Shown here piece after piece: positions 1-64,000 of a DNA stretch of 64,000 nucleotides. Made by a program: the position numbers and the translations under genes. The notes under the pieces are model-generated. The model was given only the letters and a program-made list of their open reading frames with translations, was not told the origin of the DNA and made no database searches. The DNA is from Campylobacteraceae bacterium (GTDB taxonomy: Bacteria; Campylobacterota; Campylobacteria; Campylobacterales; Sulfurovaceae), in the NCBI GenBank assembly GCA_027034975.1, contig JALVWQ010000066.1:4935-68934 (forward strand), written 5' to 3'. How positions within the stretch are numbered: position 1 is the stretch's first letter; each line of letters starts with the position of its first letter.

Positions 1-127
1 GGCTAAAGCTTTTTATTGTTAATGTATCGCCATCTGCGTCACTATCATTACTAAGTACATCGATTGTCTTATTTGTATCTTCATCTAATACTATAGTATC
101 ATCTTTTGCTGCTGGAGCGTGGTTTAC
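1..127. repeat. Direct repeat, copy 1 (127 bp, edge-truncated)
   Basis: Identical by eye to 547-673, at an offset of 546 bp (182 codons exactly), so the reading frame is kept. It encodes the start of a tandem-95 module in the large lipoprotein. The repeat may continue beyond the left edge. Confidence 0.85.
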
Positions 128-2107
128 ACTTATTACAGTAACTTTGAAACTCTTTGTATCTTTTGCACCCTTATCATCTTTTACCTCTACTGTTACTGTC
201 GCCTCTCCTGGAGCTTTTGGTGTGATGATGAGTTTCTTTTGCTCCATCTTAACGCCTACTGCATTTGCGTTATCTGTTTTTGCCAAGAGATCAAAGCTTT
301 GGCTATCAACATCAGTGATAGTTAGTGTGATTGTTTTTGCACTATCATTCTCATCTAAACTTATATCTGCTAGTGGTGCTAGAATTGGTGCATCATTTAC
401 TGGATTTATCGTTACAGTTACTTTTGCTGTTGCCTCTTTCTCTCCATCTGTAATTGTATAAGCGAAGCTATCACTTCCATTATAGTTTGCTTTTGGTGTG
501 TAGAGGAGTTTTCCATCTACTTTACTTACACTTCCATTTGCTGGTTGGCTAAAGCTTTTTATTGTTAATGTATCGCCATCTGCGTCACTATCATTACTAA
601 GTACATCGATTGTCTTATTTGTATCTTCATCTAATACTATAGTATCATCTTTTGCTGCTGGAGCGTGGTTTACTGCTTGAATTGTTATATCTACTTTTGC
701 AGTTGCCTCTTTCTCTCCATCTGTAATGGTGTATGTAAAACTATCATCCCCACTAAAGCCACTCTTTGGTGTGTACTCTATTTTCCCATTAAGAATTTTT
801 GCAACTCCATGTGTAGGTTGAGTAATGCTTTTTATTGTTAGTACATCACCATCTGCGTCGCTATCGTTTGTGAGGACATCTAAAGTTGTTGCTATATCGC
901 TTTGCACTGTTATGGTGTCATCTTTTGCCACTGGGGTATGGTTACTATGAGTATCTTTTACCTTAATTGCAACCTCAGCAACTGCAGTTGCACCTTGCGT
1001 ATCTTCGATAACATATTTTAAACTATCTTCTCCAACAAAACCACTCTTTGGTGTATAGAGTATCTTCCCATTAGCAATCTTTGCAGTTCCGCTTTGTGGA
1101 CTATTCTCTATGCTTTTTAATGTAATTGCATCATCATCACTATCATTTGCCAATACAGCAATTGCTACTGAGGTATCTTTGCTCAGCATAACACTATCAT
1201 CATTGGCTAGAGGTATTGGATTGACTACACTTAATTTAAAAGATGCAACACTACTTAAACCTTTTGTATCACTAGCTGTCACTTTAATACTATATGGACT
1301 CTTACTACTTGCATCTTTACTTAATTCACCATTAATTACACCAGCAACACTATCTATACTAATCCCTTCTGGTAAACCCTCAGCTTTAAATACAAGGGGG
1401 TCACCATCTGGATCACTAAAAGCACTCTTTATCTGTACATTAAGCACTTGGGTATCTTGTTTGTTTATATCTTTTAAACTATTATTATATAGAGGTGGAT
1501 GATTTTGTGTCCCTGTTTCGTTACTTTTTACATAGACAACCCTACTTATAACTGCTCTATTGCCTGCTTTATCTATTGCGCTATAGATAATTGTATAGTG
1601 TCCTACCCTGCTGCTATCTACACTCCCTTTCTTAATTACTTCTACTACTCCATCTATATTATCAGTAGCACTTGCTCCAGGATCTTGAAAACTACTTCCC
1701 TTAACTATAGTTAGCTCTTTCGAACCATTCAAGGTGATTACTGGTGGTGTAGTATCTTTTACAACATGTACTATAACAGGTTTACTCTTATTGCCATAAG
1801 TATCTTCAACCATAACCGATATACTCTTATTCCCATCCTCTCCTTGAAGCGGAATCTTTACTTTCGCATACCCATTACCATCTAACTCTCCAACAATATC
1901 TCCATTTACTAAAATAGCGCTTTGTGCTTCTCCTTGAAGTTCTAGCTCTAAAGAGTCTCTTCCATTACTTTTTTGATTTAGTACTTCAACTTGTGGAGTT
2001 TTTGGTGCACTTGTATCTATTGATACACTATCTCTCTTTCTTGCCTTTTCATCACATCCACTCATAAAAAAAACTGTTACTATCGCTAAAAGTAATATTT
2101 TATACAT
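1..2107 (-). CDS. Ig/cadherin-like repeat lipoprotein (3' partial)
   Basis: The ATG at 2107 follows a good RBS (AAGGATGGAGA), and the frame stays open to the left edge, so the C-terminus is missing. Residues 1-18 form a lipoprotein signal ending in the lipobox MSGC (Cys18). After a linker there is a DUF5011/HYR-like Ig domain (about 115-200, starting DTTPPVITLNG), a putative-Ig/cadherin domain (about 203-290), then tandem-95-type cadherin-like repeats (about 296-383, 388-478, 479-565 and 660 onward) carrying xNDSDADGDxLTI and YTPKSGFxGxDSF motifs. A different cadherin-like module sits at about 568-658. The many acidic D-x-D/N residues suggest calcium binding (family knowledge). It is probably a lipid-anchored, surface or periplasmic adhesin or biofilm protein. 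No partner gene is visible because the downstream side is cut off. Confidence 0.85.
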   Translation of the reverse strand, partial: MYKILLLAIVTVFFMSGCDEKARKRDSVSIDTSAPKTPQVEVLNQKSNGRDSLELELQGEAQSAILVNGDIVGELDGNGYAKVKIPLQGEDGNKSISVMVEDTYGNKSKPVIVHVVKDTTPPVITLNGSKELTIVKGSSFQDPGASATDNIDGVVEVIKKGSVDSSRVGHYTIIYSAIDKAGNRAVISRVVYVKSNETGTQNHPPLYNNSLKDINKQDTQVLNVQIKSAFSDPDGDPLVFKAEGLPEGISIDSVAGVINGELSKDASSKSPYSIKVTASDTKGLSSVASFKLSVVNPIPLANDDSVMLSKDTSVAIAVLANDSDDDAITLKSIENSPQSGTAKIANGKILYTPKSGFVGEDSLKYVIEDTQGATAVAEVAIKVKDTHSNHTPVAKDDTITVQSDIATTLDVLTNDSDADGDVLTIKSITQPTHGVAKILNGKIEYTPKSGFSGDDSFTYTITDGEKEATAKVDITIQAVNHAPAAKDDTIVLDEDTNKTIDVLSNDSDADGDTLTIKSFSQPANGSVSKVDGKLLYTPKANYNGSDSFAYTITDGEKEATAKVTVTINPVNDAPILAPLADISLDENDSAKTITLTITDVDSQSFDLLAKTDNANAVGVKMEQKKLIITPKAPGEATVTVEVKDDKGAKDTKSFKVTVISVNHAPAAKDDTIVLDEDTNKTIDVLSNDSDADGDTLTIKSFS
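547..673. repeat. Direct repeat, copy 2 (127 bp)
   Basis: Second copy of the perfect repeat at 1-127, in the same lipoprotein gene. Identity stops at 673, where the next module diverges. Perfect DNA identity between protein repeats points to recent in-frame duplication or gene conversion. Confidence 0.85.
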
Positions 2108-2310
2108 TCTCCATCCTTCTCTATTTTTGCATTTTATTATCTTACACACTTATTAATTACATAATCATTAAATTTTTAGTATATAAAGCCATTTTATGGG
2201 TATTTTATTATTATAGCATCTTTATTCCTTTTTTGATTATATCCTTTCATTTTGCTATTTCTTCCTCACACACTCTGCACTATTTATACTATAATGAAAA
2301 AAGAAGCAAG

Positions 2311-2869
2311 ATGCCAAAAGATACATTTACCCTTATTGATAATAGAAATAATCAAAAATATGAGTAGCCAATACTAGACTCTACGAGAGGTCCAAAGGAA
2401 AAATATTAAAACCAAATTTTGCATTAGAGATTAATAATCTTTAGCAAATCATTTAGTCTAGGCATTTACCAAAATTCATCACTTAACCTACAGGTTAACA
2501 CAAGATTTATCAAACACCCTAAACAAAAGCATTTGCCAAATCTTTATTGATTCCAATGCAAAATTTGGGTTAAAAGAGATGCAAAAGCAGCTAAGTAGAG
2601 AGCTAAATTTAGATAACGAGCTTATGAGAATTGCACAAAAGATCGAATCAATAGCTCTTAGCGATGAGTGCTTTATAAGGCAAAAACTCTACCCAAATAT
2701 CGACTTCTACTCAGGTATAATCCTAACAGGGCTCAAGATCCCTCGCGAGATGTTTACTCCAATCTTTGTAATTGGAAGAACTGTAGGCTGGATAACCCAG
2801 CGGATAGAGAACCAGCTAGATCCTCACAGAAAGATTGTCCGCCCACGCCAACTCTATATTGGAAAGTAG
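2311..2869 (+). pseudogene. gltA: Citrate synthase remnant, centre replaced by a repeat
   Basis: Two ends of a citrate synthase survive. The 5' piece (ATG 2311) reads MPKDTFTLIDNRNNQKYE, then TAG at 2365, then PILDSTRGPK, which matches the family N-terminus; the TAG stands where Leu is expected. The 3' piece (about 2570-2869) encodes the last ~100 residues, with LYPNIDFYSGIIL, a GRTVGWI stretch and the terminal RPRQLYIG typical of the family. Roughly 300 central residues, with the catalytic histidines, are missing. In their place lies the palindromic element 2412-2569, whose end abuts gltA codons (LKEMQKQL). The gene cannot make an active enzyme. A second intact gltA elsewhere cannot be excluded. 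An autotroph running the reductive TCA cycle with ATP-citrate lyase could dispense with it (inference). Confidence 0.85.
2412..2569 (-). repeat. Palindromic repeat element, copy A (reverse orientation)
   Basis: The ends are CCAAATTTTGCATT and AATGCAAAATTTGGG (inverted). The inner arms match copies B (27792-27870) and C (46313-46405) but run in the opposite direction. The left arm carries AGAGATTAATAATCTTTAGCAAATC; the right arm, read in reverse, carries GGAATCAATAAAGATTTGGCAAATG. Copy A also holds about 65 extra bases between the arms, including a small TTAACC-TACA-GGTTAA hairpin. It lies exactly where the centre of gltA has been lost. Confidence 0.8.
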
Positions 2870-2895
2870 ACTCTTCTTTGGAGTTTACTTCCAAT
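2858..2895. terminator. Hairpin between convergent gltA remnant and thioesterase
   Basis: ATTGGAAAGTAGACTC pairs with GAGTTTACTTCCAAT, with one bulge and a 7-nt loop. The stem covers the stop codons of both converging genes. There is no long T-run, so intrinsic termination is only suggested. Confidence 0.4.
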
Positions 2896-3271
2896 CTAAA
2901 ATGTGACTCTTTGGGGTGTAGGTTTGAAACTCTCCTTTAAAAACCTCTTGATCACCCACAAATCCACTTACCTCAACAAGAGATTTTCTCCCCTCTTGCT
3001 GCACAACTTTTGCTCTAAAAAGAGCAGAGTCTCCAAGTTTTATAGGTGCCAAAAAGCTTACATTAGCAGCTACCAAAACAACAGTTGGCTCATTTACTGC
3101 AACCATCGCTGCAAAATCTGCTGCACTAAAGGTAAACCCACCATGTATTAAACCCTGCTCATCAGCAAGCATCTCTTCACTTGTAGTTAGCAGCACCTCT
3201 GCAGAGCCATCTTCTACCTTTACAACTTCTCCACTATAATGATCATCGATTTTTAGGTGTGTCTTAACCAT
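2885..3271 (-). CDS. Hotdog-fold thioesterase-like protein
   Basis: This 128-aa protein has the hotdog-fold (PaaI-like) pattern: the GLIHGGF motif at residues 40-46, a central helix (FSAADFAAMVAVN) and a following strand region (VVLVAANVSFLAPIKLGD). Members typically act on acyl-CoA or bind acyl chains. It resembles the Campylobacter hotdog protein Cj0977, recalled from memory. I chose the ATG at 3271, giving an 8-bp overlap with the upstream ArsC-like gene; an in-frame start at 3301 would overlap it more deeply. The overlap indicates co-transcription. The substrate is unknown. Confidence 0.75.
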   Translation of the reverse strand: MVKTHLKIDDHYSGEVVKVEDGSAEVLLTTSEEMLADEQGLIHGGFTFSAADFAAMVAVNEPTVVLVAANVSFLAPIKLGDSALFRAKVVQQEGRKSLVEVSGFVGDQEVFKGEFQTYTPKSHILDWK

Positions 3272-3611
3272 GAAAGATCTCTCGATACTGCTCTTCATCA
3301 AAGGCTACAACAATATTGCCATCATCAAGCTCTATAACTGGTCGCTTAATGAGTAGATTCTCTTTGCATAACCACTCTCTTTTACCAGCATCATCTAAAT
3401 GAAGCTCTTTAAGTTTAAGTGTTCTATATTTTGTTCCTCGACTATTAAAGAGTTTATCGATACTCACTTTTGCAATCCAGCTATCTATCTTCTCGCAATC
3501 AACCGGAGTTTTTTTAAAATCAATAAACTCATACTCAATACCTGCTTCATTGAGAAACTTTAATGCCTTTTTTACACTTCCACATGTCTTTATACCATAT
3601 ACTTTAATCAC
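3264..3611 (-). CDS. ArsC/Spx-family protein
   Basis: A 115-aa thioredoxin-fold protein of the ArsC/Spx/YffB family. The N-terminal strand leads into GIKTCGSVKKA with Cys10, the single cysteine of this class; RGTKYRTLKL and KRPVIE follow, the latter carrying the conserved family Arg-Pro. Classic glutaredoxin-coupled arsenate reductases share this layout, but many relatives are not arsenate reductases, and no ars genes are nearby. The start is GTG at 3611, preceded by AAAGGAAAAAGA. It is the first gene of a two-gene operon with the hotdog protein and is divergent from the patatin gene. Confidence 0.75.
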   Translation of the reverse strand: MIKVYGIKTCGSVKKALKFLNEAGIEYEFIDFKKTPVDCEKIDSWIAKVSIDKLFNSRGTKYRTLKLKELHLDDAGKREWLCKENLLIKRPVIELDDGNIVVAFDEEQYREIFHG

Positions 3612-3641
3612 TCTTTTTCCTTTCTATTTACAAAATTTCTT

Positions 3642-3669
3642 TGATATAATAGTAACTCGGATTATATCA
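3642..3669. promoter_or_regulatory. Divergent promoter with 9-bp perfect inverted repeat
   Basis: TGATATAAT (3642-3650) and ATTATATCA (3661-3669) are exact inverted repeats with a 10-nt spacer. TATAAT at 3645-3650 can serve as the -10 of the patatin gene. The other arm gives an ATTATATCA-type -10 toward the ArsC-like gene. Either two back-to-back -10 boxes or an operator would explain the symmetry. Confidence 0.45.
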
Positions 3670-3679
3670 AGGAGCCACT

Positions 3680-5797
3680 GTGAAATCTATTATACCTATT
3701 CTACTCTCATCGCTTTTCCTCTTTGCTAAACCTTTGAATATAAACTTCGCTATGGTTATTAGTGGTGGTGTCTCTTTAGGTGCTTATGAGGCTGGTTACA
3801 ATTGGGCGATGGTCAAGATGCTTAGATATCTCGAAAACCATAGCAATAGAGTTCACCCAAACTTAAAATCACTTGCAGGAGCATCTGCAGGTTCTATTAA
3901 TGCTCTCTTAAGTGGCATCTACTGGTGCCAAAAAGAGAGTGCACCCCTCCACAACAGTGTCAACGACAATCTCTTCTATAATATATGGACAGGTATCGAT
4001 ATTACTAACCTTCAAATTGTTGGAGATGACCCCACAAATAGCACTACACTCTTTACAAGAAAACCTCTACAAAAGGCTGCTACAAGCATCATAGAGCATA
4101 TGCAGCAGCCAATCTATCGAAGAGGGTGCTCTATTCCGCTAGGTGTTATGGTTACAAAGAGCCACCCTATTCAAGAGGAGTTCGATGGAATTCATATCAA
4201 AACGCAAAGCTTCGCTATCCCTATGCGACTCAAAGAGCAAGCTGGAGCACTTACTCTTAAAGAGAATAGTCTTAAAAATGATTTAAGTGCTACGCTTAAG
4301 ATTCCGCAGCTCAATCACGATCTTCATACAATTACCGATATACTCTTTGCCTCCTCTGCCTTCCCTGGTGCATTTGAGAAGGTAAAACTTGACTATATCT
4401 ACAATGGCAAACGAGGTTCCGATTACTTTTTAGATGGTGGAGTTTATAATAATATCCCTCTCGATCTTGCTATGGCACAAGCAGATAATATTAACTACTA
4501 TCTCTTCATCGATCCAGACTCTAGACGATACTACCACAAAAGAGAAAGCAACTGTTCTATCGGCACTCTCAAACGATTCCAAAAAAAAGAGACAAAGAGT
4601 AGCTTTGAGAATAACGATAATATCGGCTTCCTAGGGAGTAATATCTTGCCACTTATGCACTCTACCCATATCTTTCGATCTATGAAGCTCTATGAAACTA
4701 TCAATAGATACTTTCGACACAATCCAAATAGACACCTTATTCTCTCCTCTCGCTACCACCCAATTACAGGTAATTTTCTATGGAATTTTGGTGCATTCTT
4801 AGATAAAAATTTTCGGGAGTATGACTACTATGTTGGTGTATATGACGCGATCTATAAGCTAGCTGAAGAGTCCATAAAAAGAGGTTTTGCGAAAGGGAAG
4901 CGTATCACTCAAGAGATGGATCGATTCGCAACTATTCTTGCACTCAAAAAGAGTCCAGATGCCTATAGTGCATACAAGCTCTTTAAAGAGATAGAATTTT
5001 GTGCAAAACTCCCAAAACAAAAGAGCCGATTTGCTGCAATCTATCGAGCTTTCAATCTTCCAGCTCACAAAAAAGATCTCTACTCATTTAAACACTTTAA
5101 TAGTTTTATCCAAAAACTTGATATATCGAACTTTAAAATTGCCCCTGACTCATTTTTGGCATATGCAAAAAAATACCCTAATAGTTGGTATAAAAAGAGT
5201 ACCCAAGAGTTGATAGATCGTGTTGTCCTCCTTGAGAATAAACGAGCACAACAAGATGATACTCATGCACCAATAGCACGAGTACTTGGCTTCTCTGCAT
5301 GGGTAAGTTCGGGACTCTTAACACCTAAAGATGGATTACAGCTACAACCGCTGCACTTTCCAAATAGTAACTCCACACTCAATACTTTAGCGTATAAAAT
5401 AGTTCCTAGCGAATTTGCGTTTGATACAATCAATGGTGGTCTCTCGCTAGGTTACAGCCTCTATTGGTACAAGAAGAGCGACCTCTTTGATGGTGTTGAG
5501 TTTAAACTCTCTTTTAATAGTGGCAAACATATAGATAACTTTTTACGCCTCGATATTGATCCATTTATCAATAAAAAAGCTTTTACCTATGGTGCTGGAG
5601 CATCAATTTTTGCCAATCTGCAAGGTAAAAAAAGATTTTGGGATCCCAAAAGTGCCTTTGGAGCAAATATCTATGTAGACTATAATGATATCTTCAGACT
5701 CACCTATGTAAGACGCTTTGGAGAAGCTAAAAATAGAGATTACTTCTATTTTGGTATCAAAAATCTCTCCTCACTCTACTACTGGCTCAATCGATAA
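3680..5797 (+). CDS. Patatin-like phospholipase with C-terminal barrel-like region
   Basis: A 705-aa protein with a GTG start at 3680 behind AAGGAG. Residues 1-16 are a signal peptide (hydrophobic, ending LFAK). The patatin domain follows: oxyanion-hole glycines GGVSLG (29-34), the nucleophile motif G-A-S-A-G with Ser69, and the catalytic Asp in DGG (Asp252). The last ~170 residues alternate polar and aromatic/hydrophobic residues (GGLSLGYSLYWYKK, FTYGAGASIF, YFYFGIKNLSS) and end near an aromatic residue, as in outer-membrane barrels of patatin autotransporter-like proteins. It is probably a lipid acyl hydrolase exported to the outer membrane or surface. The gene is monocistronic. The barrel assignment is inference from sequence pattern. 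Confidence 0.8.
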   Translation: MKSIIPILLSSLFLFAKPLNINFAMVISGGVSLGAYEAGYNWAMVKMLRYLENHSNRVHPNLKSLAGASAGSINALLSGIYWCQKESAPLHNSVNDNLFYNIWTGIDITNLQIVGDDPTNSTTLFTRKPLQKAATSIIEHMQQPIYRRGCSIPLGVMVTKSHPIQEEFDGIHIKTQSFAIPMRLKEQAGALTLKENSLKNDLSATLKIPQLNHDLHTITDILFASSAFPGAFEKVKLDYIYNGKRGSDYFLDGGVYNNIPLDLAMAQADNINYYLFIDPDSRRYYHKRESNCSIGTLKRFQKKETKSSFENNDNIGFLGSNILPLMHSTHIFRSMKLYETINRYFRHNPNRHLILSSRYHPITGNFLWNFGAFLDKNFREYDYYVGVYDAIYKLAEESIKRGFAKGKRITQEMDRFATILALKKSPDAYSAYKLFKEIEFCAKLPKQKSRFAAIYRAFNLPAHKKDLYSFKHFNSFIQKLDISNFKIAPDSFLAYAKKYPNSWYKKSTQELIDRVVLLENKRAQQDDTHAPIARVLGFSAWVSSGLLTPKDGLQLQPLHFPNSNSTLNTLAYKIVPSEFAFDTINGGLSLGYSLYWYKKSDLFDGVEFKLSFNSGKHIDNFLRLDIDPFINKKAFTYGAGASIFANLQGKKRFWDPKSAFGANIYVDYNDIFRLTYVRRFGEAKNRDYFYFGIKNLSSLYYWLNR

Positions 5798-5833
5798 ATT
5801 ATGGCCGGAGATAGAGTTGATCTCCTTGAGATG

Positions 5834-6435
5834 TTACAATCTTCTCTTTCCCATAGGCTCGTATAACAACCTTAATGGACCTTTCATCACAATTTTGTCA
5901 CCTAAAAATCTATACTTTAACCTATCACCTCTCTTTTTAACCTCAGTAGCTGTCACACCCTCTTTATTAGTTGCATAACTATAGAATGTTCCATCGTTTA
6001 AAAAGAGGTAGTAGAGGTAGCCATTATCGTAAACCTTCTCTTTTTGCTTATAGACTCTATTGAGATAGATATAGTTATTAATATCTTTGATCTGATTGAA
6101 CCTTTCGTAATATAGAGCGGTACATTTCAAGCTTGTGTACTCTGTACTATTTCGAGCCGACTCGCTTTAAGAAGCTTAGCTGTCATCTTTTAGCACTTGT
6201 TGCAACAAGAATATAGTAATCTCCCTCTTCGAGCCACCTTCCATTACCACCCCCCCCCTAAAATAGAGTAGTCTCCACTGGGATCTACTTTAATTTGCAT
6301 CCCCTCTAATCTATGATAGATTGGCTTTAAATGACTGTTCGCTTCTATAGAATATCCTAAATCGAATATCCAATTGCCAGCAATAGGTATAGCATCTAAA
6401 AATGAGAAATAAGATAGAATAAAAATAAAAACCAC
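5834..6435 (-). pseudogene. Broken small exported-protein gene with poly-G tract
   Basis: Two open segments look like parts of one former ~200-aa protein. The first (6435 down to 6244) has a signal-like start (MVFIFILSYFSFLDAIPIAGNW) and ends in a frame closed just after a G9 run (plus strand C9, 6250-6258). Shifting frame at that run continues sensibly as NGRWLEEGDYYILVATSAKR, then meets TGA. The second segment (6130 down to 5834, TTG start) encodes LYYERFNQIKDINNYIYLNR and further aromatic-rich sequence with no recognised domain. At least two frame breaks separate the halves, so decay is more likely than simple phase variation. Two independent small genes cannot be ruled out. Confidence 0.45.
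6250..6258. repeat. Homopolymeric C9 (G9) tract
   Basis: Nine consecutive C on the plus strand, inside the coding frame of the small exported-protein remnant. Such runs slip in Campylobacterota and switch surface genes on and off (established for Campylobacter and Helicobacter). Confidence 0.6.
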
Positions 6436-6522
6436 TTAACGTATATGCCACCCTAGCTAGTGGATAGTAATTTGTTATAACAAAAATTTAAAAAGGTTTA
6501 CATTTTATGATGAGTTTGAAAC

Positions 6523-6543
6523 AAAAAGAGCCTCTTAAGAGCT
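6523..6543 (-). terminator. Possible terminator of the nuo operon
   Basis: About 40 bases past the nuoN stop, the minus strand reads AAGCTCTTAAGAGGCT followed by CTTTTTG: a short stem (AGCTC/GAGGCT, one bulge) around TTAA and then a T-run. It is weak. Confidence 0.35.
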
Positions 6544-6582
6544 TAAAGAAATCGAAGAAATCTACAAGTGCATAAGCAGCTA

Positions 6583-8073
6583 TTAATAGCCGCTCGCACC
6601 TACAAGGTTTGTAATAAAGCTTAAGAGTGGATCGATATAGAAGATAGATGTAACTGTCACAAATGCTGCTATACCTATTACAATCTCTAATGAGAGTGCA
6701 CGGTTTGCATAAACAACCTTCCCACCACTAATGTCTTCTGGCTTTAAGAACATATAGACAATAAGCTTCAGGTAGTAGTAGATCGCTATTGCACTATTAA
6801 GAGCCATAATAACTGCAACTATATACCATTCAGAATCAACAATAGCACTGAGTATATAGAGTTTTCCCCAGAAGAGGCTAAATGGTGGTACCCCTGCTAA
6901 CGAGAGCATAAAGATAGCCATTATTATAGCCGAAATAGGAGATCTATGAATCATCCCTGCAAATTTACTATATGGATGGTGAAAACGCTCGTCATGAATA
7001 TTATATTTATGTCGACTTACCCATAATACCGTAAAGGCACCAAGGTTTGTAAACATAAAGAGACCATAATACAAGAAGAATGATGAGTACCCTTTAGTTG
7101 TATCAAGAGCAATTGCAATCAACACAAAACCTGCATGAGAGATAGAGCTATATGCAAGCATTCTCTTAACATCCTCTTGCACAAGAGCCATCATATTTGC
7201 TAGTGTTGTTGTAATAACCGCAAGAGCAATAATAACATCTTGAATAATCTCAATATCTAGCTCCAAATAGATACCAAAGAGTCTCATAGCAACAACCATC
7301 ATTGAAATCTTTGGCACAATAGACATATATCCTGCCATAGGAGCACTCGCACCCTCATATGTATCTGGTGTCCACATATGGAATGGAATTAACGATACCT
7401 TAAATCCGATTGCAACAACCATCAAAAGAGCTCCGCCAATAAGTGGAATAAGAATTCCAGCATCATTGAGTCTCTCTTGGAATACTTTAGCAATTGTATC
7501 CATCTCTACAGAACCAGTTAAACCATAGATCGCAGCAGCACCCATAGCAAAGAAACCAGAAGCCATAGCACCCATTGTAAAGTACTTAATTGCAGCTTCG
7601 TGTGCTAACTTTGTATTGTGCATAGCAATCAATGTGTAGAGTGCTAAAGAGGCAGTCTCTAAACCAACAAAGATAAGGATTAAGTTATCGCTCGCTGCCA
7701 TGAACTGGAATCCAAATACCATAAATAAGAAGAGTGAAAAGAACTCTGGATATGAGAATTCGTGGAACTTTCTCTTTGTAAGTGCTAATGGTATAAAGAG
7801 CATCGAAGCAATAATTATAATCGCTTGCCCAAGTACCGATACACCATCGATAAGGATTGTATTAAAGAGGCCTCGCTCATTTATATTTAGACTAAGTGTT
7901 GCACCTAATGCAATAAAGAGTGTTAAAATTGTCAATGTGGTATAGAGTGTCTTATCTAAATCTGACTTGATTAAATCGATAGTTAGAATAACTAATGCTC
8001 CAAATAGAACAACAAGCATTGGAGCTAAAGTCATAAGATTTAGCGACGCAAAATCGATTGTAATAGGTGCCAT
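6583..8073 (-). CDS. nuoN: NADH-quinone oxidoreductase subunit N
   Basis: A 496-aa polytopic membrane protein and one of three antiporter-like proton-pumping subunits of complex I. The Proton_antipo_M core is visible, with the LVGLETASLALY helix (conserved Glu), the Lys-bearing GFKVSLIPFHMWTPDTYEGA helix, and VKRMLAYSSISHAGF. It is the last gene of the operon; its ATG shares one base with the nuoM stop (TAATG), implying translational coupling. Length is normal for NuoN. Confidence 0.97.
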   Translation of the reverse strand: MAPITIDFASLNLMTLAPMLVVLFGALVILTIDLIKSDLDKTLYTTLTILTLFIALGATLSLNINERGLFNTILIDGVSVLGQAIIIIASMLFIPLALTKRKFHEFSYPEFFSLFLFMVFGFQFMAASDNLILIFVGLETASLALYTLIAMHNTKLAHEAAIKYFTMGAMASGFFAMGAAAIYGLTGSVEMDTIAKVFQERLNDAGILIPLIGGALLMVVAIGFKVSLIPFHMWTPDTYEGASAPMAGYMSIVPKISMMVVAMRLFGIYLELDIEIIQDVIIALAVITTTLANMMALVQEDVKRMLAYSSISHAGFVLIAIALDTTKGYSSFFLYYGLFMFTNLGAFTVLWVSRHKYNIHDERFHHPYSKFAGMIHRSPISAIIMAIFMLSLAGVPPFSLFWGKLYILSAIVDSEWYIVAVIMALNSAIAIYYYLKLIVYMFLKPEDISGGKVVYANRALSLEIVIGIAAFVTVTSIFYIDPLLSFITNLVGASGY

Positions 8074-9602
8074 TATTTTGCCTCCTTCGCACTATTTTTG
8101 CTTACCGAAATTGTCTGTTTAGCAAGGTCGGTTTGTGCTTTTTCATGCATCAGTTGCACGAGAGCTTTTGTCGAGTTATCAATTGGGCCAAGTACTGGCT
8201 TAGGGTAGACACCGAGCCATACAACTATTGCTACAAGCGGCACAAGTGCCCATAACTCTTTACCATCTAAATCTGGAAGATGCTTATTCTCTTCATGTGT
8301 AATTGGACCAAAGAAAGTCTTTTTAAGTACAGTGAGCATGTAAACAGCACCTAAGATAATTGATGTACCTGCTATTACAGTCAATACTGGTGATACTTTA
8401 AAGAAACCAGCAAGAGAGAGATACTCCCCAACAAATCCAATTGTAAGTGGTAACCCTACTGCTGCCATTGTCATAATACCAAAGATTGTCGCATAAGTTG
8501 GCATAGAGTATGCTAAACCACCAAATTGATCCATCATCTTTGTATGTTTTCTATCGTAAATTACACCTACAAGCAAGAAGAGTGCTCCCGATACAATACC
8601 ATGAGAGAGCATTAAGAATACTGAACCAGCAATCCCCTCTACATTCATTGCAAATGTACCAAGTACAATCACACCCATATGCGAAATTGAACTATATGCA
8701 ATTACTTGCTTAATATCTTTTTGTGCATAAGCAACCATAGCTGTATAGACTACCATAATAAGCGATATAATCGCTACAGGTACAATATAGGCTACCGATG
8801 CATCTGGAAAGAGCGGTAACGAGAATCTTACAAATCCGTAAGTACCCATCTTAAGCAGTACTGCTGCAAGAATTACCGAACCAACTGTTGGTGCCTGTCC
8901 ATGTGCATATGGAAGCCATGTATGGAATGGGAACATTGGCACCTTAATTGCAAAGCCTAAGAAGAATGCCCAAAATAACCATGTTTGAGCATCAAATGGA
9001 AGCAACAAAGCATACCAATCTGTTAAAGAAAAGCTCCATGTCCCTGTCTGACTATGATACAAATAAGCGAATGCCAAAATACCAATTAACATAACCAAAG
9101 AACCTGCAAATGTATAGATGAAAAACTTAACAGCCGCATAAAGTTTTTTTGGTCCTCCCCATGCCCCAATTATATAAAGCATAGGCACTAACGAAAACTC
9201 CCAAAATAGGTAAAATAAAATTACATCTAGTGATGCAAAAACTCCAACCATTGTAACCTCTAAAAAGAGGAGAGTGATGATCATATTCTTCAAGTTCTCT
9301 TTAATGCTCAATGCCACTATACCAATAAGCGTCATCAATGTACTCATAATTACAATAAAGAGACTAATACCATCTACACCAATGTAGTAGTTGATGCCAA
9401 ACTCTGGAATAAGTGGTAACTTCTCTACAAATTGCATCCCTGCAGCACTTGTATCAAACGACATCCATAACCAAAGTGAAAGCAAGAACTCTGCTGCGGC
9501 TACTGCAATTCCATAGGCTCTAATACTCTTTTGGTTCACCATAAAACCAAATAGACCAGCTACTAGAGGAAAGAAAATTAAAACGGTTAATATATTACTC
9601 AT
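8073..9602 (-). CDS. nuoM: NADH-quinone oxidoreductase subunit M
   Basis: A 509-aa antiporter-like subunit with about 14 membrane helices. Conserved features are YYIGVDGISLFIVIMS, FYLFWEFSLVPMLYIIGAWGG (conserved Glu), GFAIKVPMFPFHTWLPYAHGQAP (conserved Lys and His) and DIKQVIAYSSISHMG. The C-terminal tail is Lys-rich and cytoplasmic. It lies between nuoL (11-bp gap) and nuoN (1-base overlap). It pumps protons in the membrane arm. Confidence 0.97.
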   Translation of the reverse strand: MSNILTVLIFFPLVAGLFGFMVNQKSIRAYGIAVAAAEFLLSLWLWMSFDTSAAGMQFVEKLPLIPEFGINYYIGVDGISLFIVIMSTLMTLIGIVALSIKENLKNMIITLLFLEVTMVGVFASLDVILFYLFWEFSLVPMLYIIGAWGGPKKLYAAVKFFIYTFAGSLVMLIGILAFAYLYHSQTGTWSFSLTDWYALLLPFDAQTWLFWAFFLGFAIKVPMFPFHTWLPYAHGQAPTVGSVILAAVLLKMGTYGFVRFSLPLFPDASVAYIVPVAIISLIMVVYTAMVAYAQKDIKQVIAYSSISHMGVIVLGTFAMNVEGIAGSVFLMLSHGIVSGALFLLVGVIYDRKHTKMMDQFGGLAYSMPTYATIFGIMTMAAVGLPLTIGFVGEYLSLAGFFKVSPVLTVIAGTSIILGAVYMLTVLKKTFFGPITHEENKHLPDLDGKELWALVPLVAIVVWLGVYPKPVLGPIDNSTKALVQLMHEKAQTDLAKQTISVSKNSAKEAK

Positions 9603-9613
9603 CTACGCTCTCC

Positions 9614-11509
9614 TTACTTAATTGCAACAGATGCAACTGCAATCAATGTTACTAAAATCAAACCAGCTGTCAACCACTTGAGGTAGCTTGAGAGATTTCC
9701 ATCTTGTGCCTGGCGACTTACATCACCACCTTTTTCAATTGTTTTTGCAATACCATCTACTGTTGCATCAACAACCTTCATATCTATCGCTTGCCATGCA
9801 ATATTAGATAAATCTGCATATGGCTTACTCACTGCATTCTCATAGAGAATAGGAATATAGTATTGATTACTCAATAATCTATATGCAAAGCTATTTTCAA
9901 CTTTTGGATCTCTCTTAAGACCCTTCGCATATTTAAAGTATGCAAGCAAGATACCACTTACAGCAATTGCAGTTGTTACAATAATAAGAATCCATACCAT
10001 ATGGTGAGTATGCTCGCTCATCTCATATACTGGAAGCATCTGGGTGGCAAAGTGCATAAACTCCTCTTTCCAGAAACCAAAGATAACTGCTAAGATAGCA
10101 AGTGGTGCTAGAGCAATAAATACCCAGTTGTATGCTTCGTGCGGATGAATACCATATTTTTTATATCTCTCATCACCTAGGAATACTAAGAATACTTGGC
10201 GGAAGCTGTAGAATGCTGTCATACCAGCTGTTAGCCAAAGAACGAACCATATACCGTATGTATGCTCATTAAAGGCAACCTCTAAGATTGTATCTTTAGA
10301 GAAGAATCCAGCTAATGGGTAAATGCCCGAGAGAGCTAATGATGCAAGCCCCATATAGAGGAATGTTTTTCCCATCTCTTTTTTAAGACCGCCCATCTTA
10401 AACATATCAAGCTCATCATGCATTGCGTGCATTACATTACCTGCACCCAAGAAGAGAAGTGCTTTAAAGAATGCGTGTGCTGCCAAGTGGAAGAGTGCTA
10501 CCCAATAGGCTCCTAAACCTGCTGCTGCAAACATATACCCTAATTGTGAAAGAGTAGAGTATGCGATAACTCTTTTAAGGTCTCTATTTACAAGTGCCAT
10601 CGATGCTGCAAAGATTGCTACAAATGTACCAAGCACAGCAATACCATAACCAACCTCTGGAATAGTACTATAGAGTGGATTTGCACGGATTACCAAGTAA
10701 ACCCCAGCTGTAACCATCGTTGCTGCGTGGATAAGTGCCGAAACCGGAGTAGGACCCTCCATCGCATCTGCAAGCCATGTGTGGAGTGGGAACTGTGCCG
10801 ATTTTCCCATTGCACCAATAAAGAGTGCTATACCAATTGCAACCATCAATCCATGACTTAATTGGTCAAGGTGGGCAAATACCTCTTCATATCGTAAAGT
10901 CCCTAAATTCCAGTAGATCATAAAGATACCTACTAAAAGCCCTAAGTCAGCAATTCTGTTCATAATAAATGCTTCGTTTGCTGCCCATGATGGCGAAATC
11001 GATGGGTTTACATCTCTTGTCTCATCTTTTTTGTGGTACCAGAAACCAACAAGCAACCAAGAACAGACACCAACACCTTCCCAACCAATAAAGAGCCCTA
11101 AGAAGTTATCACTCATTACAAGTACCATCATCGAGAAGACGAATGCAGAGAGGTATGAGAAGAAACGGTTATAACTTCTATCGTGCTCCATATAGTAGTT
11201 AGAGTAGATATGAACTACTGTCGATACAAGTGTAACTACTGTCATCATTACAGCAGTTACCTGATCTACCGTAAAACCAAAACGAACATCCATATCTCCT
11301 ACAACAATCCAATCCATTAAGTTAGCATGAATCGCTTTAGGGTTCTGTGCTAACTCAAGCAGTAATGTTGCAGATGCTACAAATGAAACACCAATCAATA
11401 AAGATGCAACAATCCCAACCAACAGATTCTTTTGCGACTGTGCAAAGAGTGCTGCAAAGAGCGAGCTAACTAATGGAGCAAAGAGTGCAATATATAATAG
11501 ATTCTCCAT
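9614..11509 (-). CDS. nuoL: NADH-quinone oxidoreductase subunit L
   Basis: A 631-aa distal antiporter-like subunit. The N-terminal Proton_antipo_N block (DVRFGFTVDQVTAVM) is followed by LFIGWEGVGVCSWLLVGFWY, GKSAQFPLHTWLADAMEGPTP (conserved Lys) and DLKRVIAYSTLSQLGYM. A long C-terminal section (VENSFAYRLLSNQYYIPILYEN) matches the lateral amphipathic helix plus terminal helix that runs along the membrane arm in this subunit. It sits 2 bp after nuoK. Length is typical. Confidence 0.97.
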   Translation of the reverse strand: MENLLYIALFAPLVSSLFAALFAQSQKNLLVGIVASLLIGVSFVASATLLLELAQNPKAIHANLMDWIVVGDMDVRFGFTVDQVTAVMMTVVTLVSTVVHIYSNYYMEHDRSYNRFFSYLSAFVFSMMVLVMSDNFLGLFIGWEGVGVCSWLLVGFWYHKKDETRDVNPSISPSWAANEAFIMNRIADLGLLVGIFMIYWNLGTLRYEEVFAHLDQLSHGLMVAIGIALFIGAMGKSAQFPLHTWLADAMEGPTPVSALIHAATMVTAGVYLVIRANPLYSTIPEVGYGIAVLGTFVAIFAASMALVNRDLKRVIAYSTLSQLGYMFAAAGLGAYWVALFHLAAHAFFKALLFLGAGNVMHAMHDELDMFKMGGLKKEMGKTFLYMGLASLALSGIYPLAGFFSKDTILEVAFNEHTYGIWFVLWLTAGMTAFYSFRQVFLVFLGDERYKKYGIHPHEAYNWVFIALAPLAILAVIFGFWKEEFMHFATQMLPVYEMSEHTHHMVWILIIVTTAIAVSGILLAYFKYAKGLKRDPKVENSFAYRLLSNQYYIPILYENAVSKPYADLSNIAWQAIDMKVVDATVDGIAKTIEKGGDVSRQAQDGNLSSYLKWLTAGLILVTLIAVASVAIK

Positions 11510-11511
11510 AA

Positions 11512-11817
11512 CTACCCTTTCATTACCGTAAATTTGTCTAAATCTAAAGTACCATACTTCTTATAGATTAAGATCAATAGTCCAAGACCAACCGCCACCT
11601 CACTCGCTGCTATTGCAATAATAAAGAGAGCAAAGAGCTGTCCACTTAGATCGCCAATATAAGCAGAGATCGCTGCAAATGCAATATTGGCAGCATTAAG
11701 CATAATCTCAGTTGCAAAAAATAGCATCAAGAGGTTTTTCCGTCTTACTACTCCAGCTATCCCTATTGCAAAAAGAATTGCCGAGAGTACTAAGTAATGT
11801 GTTAGTGTTAGTGTCAT
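11512..11817 (-). CDS. nuoK: NADH-quinone oxidoreductase subunit K
   Basis: A 101-aa protein with three membrane helices and the conserved glutamates of NuoK (LFFATEIMLNAANIAF and AASEVAVGLGLLI). Its ATG overlaps the nuoJ stop (ATGA). These two glutamates belong to the central polar axis through which quinone reduction is thought to drive proton movement (family knowledge). Confidence 0.96.
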   Translation of the reverse strand: MTLTLTHYLVLSAILFAIGIAGVVRRKNLLMLFFATEIMLNAANIAFAAISAYIGDLSGQLFALFIIAIAASEVAVGLGLLILIYKKYGTLDLDKFTVMKG

Positions 11818-12374
11818 TTTTGCTCCTTTAACTCTTCTTCCGGCAGAGTATCTATATAGACCTCTGAGAGACTCTTATCCATCTTTTTACTCGCTAAGAT
11901 AATACCTGCAATCATCGCTACAAGGAGCATTACAGCTGCTACCTCAAATGGAATTAAGTATTTTGTAAAGAGTACCTCTCCAATTACATGTGGATTATCA
12001 AGCCCCTTAGCACCAGTTACAAGTGGTTTAATATTTGCACCAATTGATGGAGCTGCAAAAATTGCCACTAATACAACTGCACTTAAACCACTCAGTAAAA
12101 AGACCAATGTTCCAGAGCTATTCTTCTCTTTAACATTACGCGTTGCATCAAAGAACATCATACCAAATGCATAGAGCGCCATAACTGCACCAGAGTATAC
12201 AACTAATTGTACTGCACCTAAGAAGTCTGCTCCTAAGATAAAGAAGAGTCCAGATATGAGAACCATCCCCGCTGCAAGTGCACTCATAGAGTAGAGTATA
12301 TTTTTACTCATTACTGTGACTAAAAAGAGCCCTGTTATTAAAATTGCAAATATATAAAATGCTATAGTTTCCAT
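11814..12374 (-). CDS. nuoJ: NADH-quinone oxidoreductase subunit J
   Basis: A 186-aa protein with five membrane helices. It contains the conserved helix-3 segment FLGAVQLVVYSGAVMALYAFGMM, whose pi-bulge region is involved in the active/deactive rearrangement of complex I. An acidic C-terminal tail follows (DTLPEEELKEQK). Its stop overlaps the nuoK start by 4 bp (ATGA). Confidence 0.95.
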   Translation of the reverse strand: METIAFYIFAILITGLFLVTVMSKNILYSMSALAAGMVLISGLFFILGADFLGAVQLVVYSGAVMALYAFGMMFFDATRNVKEKNSSGTLVFLLSGLSAVVLVAIFAAPSIGANIKPLVTGAKGLDNPHVIGEVLFTKYLIPFEVAAVMLLVAMIAGIILASKKMDKSLSEVYIDTLPEEELKEQK

Positions 12375-12383
12375 CTCTACTCC

Positions 12384-13007
12384 TTAATACGCCAGTGGTG
12401 TTGGCTTAATATTCTCATCCGCATTAGGAGAGACAGCACCAAACCCTGGGTACTCTTTTTGCTCTTTAAGCTTATCGATTGGCGTTAACATATCCTCAAA
12501 GAGTGAAAAACTTGCTCTCTGTTCACTTGCTGTCTCATATCTACCACCATGTACAATTGCAAGCTCTGGACACACTTCAGCACAGTATCCACAGAAGATA
12601 CATCTACCAAAGTTAATTGTATATTCGCTTACCTCTTTTCTCTGGTTCTCATCATATCTTGTATCCATGCGAATACAATCAGAGATACAGATCTTCTCAC
12701 AAAGCCCACAACCAATACATCTGTAGTGACCACTCTCTAAAAGTCTTTTCATCTCATGGATCGCTCTATACCGTGGTGATATTGGCAATTTCTCAAATGG
12801 ATACTTTACTGTATGCATCTCACCCATAAAGAGTGCTTTAAACATCTCTCGAATTGTAACCTTTAAACCAACTAGCAGCTCTAGCTTAACAGAGCGTCTC
12901 AGCACTCTCTTAAACTTGCCCCAACCAGTAGTAGGTGTTGGTTCAAGGTCTAACATTCTATACTTCTGTTCACCTATATTTCTATCTTTTAAATTCTCTA
13001 AATCCAT
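12384..13007 (-). CDS. nuoI: NADH-quinone oxidoreductase subunit I (2x 4Fe-4S)
   Basis: A 207-aa ferredoxin-like subunit that carries clusters N6a and N6b. It has two classic motifs, CIGCGLCEKICISDC and CIFCGYCAEVCPELAI, in the second half, and an N-terminal amphipathic stretch that anchors it to the membrane arm. Three start codons occur in tandem (GTG 13013, ATG 13010, ATG 13007). I chose 13007 because AAGGAG then sits 5 nt upstream. Confidence 0.95.
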   Translation of the reverse strand: MDLENLKDRNIGEQKYRMLDLEPTPTTGWGKFKRVLRRSVKLELLVGLKVTIREMFKALFMGEMHTVKYPFEKLPISPRYRAIHEMKRLLESGHYRCIGCGLCEKICISDCIRMDTRYDENQRKEVSEYTINFGRCIFCGYCAEVCPELAIVHGGRYETASEQRASFSLFEDMLTPIDKLKEQKEYPGFGAVSPNADENIKPTPLAY

Positions 13008-13016
13008 CATCACTCC

Positions 13017-14006
13017 TTAAACCATCATAACTATACCAGTTACTAAGATATTAATAACTGCTAGCGGCATTAAAACTTTCCAACACAACCACATCAATTG
13101 ATCTGGTCGAATGTGCGGCCACGCTGATCTTACCCAAAGCATCAAGAAGAAGAAGAACGACACTTTAAGAATAATCGCAATTCCACCAGGTATAAACCCT
13201 AACGGATTAAACCCACCAAGGAAGATAAGTGCAGCTAAAAAGCCTATTGTAATCATATTTGCATATTCACCAATAAAGAACATACCCCAACGCATACCAC
13301 TATACTCAGTCGCATAACCAGAGATAACCTCTGCTTCATTCTCTAGTAAATCAAATGGTGTTCTGTTTGTCTCTGCAAATCCAGAAATCAAAAAGAGTAT
13401 AAATGCTAATGGTTGTGTCCAGACTATCCAATTTCCAATCCCGCCTGCTTGGTACTCATTAAAATCAATTAAAGAGAGTGAACCAACCATCATAATTGGT
13501 GCAAGTAGCGAAAGTCCTGTAACAACTTCGTAACTTAAAAACTGAATTGCAGTTCTTGCACTACCAATAATACCCCACTTATTCTCTTGTGCCATACCAG
13601 CTAAGAGTGGGCCATAGAGCCCAACACCCATCATTGCAATTACAAAGAGAAGTCCTATATTTAGATCTGAAACTATTGGTTTAATAGTAACACCAAAGAT
13701 CTCAAACTCAGGAAGTAGAGGCACAGCTGCAAGTGCAATAAATGCTGTTGCAGCTGTAATTGCTGGAGCAATCATAAATACAATTCTGTTTGCACCACTT
13801 GGAATAAAATCCTCTTTTGTAAAGAGTTTAATACCATCAGCTAAAATCTGTAGCAATCCAAAAGGACCAACATGCATAGGCCCAAGTCGTCTTTGAACAA
13901 ATGCTAGCACCTTTCTCTCAATATAAGTACCAAAACCAGCTAATGCTGATATTACAGCAAGAATTAGTATGGCCTTAATTACTGTTCCAATGATATATCC
14001 ATCCAT
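13017..14006 (-). CDS. nuoH: NADH-quinone oxidoreductase subunit H
   Basis: A 329-aa membrane subunit with about eight helices, linking the peripheral arm to the membrane arm and forming part of the quinone chamber. Conserved blocks are ERKVLAFVQRRLGPMHVGPFGLLQ (E..R..RxGP), GWSSNNKY-equivalent MAQENKWGIIGSARTAIQFLSYE, and AETNRTPFDLLENEAEVISGYATEYSGM (acidic loop). Only 3 bp follow nuoG's stop. Confidence 0.97.
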   Translation of the reverse strand: MDGYIIGTVIKAILILAVISALAGFGTYIERKVLAFVQRRLGPMHVGPFGLLQILADGIKLFTKEDFIPSGANRIVFMIAPAITAATAFIALAAVPLLPEFEIFGVTIKPIVSDLNIGLLFVIAMMGVGLYGPLLAGMAQENKWGIIGSARTAIQFLSYEVVTGLSLLAPIMMVGSLSLIDFNEYQAGGIGNWIVWTQPLAFILFLISGFAETNRTPFDLLENEAEVISGYATEYSGMRWGMFFIGEYANMITIGFLAALIFLGGFNPLGFIPGGIAIILKVSFFFFLMLWVRSAWPHIRPDQLMWLCWKVLMPLAVINILVTGIVMMV

Positions 14007-14009
14007 TCT

Positions 14010-16325
14010 CTACACCTTTGTTATTTTTACTTCAGCGTATCTATTTTGACCAAAGAGATCATAAACCCCATACGCAGATTTAAAATCAGGAACCTCTACT
14101 ATCTCTCCAGAGATTCTCTCATCCACCTCTACCGGAAGCTCAATCGCTCCACTCTCACCAAAATCAACACGAACCCTCTCGCCAAGCTCTTCTGCTCTCT
14201 CAGGCGAAGCATAGAGTGCAAACTTCTCAAATATCTGGTGTGCTTTATCGCTAAAGTCGTTAAATTGTCGCTGTGGGTTACATCTATAAGCTATATCACC
14301 CTCTAAAGCTTTCTCATTAAACTCCTCAAGCTCAATCTCCTCTCGCTCTACGCTTAAGTTTGCTAAAAGATAACCACGATTTTCACTCATATCATTCTTA
14401 AAGCCATCTGGTAGGTCATCAAATCGTGCAACTTGATACCCTTTATTGAGCGGAAGCTTACTTGTCCAATCAACAGTTAAACTCTCACCCAAACCAAGCT
14501 TATTCATAATATCATTAAGTGTATAACCGTTATAATCAAGTGCAGCATTCAGTACAACTACCCGCTTATTCATATTGGTAATTGTTCCCTCTTGCTGGTT
14601 CATTGCTGGAATATCAAACTCACCATCACCAAGCGCAGAGATCTTAAAGTCACCTGGTTCATTATATCCTACAACTACCCCTTCGCACTCTTGGTCTAAA
14701 TCACAAATAAGAGCAACACCTAAAGCATTTGATTTAGGTGGAATAAATGCCACCTTAAACTCTGTACTCTCTTCAACAAGTGCTACAAGTTTTGCTAAGT
14801 TCGCAGCTTTAGGATGGTAGTAGAGATCTTCACCAACCATGAGTGCAAAGCTCTCTTTCTTCTTCATCATCTTCTCAAAAGTAGCTTCAAAACTCTCACT
14901 ATCGCCACCAAGTCTTGCAACTAAATCTTCATTAAACTTCTCTTTTACACTCTCAGGAAGCTTTTCATGATCCCCAAAAAGTTTTAAAATAAGCAAGAGT
15001 GCATACTCTTCATCGTGCGGCTTATGCTCAAAGGTCATAATCGATTTACCAAAAGTAGGAATAAGTGTATCACCAACTGGGTGGAAGTAGATACCTGCAC
15101 CCTTGTTCATCTTCTGAATATTGTTAAAGAGGTATCTTGCCGCTGGATTATCGTTTCTCAGTTTGCTCCCAACAGAGATGATAAAGTCACACTCTCTCAT
15201 ATCTGCAAAGCTATCTTTATAGAGCATATGCCCAGCTGCTTTTGCGTAGTGCTTTAAGAACTCTTGGAATGGCTTCACTTCGTTATTAACCAACTTCACT
15301 CCAAACTTCTCTTTAATAGTTTGAAGCATCAACGCCTCTTCATTTGTGATCATAGAGTTAAATTTAATTGTTCCAGCACTCTTTACCGTCTCTGCTGCTC
15401 TAACAAGTGCATCTGGATCTCTTTTTGCATCACGATTCTCATAATCATAACCAAATCGTCCTGCACCACAAAGAGTCTGGTAGTTCCACTCATTTTTAAC
15501 TCTAAAGATCTTCTCTTCAGGGTTGCTAATAGACTCCGATCGAGTCTCGTAGTAGATGTGGCAGGCACTTGAACAGTGTGCACAAGCACTTGGCACCTCT
15601 CTTAAATCCCAAGGGTTTGCTTTGTAGATAAAGTCTCGCTCAGTTAATGCACCAACTGGACATACAGCCGTACACTCCCCACAATCAGAGCAGTTTGTAT
15701 GGTCTGTTCCATTGCTTGGTACAATAATAGATTTTTGTAACTTATTCCACATTGCGTATGCATCTTTTGGCATACTCTCTTTAAGCTCTTTATCGAGCTT
15801 ATCACCACCTCGAGGCCCAGTCTTGATCGCTGCATCACCAATCATATCTTTACAGACAGTAACGCACCGCTCACACACAATACAAAGCCCAGCATCGTAG
15901 TGAAGCACTGAACTCCAATCTTTCACCTCTCGCTTTGTATCGGCAATTGCATACTCTTGAGTATCGATAGCGAGTTCGAGTGTATAGTTTTGTAACTCAC
16001 ACTCTCCATGCTGGTCACACACACCACACTGTAGCGGGTGGTTTACATCATAAACCTGCATAATCGCTTTTCGCTCTTCGAGTATCTCCTCTGTCTGTGT
16101 AACGATATTCATTCCATCTTTTGCTTTCGCATTACAAGCATAGACTCTCTTGCCATCTGCTTCTACAAGGCAGATACGGCAAGCAAGTGTAGGCGAGCAT
16201 CGTGTTAAGTAACAGATAGCAGGGATAAAGATATCATTTGCACGAGCAATATTCAAAAGATACTCACCCTCTTTTGCCTTACACTCTATACCATCAATGG
16301 TTACAGTTATTAAATTCTCACTCAT
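14010..16325 (-). CDS. nuoG: NADH-quinone oxidoreductase subunit G, second copy
   Basis: A 771-aa protein starting at ATG 16325; a GTG at 16331 would be too close to the RBS AGGTAG. The N-terminal 2Fe-2S domain has the C-x10-C-x2-C-x-C pattern (from CYLTRCSPTLACRICLVEA). HPLQCGVCDQHGECELQ supplies the His/Cys-ligated cluster. CIVCERCVTVC and CSDCGECTAVCPVGAL bind two further 4Fe-4S clusters. CAHCSSACHIYYETR plus TLCGAGRFG form an N7-like fourth site at the start of the degenerate molybdopterin domain. It overlaps the end of the first nuoG by 8 bp. It is shorter than E. coli NuoG. Confidence 0.93.
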   Translation of the reverse strand: MSENLITVTIDGIECKAKEGEYLLNIARANDIFIPAICYLTRCSPTLACRICLVEADGKRVYACNAKAKDGMNIVTQTEEILEERKAIMQVYDVNHPLQCGVCDQHGECELQNYTLELAIDTQEYAIADTKREVKDWSSVLHYDAGLCIVCERCVTVCKDMIGDAAIKTGPRGGDKLDKELKESMPKDAYAMWNKLQKSIIVPSNGTDHTNCSDCGECTAVCPVGALTERDFIYKANPWDLREVPSACAHCSSACHIYYETRSESISNPEEKIFRVKNEWNYQTLCGAGRFGYDYENRDAKRDPDALVRAAETVKSAGTIKFNSMITNEEALMLQTIKEKFGVKLVNNEVKPFQEFLKHYAKAAGHMLYKDSFADMRECDFIISVGSKLRNDNPAARYLFNNIQKMNKGAGIYFHPVGDTLIPTFGKSIMTFEHKPHDEEYALLLILKLFGDHEKLPESVKEKFNEDLVARLGGDSESFEATFEKMMKKKESFALMVGEDLYYHPKAANLAKLVALVEESTEFKVAFIPPKSNALGVALICDLDQECEGVVVGYNEPGDFKISALGDGEFDIPAMNQQEGTITNMNKRVVVLNAALDYNGYTLNDIMNKLGLGESLTVDWTSKLPLNKGYQVARFDDLPDGFKNDMSENRGYLLANLSVEREEIELEEFNEKALEGDIAYRCNPQRQFNDFSDKAHQIFEKFALYASPERAEELGERVRVDFGESGAIELPVEVDERISGEIVEVPDFKSAYGVYDLFGQNRYAEVKITKV

Positions 16326-18603
16326 TGGCACTACCTACTTTTTTGATATTTATTTTGCTAAATCTATAAGAGGATACCGTAAAGGCACTTAATCCCATAT
16401 CGAAAGTTGGGTTTAAAGCGATAGTTCCTTTGAGAGATGTGTCAATCGTAAACACTCGTTGGAACTTTTTACCATCTATCTCGAACTCTACAGTATCACC
16501 CTCACTCAGCTTCGCTGCAGTCGCAAACTGCTGGGTTCCTACAAGCTTTGCCTCCATTTTTGTTAGCTTCGCTTTCTGGGTAAATGGATTTGGGTTGTGT
16601 GGAGGATTTACACAATAAACCACCACTCCATCGAAGCTAGGCAACTCTTCTGGCTCCTCTAGCTCTAAACTCCCCTCGCTCTCGCTCTCCTCCAAGGTAT
16701 AACCGCGAATATCTTCGCCAGCTACAGAGAATCCAATCTCTAAATCATCAAAAGCAACGCCTCTAAAGCCTGCCTCTTTTGGCAACTCTTGGGTTAAATC
16801 GATTGTATATTCACTACCAACTCCTAATGCCTTTGCAATATCATTGAGGATATATCCATCATATCCCAATGCAACATGGAGCGGCACAACTCTCTTCTCA
16901 ATAGTGGTAATTGTTCCCTCTTGCTGGTTGAGTGCTGGCATATCTAAATCGCCATCACCTAAAGCACTCAGGGTAAAGTCGGCATCACAGTTGTAACCAA
17001 CACTATACCCCTCATTACCGCTGCTTAAATCGCAAATAAGGCTAACTCCTAAGCTGTTTCCAGATGGCGGCACTATAACTACATTAAAGCTACTAAACTT
17101 CTCAATTGCTACGATGATCTTTGCAATATTTTCAACTCTTGGGTGGTTAAAGATATCCTCACCCACAATAAGAGTAAACCTCTTTCGCTTCCAGAAATCA
17201 CCCTTAATAGCATCGAGCTCCTCTTCTGAAACAGAAGATTCACCACTTAAGTTTCCAATATCTAACTCTTCTATATAACTCTTTAACGAATCAGGCACTT
17301 CACTCTCTCTTGTTAAGAGCTCCAAAAGGAGTGCCGCTACACCCTCTTCGCTTCCAGGTTCATACTTTACAAAACGAGTTACTAGGTTTTGTATTGAGGC
17401 ATCCTCAATTGGATGCATATAGATCACTCTTGCCTTATTTCGTTTTACTGCCATAGCAACATGGTTTTTCACCATCGGAGCATCATCTTTTAGACGCGTT
17501 GCAAAGCTAATAACTACATCGCTCTCGCTAACATCTTTTAAGCTACCACCCCAAAAGCGTCGCCCACTAGCTGCTTGGTAAACTTTAAGGAAGCGACTAA
17601 AGCCATAGGCATCGCTACACTCTAATCTAGCACCTGTTTGATTCGCAATTTTTTGAAGCAGAAGAGCCTCTTCGTTTGTAGTAAGTCCACTCATTCGAAT
17701 AATATCAGCTCGCTTCATCACCTCAACAGCAGTCTCGAGCTTCGCAGGGTCTTTAAAGGCATTTCGGTTCTCAAAATCGAAACCAAATCGTCCTGCACCA
17801 CAGAGTGAACTAAACTCAAAATTATTCGTAACTCTATAGATCTTCTCTTCAGGATTCTCGATGCTCTCATGCTTTGTCTCATATGTAAGCTCACACCCAG
17901 CACTACAAAAAGCACAAGCACTAGGAATTTTATTTAACTCCCAAGCATTTGAGGTATATTTAAAATCTGTGCTTACAAGTGCACCCACAGGGCAGACAGC
18001 CATACACTCGCCACAACTTACACAGTCACTCTCTGGCTGCGTATTTACAATGATCGACTTATAGCCACCAACACTAATTTGTAGCTGCTCGCTTCCAACA
18101 ATCTCGTTACAGACCCTTACGCACTTCTCACACATAATACAAAGTGCTGGATCGTAACTAATAAAGCCCCAATCTTGCACTGGGCGATGCATATCTTTGG
18201 CTGTAAAGCTCTGCTGCGACACATTAAACTCTAAAGTCTTATTTTGGAGATCACACTCTCCACTCTTATCGCAGACACCACACTCAAGTGGGTGGTTGAC
18301 ATCGTAGAGCTTCATAATGTTTTGACGCTCTCTCTCAAGATCTTTTGTGTTGGTAGTAATGACCGCTCCATCTACCGCCTTCTCTTGGCAAGAGAGGATC
18401 ATTCCATCAACACCCTCGACCTCGACAACACACATACGGCACGATGCAATAGGCTCCACCTTTGTTAAGTAGCACATTGTAGGAATGTAGATATCATTCT
18501 CTCTTGCTACTTGCAAAATAGTTTTGCCATACTCGGTTGTTATCTCTTTCCCATCAATTGTAATGGTAATTGTCTTATTCTTCTTATTTGCAACTACACC
18601 CAT
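16318..18603 (-). CDS. nuoG: NADH-quinone oxidoreductase subunit G, first copy
   Basis: A 761-aa paralogue of the next gene with the same layout: 2Fe-2S domain (CYLTKVEPIASCRMCVVEVE), HPLECGVCDKSGECDLQ, CIMCEKCVRVC, CVSCGECMAVCPVGAL, CAFCSAGCELTYETK and SLCGAGRFG. All ligands needed for five clusters appear to be present in both copies. The two proteins differ clearly throughout, so the duplication is old. Together with the F replacement just upstream, the paralogues may form an extended electron wire or have split roles (inference). Confidence 0.93.
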   Translation of the reverse strand: MGVVANKKNKTITITIDGKEITTEYGKTILQVARENDIYIPTMCYLTKVEPIASCRMCVVEVEGVDGMILSCQEKAVDGAVITTNTKDLERERQNIMKLYDVNHPLECGVCDKSGECDLQNKTLEFNVSQQSFTAKDMHRPVQDWGFISYDPALCIMCEKCVRVCNEIVGSEQLQISVGGYKSIIVNTQPESDCVSCGECMAVCPVGALVSTDFKYTSNAWELNKIPSACAFCSAGCELTYETKHESIENPEEKIYRVTNNFEFSSLCGAGRFGFDFENRNAFKDPAKLETAVEVMKRADIIRMSGLTTNEEALLLQKIANQTGARLECSDAYGFSRFLKVYQAASGRRFWGGSLKDVSESDVVISFATRLKDDAPMVKNHVAMAVKRNKARVIYMHPIEDASIQNLVTRFVKYEPGSEEGVAALLLELLTRESEVPDSLKSYIEELDIGNLSGESSVSEEELDAIKGDFWKRKRFTLIVGEDIFNHPRVENIAKIIVAIEKFSSFNVVIVPPSGNSLGVSLICDLSSGNEGYSVGYNCDADFTLSALGDGDLDMPALNQQEGTITTIEKRVVPLHVALGYDGYILNDIAKALGVGSEYTIDLTQELPKEAGFRGVAFDDLEIGFSVAGEDIRGYTLEESESEGSLELEEPEELPSFDGVVVYCVNPPHNPNPFTQKAKLTKMEAKLVGTQQFATAAKLSEGDTVEFEIDGKKFQRVFTIDTSLKGTIALNPTFDMGLSAFTVSSYRFSKINIKKVGSANE

Positions 18604-18604
18604 A

Positions 18605-20614
18605 TCACACCGCCACCATTGCTATATAGTAACAACGCATACAACGCTCTGCCTCTGCAATTGCCTGCTCTCCTGTAAATCCTAGGTTTACTTCGAGGTT
18701 ATTATCTTTTCGCTCATCTACACCTAGCTTTTCGCTTACCTCTCTTGGAATGCCTGGCATCCAACCACTTATCTTTTCATTTTTATTGTAGACTTTGAGC
18801 CGCTTGAGGTGATCTTCCATAATCTCATCATCTGTTAAGCTTACTTTGCCATCGTAGATGTAGCGGCTAATTACACTTGCAGCCCTTTTTGCTTGCCCCA
18901 CTGCATTTACTATTGTCATTGGACCATACTCACAATCTCCAGCGGCAAAGAGCCCTGGTCTTGAGCTCATATAATCTTTTCCATTGGTTAAGATTGTATT
19001 CCAGCTAGTTAGCTCAATATTCCACTCCTCTGGCAAAATAGAGAGGTCGGCACTCTGTGAAACTGCTGGAATTAAGAAGTCACACTCAATCTCAAAATCA
19101 GCCCCCTCTATCTTTACAAGTTGCGGACGCCCACCATCAGGGTCTGGCACAAGCTCAAAGCGATTTACTATGAGCTTTTTAAGCTTATCATTCTCATCCA
19201 CAATCTCTTCGACTGCTGAGTGGAAGATAAACTCTACACCCTCTTCAACCGCTTCGTGGTACTCTTCGTAAGTGGTATTTCTAATAATTGTCTTCTCATC
19301 TCGACGATAGAGCATAATTACCTTCTTCGCACCCTCACGAATAGAGCATCGCACAACATCCATCGAGGTAAATCCACCCCCAACGCAGACAACCGTCTTA
19401 TCTTTAAGATCTTCGCTAGCAGGGGAACCGATTCTATATTTGTGCCATAGGTTTACCTTATCGAGCATCGAAATCGCACCCCAATAGCCTTCGATCTCTT
19501 CGCGTTCATTCTTTGCACGCACCTTTTTAGAGAGTCGTGTACCAAATGCAAGTAGCGTAGCATCATACTCAGCATCGATCTCTTTTAGACGCTCGGCATC
19601 TACACGATGATTTGTATAAACATTAACTGTTGGCAAAGAGGTAACAAGCTCTATATCTTTATTATACTTCTCAATTGGCATACGGTACTGCGGCACCCCT
19701 ACTGCAACCTCACCACCAAGCACTGGTAACTCTTCGAAAATATCGACTTGAATCCCCTCTAATCCTAAGTAGTAAGCGGCTGTTAACCCTGCAGGACCAG
19801 CACCAACAATAGCAACCTTCTTTCCATCGTTTCTAGGAGGCTTCGGCTCTTGCGGATGGAACCACTCCATATGGTGATCTGTCTCATAATCAGCACCAAG
19901 TCGCTTAAGCTCCATAATAGAGATAGGCTCATCAAGATTTGCTCTTCTACACGCATCTTCGCAAGGGTGTGGACAGACACGACCACAAGTGTGAGCAAGT
20001 GGCATTGTTTGTCGTGTCGCAGCTAAAGAGTCGGTAAACTCCATATCGCGTACACCCTCGATATATGCCGGAATATCAACATGGCTTGGGCACATATCGA
20101 TACATGGAGCGGTAATTTTAGCAATATACTTTGTATCGCTATCGTACTCATGTGACTTTGTCTGCTCTAAAATGCACTTATCAAACTGCTCTTTAAAGTT
20201 CTCCATTAAGTCTAAGATCGGCTTAGGTACTGTGCGTCCAATCTCACACTTAGAGGTCTGCATCATCGTCTCACTTACCTCTTTGAGGTGCTCAATATCC
20301 TCGAAACTTCCCTCGCCTCTAGCAATTTTATCGAGTAGATCAAAGAGGATTCTACCACCCCAACGACCAGGAGCACAGCGTCCACACGCTTCAGAATACT
20401 CTTGATATTGGGCTGCATACTCAGTTGCAAGTTTTACTGCATCGATATTTTCATCAAATATCGCTACACCATCCCAACCGATAAATGCTCTGCTTGGCTT
20501 ATTGGTATCATACTCTAAAGGGAGCTTAAAGCTAGTCTGGGCCCACTCCTCTTTAGGGCGATTACGGTTATCAATAAACTCACCCTGCCAAGTAGAAAAG
20601 AGAATCTCTGACAT
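18605..20614 (-). CDS. NuoF replacement: Fe-S/GltD-like flavoprotein fusion
   Basis: This 669-aa protein stands in the nuoF position but lacks the NuoF FMN/NADH domain. Residues ~70-130 resemble the NuoF C-terminal Fe-S domain (EACGRCAPGR, Cys77 and Cys80; SKCEIG, Cys123), but the third Cys of the usual CxxCxxC is Gly83. Then come cysteines typical of GltD/dihydropyrimidine dehydrogenase N-termini (CIDMC 171-175; CGRVCPHPCEDAC 210-222), an FAD site VAIVGAGPAGLTAA (~267-280), an NAD(P) site VVCVGGGFTSMD (~413), an FAD-binding AAGDC motif, and a terminal CMRC. It probably oxidises NAD(P)H, or exchanges electrons with ferredoxin or flavodoxin, and feeds the NuoG proteins. Its start follows nuoE-like directly. 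Confidence 0.85.
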   Translation of the reverse strand: MSEILFSTWQGEFIDNRNRPKEEWAQTSFKLPLEYDTNKPSRAFIGWDGVAIFDENIDAVKLATEYAAQYQEYSEACGRCAPGRWGGRILFDLLDKIARGEGSFEDIEHLKEVSETMMQTSKCEIGRTVPKPILDLMENFKEQFDKCILEQTKSHEYDSDTKYIAKITAPCIDMCPSHVDIPAYIEGVRDMEFTDSLAATRQTMPLAHTCGRVCPHPCEDACRRANLDEPISIMELKRLGADYETDHHMEWFHPQEPKPPRNDGKKVAIVGAGPAGLTAAYYLGLEGIQVDIFEELPVLGGEVAVGVPQYRMPIEKYNKDIELVTSLPTVNVYTNHRVDAERLKEIDAEYDATLLAFGTRLSKKVRAKNEREEIEGYWGAISMLDKVNLWHKYRIGSPASEDLKDKTVVCVGGGFTSMDVVRCSIREGAKKVIMLYRRDEKTIIRNTTYEEYHEAVEEGVEFIFHSAVEEIVDENDKLKKLIVNRFELVPDPDGGRPQLVKIEGADFEIECDFLIPAVSQSADLSILPEEWNIELTSWNTILTNGKDYMSSRPGLFAAGDCEYGPMTIVNAVGQAKRAASVISRYIYDGKVSLTDDEIMEDHLKRLKVYNKNEKISGWMPGIPREVSEKLGVDERKDNNLEVNLGFTGEQAIAEAERCMRCYYIAMVAV

Positions 20615-20847
20615 TATTTACCCTTTTTACGAACAACTATTGTCCAATCTACTTCGCTAAACTTTAATGAGTTTAAGAGCTCATGACCATGCTCTCGTAC
20701 CACATCTGCACTCTTTTGGATCGGCGAAAAGTCACCAATCTCAAAGAGAAAAATACCAACCTCTTCATTTTTGAGATCACTCTCGATCAACTCTACCATT
20801 CTGTCATAAAAATTATCATGCAAATGTCTTAAATCATATCTCTTCAT
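20614..20847 (-). CDS. Small NuoE-position protein of complex I
   Basis: A 77-aa protein in the nuoE slot between nuoD and the nuoF replacement, starting at ATG 20847 behind AAGGATAGTGAA. It has no cysteine, so it cannot carry the 2Fe-2S cluster of true NuoE. Size and context match the small proteins that replace NuoE in Campylobacter and Helicobacter (Cj1575c/HP1264 type). Its role is probably structural, docking the electron-input module. The terminal residue pattern (VVRKKGK) is basic. Confidence 0.75.
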   Translation of the reverse strand: MKRYDLRHLHDNFYDRMVELIESDLKNEEVGIFLFEIGDFSPIQKSADVVREHGHELLNSLKFSEVDWTIVVRKKGK

Positions 20848-20871
20848 TTCACTATCCTTTATAGTGTCGAC

Positions 20872-22104
20872 CTAACGGTCAACCTCTCCAAATACGATAT
20901 TTGTACTACCAATAATTGTAACAACATCTGCTATATATGTTCCTACCAATAGATCCTGCAGTAATCCTGTATGGAAGAAGCTTGGAGCTCTTACTTTCAA
21001 TCTATATGCATACGGCTCACCTTCAGAGACAATATAGAATCCAAGCTCCCCTTTTGGCGACTCTGTAGGAGCATAAACAGTCCCTTTTGGTGGTCTCATA
21101 CCTTGAGTTACTAAGACAAAGTGCTGCATAAGAGCGTAGTTTTGTGTCATAATCTCCTCTTTTGGAGCCGAAATATACTGTGGTGCATGTGCCATCAATT
21201 TCGGCTCAGTCTTTGGATACATAGAGATAAGCTGTCTGAGAATCTTAATAGACTCCTTCATCTCCTCCATATAGAGGCGATATCGTCCATAGCTATCTTT
21301 TCTATCTGTTACAGGAATATCAAAATCTAACTCATCATAGAGCTCATATGGCTCCTCTTTTCGAACATCGTAAGCGATACCAGAACCTCTTAGCATTGGG
21401 CCAGTACAACCCCAACTGAGTGCATCTTCTGGCTCTAATACACCTACATCTTCAAGACGCATCTTCCAGATTCTATTCTCTGTCAAGAGATCTTCGTAGA
21501 GTTTAATCTGATCTGGAAGCTTATTTAAGAAGTTTGCTAAACTCTCTATCCAGCCCGGTGGTAGATCAAGAGGTACTCCCCCAATTCTTACTGCTGCGTG
21601 TGTTAGTCTTGCACCACAGTAGTCCTCCATTAAGTCCATTGCAAACTCTCGCTCTCTAAATGCATATAAGAAGATAGACATCGCCCCAACATCGAGTGCG
21701 TGCGTTGCCAAGAAGAAGAGGTGAGAGATAATTCTATTCAGTTCAAGAAGCATCGTTCGAATAACTTTTGCACGGCGAGGCACCTTATCTTCGATACCAA
21801 GTAGTCTCTCTACAGCAAGAGCAAATGCGTAGTTATTCGAAGTCGATGCGATATAGTCAAGTCTATCTGTTGTTGGCAAAAACTCATTATAGATCATATT
21901 CTCAGCCATCTTCTCTACACCACGATGGAGATATCCAATATCTGGATAGGCTTTAACAACTTGCTCTCCTTGTAGCTCTAATACAAGACGAAGTTGACCG
22001 TGTGCAGAAGGGTGCTGAGGACCAAAGTTGATAACCATAGTGTTATCTTTTCGCTCAAAGTTAAGGTTCTCAAAAAAGGGTTTTAATTTATTCGGCTGTT
22101 GCAT
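20872..22104 (-). CDS. nuoD: NADH-quinone oxidoreductase subunit D
   Basis: A 410-aa subunit related to hydrogenase large subunits; it lines the quinone-binding pocket. The signature [19 protein letters not shown] has the conserved His residues of the quinone site. [24 protein letters not shown] and the C-terminal DPVFGEVDR-like end (NIVFGEVDR) are intact. A strong RBS (AGGAG) precedes ATG 22104. NuoC and NuoD are separate genes here, not fused as in E. coli. Confidence 0.97.
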
Positions 22105-22112
22105 CGTCTCTC

Positions 22113-22913
22113 CTATCTTCTATTCTCAAGCTCTTTTGAGCCAGTGGTATAGTCTGTTAAGAATGTCTTAGAGTATCCATCCTCAATGCTTGTCTTAGTC
22201 TTATCAACAAGTTCAGGATCAGCACCAAATGGTACTTCGTGACCAACTCGTGCAAATCTTTGCGTATCGTAGCGATCAATTGTCGCAGTATCACGAATCT
22301 CAGGTCCAATAATATCGCGGTACTCTTTACCAAAGATCTTATCTACCTCATACCATGAAGCGTGCTCATCCCCTTGAAGTGGATAGGTTTTAAGGAGTGG
22401 ATGCCCTACCCAATCATCTGGCATAAGAATTCTCTTAAGATATGAGTGGTTGTTCACATAGATACCAAACATATCATACATTTCGCGTTCTGCAAAGTTT
22501 GCCATCTTATAAATACTCTCAACACTCTCAATCGCTTGATCCTCTTTGATTCGTGTTACTACACGCAATCTCTGTGCTTTATCGAGATTTAAGAGTTGGT
22601 AGAATACCTCAAACTCTCCATCTTGTGCTAAGTAATCTACTGCACTTAACTCACTACACATCTTAACGCAACTCTTCTCTTTAAGCGTTTTGAGTGTCTC
22701 TACATTCTGCTCAGGGTTGATCTTAATCACTAACTGTCCTAACTCAACGAAGCTCTCTAAAACTTCAATACCACTCTCTTTAAGGGTCTCAAGAACCTCT
22801 GCAAAGTAGCTCCCCTCCTCTACGCTCCCTCTTGGAACTCGTGGAGCGACCCAGAATCTATCTGTATATTTCGCTTTTGCTTGTACATTTTTCTTTGGGC
22901 TATATCGTCTCAT
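22113..22913 (-). CDS. nuoC: NADH-quinone oxidoreductase subunit C
   Basis: A 266-aa subunit (30-kDa family). The core is residues ~80-200, with [45 protein letters not shown] as the family signature. An N-terminal extension of ~80 residues precedes it (basic start MRRYSPKKN, then a ferredoxin-like beta-alpha section), longer than in many NuoC. ATG 22913 overlaps the nuoB stop (TAATG). Confidence 0.95.
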
Positions 22914-23425
22914 TATATAAACCTTTGCTTTTGGTTTTTCTTCATATTTGCACTCTGGCGGCGTATCTTCTTTTGTAGCATCATTACTGCATACTGCAGT
23001 GTCTCAGGACGCGGTGCACACCCTGGAAGATAGATATCAACAGGAACAATTCTATCAACACCTTGTACAATCGAATAGGTGTTAAACATACCACCTGTAT
23101 TTGCACAGCTTCCCATACTAATTACCCACTTTGGCTCTGCCATTTGGTCGTACAATCTTCGTGTAAACTCAGCGTGCTTCTTCGTAAGTGTTCCTGCAAG
23201 AATCATAACATCCGCTTGTCTTGGTGATGCTCTAAAGATAACCCCCATACGGTCAAAGTCATATCTTGAAGCACCTGAAGCCATCATCTCGATCGCACAA
23301 CACGCCAAACCATATGTAAGTGGCCAAAGTGAGTTCGAACGCCCCCAGTTGATAAGGTGATCTGCCGAAGTTAAAACTACCGGTAATCCTCCTGAAGAGG
23401 CATAATTTACTTGATGCTGTGCCAT
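22913..23425 (-). CDS. nuoB: NADH-quinone oxidoreductase subunit B
   Basis: A 170-aa subunit carrying the terminal cluster N2. The four ligands are the tandem CysCys in LACCAIEMM, the Cys in [10 protein letters not shown] and the Cys in [10 protein letters not shown] chose ATG 23425 (MAQHQVNY), which has AGGAG 8 nt upstream, over an in-frame start at 23446 inside nuoA. It passes electrons to quinone at the NuoB/NuoD interface. Confidence 0.97.
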
Positions 23426-23796
23426 TCTAACGCTCCTTTTTTCCATGCATATACAAATCCAATTGCAAGTAGTACGATAAACATAATCATCTCAAAGAAT
23501 CCAAACCACCCAAGAGGCTTAAAATCGATTGCCCAAGGGAACATAAAGACTATCTCCACATCAAAAAGAATAAAGAGAAGTGCAATTAAGTAGAACTGTA
23601 CCGAAATTGTGTTCGGCTGTCTATCTGGCTCTGGACCACACTCATAGATTGAAAGCTTTAGCTTCTCCGTATCCAACTTTGCAAGTTTTCTACTAACAAA
23701 CCTTGCCAAAAAAAGTGTTGCCGGAAAGGCAACAGCTGTCAATAAAAATAGAACAAAAGCTCCAAAATATGGATGCTCAGTTACAATATGTGTCAT
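23407..23796 (-). CDS. nuoA: NADH-quinone oxidoreductase subunit A
   Basis: A 129-aa subunit with three membrane helices, including the conserved loop [12 protein letters not shown] (Cys loop of the quinone cavity) and [13 protein letters not shown] chose ATG 23796 ([11 protein letters not shown]), 6 nt after AAAGGGG, over an upstream in-frame start at 23853 that would add a non-conserved Cys-rich leader. It is the first gene of the 15-gene operon. Confidence 0.96.
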
Positions 23797-23824
23797 TTTT
23801 ACCCCTTTGCAATTTCTACACACC

Positions 23825-23897
23825 GGCACCTCTAGTAAAAGCTCGATCCTCACTTCTTACAATGAGGTAATGGGTTTAAACTATTAGTAGAGGTGCC
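23825..23897 (-). promoter_or_regulatory. Structured 5' leader of the nuo operon
   Basis: The outer arms are 23825-23841 (GGCACCTCTAGTAAAAG) and 23881-23897 (CTATTAGTAGAGGTGCC), inverted repeats with three mismatches. Nested inside is CCTCA-CTTCTTACAA-TGAGG (23849-23868). Both lie between the likely -10 box and the nuoA RBS, so the mRNA leader can fold into a two-tier hairpin. It matches no riboswitch class I recognise. Confidence 0.5.
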
Positions 23898-23927
23898 CTT
23901 AAAGTATCACATATTAACAGATATTAG

Positions 23928-23933
23928 ATTATA
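23928..23933 (-). promoter_or_regulatory. -10 box of the nuo operon
   Basis: TATAAT on the minus strand (within CTATAATCTAATATC), about 130 bases before nuoA. The upstream DNA is A/T tracts without a -35 consensus, as expected for Campylobacterota sigma-70 promoters. The predicted transcript begins just before the leader hairpins. Confidence 0.5.
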
Positions 23934-24018
23934 GAGAAATAGTATTATCTTTTTTTATAAATCTTTATTATTGTAATGTAACAGCTCGAAACAGTTTTTA
24001 AAAAGAAAAGGAGAGAAG

Positions 24019-24084
24019 TCTCAAGAAAATTGAGAGCTTAAAACCAAAAGAGACTCATTTTCCCTTGCTACGCCAAGAGTCTCT
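24019..24084 (-). terminator. Hairpins downstream of purN
   Basis: Two perfect hairpins lie just beyond purN: AGAGACTC (24049-24056) with GAGTCTCT (24077-24084), and TCTCAA (24019-24024) with TTGAGA (24030-24035). The second is followed on the minus strand by a pyrimidine/T-rich stretch (CTTTTCTTTTT), so it may end purN transcription before the nuo promoter. Confidence 0.4.
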
Positions 24085-24095
24085 ATGTTACTAAA

Positions 24096-24644
24096 TTACT
24101 CTAAAACCTTTAGTATAGCTTCGGCAAGTGCCTCTTTTTCTATCTTTCTTACTCTTTTATAGTAATCATCAAAACTCAAACCCTCTTTGAGGATGCTCTT
24201 TTGGAGAATAATCTTGCCACTATCAAGTTCACTTGTTACAAAATGTACTGTTACCCCTCCTTCAGGGTGCTCATCTTCGTAACTCTTCTCTATAGCATGC
24301 AATCCTTTATGACGCGGTAGCAAAGAGGGGTGGAGATTAATAGCCGTTACAGCCTCAGTAAAGATTGGGGTTAAGATGCGCATAAAACCAGCTAAAACAA
24401 CCAAATCTAAATGATATTTTTGCAACTCTTTAACAAGCTCTCTATCAAAATATTTGCGACTCTTAAACCCTTTTGAGTCAATAATTTTAAGAGGGATATT
24501 GTACTCCTCTGCAAAAGTAATTCCGCCAGCTTTTGGATTATTCGTTAAAGCTACTGCAACCTCTAACTTATTGTTGTGTAAATGCTTTAGAATATACTCA
24601 AAATTGGTACCGCTTCCACTAAACAAAACCGCAATTCTCTTCAT
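24096..24644 (-). CDS. purN: Phosphoribosylglycinamide formyltransferase
   Basis: A 182-aa enzyme (GART) that transfers the formyl group of 10-formyl-THF to GAR in purine synthesis. It has the N-terminal ribonucleotide loop VLFSGSGTNFE, VVLAGFMRIL, and the catalytic triad region INLHPSLLPRHKGLHA (Asn, His) with the Asp in GGVTVHFVTSELDSG. Length is typical. It starts at ATG 24644 after an AAGGAGAAAGGG RBS and is divergent from the SQR-like gene. Confidence 0.95.
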   Translation of the reverse strand: MKRIAVLFSGSGTNFEYILKHLHNNKLEVAVALTNNPKAGGITFAEEYNIPLKIIDSKGFKSRKYFDRELVKELQKYHLDLVVLAGFMRILTPIFTEAVTAINLHPSLLPRHKGLHAIEKSYEDEHPEGGVTVHFVTSELDSGKIILQKSILKEGLSFDDYYKRVRKIEKEALAEAILKVLE

Positions 24645-24722
24645 CCCTTTCTCCTTGGGTGCAATGGTAACAAAAATTAACTTTAAAGATCGTTCTAAGT
24701 TTAGTATGGTAATATATGTATT

Positions 24723-24728
24723 TATAAT
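24723..24728 (+). promoter_or_regulatory. -10 box of the SQR-like gene
   Basis: TATAAT at 24723-24728, 20 bases before the ATG. The leader would be very short, so a box slightly further upstream is possible. Confidence 0.35.
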
Positions 24729-24748
24729 GCATAATATAAGGAAAGCTT

Positions 24749-25936
24749 ATGAACAATCAGAAAAAAGTATTAATTTTAGGTGGCGGTTTTGCAGGACTTG
24801 AGGCTGCTATCTTCTTAAGAAAAGCAAATATTGATGTTACACTTATCTCAAATAGAGACTACTTCTATATCTATCCTACCTCTATTTGGATTCCCACAGG
24901 TGAAGCAAAGTTTGAAGATATTGCCGTCCCTTTAGAAGATCTCAGCAAAGCACATGGCTTTGAACTTATTATCGATGATGTCGAAGCAATCTATGCAAAA
25001 GAGAAGCGCGTTGTATGCAAAAAAGGAGAGTATAGTAGTGAATACTTGATTGTTGCAATAGGAAGCGGCAAAATGGAGCATGAGGGAAGTGAAAACTTTC
25101 TCTCTATCTGTGGTGAACCAGAAGAGTCAATCGCTATTAAAGAGCAGATTGATGCCCTTATTGCAAAAGGGAGCGGCAAAATAGCTATGGGATTTGGCGG
25201 CAACCCAAAAGATCCAAGTAATGTGCGTGGAGGCCCAGCATTTGAGGTGCTCTTTAATGTGCATAACCAACTCAAAAAATTGGGTATCCGTGACAAATTC
25301 GAACTAACCTTCTTTGCTCCAATGGCTGAGCCGGGTGCAAGAATGGGAAAACAAGCACTAAAAATGATGGATATCTTCTTTAAAAAACTCAATATCAATA
25401 CCCACTTTGGAAAAAAGATTAAAAGATTCGAAGATGACGGAATTATCTTTGAAGATGATAGCAAATTAGCAAGCGACTTTACCATGTTTATTCCTGCAGG
25501 AAATGGACATAAAGTCTTCCAAAATAGTGACCTTCCGCTCAACGAAGCAGGACTCATTAAAGTAAATGACTACTGCGAAGTGGTAGCCGAAGATGGCACA
25601 ATATTCGAAAAGACATTCGCTATCGGTGATAGTGTAGCACTTGAAGGTCCAGATTGGCGTGCAAAACAAGGTCATATTGCCGAGGTAATGGCAAGAAATA
25701 CCGCCTTCAATATCGAGCAAATCGAAAAAGGAGGCAGCGAACGAAAAGGATACAAAGAGCATCTTAATATCCTCTGCGTAATGGATAGCGGCGATGGTGC
25801 TGCCTTTGTCTACCGCGACAATAAGGGTGGTAAAATGATTCCTCTCCCAATTATTGGACACTGGCTCAAAAAAGGATGGGGCTGGTACTGTCGCAACTCA
25901 AAACTTGGCAAAATCCCAAGAATCCCTGGAATGTAA
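24749..25936 (+). CDS. SQR/NDH-2-like FAD-dependent oxidoreductase
   Basis: A 395-aa two-Rossmann flavoprotein. It has the N-terminal FAD site VLILGGGFAGLEAA (7-20), a second-domain region with AMGFGGNP, and the FAD-closing FAIGDSVAL. The family includes sulfide:quinone reductases, flavocytochrome c sulfide dehydrogenase and NDH-2. Cysteines occur at 90 and 121 and later in DYCEVV, ILCVMD and YCRNSK, but the spacing does not clearly reproduce the catalytic pair of characterised SQRs. The C-terminus has hydrophobic/aromatic residues (IIGHWLKKGWGWY) suited to membrane association. RBS AAGGAAAG. Sulfide or NADH as donor is undecided. Confidence 0.7.
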   Translation: MNNQKKVLILGGGFAGLEAAIFLRKANIDVTLISNRDYFYIYPTSIWIPTGEAKFEDIAVPLEDLSKAHGFELIIDDVEAIYAKEKRVVCKKGEYSSEYLIVAIGSGKMEHEGSENFLSICGEPEESIAIKEQIDALIAKGSGKIAMGFGGNPKDPSNVRGGPAFEVLFNVHNQLKKLGIRDKFELTFFAPMAEPGARMGKQALKMMDIFFKKLNINTHFGKKIKRFEDDGIIFEDDSKLASDFTMFIPAGNGHKVFQNSDLPLNEAGLIKVNDYCEVVAEDGTIFEKTFAIGDSVALEGPDWRAKQGHIAEVMARNTAFNIEQIEKGGSERKGYKEHLNILCVMDSGDGAAFVYRDNKGGKMIPLPIIGHWLKKGWGWYCRNSKLGKIPRIPGM

Positions 25937-25938
25937 AG

Positions 25939-26003
25939 AAGAAGCTGAGGGCTTAGAGCATAGAGCTCAAAGCTCAAAGCAAAAAATTCAAAATTCAAAA
26001 TTC
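25939..26003. repeat. Intergenic AGCT- and AATTC-type repeats
   Basis: GCTGAGGGCTTAGAGCATAGAGC (25944-25966) recurs exactly at 36249-36271. It is followed here by two TCAAAGC units and by ATTCAAAATTCAAAATTC (~25986-26003), a member of the second repeat family also found at 41851, 42328 and 58285. It fills the gap between the SQR-like and methyltransferase genes. Confidence 0.65.
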
Positions 26004-26058
26004 TAACCTAAAAAGTGCTACTATTAGAGTTCAATTTCCACCTACAAGGTCTCTTACA

Positions 26059-27258
26059 ATGAGTAAAAATATCACTATAGAAATTAAAAAGGAGTCTGTA
26101 TCAAAGTTAAAAAGTGGCTATCCGCTCCTTTTAAAAGAGTTTTTTTACGATACTTCTAAACTTGCTCAAGAGGGGAGCATTTTAAAGCTTGTCGATAACA
26201 AAAAGAACTTTATTGCAAAGGGCTACTATGGACTCCAAAATAAGGGCTATGGGTGGATTTTAACAGATAATGAGCAACAAAAGATTGATAGCAATTTTTT
26301 TACCCAGAAGATAAAAGATGCAATCAGCTATCGAAAAGATCTCTTTAGAGATCAAACGACAACCGCATTTCGCCTCTTTAACGGAGAAGGTGATGGCATC
26401 GGTGGTTTAACAATCGACTACTTTGATGGATACTACCTCATCACATGGTATAGCCAAGGGATCTATAGCTTCAAAGAGCCAATTCTTAAAGCACTCAAAA
26501 GCCTTGTAGAGTATAAGGGAATCTACCATAAACGCCGCTTCGACACAAAGGGGCAATACCTTGAAAGCGAGAGTGACTATCTTTGCGGCAAGAGAGCCCC
26601 CAAGCCACTTATTGTAAAAGAGAACAACATCAACTTTGCAATCTACCTCGATGATGGAGCAATGGTGGGAATCTTTTTAGACCAAAGAGAGGTGCGAGAT
26701 ACCATAAAAAGAGAGTACGTTAAGGGCAAAAGTGTGCTTAACACCTTCTCCTACACAGGTGCCTTCTCGGTAGCTGCCGCTCTTGGCGGAGCAAAAGAGA
26801 CAACAAGCGTCGATTTAGCAAAACGCTCCCTCCCAAAAACAAAAGAGCAATTTACTATTAACAACATCGATTTAGAGAAACAAAAAATTATCGTTGCTGA
26901 TGTCTTTGAGTACTTTAAAATCGCCAAAAAAAGGGGCTTAAGCTACGACTTAATCGTAGTCGATCCCCCAAGCTTCGCCCGCTCTAAAAGAAAAGTCTTT
27001 AGTGCCGCTAAAGATTACACAAAACTCTTAAAAGAAGTTATCGCAATTACTAATAAAAACGGTGTAATTGTAGCCTCCACAAATGCCGCAAACTTCGATA
27101 TGAAACGATTCAAAACCTTTATCAACAAAGCATTTAAAGAGGCAAATATTCGATACAAAATCGAAAAGAGCTTCTCTCTCCCAAAAGACTTTAGAGTCTC
27201 CAAAAAGTTCCCCGAAGGCAACTACCTCAAAGTCCTCTTTCTTCGAAAAATCGATTAG
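26059..27258 (+). CDS. Class I rRNA large-subunit methyltransferase (RlmI-like)
   Basis: A 399-aa SAM-dependent methyltransferase of the COG1092 (RlmI/RlmK-C) type. It has an N-terminal PUA-like RNA-binding part (about 1-75, KSGYPLLLKEF), a middle RlmI-like domain with RLFNGEGDGIGGLTIDYFDGYY, and a C-terminal Rossmann domain with VLNTFSYTGAFSVAAALGG (motif I), TSVDLAKRSL and the catalytic VVDPPSFARSKR. The family makes m5C in 23S rRNA; the exact position here is not predictable. An AAGG RBS lies close upstream of ATG 26059. Confidence 0.85.
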   Translation: MSKNITIEIKKESVSKLKSGYPLLLKEFFYDTSKLAQEGSILKLVDNKKNFIAKGYYGLQNKGYGWILTDNEQQKIDSNFFTQKIKDAISYRKDLFRDQTTTAFRLFNGEGDGIGGLTIDYFDGYYLITWYSQGIYSFKEPILKALKSLVEYKGIYHKRRFDTKGQYLESESDYLCGKRAPKPLIVKENNINFAIYLDDGAMVGIFLDQREVRDTIKREYVKGKSVLNTFSYTGAFSVAAALGGAKETTSVDLAKRSLPKTKEQFTINNIDLEKQKIIVADVFEYFKIAKKRGLSYDLIVVDPPSFARSKRKVFSAAKDYTKLLKEVIAITNKNGVIVASTNAANFDMKRFKTFINKAFKEANIRYKIEKSFSLPKDFRVSKKFPEGNYLKVLFLRKID

Positions 27259-27345
27259 AAATAAGCTAAATTGCAACCTAAGTTTCACTCTATGCAATCA
27301 AAGAAGAGTATACTACCCCATTATATAAATATGAAGGAGTGTACA

Positions 27346-27756
27346 ATGGCAACATTTACAGAGTTTGAAAAAAAAATAATTGAGCGTATAGATGAACAGA
27401 TAGCATTTAATAAGGAAAAACCAGAACTAGGCAATATCGATTTAGAAAAAGGCATAGAGCTCATAAGAGATGCAGGAGCAATACTTTTAGATGTCCGCCC
27501 ACCAGCAAAGGTTGCTGAGGAGAATGCAGAAGAGGCAGATATTCCAAGTGCATACTATACACCCTATCCAGAGTTTACAAATTATCTTGATATTCTCCCA
27601 AATGATAGAACAACTCCGATTGTAACAGCATGCTTAAAAGGACTCTTTGCAAGCCGCGTAAAAGCATACCTTGAACTCTTAGGCTACTCAAATGTCTATC
27701 TATTCACCGGCAACATAGAAGATTGGATCACAGCACACAAAGCACATTCGAAATAG
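27346..27756 (+). CDS. Rhodanese-domain protein
   Basis: A 136-aa protein. A helical N-terminus (1-35) precedes one rhodanese domain: ILLDVRPPAKVAEENAEEADIPSAYYTPY, with Cys96 in the active-site loop ACLKGLFASR and GNIEDW at the end. The loop is longer than the usual CxxxxR six-residue loop, so the substrate may not be thiosulfate. I chose ATG 27346, which has AAGGAG 6 nt upstream; in-frame codons at 27331 and 27271 are less well placed. No signal peptide, so cytoplasmic. Confidence 0.8.
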   Translation: MATFTEFEKKIIERIDEQIAFNKEKPELGNIDLEKGIELIRDAGAILLDVRPPAKVAEENAEEADIPSAYYTPYPEFTNYLDILPNDRTTPIVTACLKGLFASRVKAYLELLGYSNVYLFTGNIEDWITAHKAHSK

Positions 27757-27791
27757 AAAAGGTGTCTCTACAAAAAGTTTTATCTCTTAAA

Positions 27792-27870
27792 CCCAAATTT
27801 TGCAATAGAATTAGCAAAGATTTGACAAACGATTTGTTAAAGGTTGTTGATCTCTAATGCAAAATTTGGG
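27792..27870 (+). repeat. Palindromic repeat element, copy B
   Basis: A 79-bp element with perfect terminal inverted repeats CCCAAATTTTGCA/TGCAAAATTTGGG. Left arm GCAATAGAATTAGCAAAGATTT, right arm GATCTCTAATGC, related to copies A and C. It lies between the convergent rhodanese and oxygenase genes, where the hairpin could also act as a bidirectional terminator. Confidence 0.8.
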
Positions 27871-27939
27871 TAGTTCCCCAAGGGGAACATCTAAAAGAGT
27901 TTTTTGTTTCTATAATATTATAACTGCTCAACCTAAGTA

Positions 27940-28692
27940 TTAGCCTAACAGTTTCTTTTTGATTGCAACAGCTGGTAACCATGCTTTTGCAAGCACTTTT
28001 TTTAACGGATTATCTGAAACCCAAACTGTAGTTCTTGATCTATCAACAGGTTTATCATGCAAAGTATATCCATAAATAGCTACCGAAGTTCTATATTTTC
28101 CTTCTGGAAAATTTGTTGTATCATAACCATGAAGTGTATAATCTCTACAGTGCATTATCACAAGTCTATTAAGAGGAACATCCACCTGCGTCTTCTCGCC
28201 AGTTCTCGCATCTTCTAGTTTTAACTGCCCCCCATATTCTGGTTTCCAATCTTTGTTTAGGTAGAGAAGTAAATTTAAGTTTCTAAACCAGTGATCATGT
28301 TTTGGATGGTAGTTAAAATCTGCATGCATATCAAGGTGTGCATTTTCAGTCCCAACATGGAGACCACCACCATGAAACTCTTTATCAAAAAATATCTCTT
28401 CATCAGTAATATAAGAGATTAGCTCTGCAAAACGATCTGATGTTACATCTGCAAAAAGCTCTGCATAGTTTTCTGAAATATCTCTATAGTTATTAAATTG
28501 GTATCTATTTTTAGAGAAAAATACATCTTTAATCTTGTAATGCTCATCTGGCTTTGCAGCATCTTCATAAAGCTTTTCAGCAGCTCCCTCTACTAAAAAA
28601 TTATCTATCGCAATATGAGGGAAAGGCTTTGCATTTAAAAATTGCTCTCGTAAACTATCTTTTTCCCTCTCAAGTCGCTCAAAATCTATCAT
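27940..28692 (-). CDS. 2OG-Fe(II) oxygenase
   Basis: A 250-aa prolyl-4-hydroxylase-type dioxygenase. The iron ligands are His123-x-Asp125 (MHADFNYH) and His188 (TLHGY), and Arg201 (KYRTSVAIYGY) should bind 2-oxoglutarate. The jelly-roll strand FRNLNLLLYLNKDWKPEYGGQLKL matches the family. The location at the end of a glycan gene block suggests that it hydroxylates a sugar, lipid or protein of the envelope, but the substrate is unknown. It has its own promoter. Confidence 0.85.
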   Translation of the reverse strand: MIDFERLEREKDSLREQFLNAKPFPHIAIDNFLVEGAAEKLYEDAAKPDEHYKIKDVFFSKNRYQFNNYRDISENYAELFADVTSDRFAELISYITDEEIFFDKEFHGGGLHVGTENAHLDMHADFNYHPKHDHWFRNLNLLLYLNKDWKPEYGGQLKLEDARTGEKTQVDVPLNRLVIMHCRDYTLHGYDTTNFPEGKYRTSVAIYGYTLHDKPVDRSRTTVWVSDNPLKKVLAKAWLPAVAIKKKLLG

Positions 28693-28720
28693 TCCGCACT
28701 CCTTTAATAAAAATAGCTAT

Positions 28721-28726
28721 ATTATA
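28721..28726 (-). promoter_or_regulatory. -10 box of the 2OG-Fe(II) oxygenase gene
   Basis: TATAAT on the minus strand (TTCTATAATATAGC), about 30 bases before the ATG at 28692, followed by an AAAGGAG-type RBS. No -35 is visible. Confidence 0.45.
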
Positions 28727-28820
28727 GAACTTATAAAATAAAACTTTGTTGATATAAGTCAATTTGATAGCAAAAGAGAAAAACATTCACTAATACTAAA
28801 ATAGAATATTTATCAAGACA

Positions 28821-29717
28821 TCATAAGTCAATTGTTTCAATTATTCGTTTCGGCAACAAAAATGTAGTTAAATACATAAGAAGGTCCACTAAAATATTTA
28901 CAAATCGAACAAAAAGAATAGAAAAGAGCACAACCTCTGTCGCAACAGGAAGATGTAAAAATTTTGCAATTGCAATAAATGCACCTTCTCTTACTCCTAA
29001 ACCTCCAGAAGCACCAGGAGTGACTAGTCCTATAAACCAACTTATAATGTAGATAGCTGCTACTTCAAAAAAGAGTGATGGATCCATGCTCTTTACCTGA
29101 ACTTGCATTATCCATCCCATCATAATCCCATGGAGCCCTATAGAGATAGCAAATACAACAGCGAGCTTAAGTTTTTGCGTTTTAGAAAAACTAGGATACA
29201 TAAACATTATAGCAACAATTGACCCAATTGTTGCTATCACCAATAAAAGTTTGATTTTTATATCTATTGAACTACTAAAGAGTGTAAAAGCAGTTGTTGC
29301 AGCAAATGTGCCAATTATCAAAAAGATATTATGCAATAAAGAGACTTTTGCCATTTCCATTTGCGAAATACCAAGCTTTGAAGCCATCGCTTGACGCCCA
29401 ACAAAATGGAATACATTACCAGGAAGATACTTAGCAATCTCAGTTTTAGAGTAGTAGTAATATGCTGTTAAATAGCTAAAGCCTTTTTTAGCATACTTCT
29501 TAAGCATTAATCGCCATCCAACTATTCCTATCATAGGTGAAAGTAGATTGATAATAATTAAAGGTAAAATTATAAATTTATATGCCACTAAATGAGAATA
29601 AAAGCTCTCTAAAGTATACTCTTTTGAGAGTTTATAGAAGAGAAACCCTAACCCTAAAATACTTAACAGTTTACCAAGTCCATACAGAATTTTTTTTATT
29701 TGCTCTCTATTCATCAT
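28821..29717 (-). CDS. Lysylphosphatidylglycerol synthase-TM / flippase-like membrane protein
   Basis: A 298-aa protein with about eight membrane helices, of the UPF0104/COG0392 type (AglD/MprF transmembrane part). The typical features are YYYSKTEIAKYLPGNVFHFVGRQAMA near residue 85-112 and the GLVTPGASGGLGVREGAF signature near 230-247. Such proteins are thought to flip lipid-linked substrates or support glycolipid synthesis. Two Met codons (29717, 29714) are possible starts. It lies 7 bp after the upstream glycosyltransferase gene, so it is co-transcribed with it. Confidence 0.8.
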   Translation of the reverse strand: MMNREQIKKILYGLGKLLSILGLGFLFYKLSKEYTLESFYSHLVAYKFIILPLIIINLLSPMIGIVGWRLMLKKYAKKGFSYLTAYYYYSKTEIAKYLPGNVFHFVGRQAMASKLGISQMEMAKVSLLHNIFLIIGTFAATTAFTLFSSSIDIKIKLLLVIATIGSIVAIMFMYPSFSKTQKLKLAVVFAISIGLHGIMMGWIMQVQVKSMDPSLFFEVAAIYIISWFIGLVTPGASGGLGVREGAFIAIAKFLHLPVATEVVLFSILFVRFVNILVDLLMYLTTFLLPKRIIETIDL

Positions 29718-29724
29718 CTACTTT

Positions 29725-30783
29725 CTATTTTAATTTTTTAAAGATAAACTCTTCAAGAATCTTCTTGGCTCTTGCATTGCTAAGATGTTTCTGATACGAC
29801 TCTAAAGAGTTCTTACCTACACTTTCTAGAAGCTTCGGATTTGATTTTATCTCTAATATTCTCTTTGCCAAACTCTCCGCTTTTGTATCTTTTACAAAAA
29901 AGATATCGTGGTTATCCTCAAAACACTCTCTCATTGCATCTGTCTCAAGTGTTAAATGGGGTCTACCAACCCTAAAAGCATCATTTGTCTTATTAAGCAC
30001 CACACTATTAGCCCTCTCACCTCTACTGAAGAGCCCTAAGTTAATATCGCAAGCGTTGTAGTAATGATTAAGTTCCTCTAAAGGCATAAAGCCTTTAAAC
30101 TCGATATTTTGCAGATTATATTTTGCAGCTAACTCTTTACACTTTGCTAAATCGGGACCCTCCCCTATCATTAAAAGGCGGGTATCATCACCGCTTTCTT
30201 GTAAGATCCTAGCTGCTTCTATAATTACCGGAGTGCCATGCAGTGGAATATAGCTGCCAACATAGAGTACACTAAAGTTTTGTGAATACCGCTCTACCTC
30301 TTTAGGGTAAACACTTGCTTCATTAATAGTTAAAGGAACTCTTACAAACTTCTCTTTAGGTATGTCATACTCTTTTGAGAGTGTCTCAATGAGCTTATTG
30401 GTATCGACAATTATAAAATCGGCTCTTTTGAGCGATTGCTTCTCGATAAAGTAGGTAAACCGCCCCAAAAGAGAGTTAGGTTTGAAAAGCTTTCTATCGT
30501 TGCACATCACATCATACAAAGAGAGGTAGAAGTCATAAACAATAGGTTTTCTTGTGAGCAGTCGCATAAACGGTACCAAAAAGTGCCCCATATAGCCGAC
30601 ATAGTAGAAATCTTTGCCAAACATTTTAAAAGGGAGTCTGCTTAAAATCGAAAGGTACCTTTTTGCATACCCCTTTGCACTCGAGACACACTCACTATAC
30701 TCAAATTTTTGCCTTAAGATATTGCGATGAAAAAGATTTCGAGAGATAGTTGGTCTATCTGCACAGGTAAAGAGTACCTTCAT
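29725..30783 (-). CDS. GT4-family glycosyltransferase
   Basis: A 352-aa GT-B enzyme. The N-terminal acceptor domain includes FYYVGYMGHFLVPFMRLL. The C-terminal nucleotide-sugar domain includes FSVLYVGSYIPLHGTPVIIEAARIL, LLMIGEGPDL, IEFKGFMPLEELNHYYNACDINLGLFS, and an Asn-Lys-Thr stretch (VVLNKTNDAF) in the usual E-x7-E region. Soluble or peripherally bound at the inner membrane. It probably adds one sugar to the glycan made by this cluster; donor and acceptor are unknown. Confidence 0.85.
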   Translation of the reverse strand: MKVLFTCADRPTISRNLFHRNILRQKFEYSECVSSAKGYAKRYLSILSRLPFKMFGKDFYYVGYMGHFLVPFMRLLTRKPIVYDFYLSLYDVMCNDRKLFKPNSLLGRFTYFIEKQSLKRADFIIVDTNKLIETLSKEYDIPKEKFVRVPLTINEASVYPKEVERYSQNFSVLYVGSYIPLHGTPVIIEAARILQESGDDTRLLMIGEGPDLAKCKELAAKYNLQNIEFKGFMPLEELNHYYNACDINLGLFSRGERANSVVLNKTNDAFRVGRPHLTLETDAMRECFEDNHDIFFVKDTKAESLAKRILEIKSNPKLLESVGKNSLESYQKHLSNARAKKILEEFIFKKLK

Positions 30784-30789
30784 AAACTC

Positions 30790-31737
30790 TTAACTCTCTT
30801 TATCATATTTCGCTTTTAGATTCTCAAACCGCTGCTCCTCTAAAAGTTTTCGATTGACTGAGAGTAGATCCGCAACAAAGGCAATAAGAGCTGTCTGAAA
30901 GCCCATACCCAAAAGAATGCCAGCTAAAATTACAGATTGCACATGACCTGAACCATCACCACTTAAATAGAAATAGAGATATCGCAACCCTACAACAACT
31001 CCTAGACCAAAAAGAATAGTCGCAATTGTCATAAAGAATTGGAAGGGCTTATAAACTACAGAGATTCTTACAATCGTACCAATTGACTTCTTAATATAGC
31101 TAGGAATACTAGAGAAGAGTCTCGAAGGTCGCAAATCTTCATTTGTACGAATTGGCACAGAGGTAATTGCCATATTCTTCTGTCCTGCTTGGATAATAGT
31201 CTCTAATGTATAGGTGTAATTATTGTAGACATTTAGCTGCATTGCACACTCACGGCTAATTGCCCTAAAGCCACTAGGAGCATCTGGAATATCGGTATTG
31301 CTCGCTTTTCGAACAACCCAAGAACCTAACTTTTGCAAAAACTTCTTCGTTGCCGAAAAGTGATCAGTCTGCGAGATTGGTCGAGCTCCAATTACATACT
31401 CTGCTCTCCCCTCTAATATCGGTGCAACAAGCTTTGGTATATCCTTTGCTTCATACTGATTATCCGCATCAGTATTGACAATAACATCAGCCCCCTGCTT
31501 AAGAGACTCTTTTAGCCCAGCCATAAAACCCTTTGCCAAGCCTTGGTTGTGCTTGAAATTGACAATATGATCCACCCCACACTCTTTTGCCACCTTTACC
31601 GTGTCATCTGTGCTACCGTCATTAATAATAAGCCACTCTACTTTATCAAACCCCTCTAGCTCTCTTGGGAGCTCTTTTAGAGCAATTGCAAGTGTTTCAG
31701 CTTCATTATAGCAAGGTATCTGAATAATCAGTTTCAT
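30790..31737 (-). CDS. GT2 glycosyltransferase, polyprenyl-phosphate type
   Basis: A 315-aa enzyme of the DPM1/GtrB class. The N-terminal GT-A domain has IPCYNEAETL, INDGSTDDT, and the DxD motif in VNTDADNQY; two C-terminal membrane helices follow (FFMTIATILFGLGVVVGLRYLYFYL and VILAGILLGMGFQTALIAFVADLL). It probably makes a polyprenyl-phosphate sugar that a GT-C enzyme uses outside the membrane; the adjacent 614-aa protein is the obvious candidate. Confidence 0.87.
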   Translation of the reverse strand: MKLIIQIPCYNEAETLAIALKELPRELEGFDKVEWLIINDGSTDDTVKVAKECGVDHIVNFKHNQGLAKGFMAGLKESLKQGADVIVNTDADNQYEAKDIPKLVAPILEGRAEYVIGARPISQTDHFSATKKFLQKLGSWVVRKASNTDIPDAPSGFRAISRECAMQLNVYNNYTYTLETIIQAGQKNMAITSVPIRTNEDLRPSRLFSSIPSYIKKSIGTIVRISVVYKPFQFFMTIATILFGLGVVVGLRYLYFYLSGDGSGHVQSVILAGILLGMGFQTALIAFVADLLSVNRKLLEEQRFENLKAKYDKES

Positions 31738-31746
31738 TTTATATCC

Positions 31747-33591
31747 TTAACGGTAATATTGTAAAAAGTAGAAAAAATCGGAGTAGAGTGCATGAATCGA
31801 TAACAAAATCACCAATACAACTCCCCAAAAATAGCTCTTTAACCGTTCTACAAATAGTGATGCCATTATAGCAAATCCAAACATAAACGGCAATAAATAG
31901 CGAGGCTGTAAGCCACCTAAATAACCACTATGCACATGAGCTCTATAGGAGAATAAAAACTGCACAACTAAAGTTGACAATAGAGCTAACAGTACTATTT
32001 TTCCAAGCAAACAAAAATTACTTTTCTCTTTTGGACACTTCAAAAAGAGTGCAATAATCGCAAAGATATGCAGCACCAAAAGCCCAAAAGAGCCCCACCA
32101 GCTCTCTTTTGTAAAGGAGTGGTGCGAATGTATTCCAAACCACCCTCCCTCTATAAACCCCAAGAGTCTATGGAACCACTGCCCAATAGTATAGTGTATG
32201 CGATACTCTGGTGGAATATAAAAGACTGAGTGAAAAAACTCTTTTGGATGTGTTTTATCAAATGTTGGCACAATAGAGTGGTACTTATAGAGAATTGAAA
32301 ACTGATAATAAAAAATTGGAATAAGAGCTACTATAAGGATTAGCCATGCTACTTTACTAATCTTAGGAAACTCTCTTCTTTTAAAGAGATAGAATAGATA
32401 ATAAAGCATAGCAAAAAATATAAGCACCGCAGCAGTAAGCTTACTAAAGAATGCCAAAACCATTCCAAATGCAATAAGAAGATAACTACCAAGTGTAAAT
32501 CTCTTTTCAATTAATCGCTGCAGACCTAACACAAAAAGAATACCACCAAAAATAGAGAGAGTATCATTGCTTATACTCGCTCCAATATATGCATGCATTG
32601 GAATAGATGTTATTAAACTCAAATAGACAAAATCTCCTAAAACCGATAGCTCTGCACGAAACCCTATATACAAAATAAGTAAAAAGCTCAAAAGAAAAAT
32701 TAAGCTACTATAGTTTCTAAAATTAGGAACATTTCCTAAAATAGACTTACTTGTATCGTAATTTAAATTCATAATCTCATAATAGAGTGGCGGATGTGTT
32801 AAGTAATTAGAGGCGTGTCTATTATTTACCATCTTCATATCGCTAAAATTAGGAATAAAATAGTGATGATTATGGACATAATCAATATATCCCAAGTGTG
32901 CAAGTTCATCAGGTGGATATTTAAAATGGATATTCTCTTTATAGTACTCCACTTTAAAGATAGTAAAAGCAAAAAAGAGTGCATATAAAATAAGTTTTGC
33001 ATTAAGTTCTTGTGATACTTCTCTTGTTTTATAGATATAGATCAAATAACTTAACACAAAGGCAATAATCAATGCTTTTAAAAATATATCAAGATGAGAT
33101 TCTCTCACAACTATTGGGGTAGAGAGCTTTAAAGGCATCTCCAAAAAAGGGTCTCTCCCATTTGCCACAAAATAGATACTACCACCCTCTTTTTTAAATT
33201 GCTCAATTTGATGTAGGGGTTTTATATCGGATAGGTTTAACTTATAATATCGAGTTCTAAACCAACCTTTATCAATAAGAGTTAACGAATCGATAGTAAT
33301 ATTACCCTCTCGAGTATTTGGATCTATTCGTAAATATCCAATATTTTTGTAACTCTTTAGAGGAAAAATATAGTGTTCACTTCTTGTTGAGAGTGGATGG
33401 ATCGACCTCTTTTCATTATAGGAGTCTGATATGCTTTTTTTATAATAGATCTGTGGCTGTAAACTACTGCTTGTTTCACTCCTCTCTACTAGCTCAAGCG
33501 AAACACCTTTATTTATAAAGAGCAAAAGAGAAAAAATACCCAAAAAGAGAGTTAAAAAAAGAGCTATCACTATTCTATTTTTCTGCACCAT
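31747..33591 (-). CDS. GT-C-fold / DUF2142-like integral membrane glycosyltransferase
   Basis: A 614-aa membrane protein with about 12 helices. A ~130-residue periplasmic beta region follows helix 1. KYPPDELAHLGYIDYVHNHHYF has the acidic P-D-E-x-A-H motif seen in GT-C lipid-linked sugar transferases and DUF2142 proteins, and THPPLYY follows. It probably uses the polyprenyl-P-sugar from the neighbouring GT2 (9-bp gap downstream). It is also a candidate for the sugar-to-lipid transferase missing from the 49350-51492 cassette. Direct evidence is only family pattern and position. Confidence 0.65.
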   Translation of the reverse strand: MVQKNRIVIALFLTLFLGIFSLLLFINKGVSLELVERSETSSSLQPQIYYKKSISDSYNEKRSIHPLSTRSEHYIFPLKSYKNIGYLRIDPNTREGNITIDSLTLIDKGWFRTRYYKLNLSDIKPLHQIEQFKKEGGSIYFVANGRDPFLEMPLKLSTPIVVRESHLDIFLKALIIAFVLSYLIYIYKTREVSQELNAKLILYALFFAFTIFKVEYYKENIHFKYPPDELAHLGYIDYVHNHHYFIPNFSDMKMVNNRHASNYLTHPPLYYEIMNLNYDTSKSILGNVPNFRNYSSLIFLLSFLLILYIGFRAELSVLGDFVYLSLITSIPMHAYIGASISNDTLSIFGGILFVLGLQRLIEKRFTLGSYLLIAFGMVLAFFSKLTAAVLIFFAMLYYLFYLFKRREFPKISKVAWLILIVALIPIFYYQFSILYKYHSIVPTFDKTHPKEFFHSVFYIPPEYRIHYTIGQWFHRLLGFIEGGWFGIHSHHSFTKESWWGSFGLLVLHIFAIIALFLKCPKEKSNFCLLGKIVLLALLSTLVVQFLFSYRAHVHSGYLGGLQPRYLLPFMFGFAIMASLFVERLKSYFWGVVLVILLSIHALYSDFFYFLQYYR

Positions 33592-33652
33592 TTTACAACT
33601 CTCCCTCTTATTTAAAACTAACCATATTATAACTAATCTGACTAAAAATAGC

Positions 33653-35359
33653 CTACTCCTCTAATGCAAAGTTTTTCCGAAAAGCTGCCGTTTTAGACAC
33701 CTCTTCGTAGCTTCCCATTGCTGCAATAGCTCCATTTTCAAGGACTATAACACTATCGGCTTGCTCTATGCTTTTGAGGCGGTGGGCAATAATTAAGACT
33801 GTTTTATTTTTCATAATCGAAGCAATACTCTCTTGAATCATCGCCTCTGTATTGTTATCAAGTGCTGAGGTTGCCTCATCAAGTACAAATATTGGGGCAT
33901 CTTTATAGAGAGCTCTTGCTAATGCAACTCGTTGCCGCTGCCCACCAGAGAGGCGTTTGCCATTCTCTCCTACAATAAAATCATCTTTCTGCGGAAGCGT
34001 CTCGATAAATTCACAGTGGGCAGTAGTTACTGCTTTTTTGTATCGCTCTTCGTCATACTCTAGCCCATAGAGAATATTCTCTTTTACCGAGACATTAAAG
34101 ATCCCACTTGCTTGGTTTACATAAGAGATCTGCTCTCGGATACTATTGATAGTGTAACTCTCTAATGGTTTTGTGTTAATCTCTATAACTCCATTTGTTG
34201 GAGATCGAAAACCAAAGAGAAGCGAAAGTAAAGAGCTCTTCCCAGCACCTGTTTTACCGACTATTGCTACTGTTTTTCCCTGCTCGATTGCAAAGTTCAG
34301 TTGCCGTAAAATTGGCTTTGTACCGATTGTTAAATCGACATCTCTAAAGGCAATCTCTCTAATCGGTTCTGTAATATCTGCTTTAGAGCTATCCTCTTGT
34401 CGAAGATGCAAAATATTCTCTACACGCTCTATGTAGCTATCGAGCATATTGAGCATCAGAGAGTTTCGTGTCGTTACCTTAATTGGTGCGTAGAGCATCA
34501 TGAGTGCTGTTAAGAAGGCAAAGAAGTCTCCAACACTCATTCTATTATGAATCACCTCATACCCACCAAAAAAGACTACAGAGGCAACCGAGAGAGAGAC
34601 AAAAAACTCCATCAGTGGCGAAGTGAGCTCTTGATACTTTACAAGCTTTAACAGTGCCCTTTTGTAATCTTCGAGGTAGCCTAAAAATCGCTTCTCCTCT
34701 CTTTTGGTTTGGTTGTAAACCTTGACAATATCGATATGGTTAAAGGTTTCGTTGATACGCTCATTCAACTCGCTCACATGCCCCTCCGCACGGTGTACAT
34801 GGCGTTTGACGCGTTTGCCTAAAATCTTGACAGGGAAGATGACAATCACCGCAAAAACAATAGCAAAGAGTGAGAGCCGCCAGTTGAGGTAGATAATTGT
34901 CCCAAGCAGTGCAAAAATTGTAAAGAGACTAATAAGATAGCTTGGAATCGTCTTTGCAATAATTTGATGCAAATTAAGCACTGTCTCGATAATGCGGGTA
35001 TTAATGTCGCCAAGCGTTTTATGCTCAATCGCATCGATTCGGCTATTGAGTACACGACTATAGAGCTTTGCTCGAATATTTTGTGTAATATCTATTGCGA
35101 TTCGCTCACTCAAATAGGCACTCAAAAAACGAAAAACACCACGAGCTAAAAAGAGTGCTATAATAAAAATCGGAATAAGGTAGAGCATACTCTCGCTCTT
35201 TTCGATAAAGAGGTTATTGAGAATCGGCTTCATAATATATGCTGTAAGAGCAGAGCTAATAGCTACTCCAATCATCGAGAGGAGTGTAAGAATAATTGTG
35301 CCTTTTCGCTCTTTAAAATAAGGGAGCAGAAACCGAATGCCTCTGTACTTTTGCTTCAA
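33653..35359 (-). CDS. MsbA-like ABC exporter (fused permease-ATPase)
   Basis: A 568-aa half-transporter. Six N-terminal membrane helices (about 18-300) are joined to an ATPase domain with Walker A VGKTGAGKSS, signature LSGGQRQRVALARAL, Walker B IFVLDEATSALD and the switch His in IAHRLKSIEQAD. Homodimers of this type export lipid A, lipid-linked oligosaccharides (PglK) or drugs. Glycan context favours a lipid-linked sugar. The start is TTG at 35359, with RBS AAAGG overlapping the end of the DUF808 gene. Confidence 0.85.
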   Translation of the reverse strand: MKQKYRGIRFLLPYFKERKGTIILTLLSMIGVAISSALTAYIMKPILNNLFIEKSESMLYLIPIFIIALFLARGVFRFLSAYLSERIAIDITQNIRAKLYSRVLNSRIDAIEHKTLGDINTRIIETVLNLHQIIAKTIPSYLISLFTIFALLGTIIYLNWRLSLFAIVFAVIVIFPVKILGKRVKRHVHRAEGHVSELNERINETFNHIDIVKVYNQTKREEKRFLGYLEDYKRALLKLVKYQELTSPLMEFFVSLSVASVVFFGGYEVIHNRMSVGDFFAFLTALMMLYAPIKVTTRNSLMLNMLDSYIERVENILHLRQEDSSKADITEPIREIAFRDVDLTIGTKPILRQLNFAIEQGKTVAIVGKTGAGKSSLLSLLFGFRSPTNGVIEINTKPLESYTINSIREQISYVNQASGIFNVSVKENILYGLEYDEERYKKAVTTAHCEFIETLPQKDDFIVGENGKRLSGGQRQRVALARALYKDAPIFVLDEATSALDNNTEAMIQESIASIMKNKTVLIIAHRLKSIEQADSVIVLENGAIAAMGSYEEVSKTAAFRKNFALEE

Positions 35360-35362
35360 TGC

Positions 35363-36217
35363 TTACCTTTTCGCTTTAAAATATGTTAATAGTGTTTTTG
35401 GGACATCAATAAAGAGCATAACCACTCCGCCTATAAGCAGAGCAAAAATCAGCTCCGCTATAAGCTGTGGAATATGGCTCTCATGTGCAATTTGGTGTAG
35501 TATATCAAGATTATGCATAAATATACCCCCGGCAACTAAAAGCATCGCAAAAATTCCTACAATACTCAATATTTTTACAATAAAGGGGAGTGAGCGCACA
35601 AGCATCATGCCAAATTTATACTTTATGCTCTCCTCTTTGGCATCTTTTGCCATCGCAAAACCTATATCATCTAAGCGAACAAGGAGTGCTACTAAACCAT
35701 AAACTCCAATAGTTGCAGCAACTGCAATAAGCGAGACAACAATTGCTTGCTCAAGAGCATCTAAATCGCGTACAGATGCTAGGGCAATCAAGACAATCTC
35801 TATCGAGAGAATAAAATCGGTAATAACAGCCGAGCGGATCTTCTCTTTTTCGCTCATTGGCTCTTCGTTGTGGCTTGCTTCGTGCGGAAAAAGATACCCC
35901 CACACCCCATGAGCCCCCTCGTAAGAGAGAAAAAGAGCTCCCAAAAGAAGTATTGGGCCAATAATTTGTGGAAAGTAGTAATTAAGTAATAATAGCAGAG
36001 GAACAATAATCACTTTATTAAAGAGCGAACCCTTCGTAATAGCCCAAAGTACCGGCAGTTCACGAGAAGACTCAAAGCCAGAAGCCTTAGCAGCATTCAC
36101 CGCTAAATCATCCCCTAAAACACCAACCGTATTCTTTGCAGCCACTTTCGATGCTGCCGAGACATCGTCCATCAACATCGAAATATCATCAAGCAGGGCA
36201 AAAAAACCGGATGCCAT
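35363..36217 (-). CDS. DUF808 family membrane protein
   Basis: A 284-aa protein. It opens with MASGFFALLDDISMLMDDVSAASKVAAKNTVGVLGDDLAVNA, the hallmark of DUF808 (E. coli YedI). It has about six membrane helices and a His/Glu loop (HEASHNEEPMSEKEKIRSA). The function of the family is unknown. I chose ATG 36217, with GGGAGA 6 nt upstream, over 36274, whose extra 19 residues come from repeat DNA. It precedes the ABC exporter gene by 3 bp. Confidence 0.85.
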   Translation of the reverse strand: MASGFFALLDDISMLMDDVSAASKVAAKNTVGVLGDDLAVNAAKASGFESSRELPVLWAITKGSLFNKVIIVPLLLLLNYYFPQIIGPILLLGALFLSYEGAHGVWGYLFPHEASHNEEPMSEKEKIRSAVITDFILSIEIVLIALASVRDLDALEQAIVVSLIAVAATIGVYGLVALLVRLDDIGFAMAKDAKEESIKYKFGMMLVRSLPFIVKILSIVGIFAMLLVAGGIFMHNLDILHQIAHESHIPQLIAELIFALLIGGVVMLFIDVPKTLLTYFKAKR

Positions 36218-36238
36218 AAATTTCTCCCTTTGGTCGAA

Positions 36239-36345
36239 AAAGCTAAGAGCTGAGGGCTTAGAGCATAGAGCCAACTAAGTAGCCATACTTAACTGTTTAA
36301 GTATCAAACAACTTTAATTGCTCTTGGCTCTTAGCTCTCAGCTTT
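36239..36345. repeat. Inverted AGCT-type repeats with nested hairpin
   Basis: AAGCTAAGAGCTGAGGGCTTAGAGC (from 36239) faces its approximate reverse complement GCTCTTGGCTCTTAGCTCTCAGCTT (to about 36345). Between them lies a perfect ATACTTAA-CTGT-TTAAGTAT hairpin (36285-36304). The block separates the divergent DUF808 and DedA genes. Family members also occur at 25939 and 58218. Confidence 0.6.
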
Positions 36346-36351
36346 ACTAAG

Positions 36352-36357
36352 TATAAT
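36352..36357 (+). promoter_or_regulatory. -10 box of the DedA gene
   Basis: TATAAT 23 bases before the ATG and directly after the repeat block. RBS AAAAAAGG follows. Confidence 0.4.
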
Positions 36358-36380
36358 CATACCCAAAAAAGGTATAAAGT

Positions 36381-36932
36381 ATGGATTTCTCCTCTCTTGA
36401 GACATGGGGATATTTGGCGATTGCCTTCTTCTCTTTTGGTGGTTCTATGCTTATTGTGGCAACTGCAGGGGTCTTTGCCTATCTAGGACATATTAATCTT
36501 CCTTTAGCACTAACTATTGCAACAATCTCTAACTTTCTTGGCGATAACTTTTTATTCTATATAGCAAAATATCATAAAAGCGATATTCAAAAATATCTTG
36601 CAAAACACCGTAGAAAAATTGCTATTACAAAACTGATTATGAAAAAGTATGGGGTTGCAGCTATATTTATCCAAAAGTTCATCTATGGAGTGAAAACACT
36701 TATCCCAATTATTATGGCACTTGGAAAGTATGACTTTAAAAAGTTTATCTTCTATAACTTCTTTGCATCAATTGTTTTTGTTCTCACTATTGGACTACTC
36801 TCTTACTTCTCAAGCGAGATTATTATTAAAATTTTTAATTTCATAAAAGACAAACCCTACATTGCACCACTCATTTTAGTAGTTCTTGTATTTATTATTT
36901 GGAACTATTTAAAAAAAATAGAGAGAAGGTAG
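36381..36932 (+). CDS. DedA-family membrane protein
   Basis: A 183-aa protein with four to five membrane segments. The family core is visible: FLGDNFLFYIAKYHKSDIQKYL (D-x3-Y-x-G region), FIQKFIYGVKTLIPIIMALGKYDFKKFIFYNFFAS (usual R-F-x-P-x-x-R replaced by K-F-x-Y-G-V-K). DedA proteins act in undecaprenyl-phosphate or phospholipid recycling and membrane energetics. It stands alone, converging on the 871-aa glycosyltransferase with a 3-bp gap, so it interrupts the minus-strand glycan block. Confidence 0.82.
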   Translation: MDFSSLETWGYLAIAFFSFGGSMLIVATAGVFAYLGHINLPLALTIATISNFLGDNFLFYIAKYHKSDIQKYLAKHRRKIAITKLIMKKYGVAAIFIQKFIYGVKTLIPIIMALGKYDFKKFIFYNFFASIVFVLTIGLLSYFSSEIIIKIFNFIKDKPYIAPLILVVLVFIIWNYLKKIERR

Positions 36933-36935
36933 CCG

Positions 36936-39551
36936 TTAGCGTAAACTAAAATCCTCTCTATCAAGTGTAAGATTAGGGTTGTAATATGGGTCACCGTGCG
37001 TTAAAATATCCCTATGACCCTCCAAAAGGGCAGCTTTCTCTTTCTGGAAACGAACAAGCTTCTTAGGTGTTGTCTCATACCCTCGCGAGATCGACTCATG
37101 GTGATAGAGCTCCGCATACGGTGTAAAGAGGTTACGATAGCCACTTTTCATTACCCTTAAGCAAAAATCGACATCATTATAGGCTACTTTAAACTTCACC
37201 TCATCCATACCATCAACCTCTTGGTAGATGCTTCTTTTTATCATCAAACAAGCCGCTGTAACAGCACTTACATTTTGGATAGCATTTAAGCGGTTAAAGT
37301 AGCCTGGATTATCTCTTGGATACATCTTATGCGAATGCCCTGCATAGCCACCTAGCCCAATAATAATACCTGCATGCTGGATTGTATCGTTAGGATAGTA
37401 GAGCTTTGCTCCCACACAGCCAATCTCTTCTCTTTGCGAGTGCTCAAGCATCGCCTCTATCCACTCAGGTGCAATTACTTCTATATCATTATTTAGCAGT
37501 AAAACATGCTCCCCTTTAGCATACATATTGACTGCATGGTTATTAATTTGAGCATAGTTAAAAGGAACATTATACTCATAAAACTCTACTCGCTTATCTT
37601 TTGCTTCAAGCTGCTTCATCATTGCAAATGTAGCCTCTTCTTGCGAGTTATTACTAACACCTATAATCTCATAATTTTGGTATGTAGATTTTTCTAAAAT
37701 CGAATTTACACACATCTCTAAGAGCTCTGGCTTATCTTTGAATGGAATAATAATGCTCACTAGCGGATTATCTTTAATTACATAGCGAACCCTAAAGTAG
37801 TGCGGTAAATTCCCATGCTCTACCCATCCATCAATGCCGCGTCTCTTAAGTGTCTCTTCCAATACGCGTCTACTTCGCTCAATCGCTTCTGGCTTTGCCT
37901 GGGCATTTGCACTTGTTGAACTCTCGAGTGTTCTCCAGTGGTAGAGCACCTTTGGTATATGTACAACCTTATCACACTTTTCTGTAAGCCTCAAGAAGAG
38001 ATCATAATCTTGTGAACCATCAAATTCGCTATTGAATCTTCCAACCTCATCTAAGAGTGAGTGTTTAAAGCAAGTAAAGTGGGTAATATAGTTGTGGCTT
38101 AAGAGCAGATCTGGCGAAAAATCTGGTTTAAAGTGAGGATTGCTACATACACCATTGGTATCGATAAAATCCTCATCGCTATAGATAAAATCAGCTCTGG
38201 TTTCATTTATTGCCTTTACCATCTCATAGAGTGCATCTGGAGTAATTTCATCATCATTATCCATGAGTGCAATATACTCCCCTTTAGCCAACTCTAAAGC
38301 AGCATTAGTAGCACCTGAAATACCACTATTTTTCTCTAAAAACTTCACCTTTATCTTTGGATTTTGAAGAGACTTAAGATACTCAAGAGTTGCCTCATTT
38401 GTACTGCAATCATCCGCAATACATAGCTCCCAATTTTTATACCACTGCTGCTCTACGGAATTAATCGCTTTCTCAAGCCACTTAGGATCAACATTATATA
38501 CTGGCATAACTATAGAGATAAGTGGTTTTTGATAAAAAGCACTTAAGTTATCTTTTGTCTCATTAGAAAACTCAGGAGTATCATAATAATAGATTTTTTC
38601 AGCCGTTTTCGATTCATCTATCTGCTCTTTTGCTCTTCTCCACGGTATCAATTTTTGAAGTAACCGCTTTATACGATTCTTAATTCTTAAATCTTGTATT
38701 TGTTGATCTCGAAGCGATATAATCTCCCTTGCATACTCTAAATCTGCTCCGAGTTCATGAATTTTTATTGATAACTCCTGAATATGCTCCTCTTTCCCAT
38801 CTATATGCTCAATAAGCTCCTGAATATGATCTCTTTGACTTTGAATTTGATGCACTATATCAGGTCTATTTTGTAAATAGTTGCGCTGGGTTCTATGGAA
38901 CCCTTTTGCTTTAACAACATACTCTTCTAAAAAGTGCTCCTCTATACTATACCACTTCTTATGATCGTAATGCAAAGCTCTATATGCAGCATAATCGATA
39001 AAAATATTAATATCAAATACCCACTCATAATCGATAAGATAGATACTATCTCCAACAAAGAGTATATTTGAAAAGATTAAATCGATATTTGAAATACCAT
39101 CAAAACATAATGCTCCATCAAATTTTCTATAGTCTATATCACCAAAAAGCTGTTTATGCATATTAGTAAGCATAGTAGCACTATCAAAAGTAGTCGTTTT
39201 AAATCCACTCCTTAATAGTTCCATATAGTCATCTATAAGTTTTTTAGCTTTATTTGCACTAATTTTTTTTAGATCATTGTAGCGTTTTTCTAAACTCTCC
39301 CCTTTGATAAATTCAAATGTTAAACTATCATCTGTTTCACCAATAATCTTTGCTAATTTAATTTTGGGATCAATTATCGCTTGAGTTAATTTAGTATAAC
39401 TCTTTTTCATTCTTTTTAAGTGAGGAATAGCTTCAGGGTAGAGAGCTTTTTTTGTTACAAACTTCTCCCCATTCTCATCTTCGTAAACCGTAGTACGAAG
39501 CTGAAACTCTTTAGCTCGCTCACTATTGTTCTTAACATATAAAATCTTCAT
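36936..39551 (-). CDS. Kinase-like / coiled-coil / double GT2 glycosyltransferase
   Basis: An 871-aa multidomain protein. Residues 1-215 look like a small-molecule kinase fold: a Lys in VTKKAL (~34-35), catalytic-loop-like NIDLIFSNILF (Asp157, Asn162) and metal-binding LIDYEW (Asp174). Residues ~230-302 are a charged coiled coil (repeated HIQEL). GT2 domain 1 (~345-600) has IVMPVYN, ADDCST and MDNDDE. GT2 domain 2 (~605-850) has IIIPFKD, LLLNNDIEV and GCVGAKLYYPN. With the adjacent methyltransferase, the kinase and coiled coil recall WbdD, which caps and measures O-antigen chains. It begins immediately after the methyltransferase stop. Confidence 0.8.
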   Translation of the reverse strand: MKILYVKNNSERAKEFQLRTTVYEDENGEKFVTKKALYPEAIPHLKRMKKSYTKLTQAIIDPKIKLAKIIGETDDSLTFEFIKGESLEKRYNDLKKISANKAKKLIDDYMELLRSGFKTTTFDSATMLTNMHKQLFGDIDYRKFDGALCFDGISNIDLIFSNILFVGDSIYLIDYEWVFDINIFIDYAAYRALHYDHKKWYSIEEHFLEEYVVKAKGFHRTQRNYLQNRPDIVHQIQSQRDHIQELIEHIDGKEEHIQELSIKIHELGADLEYAREIISLRDQQIQDLRIKNRIKRLLQKLIPWRRAKEQIDESKTAEKIYYYDTPEFSNETKDNLSAFYQKPLISIVMPVYNVDPKWLEKAINSVEQQWYKNWELCIADDCSTNEATLEYLKSLQNPKIKVKFLEKNSGISGATNAALELAKGEYIALMDNDDEITPDALYEMVKAINETRADFIYSDEDFIDTNGVCSNPHFKPDFSPDLLLSHNYITHFTCFKHSLLDEVGRFNSEFDGSQDYDLFLRLTEKCDKVVHIPKVLYHWRTLESSTSANAQAKPEAIERSRRVLEETLKRRGIDGWVEHGNLPHYFRVRYVIKDNPLVSIIIPFKDKPELLEMCVNSILEKSTYQNYEIIGVSNNSQEEATFAMMKQLEAKDKRVEFYEYNVPFNYAQINNHAVNMYAKGEHVLLLNNDIEVIAPEWIEAMLEHSQREEIGCVGAKLYYPNDTIQHAGIIIGLGGYAGHSHKMYPRDNPGYFNRLNAIQNVSAVTAACLMIKRSIYQEVDGMDEVKFKVAYNDVDFCLRVMKSGYRNLFTPYAELYHHESISRGYETTPKKLVRFQKEKAALLEGHRDILTHGDPYYNPNLTLDREDFSLR

Positions 39552-40442
39552 CTATTCTCCACATATTACTAAAAAAGAGTTTGCAAAAAATTCAAATTGA
39601 CCATTTTCTATAATACCTTTAAATGCATCTGACTCATCAAATAGCTCAAACCTCTCATAATCAAAGTTAGGAGCTTGCATTAATTCACCACTAGAACTTG
39701 GCAACCAATATTGACTATATATCTCCATCGGCATCTTATAATCTGGATGAGGATAGTACCACTCTTGCTCTCTATAGCCACTTCTACTTAAAAGCTCTTC
39801 TAACTCTTTTTTTCCAAATGTTCGGACACTATTAGTATCTTTATATCCAGTAATACCATCAAACTCTTTTCCGGTATGATCCTCTTTTGCTCCAGCAAAA
39901 TATTTTAATCCATAGCGATTCTCAATTGCAACAATTAATTTACCATCTGGCTTTAGATACTCCTTAATCTTCTTTAAAAAATCTGCATAAGGGTCATCTG
40001 TATTGGTAAATGAGCCTGCATACTCCAGTACACCATTAAGTGTAATATAATCAAACTTTTCATCAAACTCAATATCGTTTAAATTTCCAACAAAGACCTC
40101 TAAGTTATCAAAGTGTTTGTGTCTCTCATAAAGGATTGTGGCTCTCCTTTTGGAGAGCTCTACAACTTTTACAGAAGATAACTTCTTGCACAATGCTCCT
40201 GTAATGGCACCACAGCCACCACCAATCTCAAGACAAGTTGCATCTTCTTTAAATGGATACCAATTGATAATATTTTCTCGAACAGGAGAGAGATGGTAGA
40301 GAATTGGCCAACGATTATCGTTTGCTATAACTTCATCAAAATCTTTATGCTCTTTAACTATCCTTAATAGCTCCTCTTCTATATCACCATCACTATAACC
40401 ATCAACACCACTATAGTAGTCTAAGTTAAACTTTGCACCCAT
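39552..40442 (-). CDS. Class I SAM methyltransferase (glycan-linked)
   Basis: A 296-aa protein with SAM-binding motif I CLEIGGGCGAITG (~70-82), the acidic VVELSKRR at the end of strand 2, and YITLNGVLEYAGS as motif IV. The N-terminal segment PILYHLSPVRENIINWYPF is typical of methyltransferases paired with LPS glycosyltransferases. Its stop abuts the start of the kinase-GT gene. Position and partner suggest methylation of a sugar or of a phosphate cap on the glycan; direct evidence of substrate is lacking. Confidence 0.82.
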   Translation of the reverse strand: MGAKFNLDYYSGVDGYSDGDIEEELLRIVKEHKDFDEVIANDNRWPILYHLSPVRENIINWYPFKEDATCLEIGGGCGAITGALCKKLSSVKVVELSKRRATILYERHKHFDNLEVFVGNLNDIEFDEKFDYITLNGVLEYAGSFTNTDDPYADFLKKIKEYLKPDGKLIVAIENRYGLKYFAGAKEDHTGKEFDGITGYKDTNSVRTFGKKELEELLSRSGYREQEWYYPHPDYKMPMEIYSQYWLPSSSGELMQAPNFDYERFELFDESDAFKGIIENGQFEFFANSFLVICGE

Positions 40443-40569
40443 TACAAATCTTTTCTAAACCCCTTTTTATGGGATTTTTGTAAAATTATACTCACTCTTG
40501 TATAAAGTTCAACTTATACTCTTTAACCCTATCTATTAGAGCAGCTATGAAGATTAAAAGTTACTCAAA

Positions 40570-41901
40570 CTACTCTTTCTCCTCTTGATAACTCACTTGA
40601 CTATGCAGATCAAAAAAGCCAACCATCTGCACTGACCCAATAACCTCAAATAAAATTGCATCGTAGATTCTATGAAAAACCTCAACTCCATTTTCATTAA
40701 TTGTCACACAACCCAAAGAGAGAGCATATTTACCTAATTGCATATTGGCATTTTGGGTAAAGGAAACAGTAATCTTCTCCCCCTTTTGGCAAGCTCCAAA
40801 GGACATATGCTTCATAAATGTATTTGTACCTGTGATCTCTAATCCCTTAGAATCCTTAAGAGTAAAGGCAAATATTGGCTCCTCTACCCTTTCGTTAAAT
40901 TTTACCTTCATCACAATATTAAACTCACTATCATAATCGATAATAGCAGTAGGATTGCCATCTTTATCTGTTATTCCATAATCGTATATCGTAGCCTTGC
41001 CATTCCCATAGGTATCAAGCTCTTTATGGGTATCAAAAGAGTCTCTTAAAAGTTTTGTTTCACCATCTTTATTATCACTCTCTACAAAATTCTCTTTGGC
41101 TTCATTATAAAAGTTACCTGAGAGTATCTTTTTAAAAGCATCTACAGCCATTTTGGGACTATCATCAAAAACTAGCTTTCCACCATCAATAACAATACCA
41201 CGGCTACAATAACGAATTACAGTATCAAGGGCATGAGTTACGAACAAAATTGTTCGCCCCTGCTCTTGAAAATCTTGAAATTTTTTAAAGCATTTCATCT
41301 GAAATGCCATATCCCCTACACTCAAAGCCTCATCTACAATTAAAATATCAGGCTCTACATTAATAGCAACAGAGAAAGCAAGCCTTGCAAACATTCCAGA
41401 GCTATACATTTTAACTGGCTGATAGATAAACTCTCCAATATCTGCAAACTCGATGATAGTATCGACTCTTTTATCCATCTCCTCTTTACTAAAGCCCATT
41501 AGCGTACCGTTTAGATAGATGTTCTCCATCCCGGTCATCTCTGGGTTAAAGCCAGCACCAAGCTCCAATAGCGATGCTATCTTTCCATTCACTTCTATCT
41601 TGCCAGAAGTTGGTGTTAGAACACCTGTTATCATCTTTAGAAGTGTCGATTTTCCAGCACCATTTTTTCCAATAATCCCAACTGTTTCACCCCGTTTTAC
41701 TTCGAAACTAACATTATCTATCGCATGAAAATCGTGATGATAACTTTTTTTAAACGGATTAAGGGCCTCTTTTAGCCGATCTTGCGGCTTATTATAGAGA
41801 TGGTAAACTTTGCTGAGATTCTCTACTTTAATTGCAATATCCGTATCTAATTTTGAATTTTGAATGCTAAATTTTGAATTATTCATTTGATTCTCTTTCA
41901 T
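40570..41901 (-). CDS. wzt: Wzt-type ABC ATPase with C-terminal glycan-binding domain
   Basis: A 443-aa O-polysaccharide exporter ATPase. Walker A GIIGKNGAGKS (~76-86), the family loop SLLELGAGFNPEMTGMENIYLNG, the signature YSSGMFARLAF and Walker B ILIVDEALSVGD are intact. The ~170-residue C-terminal domain (from ~270, with TIYDYGITD and beta-rich TGTNTFMKHMSF) matches Wzt-C domains that recognise modified chain ends. Residues 7-17 (NNSKFSIQNSK) are encoded by the intergenic AATTCAAAATTC repeat, so the 5' end has been rebuilt by repeat DNA. ATG 41886 (Met6) has a better-placed AAAGAG and may be the true start. Confidence 0.88.
   Translation of the reverse strand: MKENQMNNSKFSIQNSKLDTDIAIKVENLSKVYHLYNKPQDRLKEALNPFKKSYHHDFHAIDNVSFEVKRGETVGIIGKNGAGKSTLLKMITGVLTPTSGKIEVNGKIASLLELGAGFNPEMTGMENIYLNGTLMGFSKEEMDKRVDTIIEFADIGEFIYQPVKMYSSGMFARLAFSVAINVEPDILIVDEALSVGDMAFQMKCFKKFQDFQEQGRTILFVTHALDTVIRYCSRGIVIDGGKLVFDDSPKMAVDAFKKILSGNFYNEAKENFVESDNKDGETKLLRDSFDTHKELDTYGNGKATIYDYGITDKDGNPTAIIDYDSEFNIVMKVKFNERVEEPIFAFTLKDSKGLEITGTNTFMKHMSFGACQKGEKITVSFTQNANMQLGKYALSLGCVTINENGVEVFHRIYDAILFEVIGSVQMVGFFDLHSQVSYQEEKE
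41851..41894. repeat. AATTCAAAATTC-type repeat inside the wzt 5' end
   Basis: TTTTGAATTTTGAATGCTAAATTTTGAATTATTC on the plus strand: units of the same AT-rich repeat found at 25986, 42328, 58285 and 62871. Here it is translated as part of the Wzt N-terminus. Confidence 0.6.
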
Positions 41902-41947
41902 AAACTTATACTTTTGTTATTCATATTTAAAAATTCATAGTCCATGA

Positions 41948-42313
41948 TTATCTATCCTCTTTTTCTTGGGCTGTTTTAATTATGGATGTCAATATTTTTA
42001 CAAGTTCAGTAATTTCACTTTGCAAAGATTGCACATATTTATCATTTGAATCTAAATAGCTTGTAGATATTAGCAACTCTATCCAATACTGTGCCTCTCT
42101 AGCCTCCTTGCTTGCAATACTAATTTTTGCAATAAAATCTTTACTGCTTTGAGCCGCTTGTGCTTCATGAACATTTGCTCCAACAGATGTACCACAACGG
42201 AGTAACTGCTTAGAAAGAATATATTCTCTTTTTTTGTCGCAAAGAAATTTATACAAATTTACAATACGAACCGCAAATGCAAAAGATTTATCTAGAATAA
42301 TATTTTCTTTCAA
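41948..42313 (-). CDS. Four-helix-bundle protein (23S rRNA IVS-protein family)
   Basis: A 121-aa helical protein with the S23/IVP pattern: KSFAFAVRIVNLYKFL, LSKQLLRCGTSVGANVHEAQAAQSSKDFIAKISIASKEAREAQYWIELL and a final coiled helix. Members were first seen in rRNA intervening sequences, but most lie in ordinary loci with no known role. The start is TTG at 42313 after AAAGGA. The gene splits wzm from wzt and is flanked on both sides by ATTCA-type repeats, so it may be a late insertion. Confidence 0.82.
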   Translation of the reverse strand: MKENIILDKSFAFAVRIVNLYKFLCDKKREYILSKQLLRCGTSVGANVHEAQAAQSSKDFIAKISIASKEAREAQYWIELLISTSYLDSNDKYVQSLQSEITELVKILTSIIKTAQEKEDR

Positions 42314-42327
42314 TTAACAATTCCTTT

Positions 42328-42359
42328 AATTCAAAATTCATAATTCATCATTCATAATT
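42328..42359. repeat. AATTCAAAATTC/ATAATTCATCATTC repeat
   Basis: AT-rich short-unit repeat between wzm and the four-helix-bundle gene, sharing units with 58285-58312 (AATTCAAAATTCATCATTCA). No gene or promoter is evident in it. Confidence 0.6.
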
Positions 42360-42360
42360 A

Positions 42361-43161
42361 CTATAGTACATCCGAAAAGTGAGGTCTAAGTCGTTTAAAA
42401 GTAACCATTCCCAAAAGGAATATAACAAGAGTTACTGCCCAAAAATAGAGACTCATACCGCCTTTCTCCCAAAACCAATGATGGTAAATTAAGCTATCTC
42501 TATACCCTTCAATAATATAGACCATAGGGTTGAGGTTAATAATCCAGTGGTATCTCTCTGGCACCATTTTAAGCGACCAAAATATAGGGGTAAGCCAGAA
42601 GCCAAACTGTATAAACATTGCAACAATTTGCCCCATATCTCTAAAAAATACAACTACCGAAGAGGTTACCCACGAAAGCCCAAGTAGCAGCACAATCATT
42701 GCAAAAAGGTAATAAAAAACCTGTAGCCAGTAGATATTTGGCATGTATCCATAGTAGATAAACATACCAAACATAAAGAGTACAAAAAAGAGATGCACAA
42801 CTAAAGTTGAAAAAATCGGAATTATCGGCAGTAAGCTAACACGAAAAACAATCTTCTTTACCAAATAGCTATTTGCAAGAATTGCATTTGTTGCATTCGA
42901 AATTGCATCGGCAAAGAAAAACCAAGGCAAAATACCCGAAACCAGCCACAAAATAAATGGAAAGTTATCAACCGGTCGCGACTTAAAGCCAACTTGAAAG
43001 ACAAACCAAAAGATAAGAATTGTTGCTAAGGGCTGGATAAATGCCCAAAGTATCCCTAAAAAATTTCCAACATACTTTTGTTTAAAGTCGTTTTTTATAA
43101 GCGACAATAAAAGTCGCCTATTCTCTAAAATAGAGCGTAAAAAATTATACACTTTGCTCAC
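42361..43161 (-). CDS. wzm: Wzm-type ABC permease for polysaccharide export
   Basis: A 266-aa membrane protein of the ABC-2 polysaccharide family, with six helices. An amphipathic N-terminus (LSLIKNDFKQKYVGNFLGILWAFIQPLATILIFWFVF) is the signature, and LNPMVYIIEGYRDSLIY near residue 215 is the conserved loop. It pairs with Wzt to export a completed, lipid-linked polysaccharide. It is the first gene of the minus-strand export/assembly unit and divergent from the lipoprotein gene. Confidence 0.9.
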   Translation of the reverse strand: MSKVYNFLRSILENRRLLLSLIKNDFKQKYVGNFLGILWAFIQPLATILIFWFVFQVGFKSRPVDNFPFILWLVSGILPWFFFADAISNATNAILANSYLVKKIVFRVSLLPIIPIFSTLVVHLFFVLFMFGMFIYYGYMPNIYWLQVFYYLFAMIVLLLGLSWVTSSVVVFFRDMGQIVAMFIQFGFWLTPIFWSLKMVPERYHWIINLNPMVYIIEGYRDSLIYHHWFWEKGGMSLYFWAVTLVIFLLGMVTFKRLRPHFSDVL

Positions 43162-43181
43162 TCCAACCCATAAATTGTGTA

Positions 43182-43187
43182 ATTATA
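43182..43187 (-). promoter_or_regulatory. -10 box of the wzm operon
   Basis: TATAAT on the minus strand (AGGATATAATTACAC), about 20 bases before the wzm ATG. No -35 consensus is visible. Confidence 0.45.
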
Positions 43188-43239
43188 TCCTAAATCGGTT
43201 TATACTCTTTAGACTCTTTACTTCACACCTTAAAAGTGT

Positions 43240-43245
43240 TATAAT
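43240..43245 (+). promoter_or_regulatory. -10 box of the small lipoprotein gene
   Basis: TATAAT in GTGTTATAATGC, 21 bases before the ATG at 43267. Confidence 0.45.
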
Positions 43246-43266
43246 GCAAAGAAAAAAGATGATAAA

Positions 43267-43695
43267 ATGAAAATAAAAATAGTTTTACTTACATTTTTTC
43301 TTTTGCTTACATCTTGCTCTCGCCCAACAAAGCTTTCGATTGCAAAGATGCATATTGTAGGTGTCTGGCATGAAGCAGATAGTAGTAATGAATCTATTGG
43401 AGAGCTAATTTTTAGAGATGATGGTACATTTAGTCTTACAAAAACACCATTTGATGTCTCTAAAAATTATAGCGGTACCTACACAATCGATCCAAAAAAG
43501 AAGAGACTCCATCTAGAAATTACAGATGGAAAAAATATTCCAAAAGATGCTAAGATCGATAACTTCCACTATAGCTATAGCAGAAGCAATGAACTTATCT
43601 TAACAGAGGGCTATTTTGGAACATTTACACCAAAATATCTATCAAAAAATAGTTATATTTTTCAAAAAGGATATCAGCTAAAAACAAACCATTAA
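43267..43695 (+). CDS. Small lipoprotein of unknown function
   Basis: A 142-aa protein with a lipoprotein signal (hydrophobic run, then LLTSC; Cys17). The mature part is beta-rich: IVGVWHEADSSNESIGELIFRDDGTFSLTKT, then YSGTYTIDPKKKRLHLEI and ELILTEGYFGTF. The GxW...G.L.F..DGTF...Y...G.Y pattern resembles lipocalin-like or DUF-type calycin folds, but I do not recognise a family. It is first on the plus-strand side of the glycan region. Its function is not known. Confidence 0.7.
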   Translation: MKIKIVLLTFFLLLTSCSRPTKLSIAKMHIVGVWHEADSSNESIGELIFRDDGTFSLTKTPFDVSKNYSGTYTIDPKKKRLHLEITDGKNIPKDAKIDNFHYSYSRSNELILTEGYFGTFTPKYLSKNSYIFQKGYQLKTNH

Positions 43696-43742
43696 CAACC
43701 AAAGATAACCCCAAAAAAGATACTCTTTAATAAAAATCGAGT

Positions 43743-43748
43743 TATAAT
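43743..43748 (+). promoter_or_regulatory. -10 box of the MBOAT gene
   Basis: TATAAT in GAGTTATAATTACC, about 60 bases before the TTG start. It probably drives the MBOAT-SGNH pair. Confidence 0.45.
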
Positions 43749-43806
43749 TACCTTGTTCAAACACTGTTGCAATATTTGAATAAACAACCAAAGAAGTGGA
43801 GAAATT

Positions 43807-45318
43807 TTGCTTTTTAATAGCTATGAATTTATTTTTCTCTTTTTGCCTATAACTTTTTTTACCTATTTTTACCTTATTCACAAAAGATTCACTGCAACTG
43901 CAAAAATCTTCTTAGTTTTTGCTTCACTCTTCTTCTACTCATGGTGGAACATTAACTATCTACCGCTAATTCTACTCTCACTACTCTTTAATTACTCTAT
44001 TGGAAAGATACTTAATCAAAAGAGAGAGATAAAACTATCAAAAAAAGGTGTGCTAATCTTTGGAGTTTTTATCAATTTAGCACTTTTAGGATACTATAAA
44101 TATAGCGATTTTTTTATTGAAAATATCAATAATATACTTAACCTACAGATTCCATTGCTACATTTAGCCCTACCGCTAGCTATATCTTTTTTTACTTTTC
44201 AGCAAATTGCATTTTTAGTAGACTCGTACCGCCAAGAGACATCTGAGTACAATTTTCTAAACTATGCACTCTTTGTAACCTTCTTCCCACAGCTGATTGC
44301 TGGACCAATAGTGCACCACAAAGAGATGATGCCTCAATTCTTTGCTACAAAAAACTTAGTAAAAAACTATAAAAATATTGCTCTTGGTCTCTTTATCTTC
44401 TCTATTGGTCTATTTAAAAAAGTTGTCATTGCTGATAGTTTTGCAGTTTGGGCAGATAAAGGATTCGATGAGGCTACAGCACTTAACTTCATTGATGCTT
44501 GGAGTAGCTCATTATCATACACATTTCAACTCTATTTTGACTTTAGTGGTTATACAGATATGGCTATAGGTGCTGCACTTCTATTTAATATTAAACTACC
44601 TATAAACTTTAACTCTCCATATAAAGCGTTAAATATTCAAGATTTCTGGAGACGCTGGCACATTACACTCTCAAGATTTCTAAAAGATTATATCTACATC
44701 CCACTTGGTGGAAATAGAAAAGGAGAGCTTTACACATATAGAAATTTAATGATAACTTTTTTACTTGGTGGAATCTGGCATGGTGCAGCATGGAGTTTTC
44801 TCTTCTGGGGGTTTCTGCATGGTTTAGCACTGTCGATCCATAGATTTTGGAAGCGATTTAAAATCTCAATGCCCAAACTCCTTGCTTGGTTTTTAACATT
44901 TAATTTTATCAATATCACTTGGATCTTTTTTAGAGCACACACATGGAATGATGCATTTAAAGTTTTACATGGTATGTTTCACATAGAACCAAAAGAGATT
45001 TCTCATTTTATTTCTGAAAAACTTACCATTTTAGAAAAACTCTATCAAAAAATCTATAATATTTTTGCTACTGAAATAGATACAAATAGATCACATACTA
45101 TTGTATCTTTCTTTGCTCACTTTAGAGATGAAAAATATGCTTTTATCTATATTGTTATAGCATTTATAACTGTTCTTTTTGCTAAAAACTCACAAGAGAT
45201 TGCTCAAAAGTTTCAAGCAAATAGCTACTACCTTGCAATCAATACTTTTCTTTTTGTTGCAGCTATCTATATATTAAGCTTTGGAACATATAGTGAATTT
45301 CTCTATTTTAATTTTTAG
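43807..45318 (+). CDS. MBOAT O-acyltransferase (AlgI/PatA-like)
   Basis: A 503-aa membrane protein with about 11 helices. The TTG start at 43807 follows GTGGAG and gives the family-typical beginning LLFNSYEFIFLFLPI. Conserved elements are FPQLIAGPIVHH, FDFSGYTDMAIGAALLFN, NFNSPYKALNIQDFWRRWHITLSRFLKDYIYIPLGGNRKG and the catalytic His in LLGGIWHGAAWSF. MBOATs move acyl groups across the inner membrane for O-acylation of alginate, peptidoglycan or other glycans. The next gene, a membrane-tethered SGNH protein 11 bp away, is the expected partner. Confidence 0.9.
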   Translation: MLFNSYEFIFLFLPITFFTYFYLIHKRFTATAKIFLVFASLFFYSWWNINYLPLILLSLLFNYSIGKILNQKREIKLSKKGVLIFGVFINLALLGYYKYSDFFIENINNILNLQIPLLHLALPLAISFFTFQQIAFLVDSYRQETSEYNFLNYALFVTFFPQLIAGPIVHHKEMMPQFFATKNLVKNYKNIALGLFIFSIGLFKKVVIADSFAVWADKGFDEATALNFIDAWSSSLSYTFQLYFDFSGYTDMAIGAALLFNIKLPINFNSPYKALNIQDFWRRWHITLSRFLKDYIYIPLGGNRKGELYTYRNLMITFLLGGIWHGAAWSFLFWGFLHGLALSIHRFWKRFKISMPKLLAWFLTFNFINITWIFFRAHTWNDAFKVLHGMFHIEPKEISHFISEKLTILEKLYQKIYNIFATEIDTNRSHTIVSFFAHFRDEKYAFIYIVIAFITVLFAKNSQEIAQKFQANSYYLAINTFLFVAAIYILSFGTYSEFLYFNF

Positions 45319-45329
45319 GTACAGAAGAG

Positions 45330-46223
45330 ATGTCTTATTTAAAAAATAAACGCTATGTAATTCAATTTATATCTTTAAGTTTACTGTTTCTCTCTCTCAT
45401 TTGGCTTTTAATATATCTGCCAATTCACAACTACAACTCAAACCGCATCTACGATCTGCGAGCTGTACCACAAAGATATAGAGCTTCTCTACTCGAAGAG
45501 TTTTTGGTAAAACAGTACACACCAAACTCTATTTTACTAATAGGTGATTCGCAAGCAAATGGATATAGATACCCAACAGATATGGTCTTTTCAACACTTT
45601 TAGCAAAAAAATTACATAAAAAAGTAATTAATGCCGCTTTTAGAGGAGAAAGAATCCAAGACAATATCTACACTTTAACACTTGCAAAAAAACATCACAT
45701 GCACTTTGATACCATCATCTACAATGCTGACCCTTCCCATCCAAGAGAACCATCGCTACACTATATTAACTGGAAAGATAACCTCAACTACAAAATAGGT
45801 ATATTGAAAGCATCCAATATATTTGCTCAATTTTCATTAAAATTTAACCCAACTACTGCTCCAAATGATGATATTCACCGATATAAAAACCTCGATCACT
45901 ATTTAGATATGAATCAAACTGCTCTTAATCGCTACCTAAAAGATCTAAAAAAATTAATTTCACTCTCTAAAAGCATCTCAAAAAATGTTATTATTTACTA
46001 TACACCACACTGTCCATCAGAAGTTAAAAGATTAAAACTCAATACAAAAGCGGCTACAATGTTCCGTAATAGTGTAGAAAAAATTTGCAAAGAGAATAAT
46101 GTAACATTCCTCAATCCACAAATTGTAGAGGAAAAGTACTATAAAGATATTGTTCATTTAAACTCAAAAGGACATATCAAAATGGCAAATATTCTCTATA
46201 ATACCATTCAAAAAAATCACTAA
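45330..46223 (+). CDS. Membrane-anchored SGNH-hydrolase-like protein
   Basis: A 297-aa protein. An N-terminal membrane anchor (~11-31) is followed by a periplasmic SGNH fold: the nucleophile block LLIGDSQANGYRYP (GDS, Ser ~76), the Asn of NAAFRGER (block II) and a catalytic D-x-x-H in KDIVHLNSKGH near residue 275. Together with the MBOAT gene just upstream it forms a two-part O-acylation system like AlgI/AlgJ-X or PatA/PatB. Substrate unknown; the cluster suggests an exported glycan. Confidence 0.8.
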   Translation: MSYLKNKRYVIQFISLSLLFLSLIWLLIYLPIHNYNSNRIYDLRAVPQRYRASLLEEFLVKQYTPNSILLIGDSQANGYRYPTDMVFSTLLAKKLHKKVINAAFRGERIQDNIYTLTLAKKHHMHFDTIIYNADPSHPREPSLHYINWKDNLNYKIGILKASNIFAQFSLKFNPTTAPNDDIHRYKNLDHYLDMNQTALNRYLKDLKKLISLSKSISKNVIIYYTPHCPSEVKRLKLNTKAATMFRNSVEKICKENNVTFLNPQIVEEKYYKDIVHLNSKGHIKMANILYNTIQKNH

Positions 46224-46269
46224 AAGTTTAAGAGAACACCCTTCTTACCACATTTAACCTACTAAGTGA

Positions 46270-46275
46270 TATAAT
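46270..46275 (+). promoter_or_regulatory. -10 box upstream of the first PEtN-transferase-like gene
   Basis: TATAAT in GTGATATAATTTTAC. A transcript from here would carry repeat copy C (46313-46405) in its 5' untranslated leader. Confidence 0.4.
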
Positions 46276-46312
46276 TTTACAAACGGTAACAATTTTAGGT
46301 TATATCTTTAAT

Positions 46313-46405
46313 CGCAAATTTTGCATTGGAATTGATAAAGATTTAGCAAATGTCCTAAACTAAATGATTTGCTAAAGGTTATTAATCTCTAATGCAAAAT
46401 TTGGG
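46313..46405 (+). repeat. Palindromic repeat element, copy C
   Basis: About 93 bp. Left end CGCAAATTTTGCATTGGAATTGATAAAG, right end ATTAATCTCTAATGCAAAATTTGGG. It is in the same orientation as copy B and closely matches copy A read in reverse. Its arms can form a long imperfect hairpin (TTTAGCAAAT/ATTTGCTAAA inside the terminal repeats). Confidence 0.8.
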
Positions 46406-46441
46406 TTAATATTAATGTTATTGACAAAGAGGGCTCCACTT

Positions 46442-49285
46442 ATGCCAAAGAGACAACTTTTTACACTATTTATTGTTATTGTTTCTATCTTCATTAGCTT
46501 TGCACTCCTACACCCTCTTGCTAAATATCTCCCACTTAGTGCAAATGAGTACTCTTTAGAGACACCTAAGATGAATAAACACCACAAACCACCACTCTTC
46601 TATCTACAAAATAATGGAATCTATTTTATTCATCCTGCATCTGAAGTAAATGCAACAGGAAAATTTACATTTAATAGTGATATATTGTTACACTTTCACT
46701 TCTCTATTCAAAAAGGGTCACCTGTTGGAAATATTCTTTTTGTTATAAAAAGAAACGATAGTGAGATACAAAAACTACTTGTAAATACTAAAAATGAAGC
46801 CTACTATAAAACAGCTGTTCATAAAGGAGACACCATTACTGTTATTGCCGATCCACTTGGTGCTACAGCAGGCGATTGGGGTAACTTAGAGCTTAAACAG
46901 TGCGAACCACACTACATTTTTAAACTAAGGCTTATCCCTCTCCTTTGGGCACTCTTTTTTATCTACCTTATGGGAAAAGGCCACTTTTTCATTGCACTCA
47001 ATAGCTATCTTGGTTTCTATATTACACTTATTGCTGAAAAACTCAATTTTGGTCCAATTCCATTTAATGATATAATGACTTACTCACTTCTCTTCTTTGC
47101 TTTATCATTTATCTTTACATTTCTCTATCAAGAGTTACGATTTGCTAAAAAGTTTAAAATCGCTACTATTCTCAGTTGGATAACAACAGTAACGCTCTAT
47201 AGTATACCACTAACATTTATAATCTACCCGCTCCTTTTTGGCAAACCTGTAAGCTGGGAGATACTCTTTACAATCTACCAAACAAATCCCAATGAAGCTT
47301 TAGAGTTTATTCAAGCATTTGTTTCAATAAAATACCTTTTATTTACAATAATTGCAACACTTGCTATTGGAGTGCTCTTGTGGCTACAAGAGAAGAAGGA
47401 GCATGCTATTATCGAGCGATCTCTATTGCTTTTTATTATTCTCTTTTTAAACTCTGTTGTTGCTACTGGTCTATTTGAACTTAGAATACCAAAAGAGATT
47501 CATGATAGCTTCTCTCTCTATTACGGAGAACTTTTAAAACAAAAAGAGTTCGAGAAAAAAAGGAGAGCCGGAGAGATTAAATTTAATGCAATCAAAAAAG
47601 AGCTTGGCGAAACATATGTTATTATTATTGGTGAGTCACTTAATAAATACCACACAAGCCTCTACAACTACTTTCGAAACACTACTCCCAAGCTCTCAGA
47701 ACAAGAGAACAATCGTTCACTTCTGCTCTTTAATAATGCCTTTGCAAACTATCCAGCTACTATGCAGGCTCTCTCATATGCCCTTACCGAAGCAAACCAA
47801 TATAATCATAAAAACTATTATGAGTCGCTCTCGCTTGTCGATATATTTAACAAAGCTGGGTTTGAAACATACTGGATAACCAATCAGCCAAATTTAAGTG
47901 ATATAGATAATGCTATCTCTTCCATAGCTCATGAAGCAGATACCTATATCCCATTAAATACCGCTGTGGGTGCACTAAATAGCCGCCACTTTACAAAATT
48001 TCATGATGGGGAAATAGTAAAGATTCTTCAAAAACTCCATTATATCAAACATAATTATAGCAAAAATAAAATAATCTTTATTCACCTTATGGGAAGCCAC
48101 CTCTTTTATAAAGAGCGTTATCCCCACTCGTTTACAAAATTTAAAGGGGAACACAAGCCCTATCTTTTTGGAAAAGAGAGAACATACTACAAAGACTCTA
48201 TAAATCTCCCAATTAACGATTATGATAATAGTGTTTACTATAATGACTATGTTGTAAATAGCATACTTACTTTGTTGCAAAAAGAGAATGGAGTTACTGG
48301 TTTACTCTACTTTGCAGACCATGGGGAGGATCCAACAAGAGGCTTAGGGCACTTTGCAGACCCTAAAATGTTCACCTACGAAATGATCCAAATACCACTG
48401 ATAGCTTGGTTTAGCAAAGAGTATAAACAACGCTATCCACAAAAATACAATACCTTTATCTCTAATAAAGAGAAACTATTCTCAAACGATCTTATCTATG
48501 ATACAGTTCTAGGATTAGCAAATATTCAAACCAAACACTATACCTCCATATATGACTTAAGCTCCCAAAAGTATCGTTTAGAGCCTCACAACGCTTTAAC
48601 ACTTCATGGAAAGCGACACTACAATGCTAAAGATAACTATCTCTATTGGCAAGAGTTCAATAGCAAACTTCTAAAAGAAAAAAATTTGCAAGATAAAATT
48701 ATTGTAAAGCATGCAAATACTGTTGGTAAAATAAATGATGCATGGAGATTAGGCTATCGATCATTTCAGCTAGACCTCTTTTATAACAAAACAAAAAAAC
48801 AGATACAAGCAGGTAGTGACAAAATCGATACTCTTGGGGGTATTGTTTCGATCTTTAAATATTTTCAACTCAACAAGATCTCCAAACTTCTCTTAGATAT
48901 TTCACACCTTAAAGATCTTAATGAGCAAGAGATGCTCCAAAGATTGGATAAGATAAATAACCAACTGCCTATAAAAGAAAAAACTCTCATTCTCTCCAAT
49001 AACTTATCACAACTTACACTACTGCATCAAAATGGCTGGAGAGTTGCCTATAAAATTAAAAATAGAAAAGATTTAACAAATAGCAATATATCCAATATGG
49101 ATGCTCTTCTTGTAAACACAAAACCATCTGTAGAGCTTGTTAACACCCTCAATTCAAAAACTCTAACAATCATTGATAACAATAATTCTATTGCAAATAG
49201 TCAATTCCAAAAGGGTATAGAAAGCTACTTAAACAAAAACAACTTCTACTATCTAATCGATTTTATTTCTGAATTTCACTTTTAA
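46442..49285 (+). CDS. Phosphoethanolamine-transferase-like protein with extra domains, paralogue 1
   Basis: A 947-aa protein starting at ATG 46442 (MPKRQLF aligns with paralogue 2); an in-frame start nine codons earlier is less likely. Order: membrane helix 1; periplasmic beta-sandwich (~35-150, with HPASEVNATGKFTF and ADPLGATAGDWGNL); four further helices (~160-350); a sulfatase-fold transferase with metal and nucleophile residues Glu398 (GESLNKY), Thr440 (ATMQALSYALTEA) and Asp626-His627 (ADHGED). A C-terminal domain (~735-947) starts VKHANTVGKINDAW (His757) with LDLFY, resembling GDPD/menorin-type TIM barrels. It probably decorates lipid A or a glycan with phosphoethanolamine. Confidence 0.8.
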   Translation: MPKRQLFTLFIVIVSIFISFALLHPLAKYLPLSANEYSLETPKMNKHHKPPLFYLQNNGIYFIHPASEVNATGKFTFNSDILLHFHFSIQKGSPVGNILFVIKRNDSEIQKLLVNTKNEAYYKTAVHKGDTITVIADPLGATAGDWGNLELKQCEPHYIFKLRLIPLLWALFFIYLMGKGHFFIALNSYLGFYITLIAEKLNFGPIPFNDIMTYSLLFFALSFIFTFLYQELRFAKKFKIATILSWITTVTLYSIPLTFIIYPLLFGKPVSWEILFTIYQTNPNEALEFIQAFVSIKYLLFTIIATLAIGVLLWLQEKKEHAIIERSLLLFIILFLNSVVATGLFELRIPKEIHDSFSLYYGELLKQKEFEKKRRAGEIKFNAIKKELGETYVIIIGESLNKYHTSLYNYFRNTTPKLSEQENNRSLLLFNNAFANYPATMQALSYALTEANQYNHKNYYESLSLVDIFNKAGFETYWITNQPNLSDIDNAISSIAHEADTYIPLNTAVGALNSRHFTKFHDGEIVKILQKLHYIKHNYSKNKIIFIHLMGSHLFYKERYPHSFTKFKGEHKPYLFGKERTYYKDSINLPINDYDNSVYYNDYVVNSILTLLQKENGVTGLLYFADHGEDPTRGLGHFADPKMFTYEMIQIPLIAWFSKEYKQRYPQKYNTFISNKEKLFSNDLIYDTVLGLANIQTKHYTSIYDLSSQKYRLEPHNALTLHGKRHYNAKDNYLYWQEFNSKLLKEKNLQDKIIVKHANTVGKINDAWRLGYRSFQLDLFYNKTKKQIQAGSDKIDTLGGIVSIFKYFQLNKISKLLLDISHLKDLNEQEMLQRLDKINNQLPIKEKTLILSNNLSQLTLLHQNGWRVAYKIKNRKDLTNSNISNMDALLVNTKPSVELVNTLNSKTLTIIDNNNSIANSQFQKGIESYLNKNNFYYLIDFISEFHF

Positions 49286-49349
49286 AAAATAAGCTATTGC
49301 AATAAATTTGGAGTATAATATCATTAGTGAATTTGGCAGGAGCGTTAAA

Positions 49350-50309
49350 ATGAGCCACAAAATCAAACCTATATTAGCAACAATTCTACCATGCTATAAT
49401 GAAGAAGAGATATTAGAAAAGAGCTTTAAAGCTCTTCTTCTCTACCATCAAGAGTTAATCGAAAATGGACTTATAGACGCCAAAAGCTTTATTCTCTTTG
49501 TAGACGATGGAAGTGTCGATGCTACTTGGCAGCTTATTAAAAAATTTACACAAAAGTCGCAGCTAGTTAAAGGAATTAAACTTTCAAGAAACCAAGGACA
49601 CCAAATAGCTCTACTTGCAGGCATGCGAAGTGTCTATGGCAAGTGTGACTGTATGGTCTCGATAGATGCTGATTTACAGCAAGATTACCGAGCAATAGAG
49701 AAGATGCTAAATAGATATAAAGAGGGATATGAGATTGTATTAGGTATCCGAAACGATAGAGAAAGCGATAGCTTCTTTAAAAGATTTACCGCTGAGAGCT
49801 ACTATAAACTCATGCACCTTATGGGTGTCGATATAGAGTTTAACCATGCGGACTTTCGCTTACTATCACATAAAGCACTAGGGTACTTTGTACAATTTCC
49901 AGAACATAACCTTTTTATTCGGGGCATTGTTAAGCTCATTGGTTTGCCAACTGCGAAAGTTTACTTTGATGTCAAAGAGAGAGAAGCTGGAGAATCAAAA
50001 TATACCCTTAAGAAGATGTTAGCTTTTGCATGGGATGGAATAACCTCATTTAGTATTGTTCCGCTAAAACTCATTACACTTATAGGTTTTATAATTTTTC
50101 TTATTAGTATTGGACTTGGAGTAGATGCACTCTATACAGCACTCTTTACAAATAAAGCTGTTCCTGGATGGGCTTCAACCGTATTGCCTATGTATTTTAT
50201 GGGAGGAATCGAACTCCTTGCAATCGGCATAATCGGTGAATATATTGGTAAAATCTATACCGAAGTTAAAAGAAGACCCCACTACTTTATAGAAGAAGAG
50301 ATACTCTAA
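49350..50309 (+). CDS. GT2 polyprenyl-phosphate glycosyltransferase (FlmF2/GtrB-like)
   Basis: A 319-aa enzyme. I chose ATG 49350 (MSHKIKP), with AGGAG 7 nt upstream; a TTG at 49308 is less likely. The GT-A domain has TILPCYNEEE, VDDGSVDATW, SIDADLQQDY (DxD) and the conserved FRLLS segment. Two C-terminal helices and IGEYIGKIYTEVKRRPHYFIEE are typical of GtrB/ArnC. It makes a polyprenyl-phosphate sugar on the cytoplasmic face. The deacetylase gene starts on its stop codon (TAATG), so the product is probably an N-acetylhexosamine lipid (inference). Confidence 0.87.
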   Translation: MSHKIKPILATILPCYNEEEILEKSFKALLLYHQELIENGLIDAKSFILFVDDGSVDATWQLIKKFTQKSQLVKGIKLSRNQGHQIALLAGMRSVYGKCDCMVSIDADLQQDYRAIEKMLNRYKEGYEIVLGIRNDRESDSFFKRFTAESYYKLMHLMGVDIEFNHADFRLLSHKALGYFVQFPEHNLFIRGIVKLIGLPTAKVYFDVKEREAGESKYTLKKMLAFAWDGITSFSIVPLKLITLIGFIIFLISIGLGVDALYTALFTNKAVPGWASTVLPMYFMGGIELLAIGIIGEYIGKIYTEVKRRPHYFIEEEIL

Positions 50310-51112
50310 TGCTTATAGTAAATGCTGACGATTTAGCAATGACCCCAGGTGCAAACCAAGGAATCTTTGAAGGTTTCGATAAAGGTGCAATTACCCATGC
50401 TAGCATTATGGCAAACTGCGACTATTTTAATGAAGCAATGCAAGGGTTGCAAGAGAGACCCAACTTAGGCTTGGGAATGCATCTTAATATCACCTATGGT
50501 AAGCCACTTATTCAAAATAGTCTCTATTGCAATAAAGAGGGTATCTTTAACCTTGGTTACCTAAACCTTTTGAAAAATCGAAATCCAGAGTTTTTAGCAG
50601 CCGTCGAAGCAGAGTGGGAGGCACAGATAGAGAGGGTTTTAAGTAACTCCCAAAGAGAGAAGCTTACCCATTTAGATAGCCACAGACATGTCCATATGAT
50701 CCCACACCTCTATAAAATTGCTGTTAAACTGGCACAAAAGTATAATATAGAGAGAATCCGTTTAATCAACGAAAGTATGCTCCACTCACTCCTTTTAACA
50801 AAACGGTTCAATTTCCTCCTAAATGGGGGCATTATTAAGTATCTCCTCTTGCGTAGCTTCTCTGCAATCGATGCAAAATATGCCAACTATTATGATAATA
50901 TTCGATTCTACTCTATCCTCTATACCGGAGTAATCGGCGGCGATATTTTACAAAAGCTCCAAGATGCAAAAGAGACCTACGAAATTATGGTACACCCAAG
51001 CGTTACAGCACTCGATAGAGATGTCCGCTTCTATGATGAAGCAGAAAAAGCTTACCGTGTCTCAAAAGATAGAGAAAAAGAGCTCGAAGCTGTATTGGTA
51101 CTCAAAAGATGA
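50309..51112 (+). CDS. YdjC-family deacetylase (NaxD/ChbG-like)
   Basis: A 267-aa protein of the YdjC/ChbG superfamily. Metal and catalytic residues are visible: Asp7-Asp8 (NADDLAM), His58 (GMHLN), and His125/His127 (HLDSHRHVHM), with a late EIMVHPS. Relatives remove acetyl groups from chitooligosaccharides (ChbG) or from undecaprenyl-phosphate GalNAc (NaxD of Francisella). Coupling to an upstream GT2 (shared TAATG) and a downstream GtrA (ATGA) supports the lipid-linked aminosugar role. No signal peptide: cytoplasmic. Confidence 0.85.
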   Translation: MLIVNADDLAMTPGANQGIFEGFDKGAITHASIMANCDYFNEAMQGLQERPNLGLGMHLNITYGKPLIQNSLYCNKEGIFNLGYLNLLKNRNPEFLAAVEAEWEAQIERVLSNSQREKLTHLDSHRHVHMIPHLYKIAVKLAQKYNIERIRLINESMLHSLLLTKRFNFLLNGGIIKYLLLRSFSAIDAKYANYYDNIRFYSILYTGVIGGDILQKLQDAKETYEIMVHPSVTALDRDVRFYDEAEKAYRVSKDREKELEAVLVLKR

Positions 51113-51492
51113 TTAGAAAAATATTCGATAAAACCTTTTTTCGTTTTGTTGGTGTGGGTATTATCAATACTATAATTGGGTATCTAATTATTCTATTTTT
51201 CTTCCATATTGTGGGTTTAAGTTATAGCTACTCCTACTTTATTAGTTATATTATCGGAATTATTATAAGCTTTTTTCTAAACAGAAAGCTTGTCTTTTTT
51301 AGCAAAAAGAGCAAAGTAAAGGAGTTTGTAAAATTTCTTATTGCTTTTGCTATCTCATATATTACAAGTTACTATGGGCTTCGCTTTATTGTAGAGCACC
51401 ACTTAATGCCAACAGACTACGCCTTTTTTGCCGGGATGGTTATCTATAGCACCCTTTTTTACCTCTTAAACCGTTTTGTGACTTTTAAATAA
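51109..51492 (+). CDS. GtrA-family flippase-like protein
   Basis: A 127-aa protein with four membrane helices, of the GtrA/DPMS family. It begins with FFRFVGVGIINTIIGYLIILFFF, and SYIIGIIISFFLNRKLVFF contains the characteristic FxLNRKxVF motif; YLLNRFVTFK ends it. GtrA proteins are thought to flip polyprenyl-phosphate sugars. ATGA overlap with the deacetylase gene makes the three genes one translational unit. Confidence 0.85.
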   Translation: MIRKIFDKTFFRFVGVGIINTIIGYLIILFFFHIVGLSYSYSYFISYIIGIIISFFLNRKLVFFSKKSKVKEFVKFLIAFAISYITSYYGLRFIVEHHLMPTDYAFFAGMVIYSTLFYLLNRFVTFK

Positions 51493-51645
51493 TTACACTC
51501 TAGCTTAGGAGTACAAGCAACTTATAGTCATAAAATCATCTACTAGAGATTGTTAATGATAAAGCAAATTTTTGCTTACACTCAACAATTAACATCGATA
51601 AACTTTTTTAATGCTATAATCACAAAAAATTTAAAAAGGTTTTTT

Positions 51646-54450
51646 ATGCCCAAACAGAGACTTTTGGTTCCATTTCTTATAGTTATTCTAATATTTATAT
51701 CTTTTATAGCAATCCATCCACTAGCAAAACTCTTACCCACCAAAGAACATATCGATTACACTTTAAAAACTCCAGGTATGAACAATCATCATCATCCACC
51801 TCTTTTTTATCTACAAGACAATGGTCTCTTTTTTGTGCATCCTGCTCTAGAGATTAACGCAACTGGAGTATTTACATTTAAAAAAAATAGTGAACTACTT
51901 TTACACTTCTCAATTCAAAAAGGTTCTCCAGTAGGGAATATGCTGTTTGTTGTAAAGAAAAATAACATATTTGATAATAAGTTTTTAGTTAATGTTAAAA
52001 ACGATATACACTATAGGCTTAAAGTTAACGCAAACGATAAAATCACCATTATTGCCGATCCACTAGGTGCAACTTCGGGAGATTGGGGTAATTTAGAGGT
52101 TAAGCAGTATGAACCTCGTTATATCTTTAAGCTGCGTCTTATCCCATTTCTTTGGGCTATCTTTTTTATTTATCTAATGGGTAAAGGTCATTTCTATATT
52201 GCACTCAATAGTTATATTGGATTCCTACTTACACTTATAGCAGAAAAAGTAACCTTTGGGCCACTCTCCTACAGCGATACAATTGGCTACACACTACTCT
52301 TTTTCTTTTTAGGACTCCTCTTTACACTCATCTACCAAGAGTTAAGATTCTTAAAAAAATTTAAAATAGCTACCCTTATTAGTTGGCTAGCAACAATAGT
52401 TATCTATTTTATTCCAATTGCATTTATCACATTTGCCTTAGTTTTTGGTAAACCAATCAATTGGGACATTCTTTTTGCAATCTACCAAACAAATCCAAAC
52501 GAAGCTGTTGAGTACCTCCAATCTTTTATACCTATGCAATACCTGCTGAGTGCTTTAGCAATTACCCTTCTAATAGGCTATCTATTATGGCGTCAAGAAT
52601 TAAAAGAGAAAAAGAGAATAGAGAGATCACTCCTCATATTTTTTATAGCTCTTTTGGGATCGATCCTCTCCTATACTCTCCCAAATATTCGTATTCCCCA
52701 TTTAATATTTGATAGCTTATCGCAATACAATGCCGATTTGCATCGCTTGGTTGAGTTTCAAGAAAACCACCGAAAATTAACTAAAAACTATAGAGCCACC
52801 AAAAAAGAGAAACAAGAGACATATGTCGTAATTATTGGTGAATCGCTCAATAAGTATAATATAGGTCTCTATGGACACTTCCGCAATACAACTCCACTTC
52901 TAGAAAATGCAAAAAAAGATAATCTACATCTCTTTAATAATGCCTACTCTAATGCTGGTAATACAATGCAAGTGCTCTCCTATGCTCTTACAGAGGCCAA
53001 TCAATACAATAAGAAAAAATACTATAACTCTCCATCATTTATCGATATTTTCAATAAAGCTGGATTTGATACATATTGGCTAGCAAGACAAGAGATCCTC
53101 GATCCTAATGTAGTCTCTATCCTTGCTCACGGTGCAAAACACTCAATCGATCTAGTTAACAAATTTAATGCCGATAGAAACTCTACAGCATATGAAGATG
53201 CAAAAGTAATACAAAGCTTTCAGAAATATCTAACTCAATCTAGAAATAGTGGGAAAAATAGACTTTTTATTATTCATCTCTATGGAAATCACTTTAAATA
53301 TAGTGATAGATATCCAAAGGAATTTAGCAAATTCCCTACAGCTAAACCATATATACTAGGAACAAACAACAGAGCCATTGTGGGAGATTACAGTGAATAT
53401 GACAATAGTATCTATTTTAATGACTATGTTGTAAACTCACTGCTTCAAATTCTCAAAAAAGAAGATGGCATCTCAACACTGCTCTATTTTTCAGATCACG
53501 GAGAAGATATAGGTAGGCATTTAGGTCACACCTCTAGACTTGAAAGTTTTACCTATGAAATGACCCAAATTCCACTTTTAGCTTGGTTTAGTCAAGAGTA
53601 TATCGATCGCTATCCTCAAAAATATAATACTCTCCTTTCTCATGCAAACTCACTCTTTTCTAACGATATGATATATGATACTATTATTGGTTTAGCAAAT
53701 ATTAAAACCAATCACTACAGTCCTACTTATGACCTAAGTTCACCAAAATACAAACTCAATCCTAAAGATGCTTTAACGCTTCACGGTAAAAAACGCTATA
53801 CAGCATCTGATAACTATATCTACTGGAGAGAGTACAATGCCAAACTTTTAAAAGGAAAAAGTTTCTACCCTAAGTTAGTTGCAAACGATACAGACTCAGT
53901 TGCAAAGCTAAACGAGGCATGGAACCTTGGATTTAGAGCATTTAAATTAAACCTTTACTATATGGCAGATAAAAAGAGTTTCCAAGCTGGTACAGACAAA
54001 TACGATACTGGCGGTAATTTAATTGATACTTTAAGCTATTTCAAAAAAGATAAAATAGAACACCTAATACTCCATTTAGCGAATCTCTCTAAAGATAATT
54101 TAAATGCTATTTTAGAAAGACTCAATACAATAAAATCAAAACTTCCATCAAAAGAGAAAATTACACTTTTAATAGAGAATAGTAACTTTATAAAAGCACT
54201 CAAAGCCAAGGGGTGGAGAGTAGCTCTTAAGAGCAGTCAACTTATTCAAAGCGGTGCAGACTCTCTTATGATTAATGCAAAAGGTATAAATAAAGAACAA
54301 ATCAAAAACTCCTCTACTTCTCTTATTATCAACCATGCCTTTAATCTTGCAGATAGCAAGTTAGAGAAGAAGTTAAATAGTTTAGAGTATCTCAACTCTA
54401 GCAATATTGGTGCTCTTTTGGTTGATTTTAAGTCAGAGTTTAAGTGGTAA
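51646..54450 (+). CDS. Phosphoethanolamine-transferase-like protein with extra domains, paralogue 2
   Basis: A 934-aa full-length paralogue of the 46442 gene. I chose ATG 51646, with AAAAAGG 6 nt upstream; an in-frame start at 51550 adds a non-conserved leader. Same layout: helix, beta-sandwich (ADPLGATSGDWGNL), helices, sulfatase-fold transferase with Glu399, Thr440 (NTMQVLSYALTEA) and Asp617-His618 (SDHGED), and the C-terminal barrel-like domain. In that domain the GDPD/menorin-type His and acidic pair are degraded (LVANDTDSVAKLNEAW, KLNLYY), more so than in paralogue 1. Two copies may modify different acceptors or differ in regulation. Confidence 0.8.
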   Translation: MPKQRLLVPFLIVILIFISFIAIHPLAKLLPTKEHIDYTLKTPGMNNHHHPPLFYLQDNGLFFVHPALEINATGVFTFKKNSELLLHFSIQKGSPVGNMLFVVKKNNIFDNKFLVNVKNDIHYRLKVNANDKITIIADPLGATSGDWGNLEVKQYEPRYIFKLRLIPFLWAIFFIYLMGKGHFYIALNSYIGFLLTLIAEKVTFGPLSYSDTIGYTLLFFFLGLLFTLIYQELRFLKKFKIATLISWLATIVIYFIPIAFITFALVFGKPINWDILFAIYQTNPNEAVEYLQSFIPMQYLLSALAITLLIGYLLWRQELKEKKRIERSLLIFFIALLGSILSYTLPNIRIPHLIFDSLSQYNADLHRLVEFQENHRKLTKNYRATKKEKQETYVVIIGESLNKYNIGLYGHFRNTTPLLENAKKDNLHLFNNAYSNAGNTMQVLSYALTEANQYNKKKYYNSPSFIDIFNKAGFDTYWLARQEILDPNVVSILAHGAKHSIDLVNKFNADRNSTAYEDAKVIQSFQKYLTQSRNSGKNRLFIIHLYGNHFKYSDRYPKEFSKFPTAKPYILGTNNRAIVGDYSEYDNSIYFNDYVVNSLLQILKKEDGISTLLYFSDHGEDIGRHLGHTSRLESFTYEMTQIPLLAWFSQEYIDRYPQKYNTLLSHANSLFSNDMIYDTIIGLANIKTNHYSPTYDLSSPKYKLNPKDALTLHGKKRYTASDNYIYWREYNAKLLKGKSFYPKLVANDTDSVAKLNEAWNLGFRAFKLNLYYMADKKSFQAGTDKYDTGGNLIDTLSYFKKDKIEHLILHLANLSKDNLNAILERLNTIKSKLPSKEKITLLIENSNFIKALKAKGWRVALKSSQLIQSGADSLMINAKGINKEQIKNSSTSLIINHAFNLADSKLEKKLNSLEYLNSSNIGALLVDFKSEFKW

Positions 54451-54468
54451 AAGAGAGTCTCTCTTTTA
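54448..54468. terminator. Bidirectional terminator covering both stop codons
   Basis: TAAAAGAGAG-T-CTCTCTTTTA is a perfect 10-bp inverted repeat. The first TAA is the stop of paralogue 2, and the final TTA is the complement of the RND gene's stop. The stem has A/T flanks, so either strand ends in a T-run. Confidence 0.65.
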
Positions 54469-57400
54469 TCCATTATCTTTTAGCTCATACTTGCTTCTTA
54501 GCCACCTATCAAGTGGGTAGACAATTTTATAGATTGCTGGCACTACCAGCAGAGTTAAGATTGTAGAACTCACAAGCCCACCAATGATTGCTAGTGCCAT
54601 AGGCGAATTGCTCTCAAACCCTGGACCCTTACTAAAGGCTAGAGGAATCATCGCCCCAATCATCGCAAAGGTTGTCATCAATATTGGGCGTAGACGCTTC
54701 TCACCAGCTTTAATAATGGCACTATCTAAATCTAAGCCCTCTTTAATAGCTCGGTTTGCGTAATCTACAACCAAAATGGCATTTTTACCAACCATTCCAA
54801 GCAGCAATATAATTCCAATCATTACAAAGAGGCTAAAGTTATTACCACTTAGATATAAAGCAACCATTACCCCAGTGAATGATAGCGGCATAGCAACCAT
54901 AATAATTAATGGCTGTATAAAGGACTCATAGAGTGCTGCTAATATTAGATAAATTAGAATAACTGCCAAGCCAACAGCACCCGCAAAGGCTTTTGCGGTA
55001 TCTTGCATATGCTCTATATCGCCTGTAAAGCGGTAGCTATACCCCTTTGGAAGGAGTGGTTTTAGCTCCTTTTCTATCTGCTTCATAACCACATTTAGGC
55101 TTACTCCATTAATCCCTGCAGTTACCAAAACTTTATGCTCCATATCGTAGCGGTTAATAGAGGCTAGCTTCGAGCTCTTCTCTATCTTAATAATCCCCTC
55201 TAGCGGTATTAAATTGCCACTCTTTGCACGCACTTTAAGCTTTTTAATACTCTCTATATTTTGGCGATTACTATCGCTTAATCGCATCGTAATATCGTAC
55301 TCTCGCCCACCCTCTTGGTAGTAGGATATTGGCATCTCACTTGAATATGCAGCAATCAAAAGCTTTGCTACCTCACTTGCATTTACCCCAAATCTTGCAG
55401 CACTCTCTTTATCGATTTTAATATTGATTTGCGGCTTTCCACCAACCAAGTCGCTATCGATATCGGCTAAGCCTTTGATCGCTTTCATCTTCTGCATCAA
55501 TTGAGATGAAATCTCCTCTAGCTTTTTAAAATCACTCCCTGTAATTACCACCTGCACAGGGGCAGAGCTCTCGCCTGTCTCAAATGGAGGGAGTTTAAGC
55601 ACAACAATATTTAACCCCTTATAGTTTGCAAACTTCTCCCTATACTTTTTTATAATTTTCGCCTGCGGCATATTAAGACGCTGCTCTTTTGGAATTGTTT
55701 TTACATAAATCTTTGCCTTGTAGGGCTCTTTTGCTGCATTGTAAGCGATAGAGAGAATGGCATACTTAGTAAGCTTATCTGCTCTAATCTCTTCTAAAAT
55801 TGGCTCTACCTTCTCTCGCATCGCCTCAAGACTTGTGCCAACTGGTGCTTTAATAAGCACTTGATACTCTCCATTATCCTCCATTGGCATAAAGTCCATA
55901 CCAACTTTAAGTCCAAAACTTGCAATTAAAAGAGAAATTGTCAACAAGAGTGTAATATATTTAAAGCGAATAATCTTACTAACAATAGCTTTATAGATAC
56001 TATCTAACTTCACATAAAAGCCCTCTGTTGCTCTATAAAACCAACTCTCTTTAGAGTTCAGTGTTCGTGCCGAAACTGTAGGGATAAGCATCAAGGCAAT
56101 AAAGAAAGAGAGAACTATCCCAGAAGCCACAGTAACAGCAAACGAGTTAAAAAAGAGCCCCACAATTCCATCCATAAAGGCAATTGGTATAAAGACCGCT
56201 AAAAGCACGGCAGAGATCCCCATAATCGAGAAGGCTATCTCGCCAATCCCCTCAGTTGCTGCTTGCAGAGCACTCTTACCCTCTTCGAGCTTTTTGGTGA
56301 TATTCTCAATCACAACAATTGCATCATCAATAAAGATACCAATTGCCAAAGTTAAACCAATCATAGTAAGTCTATTTAAGTCATACCCTAGCCAATTAAT
56401 AATAGCAAATGTTCCAATTACCGAAGTTGGTATCGCAATAGCCGAAACAAACGTTGCTCGAAAATTTCGCAAAAATAAAAATACAATTAATATCGATAGA
56501 ATCGAACCATAAATTAAATCGAATGTAACATTGTGCATATTGACTAAAATCTTTTCGGACTGGTCATTTACCAGCTGCAGCGTATAATTTTTCCCTGCAA
56601 TCTCTTTGAGACGCGGCATTAATGCTTTTACTCTCTTAATAATCTCTAAAACATTCTCGCCTGAGACCTTCTTAACAACTAGAGTAACTCCTTGCATACC
56701 ATTAAGACTTGAGTAGCTCTTCGCATCGCTAATAGAGTCCTTTACCTCAGCCACATCGCCTAAGTGTACTCCAGGCTTGATAATTAAACTCTTTAGCTCC
56801 TCAATACTATCTGCATCCGCCTTTACCTTAAGCTTTATAAGCTCTTTAGAATTCTCTATCTCTCCAGCCCCAAGCGATAGGTTATTTGCTGCAATTAAAC
56901 CTTGCAGTTCTGTAGCACTTAGCCCATACCTATTGAGTCTATTAGGATCTATAAAGATGCGAATCTCCCTCTCTCGTAAACCCAAAATATCGACTGCTCC
57001 AACCCCCTTAATTCGCTGCAACTTTGGCTTTAGCTGCTCTTTTGCTAGCTTCATTAGAGCCTTTGCATCACCACTTTTACTTGCAACAAAAATATCAATT
57101 ACCTCTCCACCAATTCCTAGCTTTCTAACAATAGGCTTTTCTACATTGGTGGGCAGACTCAGCGAGCCTAATTTATCGCGGACATCGTTTGTTGCCTCAT
57201 CTAAATCTTTATCAAGCTCAAACTGCACTACAACATTACTAAAGTTATCGTAACTTGTAGAGACGAGCTTCTTAATGCCATCAATCCCACTTACTGCCTC
57301 TTCTATCTTATCGGTTAATTTACTCTCCACTGTTGTAGCATCAGCCCCATGGTAGATTGTCTGAATCGAAACAACTGGAAAATCGACATTTGGAAACAAA

Positions 57401-57501
57401 TTAACAGGCATAGTTCGATAGGAGATAAGCCCAAAAACAATAAAGAGCATCACCCCCATAAGTGTTGCTATTGGGCGTTTGATTGCAAAGTTATACATCA
57501 C
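54466..57501 (-). CDS. RND-family efflux pump, inner-membrane subunit
   Basis: A 1011-aa AcrB/HAE1-type transporter with 12 helices and two large periplasmic loops. The typical N-terminus is FAIKRPIATLMGVMLFIVFGLISY, and the proton-relay Asp pair is in IGIFIDDAIVVIENI. IILLGMVGKNAILVVDYANR is the conserved helix-11 block. The gene is last in the operon and overlaps the fusion-protein gene by 4 bp (ATGA). Substrate range cannot be read from sequence. Confidence 0.93.
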   Translation of the reverse strand: MMYNFAIKRPIATLMGVMLFIVFGLISYRTMPVNLFPNVDFPVVSIQTIYHGADATTVESKLTDKIEEAVSGIDGIKKLVSTSYDNFSNVVVQFELDKDLDEATNDVRDKLGSLSLPTNVEKPIVRKLGIGGEVIDIFVASKSGDAKALMKLAKEQLKPKLQRIKGVGAVDILGLREREIRIFIDPNRLNRYGLSATELQGLIAANNLSLGAGEIENSKELIKLKVKADADSIEELKSLIIKPGVHLGDVAEVKDSISDAKSYSSLNGMQGVTLVVKKVSGENVLEIIKRVKALMPRLKEIAGKNYTLQLVNDQSEKILVNMHNVTFDLIYGSILSILIVFLFLRNFRATFVSAIAIPTSVIGTFAIINWLGYDLNRLTMIGLTLAIGIFIDDAIVVIENITKKLEEGKSALQAATEGIGEIAFSIMGISAVLLAVFIPIAFMDGIVGLFFNSFAVTVASGIVLSFFIALMLIPTVSARTLNSKESWFYRATEGFYVKLDSIYKAIVSKIIRFKYITLLLTISLLIASFGLKVGMDFMPMEDNGEYQVLIKAPVGTSLEAMREKVEPILEEIRADKLTKYAILSIAYNAAKEPYKAKIYVKTIPKEQRLNMPQAKIIKKYREKFANYKGLNIVVLKLPPFETGESSAPVQVVITGSDFKKLEEISSQLMQKMKAIKGLADIDSDLVGGKPQINIKIDKESAARFGVNASEVAKLLIAAYSSEMPISYYQEGGREYDITMRLSDSNRQNIESIKKLKVRAKSGNLIPLEGIIKIEKSSKLASINRYDMEHKVLVTAGINGVSLNVVMKQIEKELKPLLPKGYSYRFTGDIEHMQDTAKAFAGAVGLAVILIYLILAALYESFIQPLIIMVAMPLSFTGVMVALYLSGNNFSLFVMIGIILLLGMVGKNAILVVDYANRAIKEGLDLDSAIIKAGEKRLRPILMTTFAMIGAMIPLAFSKGPGFESNSPMALAIIGGLVSSTILTLLVVPAIYKIVYPLDRWLRSKYELKDNG

Positions 57502-58199
57502 TTCTCTCCAGCTTCTATTGTGCCATCACCAAAGAGTCCACTTGCTAAATTTCTAGCATCTACTTCGGCTTTTGCTGTTCTTTTTTTAGCGTCAATTGTT
57601 GGATATATTTTAGTAATTCTGCCACTATATATCTTATCGCTTCCATCTAACTTATACTTAAAAATATCGCCAACTTTGACGCTACTTAGATACTTTTGAT
57701 CAAACTCTAAAAGGAGTTTCTTGGGCTTACTTTCGATTCTAAAGAGCATTCTTGGTGCCATGGCACTTACAACATCACCAACCTCAATTGCCTTTTTAGT
57801 AATAATTCCATCAAATGGAGCCTTAAGATAGCTTTTATTTAAATTAGCAACGGCTAAATTATACTCAGCCTTGGCCTTTTTATACTCAAATTCAAACTTA
57901 TCAAAGATCGCCTTGTTTTGGACATCTTTTGCTCTTAATGCCCTGTTGTAACTCTTCTTTGCATACTCTAAAGCAGCTTTTGCCTTTGCAACATATGCCT
58001 TGAGGTCACTATTCTCTAGGCTCGCTAATGTCTGCTGCTTAGAGACTACACTCCCAATATCTACCTTCACCTCTTTTACCATCCCATTGGTGCTAAAGGC
58101 TAAGTTTGCTACCCTTTTGGGGAGAACATTAAAAGTTGCATAGACCCCTTGGGCAAAACTTGCTACTGTTAAAACTACTACTAAAACTATCCTTTTCAT
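57498..58199 (-). CDS. Periplasmic membrane-fusion protein of the RND pump
   Basis: A 233-aa AcrA/HlyD-like adaptor. Signal peptide (1-16), lipoyl-like half-motifs (MVKEVKVDIGSVVSKQQTLASLE and YLKAPFDGIITKKAIEVGDVVS) around a coiled-coil hairpin (~55-110), then a beta-barrel (LLEFDQKYLSSVKVGD). It ends soon after ARNLASGLFGDGTIEAGEK, so it lacks much of the C-terminal membrane-proximal domain of AcrA (usually about 370-400 aa). Small adaptors of this kind are common with Campylobacterota RND pumps (general impression). Confidence 0.88.
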   Translation of the reverse strand: MKRIVLVVVLTVASFAQGVYATFNVLPKRVANLAFSTNGMVKEVKVDIGSVVSKQQTLASLENSDLKAYVAKAKAALEYAKKSYNRALRAKDVQNKAIFDKFEFEYKKAKAEYNLAVANLNKSYLKAPFDGIITKKAIEVGDVVSAMAPRMLFRIESKPKKLLLEFDQKYLSSVKVGDIFKYKLDGSDKIYSGRITKIYPTIDAKKRTAKAEVDARNLASGLFGDGTIEAGEK

Positions 58200-58217
58200 T
58201 CTATTTCTCCTTTTTTC

Positions 58218-58314
58218 GAAGCTAAGAGCTCAGAGCCCAGAGCTTAGAGCTAAATTGTTTATCTCTTCAAAAACCAAATACATTCAGAATTCAAAATTCA
58301 TCATTCAACATTAA
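58218..58314. repeat. AGCT- and AATTC-type repeats inside the efflux operon
   Basis: AAGCTAAGAGCTCAGAGCCCAGAGCTTAGAGCT (58219-58252), then AGAATTCAAAATTCATCATTCAACATT (58285-58312). This repeat DNA fills the 122-bp gap between the TolC-like and fusion-protein genes, the only sizeable gap in the operon. Confidence 0.6.
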
Positions 58315-58321
58315 ATCCATC

Positions 58322-59539
58322 CTATCGCACAAAGCTCCTAATATCATACCCTGCATTGTAGTAGTAGAGTGCATAGGCAATCTCTAGCTCATATCTCGCT
58401 TTTGCCAAATTTGCCTTTGCAGTTACCATTTCGCTTAAGGCATTTAGGTAGCTTACATAATCACTTAAGCCACTCTCATACTGCTTTTTCACTGTTGCAA
58501 AGAGCTTTTGTTGAGCCGTATACTGTGCCTTTAGTGCCCCTATATGCTCCCTTGCAACTGCTAACTTTTGCTTGCTTAATCTATACTGCATCTTTTGCTC
58601 TTGAAGCTTTTGCTTAATCTCAAGCCCAAGCGATATCGCTTGCAGCTTTATAGCTTGTGCTTTCTCTTTGCTAGCCCCACCATCGTAAAGCCTAATGCCT
58701 GCACTTAAGTCTATTTTTGCTTGATGCCCTAAACCTTTAGGGTGTGCTCTATCGCTTCTACCATACCCATAGATATTGTAACTTGCATCTAAATTAATAT
58801 GTACATTCGTAGCACTCTTTGCCATCTTGGAACCACTTAAAATCGCCTTTTGCTTTAGCTTTAAAGCTCTTATTAAATCGTTTGCTCTAAAGCTTACTTT
58901 TTTCTTGATAAAGTGGGAGTTTCCAAGACTTTTAATTCGATAGTTTGCCTTTAAACTCATAATGTTTACTAGACTCTTTCGCTGAAATTGTAAAGAGTGA
59001 ATATTATCTTTTACAAGTGCCAAAGCTGCTTTGAGGCTATAGAGATTATCAACAGTTGCAAAGCCACTCTCTACTAGTACTTTTGTCTTTTTTAGCTGCT
59101 CTACTAGTGTTTGCTGCTTTAATTTGAGTGCAGAAATTAGGGCATCGAGGCTCTTGATATTGTAATAATCCTGCACAATTTGCAAATATAAACTCTTACT
59201 AAAGAAGCTCTTATTAAACTTTGCCGAGGCTAGTTCAAACCGCTTCTGTGCAACCTTCGCTTGCTTTAAACCCCCATCATATATCGCATACTTTAGCTTT
59301 ACACTCGTTCCATAAATAGTGCCAGGCTGCATAAAAGACCTTGGATGCGAATCACTTAGAAATGCCCCTACTTCGATTGTTGGCATCTTCTCACTACTAA
59401 CACTCTTCAATTCATGTTGTTTCGCCTCTATCTGTATCTCTTTTGCCTGTACCAAATTTGCTTCTTGGGCATGGTTTAAGAGGCTCTTTAATCCACCACC
59501 ATTGAGCAAAAATGGCACTATAACTAATAGCTTTTTCAC
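58322..59539 (-). CDS. TolC-family outer-membrane efflux protein
   Basis: A 405-aa OEP protein. Signal peptide (~1-20), then two structurally similar halves rich in long helices, each with the TolC pattern (EIGAFLSDSHP... and ...YNIYGYGRSD; KATVKKQYESGLSDYVSYLNALSEMVTAKANLAKARYELEIAYALYY at the end). It forms the trimeric outer-membrane channel for the RND pump. ATG 59539 overlaps the TetR gene's stop by 4 bp, so regulator and pump are co-transcribed. Confidence 0.88.
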   Translation of the reverse strand: MKKLLVIVPFLLNGGGLKSLLNHAQEANLVQAKEIQIEAKQHELKSVSSEKMPTIEVGAFLSDSHPRSFMQPGTIYGTSVKLKYAIYDGGLKQAKVAQKRFELASAKFNKSFFSKSLYLQIVQDYYNIKSLDALISALKLKQQTLVEQLKKTKVLVESGFATVDNLYSLKAALALVKDNIHSLQFQRKSLVNIMSLKANYRIKSLGNSHFIKKKVSFRANDLIRALKLKQKAILSGSKMAKSATNVHINLDASYNIYGYGRSDRAHPKGLGHQAKIDLSAGIRLYDGGASKEKAQAIKLQAISLGLEIKQKLQEQKMQYRLSKQKLAVAREHIGALKAQYTAQQKLFATVKKQYESGLSDYVSYLNALSEMVTAKANLAKARYELEIAYALYYYNAGYDIRSFVR

Positions 59540-60132
59540 CTCTTCTCTCCATCTACACGATAGCTTAACTCTATAAATCGATTGATCTCTTCTTCTAATC
59601 TGTCACTATTACCAGTACTTATACAAGTTATATATATCCCTTTTACCGAACTAATTAACATTTTAGAGAGCTGCTTCGATATACTCTTTAACTCTGGATT
59701 GCTCTCATCTTCCAATAAAATCTCCTCTAACCAACTGCTATAGAGATTAAAGCACTCCATCTGAAATTTTTGCATCTCTGGGCTTGGCGAGACCAAAGAG
59801 ATAGCCATAAATTCGTTATAGAGTTTTCGTAAATCGGCATACTTACTATCATAGAAAAAGCTAGCAAAGAGCTTTAACTTCTCTATCTTCTCTTCTGTCT
59901 CACTCAGCTTTATCTCCATCAGTGCATTATATTCACCCATTAAAATCTGTGCTAACTCAAAGACGAGATCCTCTTTATTCTCAAAATACTCATAGAAACT
60001 CCCTTTTCCAATACCAGCGTGTTTGGTGATTTTGCTAATTGTTAACGAACGAATATCTTCGTTTATAACCAAATCTTTACAAGCAAGGGCTATTGTTTGC
60101 CTTTTTTTCGCCTTATCTACAACTATTGCCAT
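59536..60132 (-). CDS. TetR-family regulator of the efflux operon
   Basis: A 198-aa regulator. The N-terminal helix-turn-helix (about 10-60) reads RSLTISKITKHAGIGKGSFYEYFENKEDLV, the TetR signature; the all-helical ligand domain follows. It is the first gene of the operon it probably controls, with a TGACC-GTC-GGTCA palindrome 20 bases upstream of its start. Autorepression with release on ligand binding is the usual arrangement (inference). Confidence 0.9.
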   Translation of the reverse strand: MAIVVDKAKKRQTIALACKDLVINEDIRSLTISKITKHAGIGKGSFYEYFENKEDLVFELAQILMGEYNALMEIKLSETEEKIEKLKLFASFFYDSKYADLRKLYNEFMAISLVSPSPEMQKFQMECFNLYSSWLEEILLEDESNPELKSISKQLSKMLISSVKGIYITCISTGNSDRLEEEINRFIELSYRVDGEKR

Positions 60133-60146
60133 AGTCTCTCCTTAAT

Positions 60147-60168
60147 TTGACTGACCGTCGGTCAATTG
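60147..60168. promoter_or_regulatory. TetR-type operator
   Basis: TGACCGTCGGTCA (60152-60164) is a perfect 5-bp-arm palindrome inside a longer imperfect one (TTGACTGACCGTCGGTCAATT). It lies directly upstream of the regulator gene. Position, symmetry and sequence fit TetR-family operators. Confidence 0.7.
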
Positions 60169-60301
60169 TAAAAGTATACAATAACAATAATAAAAAATCA
60201 AGAGCCTAAAATCTCAACTTTTAGATCCATTTTTAGAACCTATTACAAAATATAGAACTATATAATCTCTTATATCACTGTACGGATGTAAAAAAATATG
60301 T

Positions 60302-60307
60302 TACAAT
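60302..60307 (+). promoter_or_regulatory. -10 box of the PilJ-repeat gene
   Basis: TACAAT in TGTTACAATAAG, 28 bases before the ATG, with RBS AAAAGG between. Confidence 0.4.
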
Positions 60308-60335
60308 AAGAAAAAAATCACAAAAGGTTCATAAA

Positions 60336-62009
60336 ATGAAACGGGTACATCTCATTTCTCTTTTGATCATCCTTTTAACAAGCTCTCTTTTTGCCCTAAG
60401 CGATAAAGAGTTAGCACGCTCTATCAATCTTGCTGGAAAGCAGCGAATGCTTACACAAAAGATGAGCAAAGAGGCTCTATTAATCCGCTCAAAAATCGAT
60501 ACAGAAGAGAATATTAAAAAATTAAAGCAGAGTAGCTCACTCTTTGATAAAACTCTCAAAGGGTTAATGAATGGCGATAGTTCACTCCATCTAGTAGTCG
60601 TTAATGATCCGAAAATTAAAGAGCAGTTGCAAAGAGTGCAAAAGTTGTGGGATCCATTCTATCAACATATAAAAGAGATTATCAATGCAAAAGCAGATGA
60701 TAAAAGCTACAGCTACATAGAGAGCCACAACCTAGAGCTACTAAAAGAGATGAACAAAGCAGTCTCTCTCTACTCTTCACAAGATAAATCAAACGGCTCA
60801 TTTAAACTTGCTAACGATATTAACCTTGCTGGGAAACAGCGAATGCTTACTCAAAAGATGGCAAAAGATCTCCTTTTTATCAATAACAACTTTAAAAAGG
60901 AGGAGTATTTAAAAGATTTTCAAAACTCAAAAGAGCTCTTTACAAAAACGCTCGATGGTCTCTTTAATGGAAGCAGCGAACTCAATCTTAAAGGGACAAA
61001 ACTACCAATGATTACCAAAAAACTCCAAGTTGTCAAAAAATTATGGCAAGAGGAGCAACCACTGCTCGATTCTGCCCAAAAAGGCGAAAAACTCAAAGAG
61101 GCAATAGCGGCACTCGATAATACACTTGTAAAGATGAATGAGGCTGTTGTAAGCTATACAAAATCCCTCAATAGGCAAAAACAAATACTTGCTCTTAACT
61201 CAATAATTAGCGGCTTTTTAAATAATCAAGCCCAAAATAAAAAACGAGTAAACCTCTCTGGAAAGCAGCGAATGCTTACACAAAGAATGAGTAAACTAGC
61301 TCTTTTAAGTGCACTCAATATCGATAGAGAAAACAATACAAAAGCATTAATTGCAGATGCAAAACTCTACAACAAAACCTTAAATGCATTCTTAAAAGGT
61401 GATAAAGATTTAGGCATAGAACCCTGTACTCAAAAGAGTATAAAAGAGCAAGTTACACTCCTTCAATCAAAGTGGCAACCATTCCTAGAGGCAATCATTA
61501 AAATTGTAAAAAATCAAGATAGCGATGGTAAGGCTCTTAACTATATTATAGAGCACAATGAAGATCTCTTAAAAGAGTCAAATGAGCTTGTTAATCGCTG
61601 TGTAGCTGCCTCTCCAACAAAAAACTTTCTTGAGAAAGCAATGCTCAATGTCATTAATATTGCGGGTCGTCAGCGTATGCTTACACAAAAGATGACAAAA
61701 GAGAAACTCCTTATCGAAACAAAAAATTTACCTTACCAAAAGAAGCTCCAAGAGACAGTTGCCCTCTTTGATAGCTCGCTCCAAAAACTTATAAAAGGTG
61801 ATGCCGAAAATAAAATTGTAAAACCAACAGAAAAAAAGGTAAAAGAGCAACTAGATAAAATTGCCGCTCTTTGGACAAAACTTAAGCCACTCTATCTCAA
61901 AAAGCACCTCTCCAAAGAAGATTTACAAACAATTATTAAAGAAAACCCTACTCTCCTCTTTGAGATGAATAAAATGGTCAATATGGCCGAACACTCACTA
62001 GAGTATTAA
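60336..62009 (+). CDS. Periplasmic protein of four PilJ/NarX-type sensor repeats
   Basis: A 557-aa protein with a signal peptide (1-20, ending LFALS) and no other membrane segment. Four copies of an ~135-residue helical module each begin with the PilJ/NarX P-box-like motif: NLAGKQRMLTQKM (31-43), again at 163-175, NLSGKQRMLTQRM (306-318), NIAGRQRMLTQKM (441-453). Each module continues with LFxKTLxGLxxG and a late NxxLLxxMNxxV. In NarX and NarQ this motif belongs to the nitrate/nitrite-binding sensor; PilJ uses a related domain. There is no kinase, HAMP or methyl-accepting domain, so it may be a soluble ligand binder. A terminator follows. Confidence 0.8.
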   Translation: MKRVHLISLLIILLTSSLFALSDKELARSINLAGKQRMLTQKMSKEALLIRSKIDTEENIKKLKQSSSLFDKTLKGLMNGDSSLHLVVVNDPKIKEQLQRVQKLWDPFYQHIKEIINAKADDKSYSYIESHNLELLKEMNKAVSLYSSQDKSNGSFKLANDINLAGKQRMLTQKMAKDLLFINNNFKKEEYLKDFQNSKELFTKTLDGLFNGSSELNLKGTKLPMITKKLQVVKKLWQEEQPLLDSAQKGEKLKEAIAALDNTLVKMNEAVVSYTKSLNRQKQILALNSIISGFLNNQAQNKKRVNLSGKQRMLTQRMSKLALLSALNIDRENNTKALIADAKLYNKTLNAFLKGDKDLGIEPCTQKSIKEQVTLLQSKWQPFLEAIIKIVKNQDSDGKALNYIIEHNEDLLKESNELVNRCVAASPTKNFLEKAMLNVINIAGRQRMLTQKMTKEKLLIETKNLPYQKKLQETVALFDSSLQKLIKGDAENKIVKPTEKKVKEQLDKIAALWTKLKPLYLKKHLSKEDLQTIIKENPTLLFEMNKMVNMAEHSLEY

Positions 62010-62011
62010 AA

Positions 62012-62038
62012 TTTTAGAGGTATGGAATGCCTCTAAAA
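62012..62038. terminator. Hairpin after the PilJ-repeat gene
   Basis: TTTTAGAGG and CCTCTAAAA are perfect 9-bp arms, extendable through TAT/ATG to a GGA loop. It sits 2 bp past the stop codon; T-rich sequence flanks the 5' side. Confidence 0.55.
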
Positions 62039-62075
62039 CTCTACAAACCTTCCACAATATTTTACTACTATATGC

Positions 62076-62081
62076 TACAAT
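62076..62081 (+). promoter_or_regulatory. -10 box of the TlpA-like gene
   Basis: TACAAT preceded by TATGC (extended -10 like), 26 bases before the ATG. Confidence 0.4.
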
Positions 62082-62106
62082 AATAAAAAAACTTCAAAGG
62101 TTAAAG

Positions 62107-62778
62107 ATGAAAAGAGTAATAAAAATTGTTACACTCTTAGCTACACTTATAGGATTTGCTTTTGCAGCACACGCTGAACCTACATTTAAAATTAAAACTA
62201 TTACTGGCAAAGAGCTCCAATTTAGAGGCACAGATGAAGGAATTGTAACCTCTCCATACAAAGGAAAGGTAGTCTTTATTGAGTTTTGGGGCACTTGGTG
62301 TGGACCATGTCTCTTAAGTATTCCACACCATGTAGCACTGCAAGAGAAGTATAAAGATAAGCTTCGTATTGTAGCTATAGAGACAACACCAACAGTCAAA
62401 AAAAAGGAGCTTCTTCAATTTATTCAAAACCCTGCAGAGGGTATCAATATGAGCAAAGTAGATTGGTTTTTAAAAAATAAAGCAAAAACACCACAAGCCA
62501 AAGCCTACTTTAAAAAACCTATTGAGGAGCTTGAAAAATTTAGAAAATCTGGTAAAAAAATTAATTACGATGTCATCTCTAGCCAAGATGGAGCACCCCT
62601 TATTAACTATATCGCAAAGCGGGCAGATTGGCAAGGGAGTATCCCATTTTTAATTATCTTTAAACCTGATGGCTCAGTGAGCAATATCCTAACAGGTATG
62701 ATAAGTGATGATGAGCTCCAAAGAGCCTACAATAATGCCATTAAAAAGCGAGCAAATACTCCACCTCAAAGCAATTAA
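62107..62778 (+). CDS. TlpA-like periplasmic thioredoxin
   Basis: A 223-aa protein. Signal peptide (1-23, ending AFAAHA), then a thioredoxin/AhpC-TSA-like fold with VVFIEFWGTWCGPCLLSIPHH (redox pair Cys65 and Cys68) and a late WQGSIPFLIIFKPDGSVSNILTGM containing the cis-Pro of the fold. A long insertion between the motif and the cis-Pro (NPAEGINMSKVDWFLKN...) makes it larger than typical TlpA domains. Probably a thiol reductant for cytochrome or envelope proteins. No cytochrome genes are adjacent. Confidence 0.85.
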   Translation: MKRVIKIVTLLATLIGFAFAAHAEPTFKIKTITGKELQFRGTDEGIVTSPYKGKVVFIEFWGTWCGPCLLSIPHHVALQEKYKDKLRIVAIETTPTVKKKELLQFIQNPAEGINMSKVDWFLKNKAKTPQAKAYFKKPIEELEKFRKSGKKINYDVISSQDGAPLINYIAKRADWQGSIPFLIIFKPDGSVSNILTGMISDDELQRAYNNAIKKRANTPPQSN

Positions 62779-62823
62779 TAAATACCCTACAAAGAGATTT
62801 TACTTCGATAAAAAGCAAAAAAA

Positions 62824-62863
62824 TTGGGGTGCACTAGGAGATAAAAACTCCATAAAACCCCAA
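62824..62863. terminator. Nested hairpin between tlpA-like and transpeptidase genes
   Basis: TTGGGGT (62824-62830) pairs with ACCCCAA (62857-62863), and GGAG-ATAAAAA-CTCC (62837-62851) is nested within. It lies between convergent genes, so it may terminate both. Confidence 0.5.
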
Positions 62864-62870
62864 ACCCCTC

Positions 62871-62895
62871 AATTCACAATTCACAATTCTTAATT
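62871..62895. repeat. AATTCACAATTC repeat
   Basis: AATTCACAATTCACAATTCTTAATT, a variant of the AATTC-type repeat family. It overlaps the last codons of the transpeptidase-like gene. Confidence 0.5.
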
Positions 62896-64000
62896 TTTAA
62901 CTCTCCATCCCCCTCCATCAACTACATTATAGCGACCATTCACTACTTCTATCGTAGGCACCCTATGGCTCTTCTCAAAGGCATCATACCCCTCTTTAAG
63001 ATTCAACCAAAACTTATACCACCTGCTCTTTTTATGGCGAGCTAAATTGATCTTTGTCATACGGAATGGAAAGATATGGACACTTACACTCTCTTGTCCA
63101 TTTAAAAGTGCCTTCTCTACTAACATATAGATATCATCAATATTTCTATCACCCATTGCATAACATCCAACAGATTTACACTTACCATGCACCATTAAGT
63201 AGCTACCAGTATAGCCATGATACCTATCATAGAGATTAGGAAAACCTAAATTAAAAGAGAGATGGTAGTTGCTATGTGGATTGAGAGCAGAGTAATTAAC
63301 ACTATAAAAACCCTCGGGACTCTTCTTATCGCCTTGCATCAATTTTGGTCCAAGTCCACCAGAGTATTTACAGATTCCATATATCTTCAAAAGCTTATAG
63401 CGACTCGATTTCTTTGGCTTAATCCACACCTCCAACTCGCTGTTCTTTTTAAAAATACGGATAAATATAGGATCCCCTACCCTTGCCCCAACTCGCTTGA
63501 GTGCAACTTTGAGCGGCTCCTTTTTTGCCTTTAGCCAAAGGCTCTTCTTTGCAAGTGATGGCAAAGTTTGCTTCTTTTGGCTCTTTTTTATTTTAGGAAT
63601 CTGTGGTAGCATTAACTCTCCATATATAGTATAATTCTCTTCACTCTCTTTTACCATATCTACACTACTACCATTCTCTTCACTAGCAACTTGGGTTACA
63701 TTACTCTCTACCTCTATCTGTTGCATAGTACTCTTTTTCCCAGCCAAGACCTCTAAAGATTCTCTATCCTCCTTCGTTACGCTACTATTCTTTTCGCTTT
63801 TGAGTATTGATTCAATAGTAAAACGAAGCCTCTTGCTACGATTCTTCTCAATACCTTTATCTAACTCTTTTACCTTACTGCTCTTTTGTTCGATACTCTT
63901 ATTTAAATCTTCTACTCTACTGCTATTTTGCTCTTTTTGGATCTTAGGCTCTTGAACTCCCTGCTTCTCCTCTTGCTCTAAAACTGTTACTTTTTCACTC
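62890..64000 (-). CDS. YafK-like L,D-transpeptidase-fold protein (5' partial)
   Basis: The frame stays open to the right edge, so the N-terminus is missing; a TTG at 63747 exists but coding clearly continues upstream. About 90 visible N-terminal residues are charged and contain a repeated ~14-residue unit (EQNSSRVEDLNKSI, EQKSSKVKELDKGI). The C-terminal YkuD-type domain has IKPKKSSRYKLLKIYGICKYSGGLGPK, GDKKSPEGFY, and the active-site MVHGKCKSVGCYAMGD (His and Cys of the HxxxxGC motif), followed by IDDIYMLVEKAL. This variant is typical of E. coli YafK/DpaA and Helicobacter Csd6-like enzymes that trim or unlink peptidoglycan. Its role here is inferred. Confidence 0.82.
   Translation of the reverse strand, partial: SEKVTVLEQEEKQGVQEPKIQKEQNSSRVEDLNKSIEQKSSKVKELDKGIEKNRSKRLRFTIESILKSEKNSSVTKEDRESLEVLAGKKSTMQQIEVESNVTQVASEENGSSVDMVKESEENYTIYGELMLPQIPKIKKSQKKQTLPSLAKKSLWLKAKKEPLKVALKRVGARVGDPIFIRIFKKNSELEVWIKPKKSSRYKLLKIYGICKYSGGLGPKLMQGDKKSPEGFYSVNYSALNPHSNYHLSFNLGFPNLYDRYHGYTGSYLMVHGKCKSVGCYAMGDRNIDDIYMLVEKALLNGQESVSVHIFPFRMTKINLARHKKSRWYKFWLNLKEGYDAFEKSHRVPTIEVVNGRYNVVDGGGWRVKN

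Follow-up and report, generated by a model that had tools for sequence, protein, structure and literature searches.

We identified three palindromic elements, copies A, B and C, in the window, the whole stretch of 64,000 nucleotides that was analyzed. We believe, with a probability of about 88%, that they are copies of a non-autonomous MITE of the IS1380 family. The initial annotation had described three elements with common ends and two distinct inner arm sequences, copy A being reversed relative to B and C, and the sequence and covariance-model matches (E values of 2e-24 to 5e-13) bear this out at all three places (Table 1). The "internal insert" that it saw in copy A is instead the ordinary middle of the element. 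Copy A is thus the standard full-length form, while B and C lack 83 bp and 69 bp, respectively, of the 162-bp family norm. Copies A and C have both kept a perfect 5-bp target duplication (TTAAA and TTAAT), while comparison of the flanks of copy B gave no matching duplication (TTAAA/TAGTT). There are also terminal variants, with copy A beginning ACC and copy C beginning CGC.

Table 1. Repeat elements and target-site duplications in the window
Feature	Position	Strand	Basis
Copy A, full-length MITE, 159 bp	2411..2569	- (relative to family + strand)	Covariance-model match, 123.6 bits; aligns with 162-bp copies
Copy A, left target-site duplication TTAAA	2406..2410		Sequence and duplication statistics
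Copy A, right target-site duplication TTAAA	2570..2574		Sequence and duplication statistics
Copy B, 79-bp internal-deletion derivative, both ends intact	27792..27870	+	Covariance-model match, 71.3 bits
Copy C, 93-bp internal-deletion derivative	46313..46405	+	Covariance-model match, 72.5 bits
Copy C, left target-site duplication TTAAT	46308..46312		Sequence and duplication statistics
Copy C, right target-site duplication TTAAT	46406..46410		Sequence and duplication statistics
Dispersed degenerate short-unit repeats (AAGCTAAGAGCTGAGGGCTTAGAGC-like, ATTCATAATTCATCATTCATAATTA-like)	25935-26002, 36240-36274, 58219-58313, 41848-41881, 41919-41950, 42329-42360, 62872-62903		

The family, its size classes and its target sites

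A genome-wide search with copy B, which the initial annotation had proposed, recovered about 40 family sites in the source genome (1.77 Mb, 68 contigs), and the outcome that would have refuted the initial annotation, no further copies, did not occur. By aligning and orienting the copies, we arrived at an intergenic unit of 162 bp running CCC...GGG. Site lengths in this genome are mostly 67 to 188 bp with no transposase gene inside, and they fall into size classes of 162 bp (the majority), 188 bp, 93 bp, 79 bp and 67 to 68 bp. Terminal inverted repeats CCCAAATTTTGCATTAGA are found at both ends of the own-genome copies, and between subfamilies both ends change together.

The 188-bp form is due to a common 26-bp apical insert that is present in other copies and absent from A. 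The insert, GCAAGTSTGGRTTCCCWWCGGTYA, is carried by L007, L017, L019, L078 and others, as well as by copies L114 and L116 of genome G003. Looking across the genus, we found that two species carry it in the left arm, while G003 has it, in the same orientation, in the right arm near the mirror position (or apparently in both arms). Some contigs of G003 have two copies of the insert 57 to 60 bp apart. Copy L138 in genome G063 has, at roughly this position, another insert of comparable size that differs from it.

As read from the alignment, the deletion junctions fall at short direct repeats inside the palindrome (AAATGC/AAATGC, ATTTG/ATTTG), which points to replication slippage as the likely cause of the deletion forms. 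Copies B and C would then have been derived from full-length copies through deletion between such repeats in the stem, the AAATGC pair among them. Very short pairs of MITE ends, 47 to 92 bp in all, were seen at G063:374930-374993, G212:1276885-1276931 and G212:2116592-2116683 and are probably extreme deletion forms.

Several other features lie next to the copies. A 96-aa ORF at 2579-2869 (+) adjoins the right side of copy A, starting a few bases past its right duplication. Its product corresponds to the C-terminal end of citrate synthase (positions 269-357 of the 357-position PF00285 profile, E 1e-26), and nothing of the N-terminal part lies upstream, which makes it a gene remnant. Immediately to the right of copy B, the one without a target duplication, is a perfect short hairpin, GTTCCCCAAGGGGAAC, at 27873-27892; the right boundary of copy B has possibly been rearranged. 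Copy C stops 9 bp ahead of a sulfatase-family (PF00884) ORF at 46415-49285, and a PF00884 paralogue lies about 5 kb away at 51550-54450 (956 and 966 aa, respectively). Elsewhere in the window, 60336-62009 encodes one 557-aa protein with four tandem PilJ N-terminal domains (PF13675, four stretches), and two other types of dispersed intergenic repeat, both degenerate and short-unit, are listed in Table 1.

Target-site duplications, which had also been suggested as a check, proved to be 5 bp long at TTWAA. An exact 5-bp direct repeat outside CCC...GGG is present in 21 of the 35 source-genome copies that have both ends. In 5000 trials with shuffled right flanks, exact repeats averaged 6.7 and never exceeded 14. 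No other repeat length stands out at these two-ended copies. The exact duplication also occurs in 45 of 84 full-length copies, which come from eight genus genomes and one neighboring-family contig, and in 31 of 43 copies from nine families.

We then have three alignments of related genomes in which one partner is without the element: L129 versus L174 (84% identity), L136 versus L169 (90%) and L068 versus L021 (79%). None of the three element-free partners is a perfectly clean pre-insertion site, with indels close by, and the L174 site retains eight extra bases with CCGGG, in what looks like a deletion scar. Taken together, the copy number, the duplications and the presence of sites occupied in one species and empty in another argue that the element is mobile DNA. 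It has the features of a MITE in being short, gene-less and present in many copies, with terminal inverted repeats, a fixed-length duplication and an autonomous relative in sister genera.

Relationship to IS1380 transposases

The ends and the 5-bp AT-rich duplication pointed, by comparison with ISEcp1, to the IS1380 family, a lead that was afterwards tested. ISEcp1 is a well-studied IS1380 member and makes 5-bp duplications (PMC2887853). Of the 175 genomes of the family, 8 have PF13701 transposases, as do 16 of 399 genomes of the order, where several are weak matches. The transposase is the NCBIfam IS1380 equivalog (NF033539), scoring 334.9 bits against a cutoff of 180. The search for a full-length transposase element that had been called for thus led to complete IS1380 elements of about 1.66 kb with similar ends in sister genera. 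Their left ends are CCCAAATCCGTAAATAGAAAA, CCCAAATAACGAAATAGAAAAA and CCCAAGAATCGAAATAGAAAAA, their right ends are of the type CCCAAATCACGAAATAGAGATT, and they are flanked by 5-bp duplications (TTAAA, TTTAT, ATTAT, ATCAT, TCCAA and TTCTA).

The closest match to these ends belongs to the MITE subfamily of families f4 and f6, which falls in the same covariance-model family as the own-genome copies. This subfamily has the left end CCCAAATCTCGAAATAGAATAG and, in f4, the right end CCCAAATCTCGAAATAGAGATAG, the latter sharing 20 of 22 positions with one IS right end; overall, its ends are up to 18 to 20 of 22 identical to those of IS1380. The own-genome ends match at 11 to 17 of 22 positions. The elements share with the IS1380 ISs similar terminal inverted repeats (CCCAAAT..CGAAATAGA), a TAGA inner part and 5-bp AT-rich duplications. 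They also share the left/right asymmetry of one such IS, where TAGAAT/TAGAGAT in the window corresponds to TAGAAA/TAGAGAT. Unlike these ISs, the MITE is 162 bp rather than about 1660 bp and has no transposase gene, and the compared ends are unrelated past the first 20 or so bases. Ends and a 4- to 5-bp AT-rich duplication as in the IS1380 family are therefore present, more weakly for the own-genome subfamily given its lower end identity. Since 162 bp leaves no room for the gene, we filed the element as an IS1380-family MITE and not as IS1380.

No IS1380 transposase was found in any of the 12 genomes of the genus, and across the family the MITE is in 71 of the 175 genomes versus 8 for the transposase. 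We therefore infer that in this genus the family either has been orphaned or owed its movement to an enzyme that arrived and later disappeared. In the mechanism that we propose, an IS1380 transposase (DDE, PF13701) acting in trans would cut at the CCC/GGG ends, which would then be joined to a target staggered by 5 bp. The enzyme would have entered the genus from outside and later been lost there.

The empty search of the 12 genus genomes and the divergence of the own-genome ends could also mean that the MITE belongs to another DDE insertion-sequence family, with ends that happen to be IS1380-like. PF01609 transposases, which occur in 5 of the 12 genomes, would be candidates. However, the ends at all six PF01609 loci fail to match, while the f4/f6 ends approach identity with IS1380 and come with the same type of 5-bp duplication; we consider this origin improbable.

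Other candidate sources were examined and set aside. A search for a longer element by end pattern in three complete genomes returned short pairs only, and a solo left end on contig C52 has no transposase downstream. Weakly PF13701-like proteins of 459 to 466 aa in other families have ends of a different kind (ACTCAACTTTCGCAC). These transposases mark a second IS type, with ends ACTCAACTTTCGCACATAAA, at L235, L242, L243 and others (genomes G227, G263 and G235).

Hairpin fold, strand bias and orientation

The entire unit forms one imperfect hairpin of 68 consensus pairs. Among 53 copies, 40 of the 68 pairs are changed on both sides, in 269 two-sided cells, compared with 86.6 in shuffled controls and 26 to 50 when the partners were slid. 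Covariation between the arms, the lack of which would have counted against the initial annotation, thus exceeds random.

The hairpin is also strand specific. The + strand is more stable in 84 of 84 copies (mean of -68.5 versus -42.9 kcal/mol), as it is in all 43 of the distant copies. The strand-bias test is not circular for the genus copies, which took their orientation from a sequence-only profile; distant copies were oriented by the covariance model. In a strand-neutral test, we folded by Watson-Crick pairs only and then scored the single mismatches between them. G.T outnumbered A.C by 214 to 19 in the genus set and by 103 to 12 in other genera and families, with no genome reversed, although the bias was measured on related copies and the counts are inflated as a result. 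Some wobble pairs are fixed, e.g., at columns 54/110, 55/109 and 59/105. The + strand has long kept its RNA-like pairing, through G.T wobbles, and the - strand has not.

Two-sided changes would also result if the arms correct each other by template switching at a quasi-palindrome, making the covariation a by-product at the DNA level with the fold unselected. This explanation bears on the fold alone and does not conflict with an IS1380 MITE. Copy L079, whose rewritten apical arm now complements the other arm perfectly, speaks for it. Such correction does occur and may add to the two-sided changes. However, template switching cannot give a tenfold strand-specific excess of G.T over A.C, nor can it keep fixed wobbles at the columns above. 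As a full account of the fold, we think it unlikely.

Changes private to one copy, which are recent, look different, with 68 to G.T, 52 to A.C and 115 other mismatches, which is near neutral. The contrast between shared and private changes has a p value of 3e-14, an optimistic figure in that the cells are not independent and the two counts were ascertained differently. Because the bias is strong in shared changes and nearly absent in private ones, the fold seems to be selected on the spreading lineage rather than on individual resident copies. The folded + strand, as RNA or, less likely, as single-stranded DNA, would then help the element lineage persist or spread, as the bias lies in changes found in many copies and hardly at all in those found in one.

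An alternative is that a host regulatory or terminator RNA is conserved at each site, with mobility secondary. The fold and, in part, the internal loops are indeed conserved across families, and simple ORF-based gene calls gave more convergent than divergent gene pairs at the insertion sites (43 versus 23 of 126). However, private changes break pairs freely, and resident copies therefore look unconstrained. The same gene calls also gave no bias in orientation relative to co-directional flanking genes (30 the same, 30 opposite). A host RNA of this kind is quite improbable. By those gene calls, just 4 of 136 copies fall within ORFs of at least 80 aa.

We also compared orientation with replication. 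Among 32 copies from three complete genomes of genus g9 (Sulfurovum-like), 29 have the + strand opposite to the leading-strand sense, as do 28 of 44 from a fourth complete genome (family f4) and, with local GC skew as the proxy, 18 of 25 own-genome copies. The pooled figure is 75 of 101 (p ~1e-6, which is optimistic in that sister species have some insertions in common, e.g., L131 and L137). For the complete genomes, dnaA lies at the first bases in G065, G063 and G212, the origin of G062 was assumed to be at base 1, and the terminus was taken as the half-way point in all four. Insertion may be linked to the replication fork; alternatively, copies may be lost at a higher rate when their stable hairpin falls on the lagging-strand template.

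A strand-specific hairpin with biased orientation to replication is also what one might see if the unit were REP/BIME-like or of the IS200/IS605 type, with a Y1 transposase moving it as a folded single strand. Movement by Y1 enzymes makes no target duplication, so the 5-bp duplication already contradicts it. Moreover, the stably folding strand is opposite to the leading-strand sense and is thus not the lagging-strand template that such movers use, and neither REP size nor REP ends fit. We regard this origin as extremely improbable. REP/REPIN units are likewise palindromic intergenic repeats, but they are 20 to 40 bp (PMC3733652), linked to Y1 and without target duplication, and the features of REP/IS200-type units were not found here. 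The initial annotation had offered "MITE or REP-like". The first half stands, given the copy number, duplications, occupied and empty sites and complete IS1380 elements with similar ends. The second half does not, given the 162-bp unit, its 5-bp duplication, its DDE-type ends and an orientation opposite to the Y1 prediction.

Returning to the IS1380 MITE, we tentatively suggest that the folded + strand could be an active part of the life cycle, though we hold this to be doubtful. RNA or single-stranded DNA from source copies might be needed for IS1380-mediated spread or protect it, which would explain a structured 162-nt molecule of nearly fixed length in at least nine Campylobacterales families.

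Distribution and related repeat families

To follow the family further, we used a covariance model, R1, built from the 53 copies. The 71 matching genomes of the family cover 8 of its 11 genera, and 45 of 399 genomes sampled from the order matched, in 17 of 87 genera. A phylum-wide sample gave no matches outside the order, and searches of plasmids and phages for the element gave none. The named public contigs that match exactly come from Campylobacteraceae/Campylobacterales metagenome bins. The 43 distant copies that we read whole are 156 to 168 bp, except for one of 189 bp. Rfam 15 gave no match over the window at the gathering score. To judge by Rfam and the papers searched, the family, with its order-wide distribution, is new.

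Among known repeats, ERIC and Correia elements are the nearest analogues in how they work, with ends and a duplication that, as described, differ from those found here. Both duplicate TA, as opposed to the 5-bp TTWAA of the Campylobacterales MITE, and internal-deletion forms exist for the Correia elements of Neisseria. Like ERIC, our element is an intergenic, palindromic MITE found in more than one bacterial family; like Correia, it has internal-deletion forms and an RNA hairpin, which in our case is predicted. Both are set apart by description: ERIC hosts are Enterobacteriaceae and Vibrionaceae and not Campylobacterales, and Correia elements belong to a different host group and have no known IS1380 link. 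ERIC gives hairpin transcripts, with 3' copies reported to affect mRNA decay, and RNase III cuts transcripts containing a Correia element (PMC10969869). Another short, many-copy repeat is bcr1 of the Bacillus cereus group, in a class of 100 to 400 bp with an associated TTTAT motif (PMC6542083). That motif is close to TTWAA, but bcr1 is restricted to the B. cereus group and is likewise set apart by description.

The element offers a natural test case for whether the hairpins of MITEs are selected as RNA structures or are simply inverted repeats, and the contrast between shared and private mutations can be used on other bacterial MITEs, such as ERIC and Correia. Should the fold matter for mobility, this would be a DDE transposon system with an RNA or single-strand component, of which we know of no description. 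For the Campylobacterales themselves, these data put a name to a mobile element that is common in vent and marine members, together with its likely transposase.
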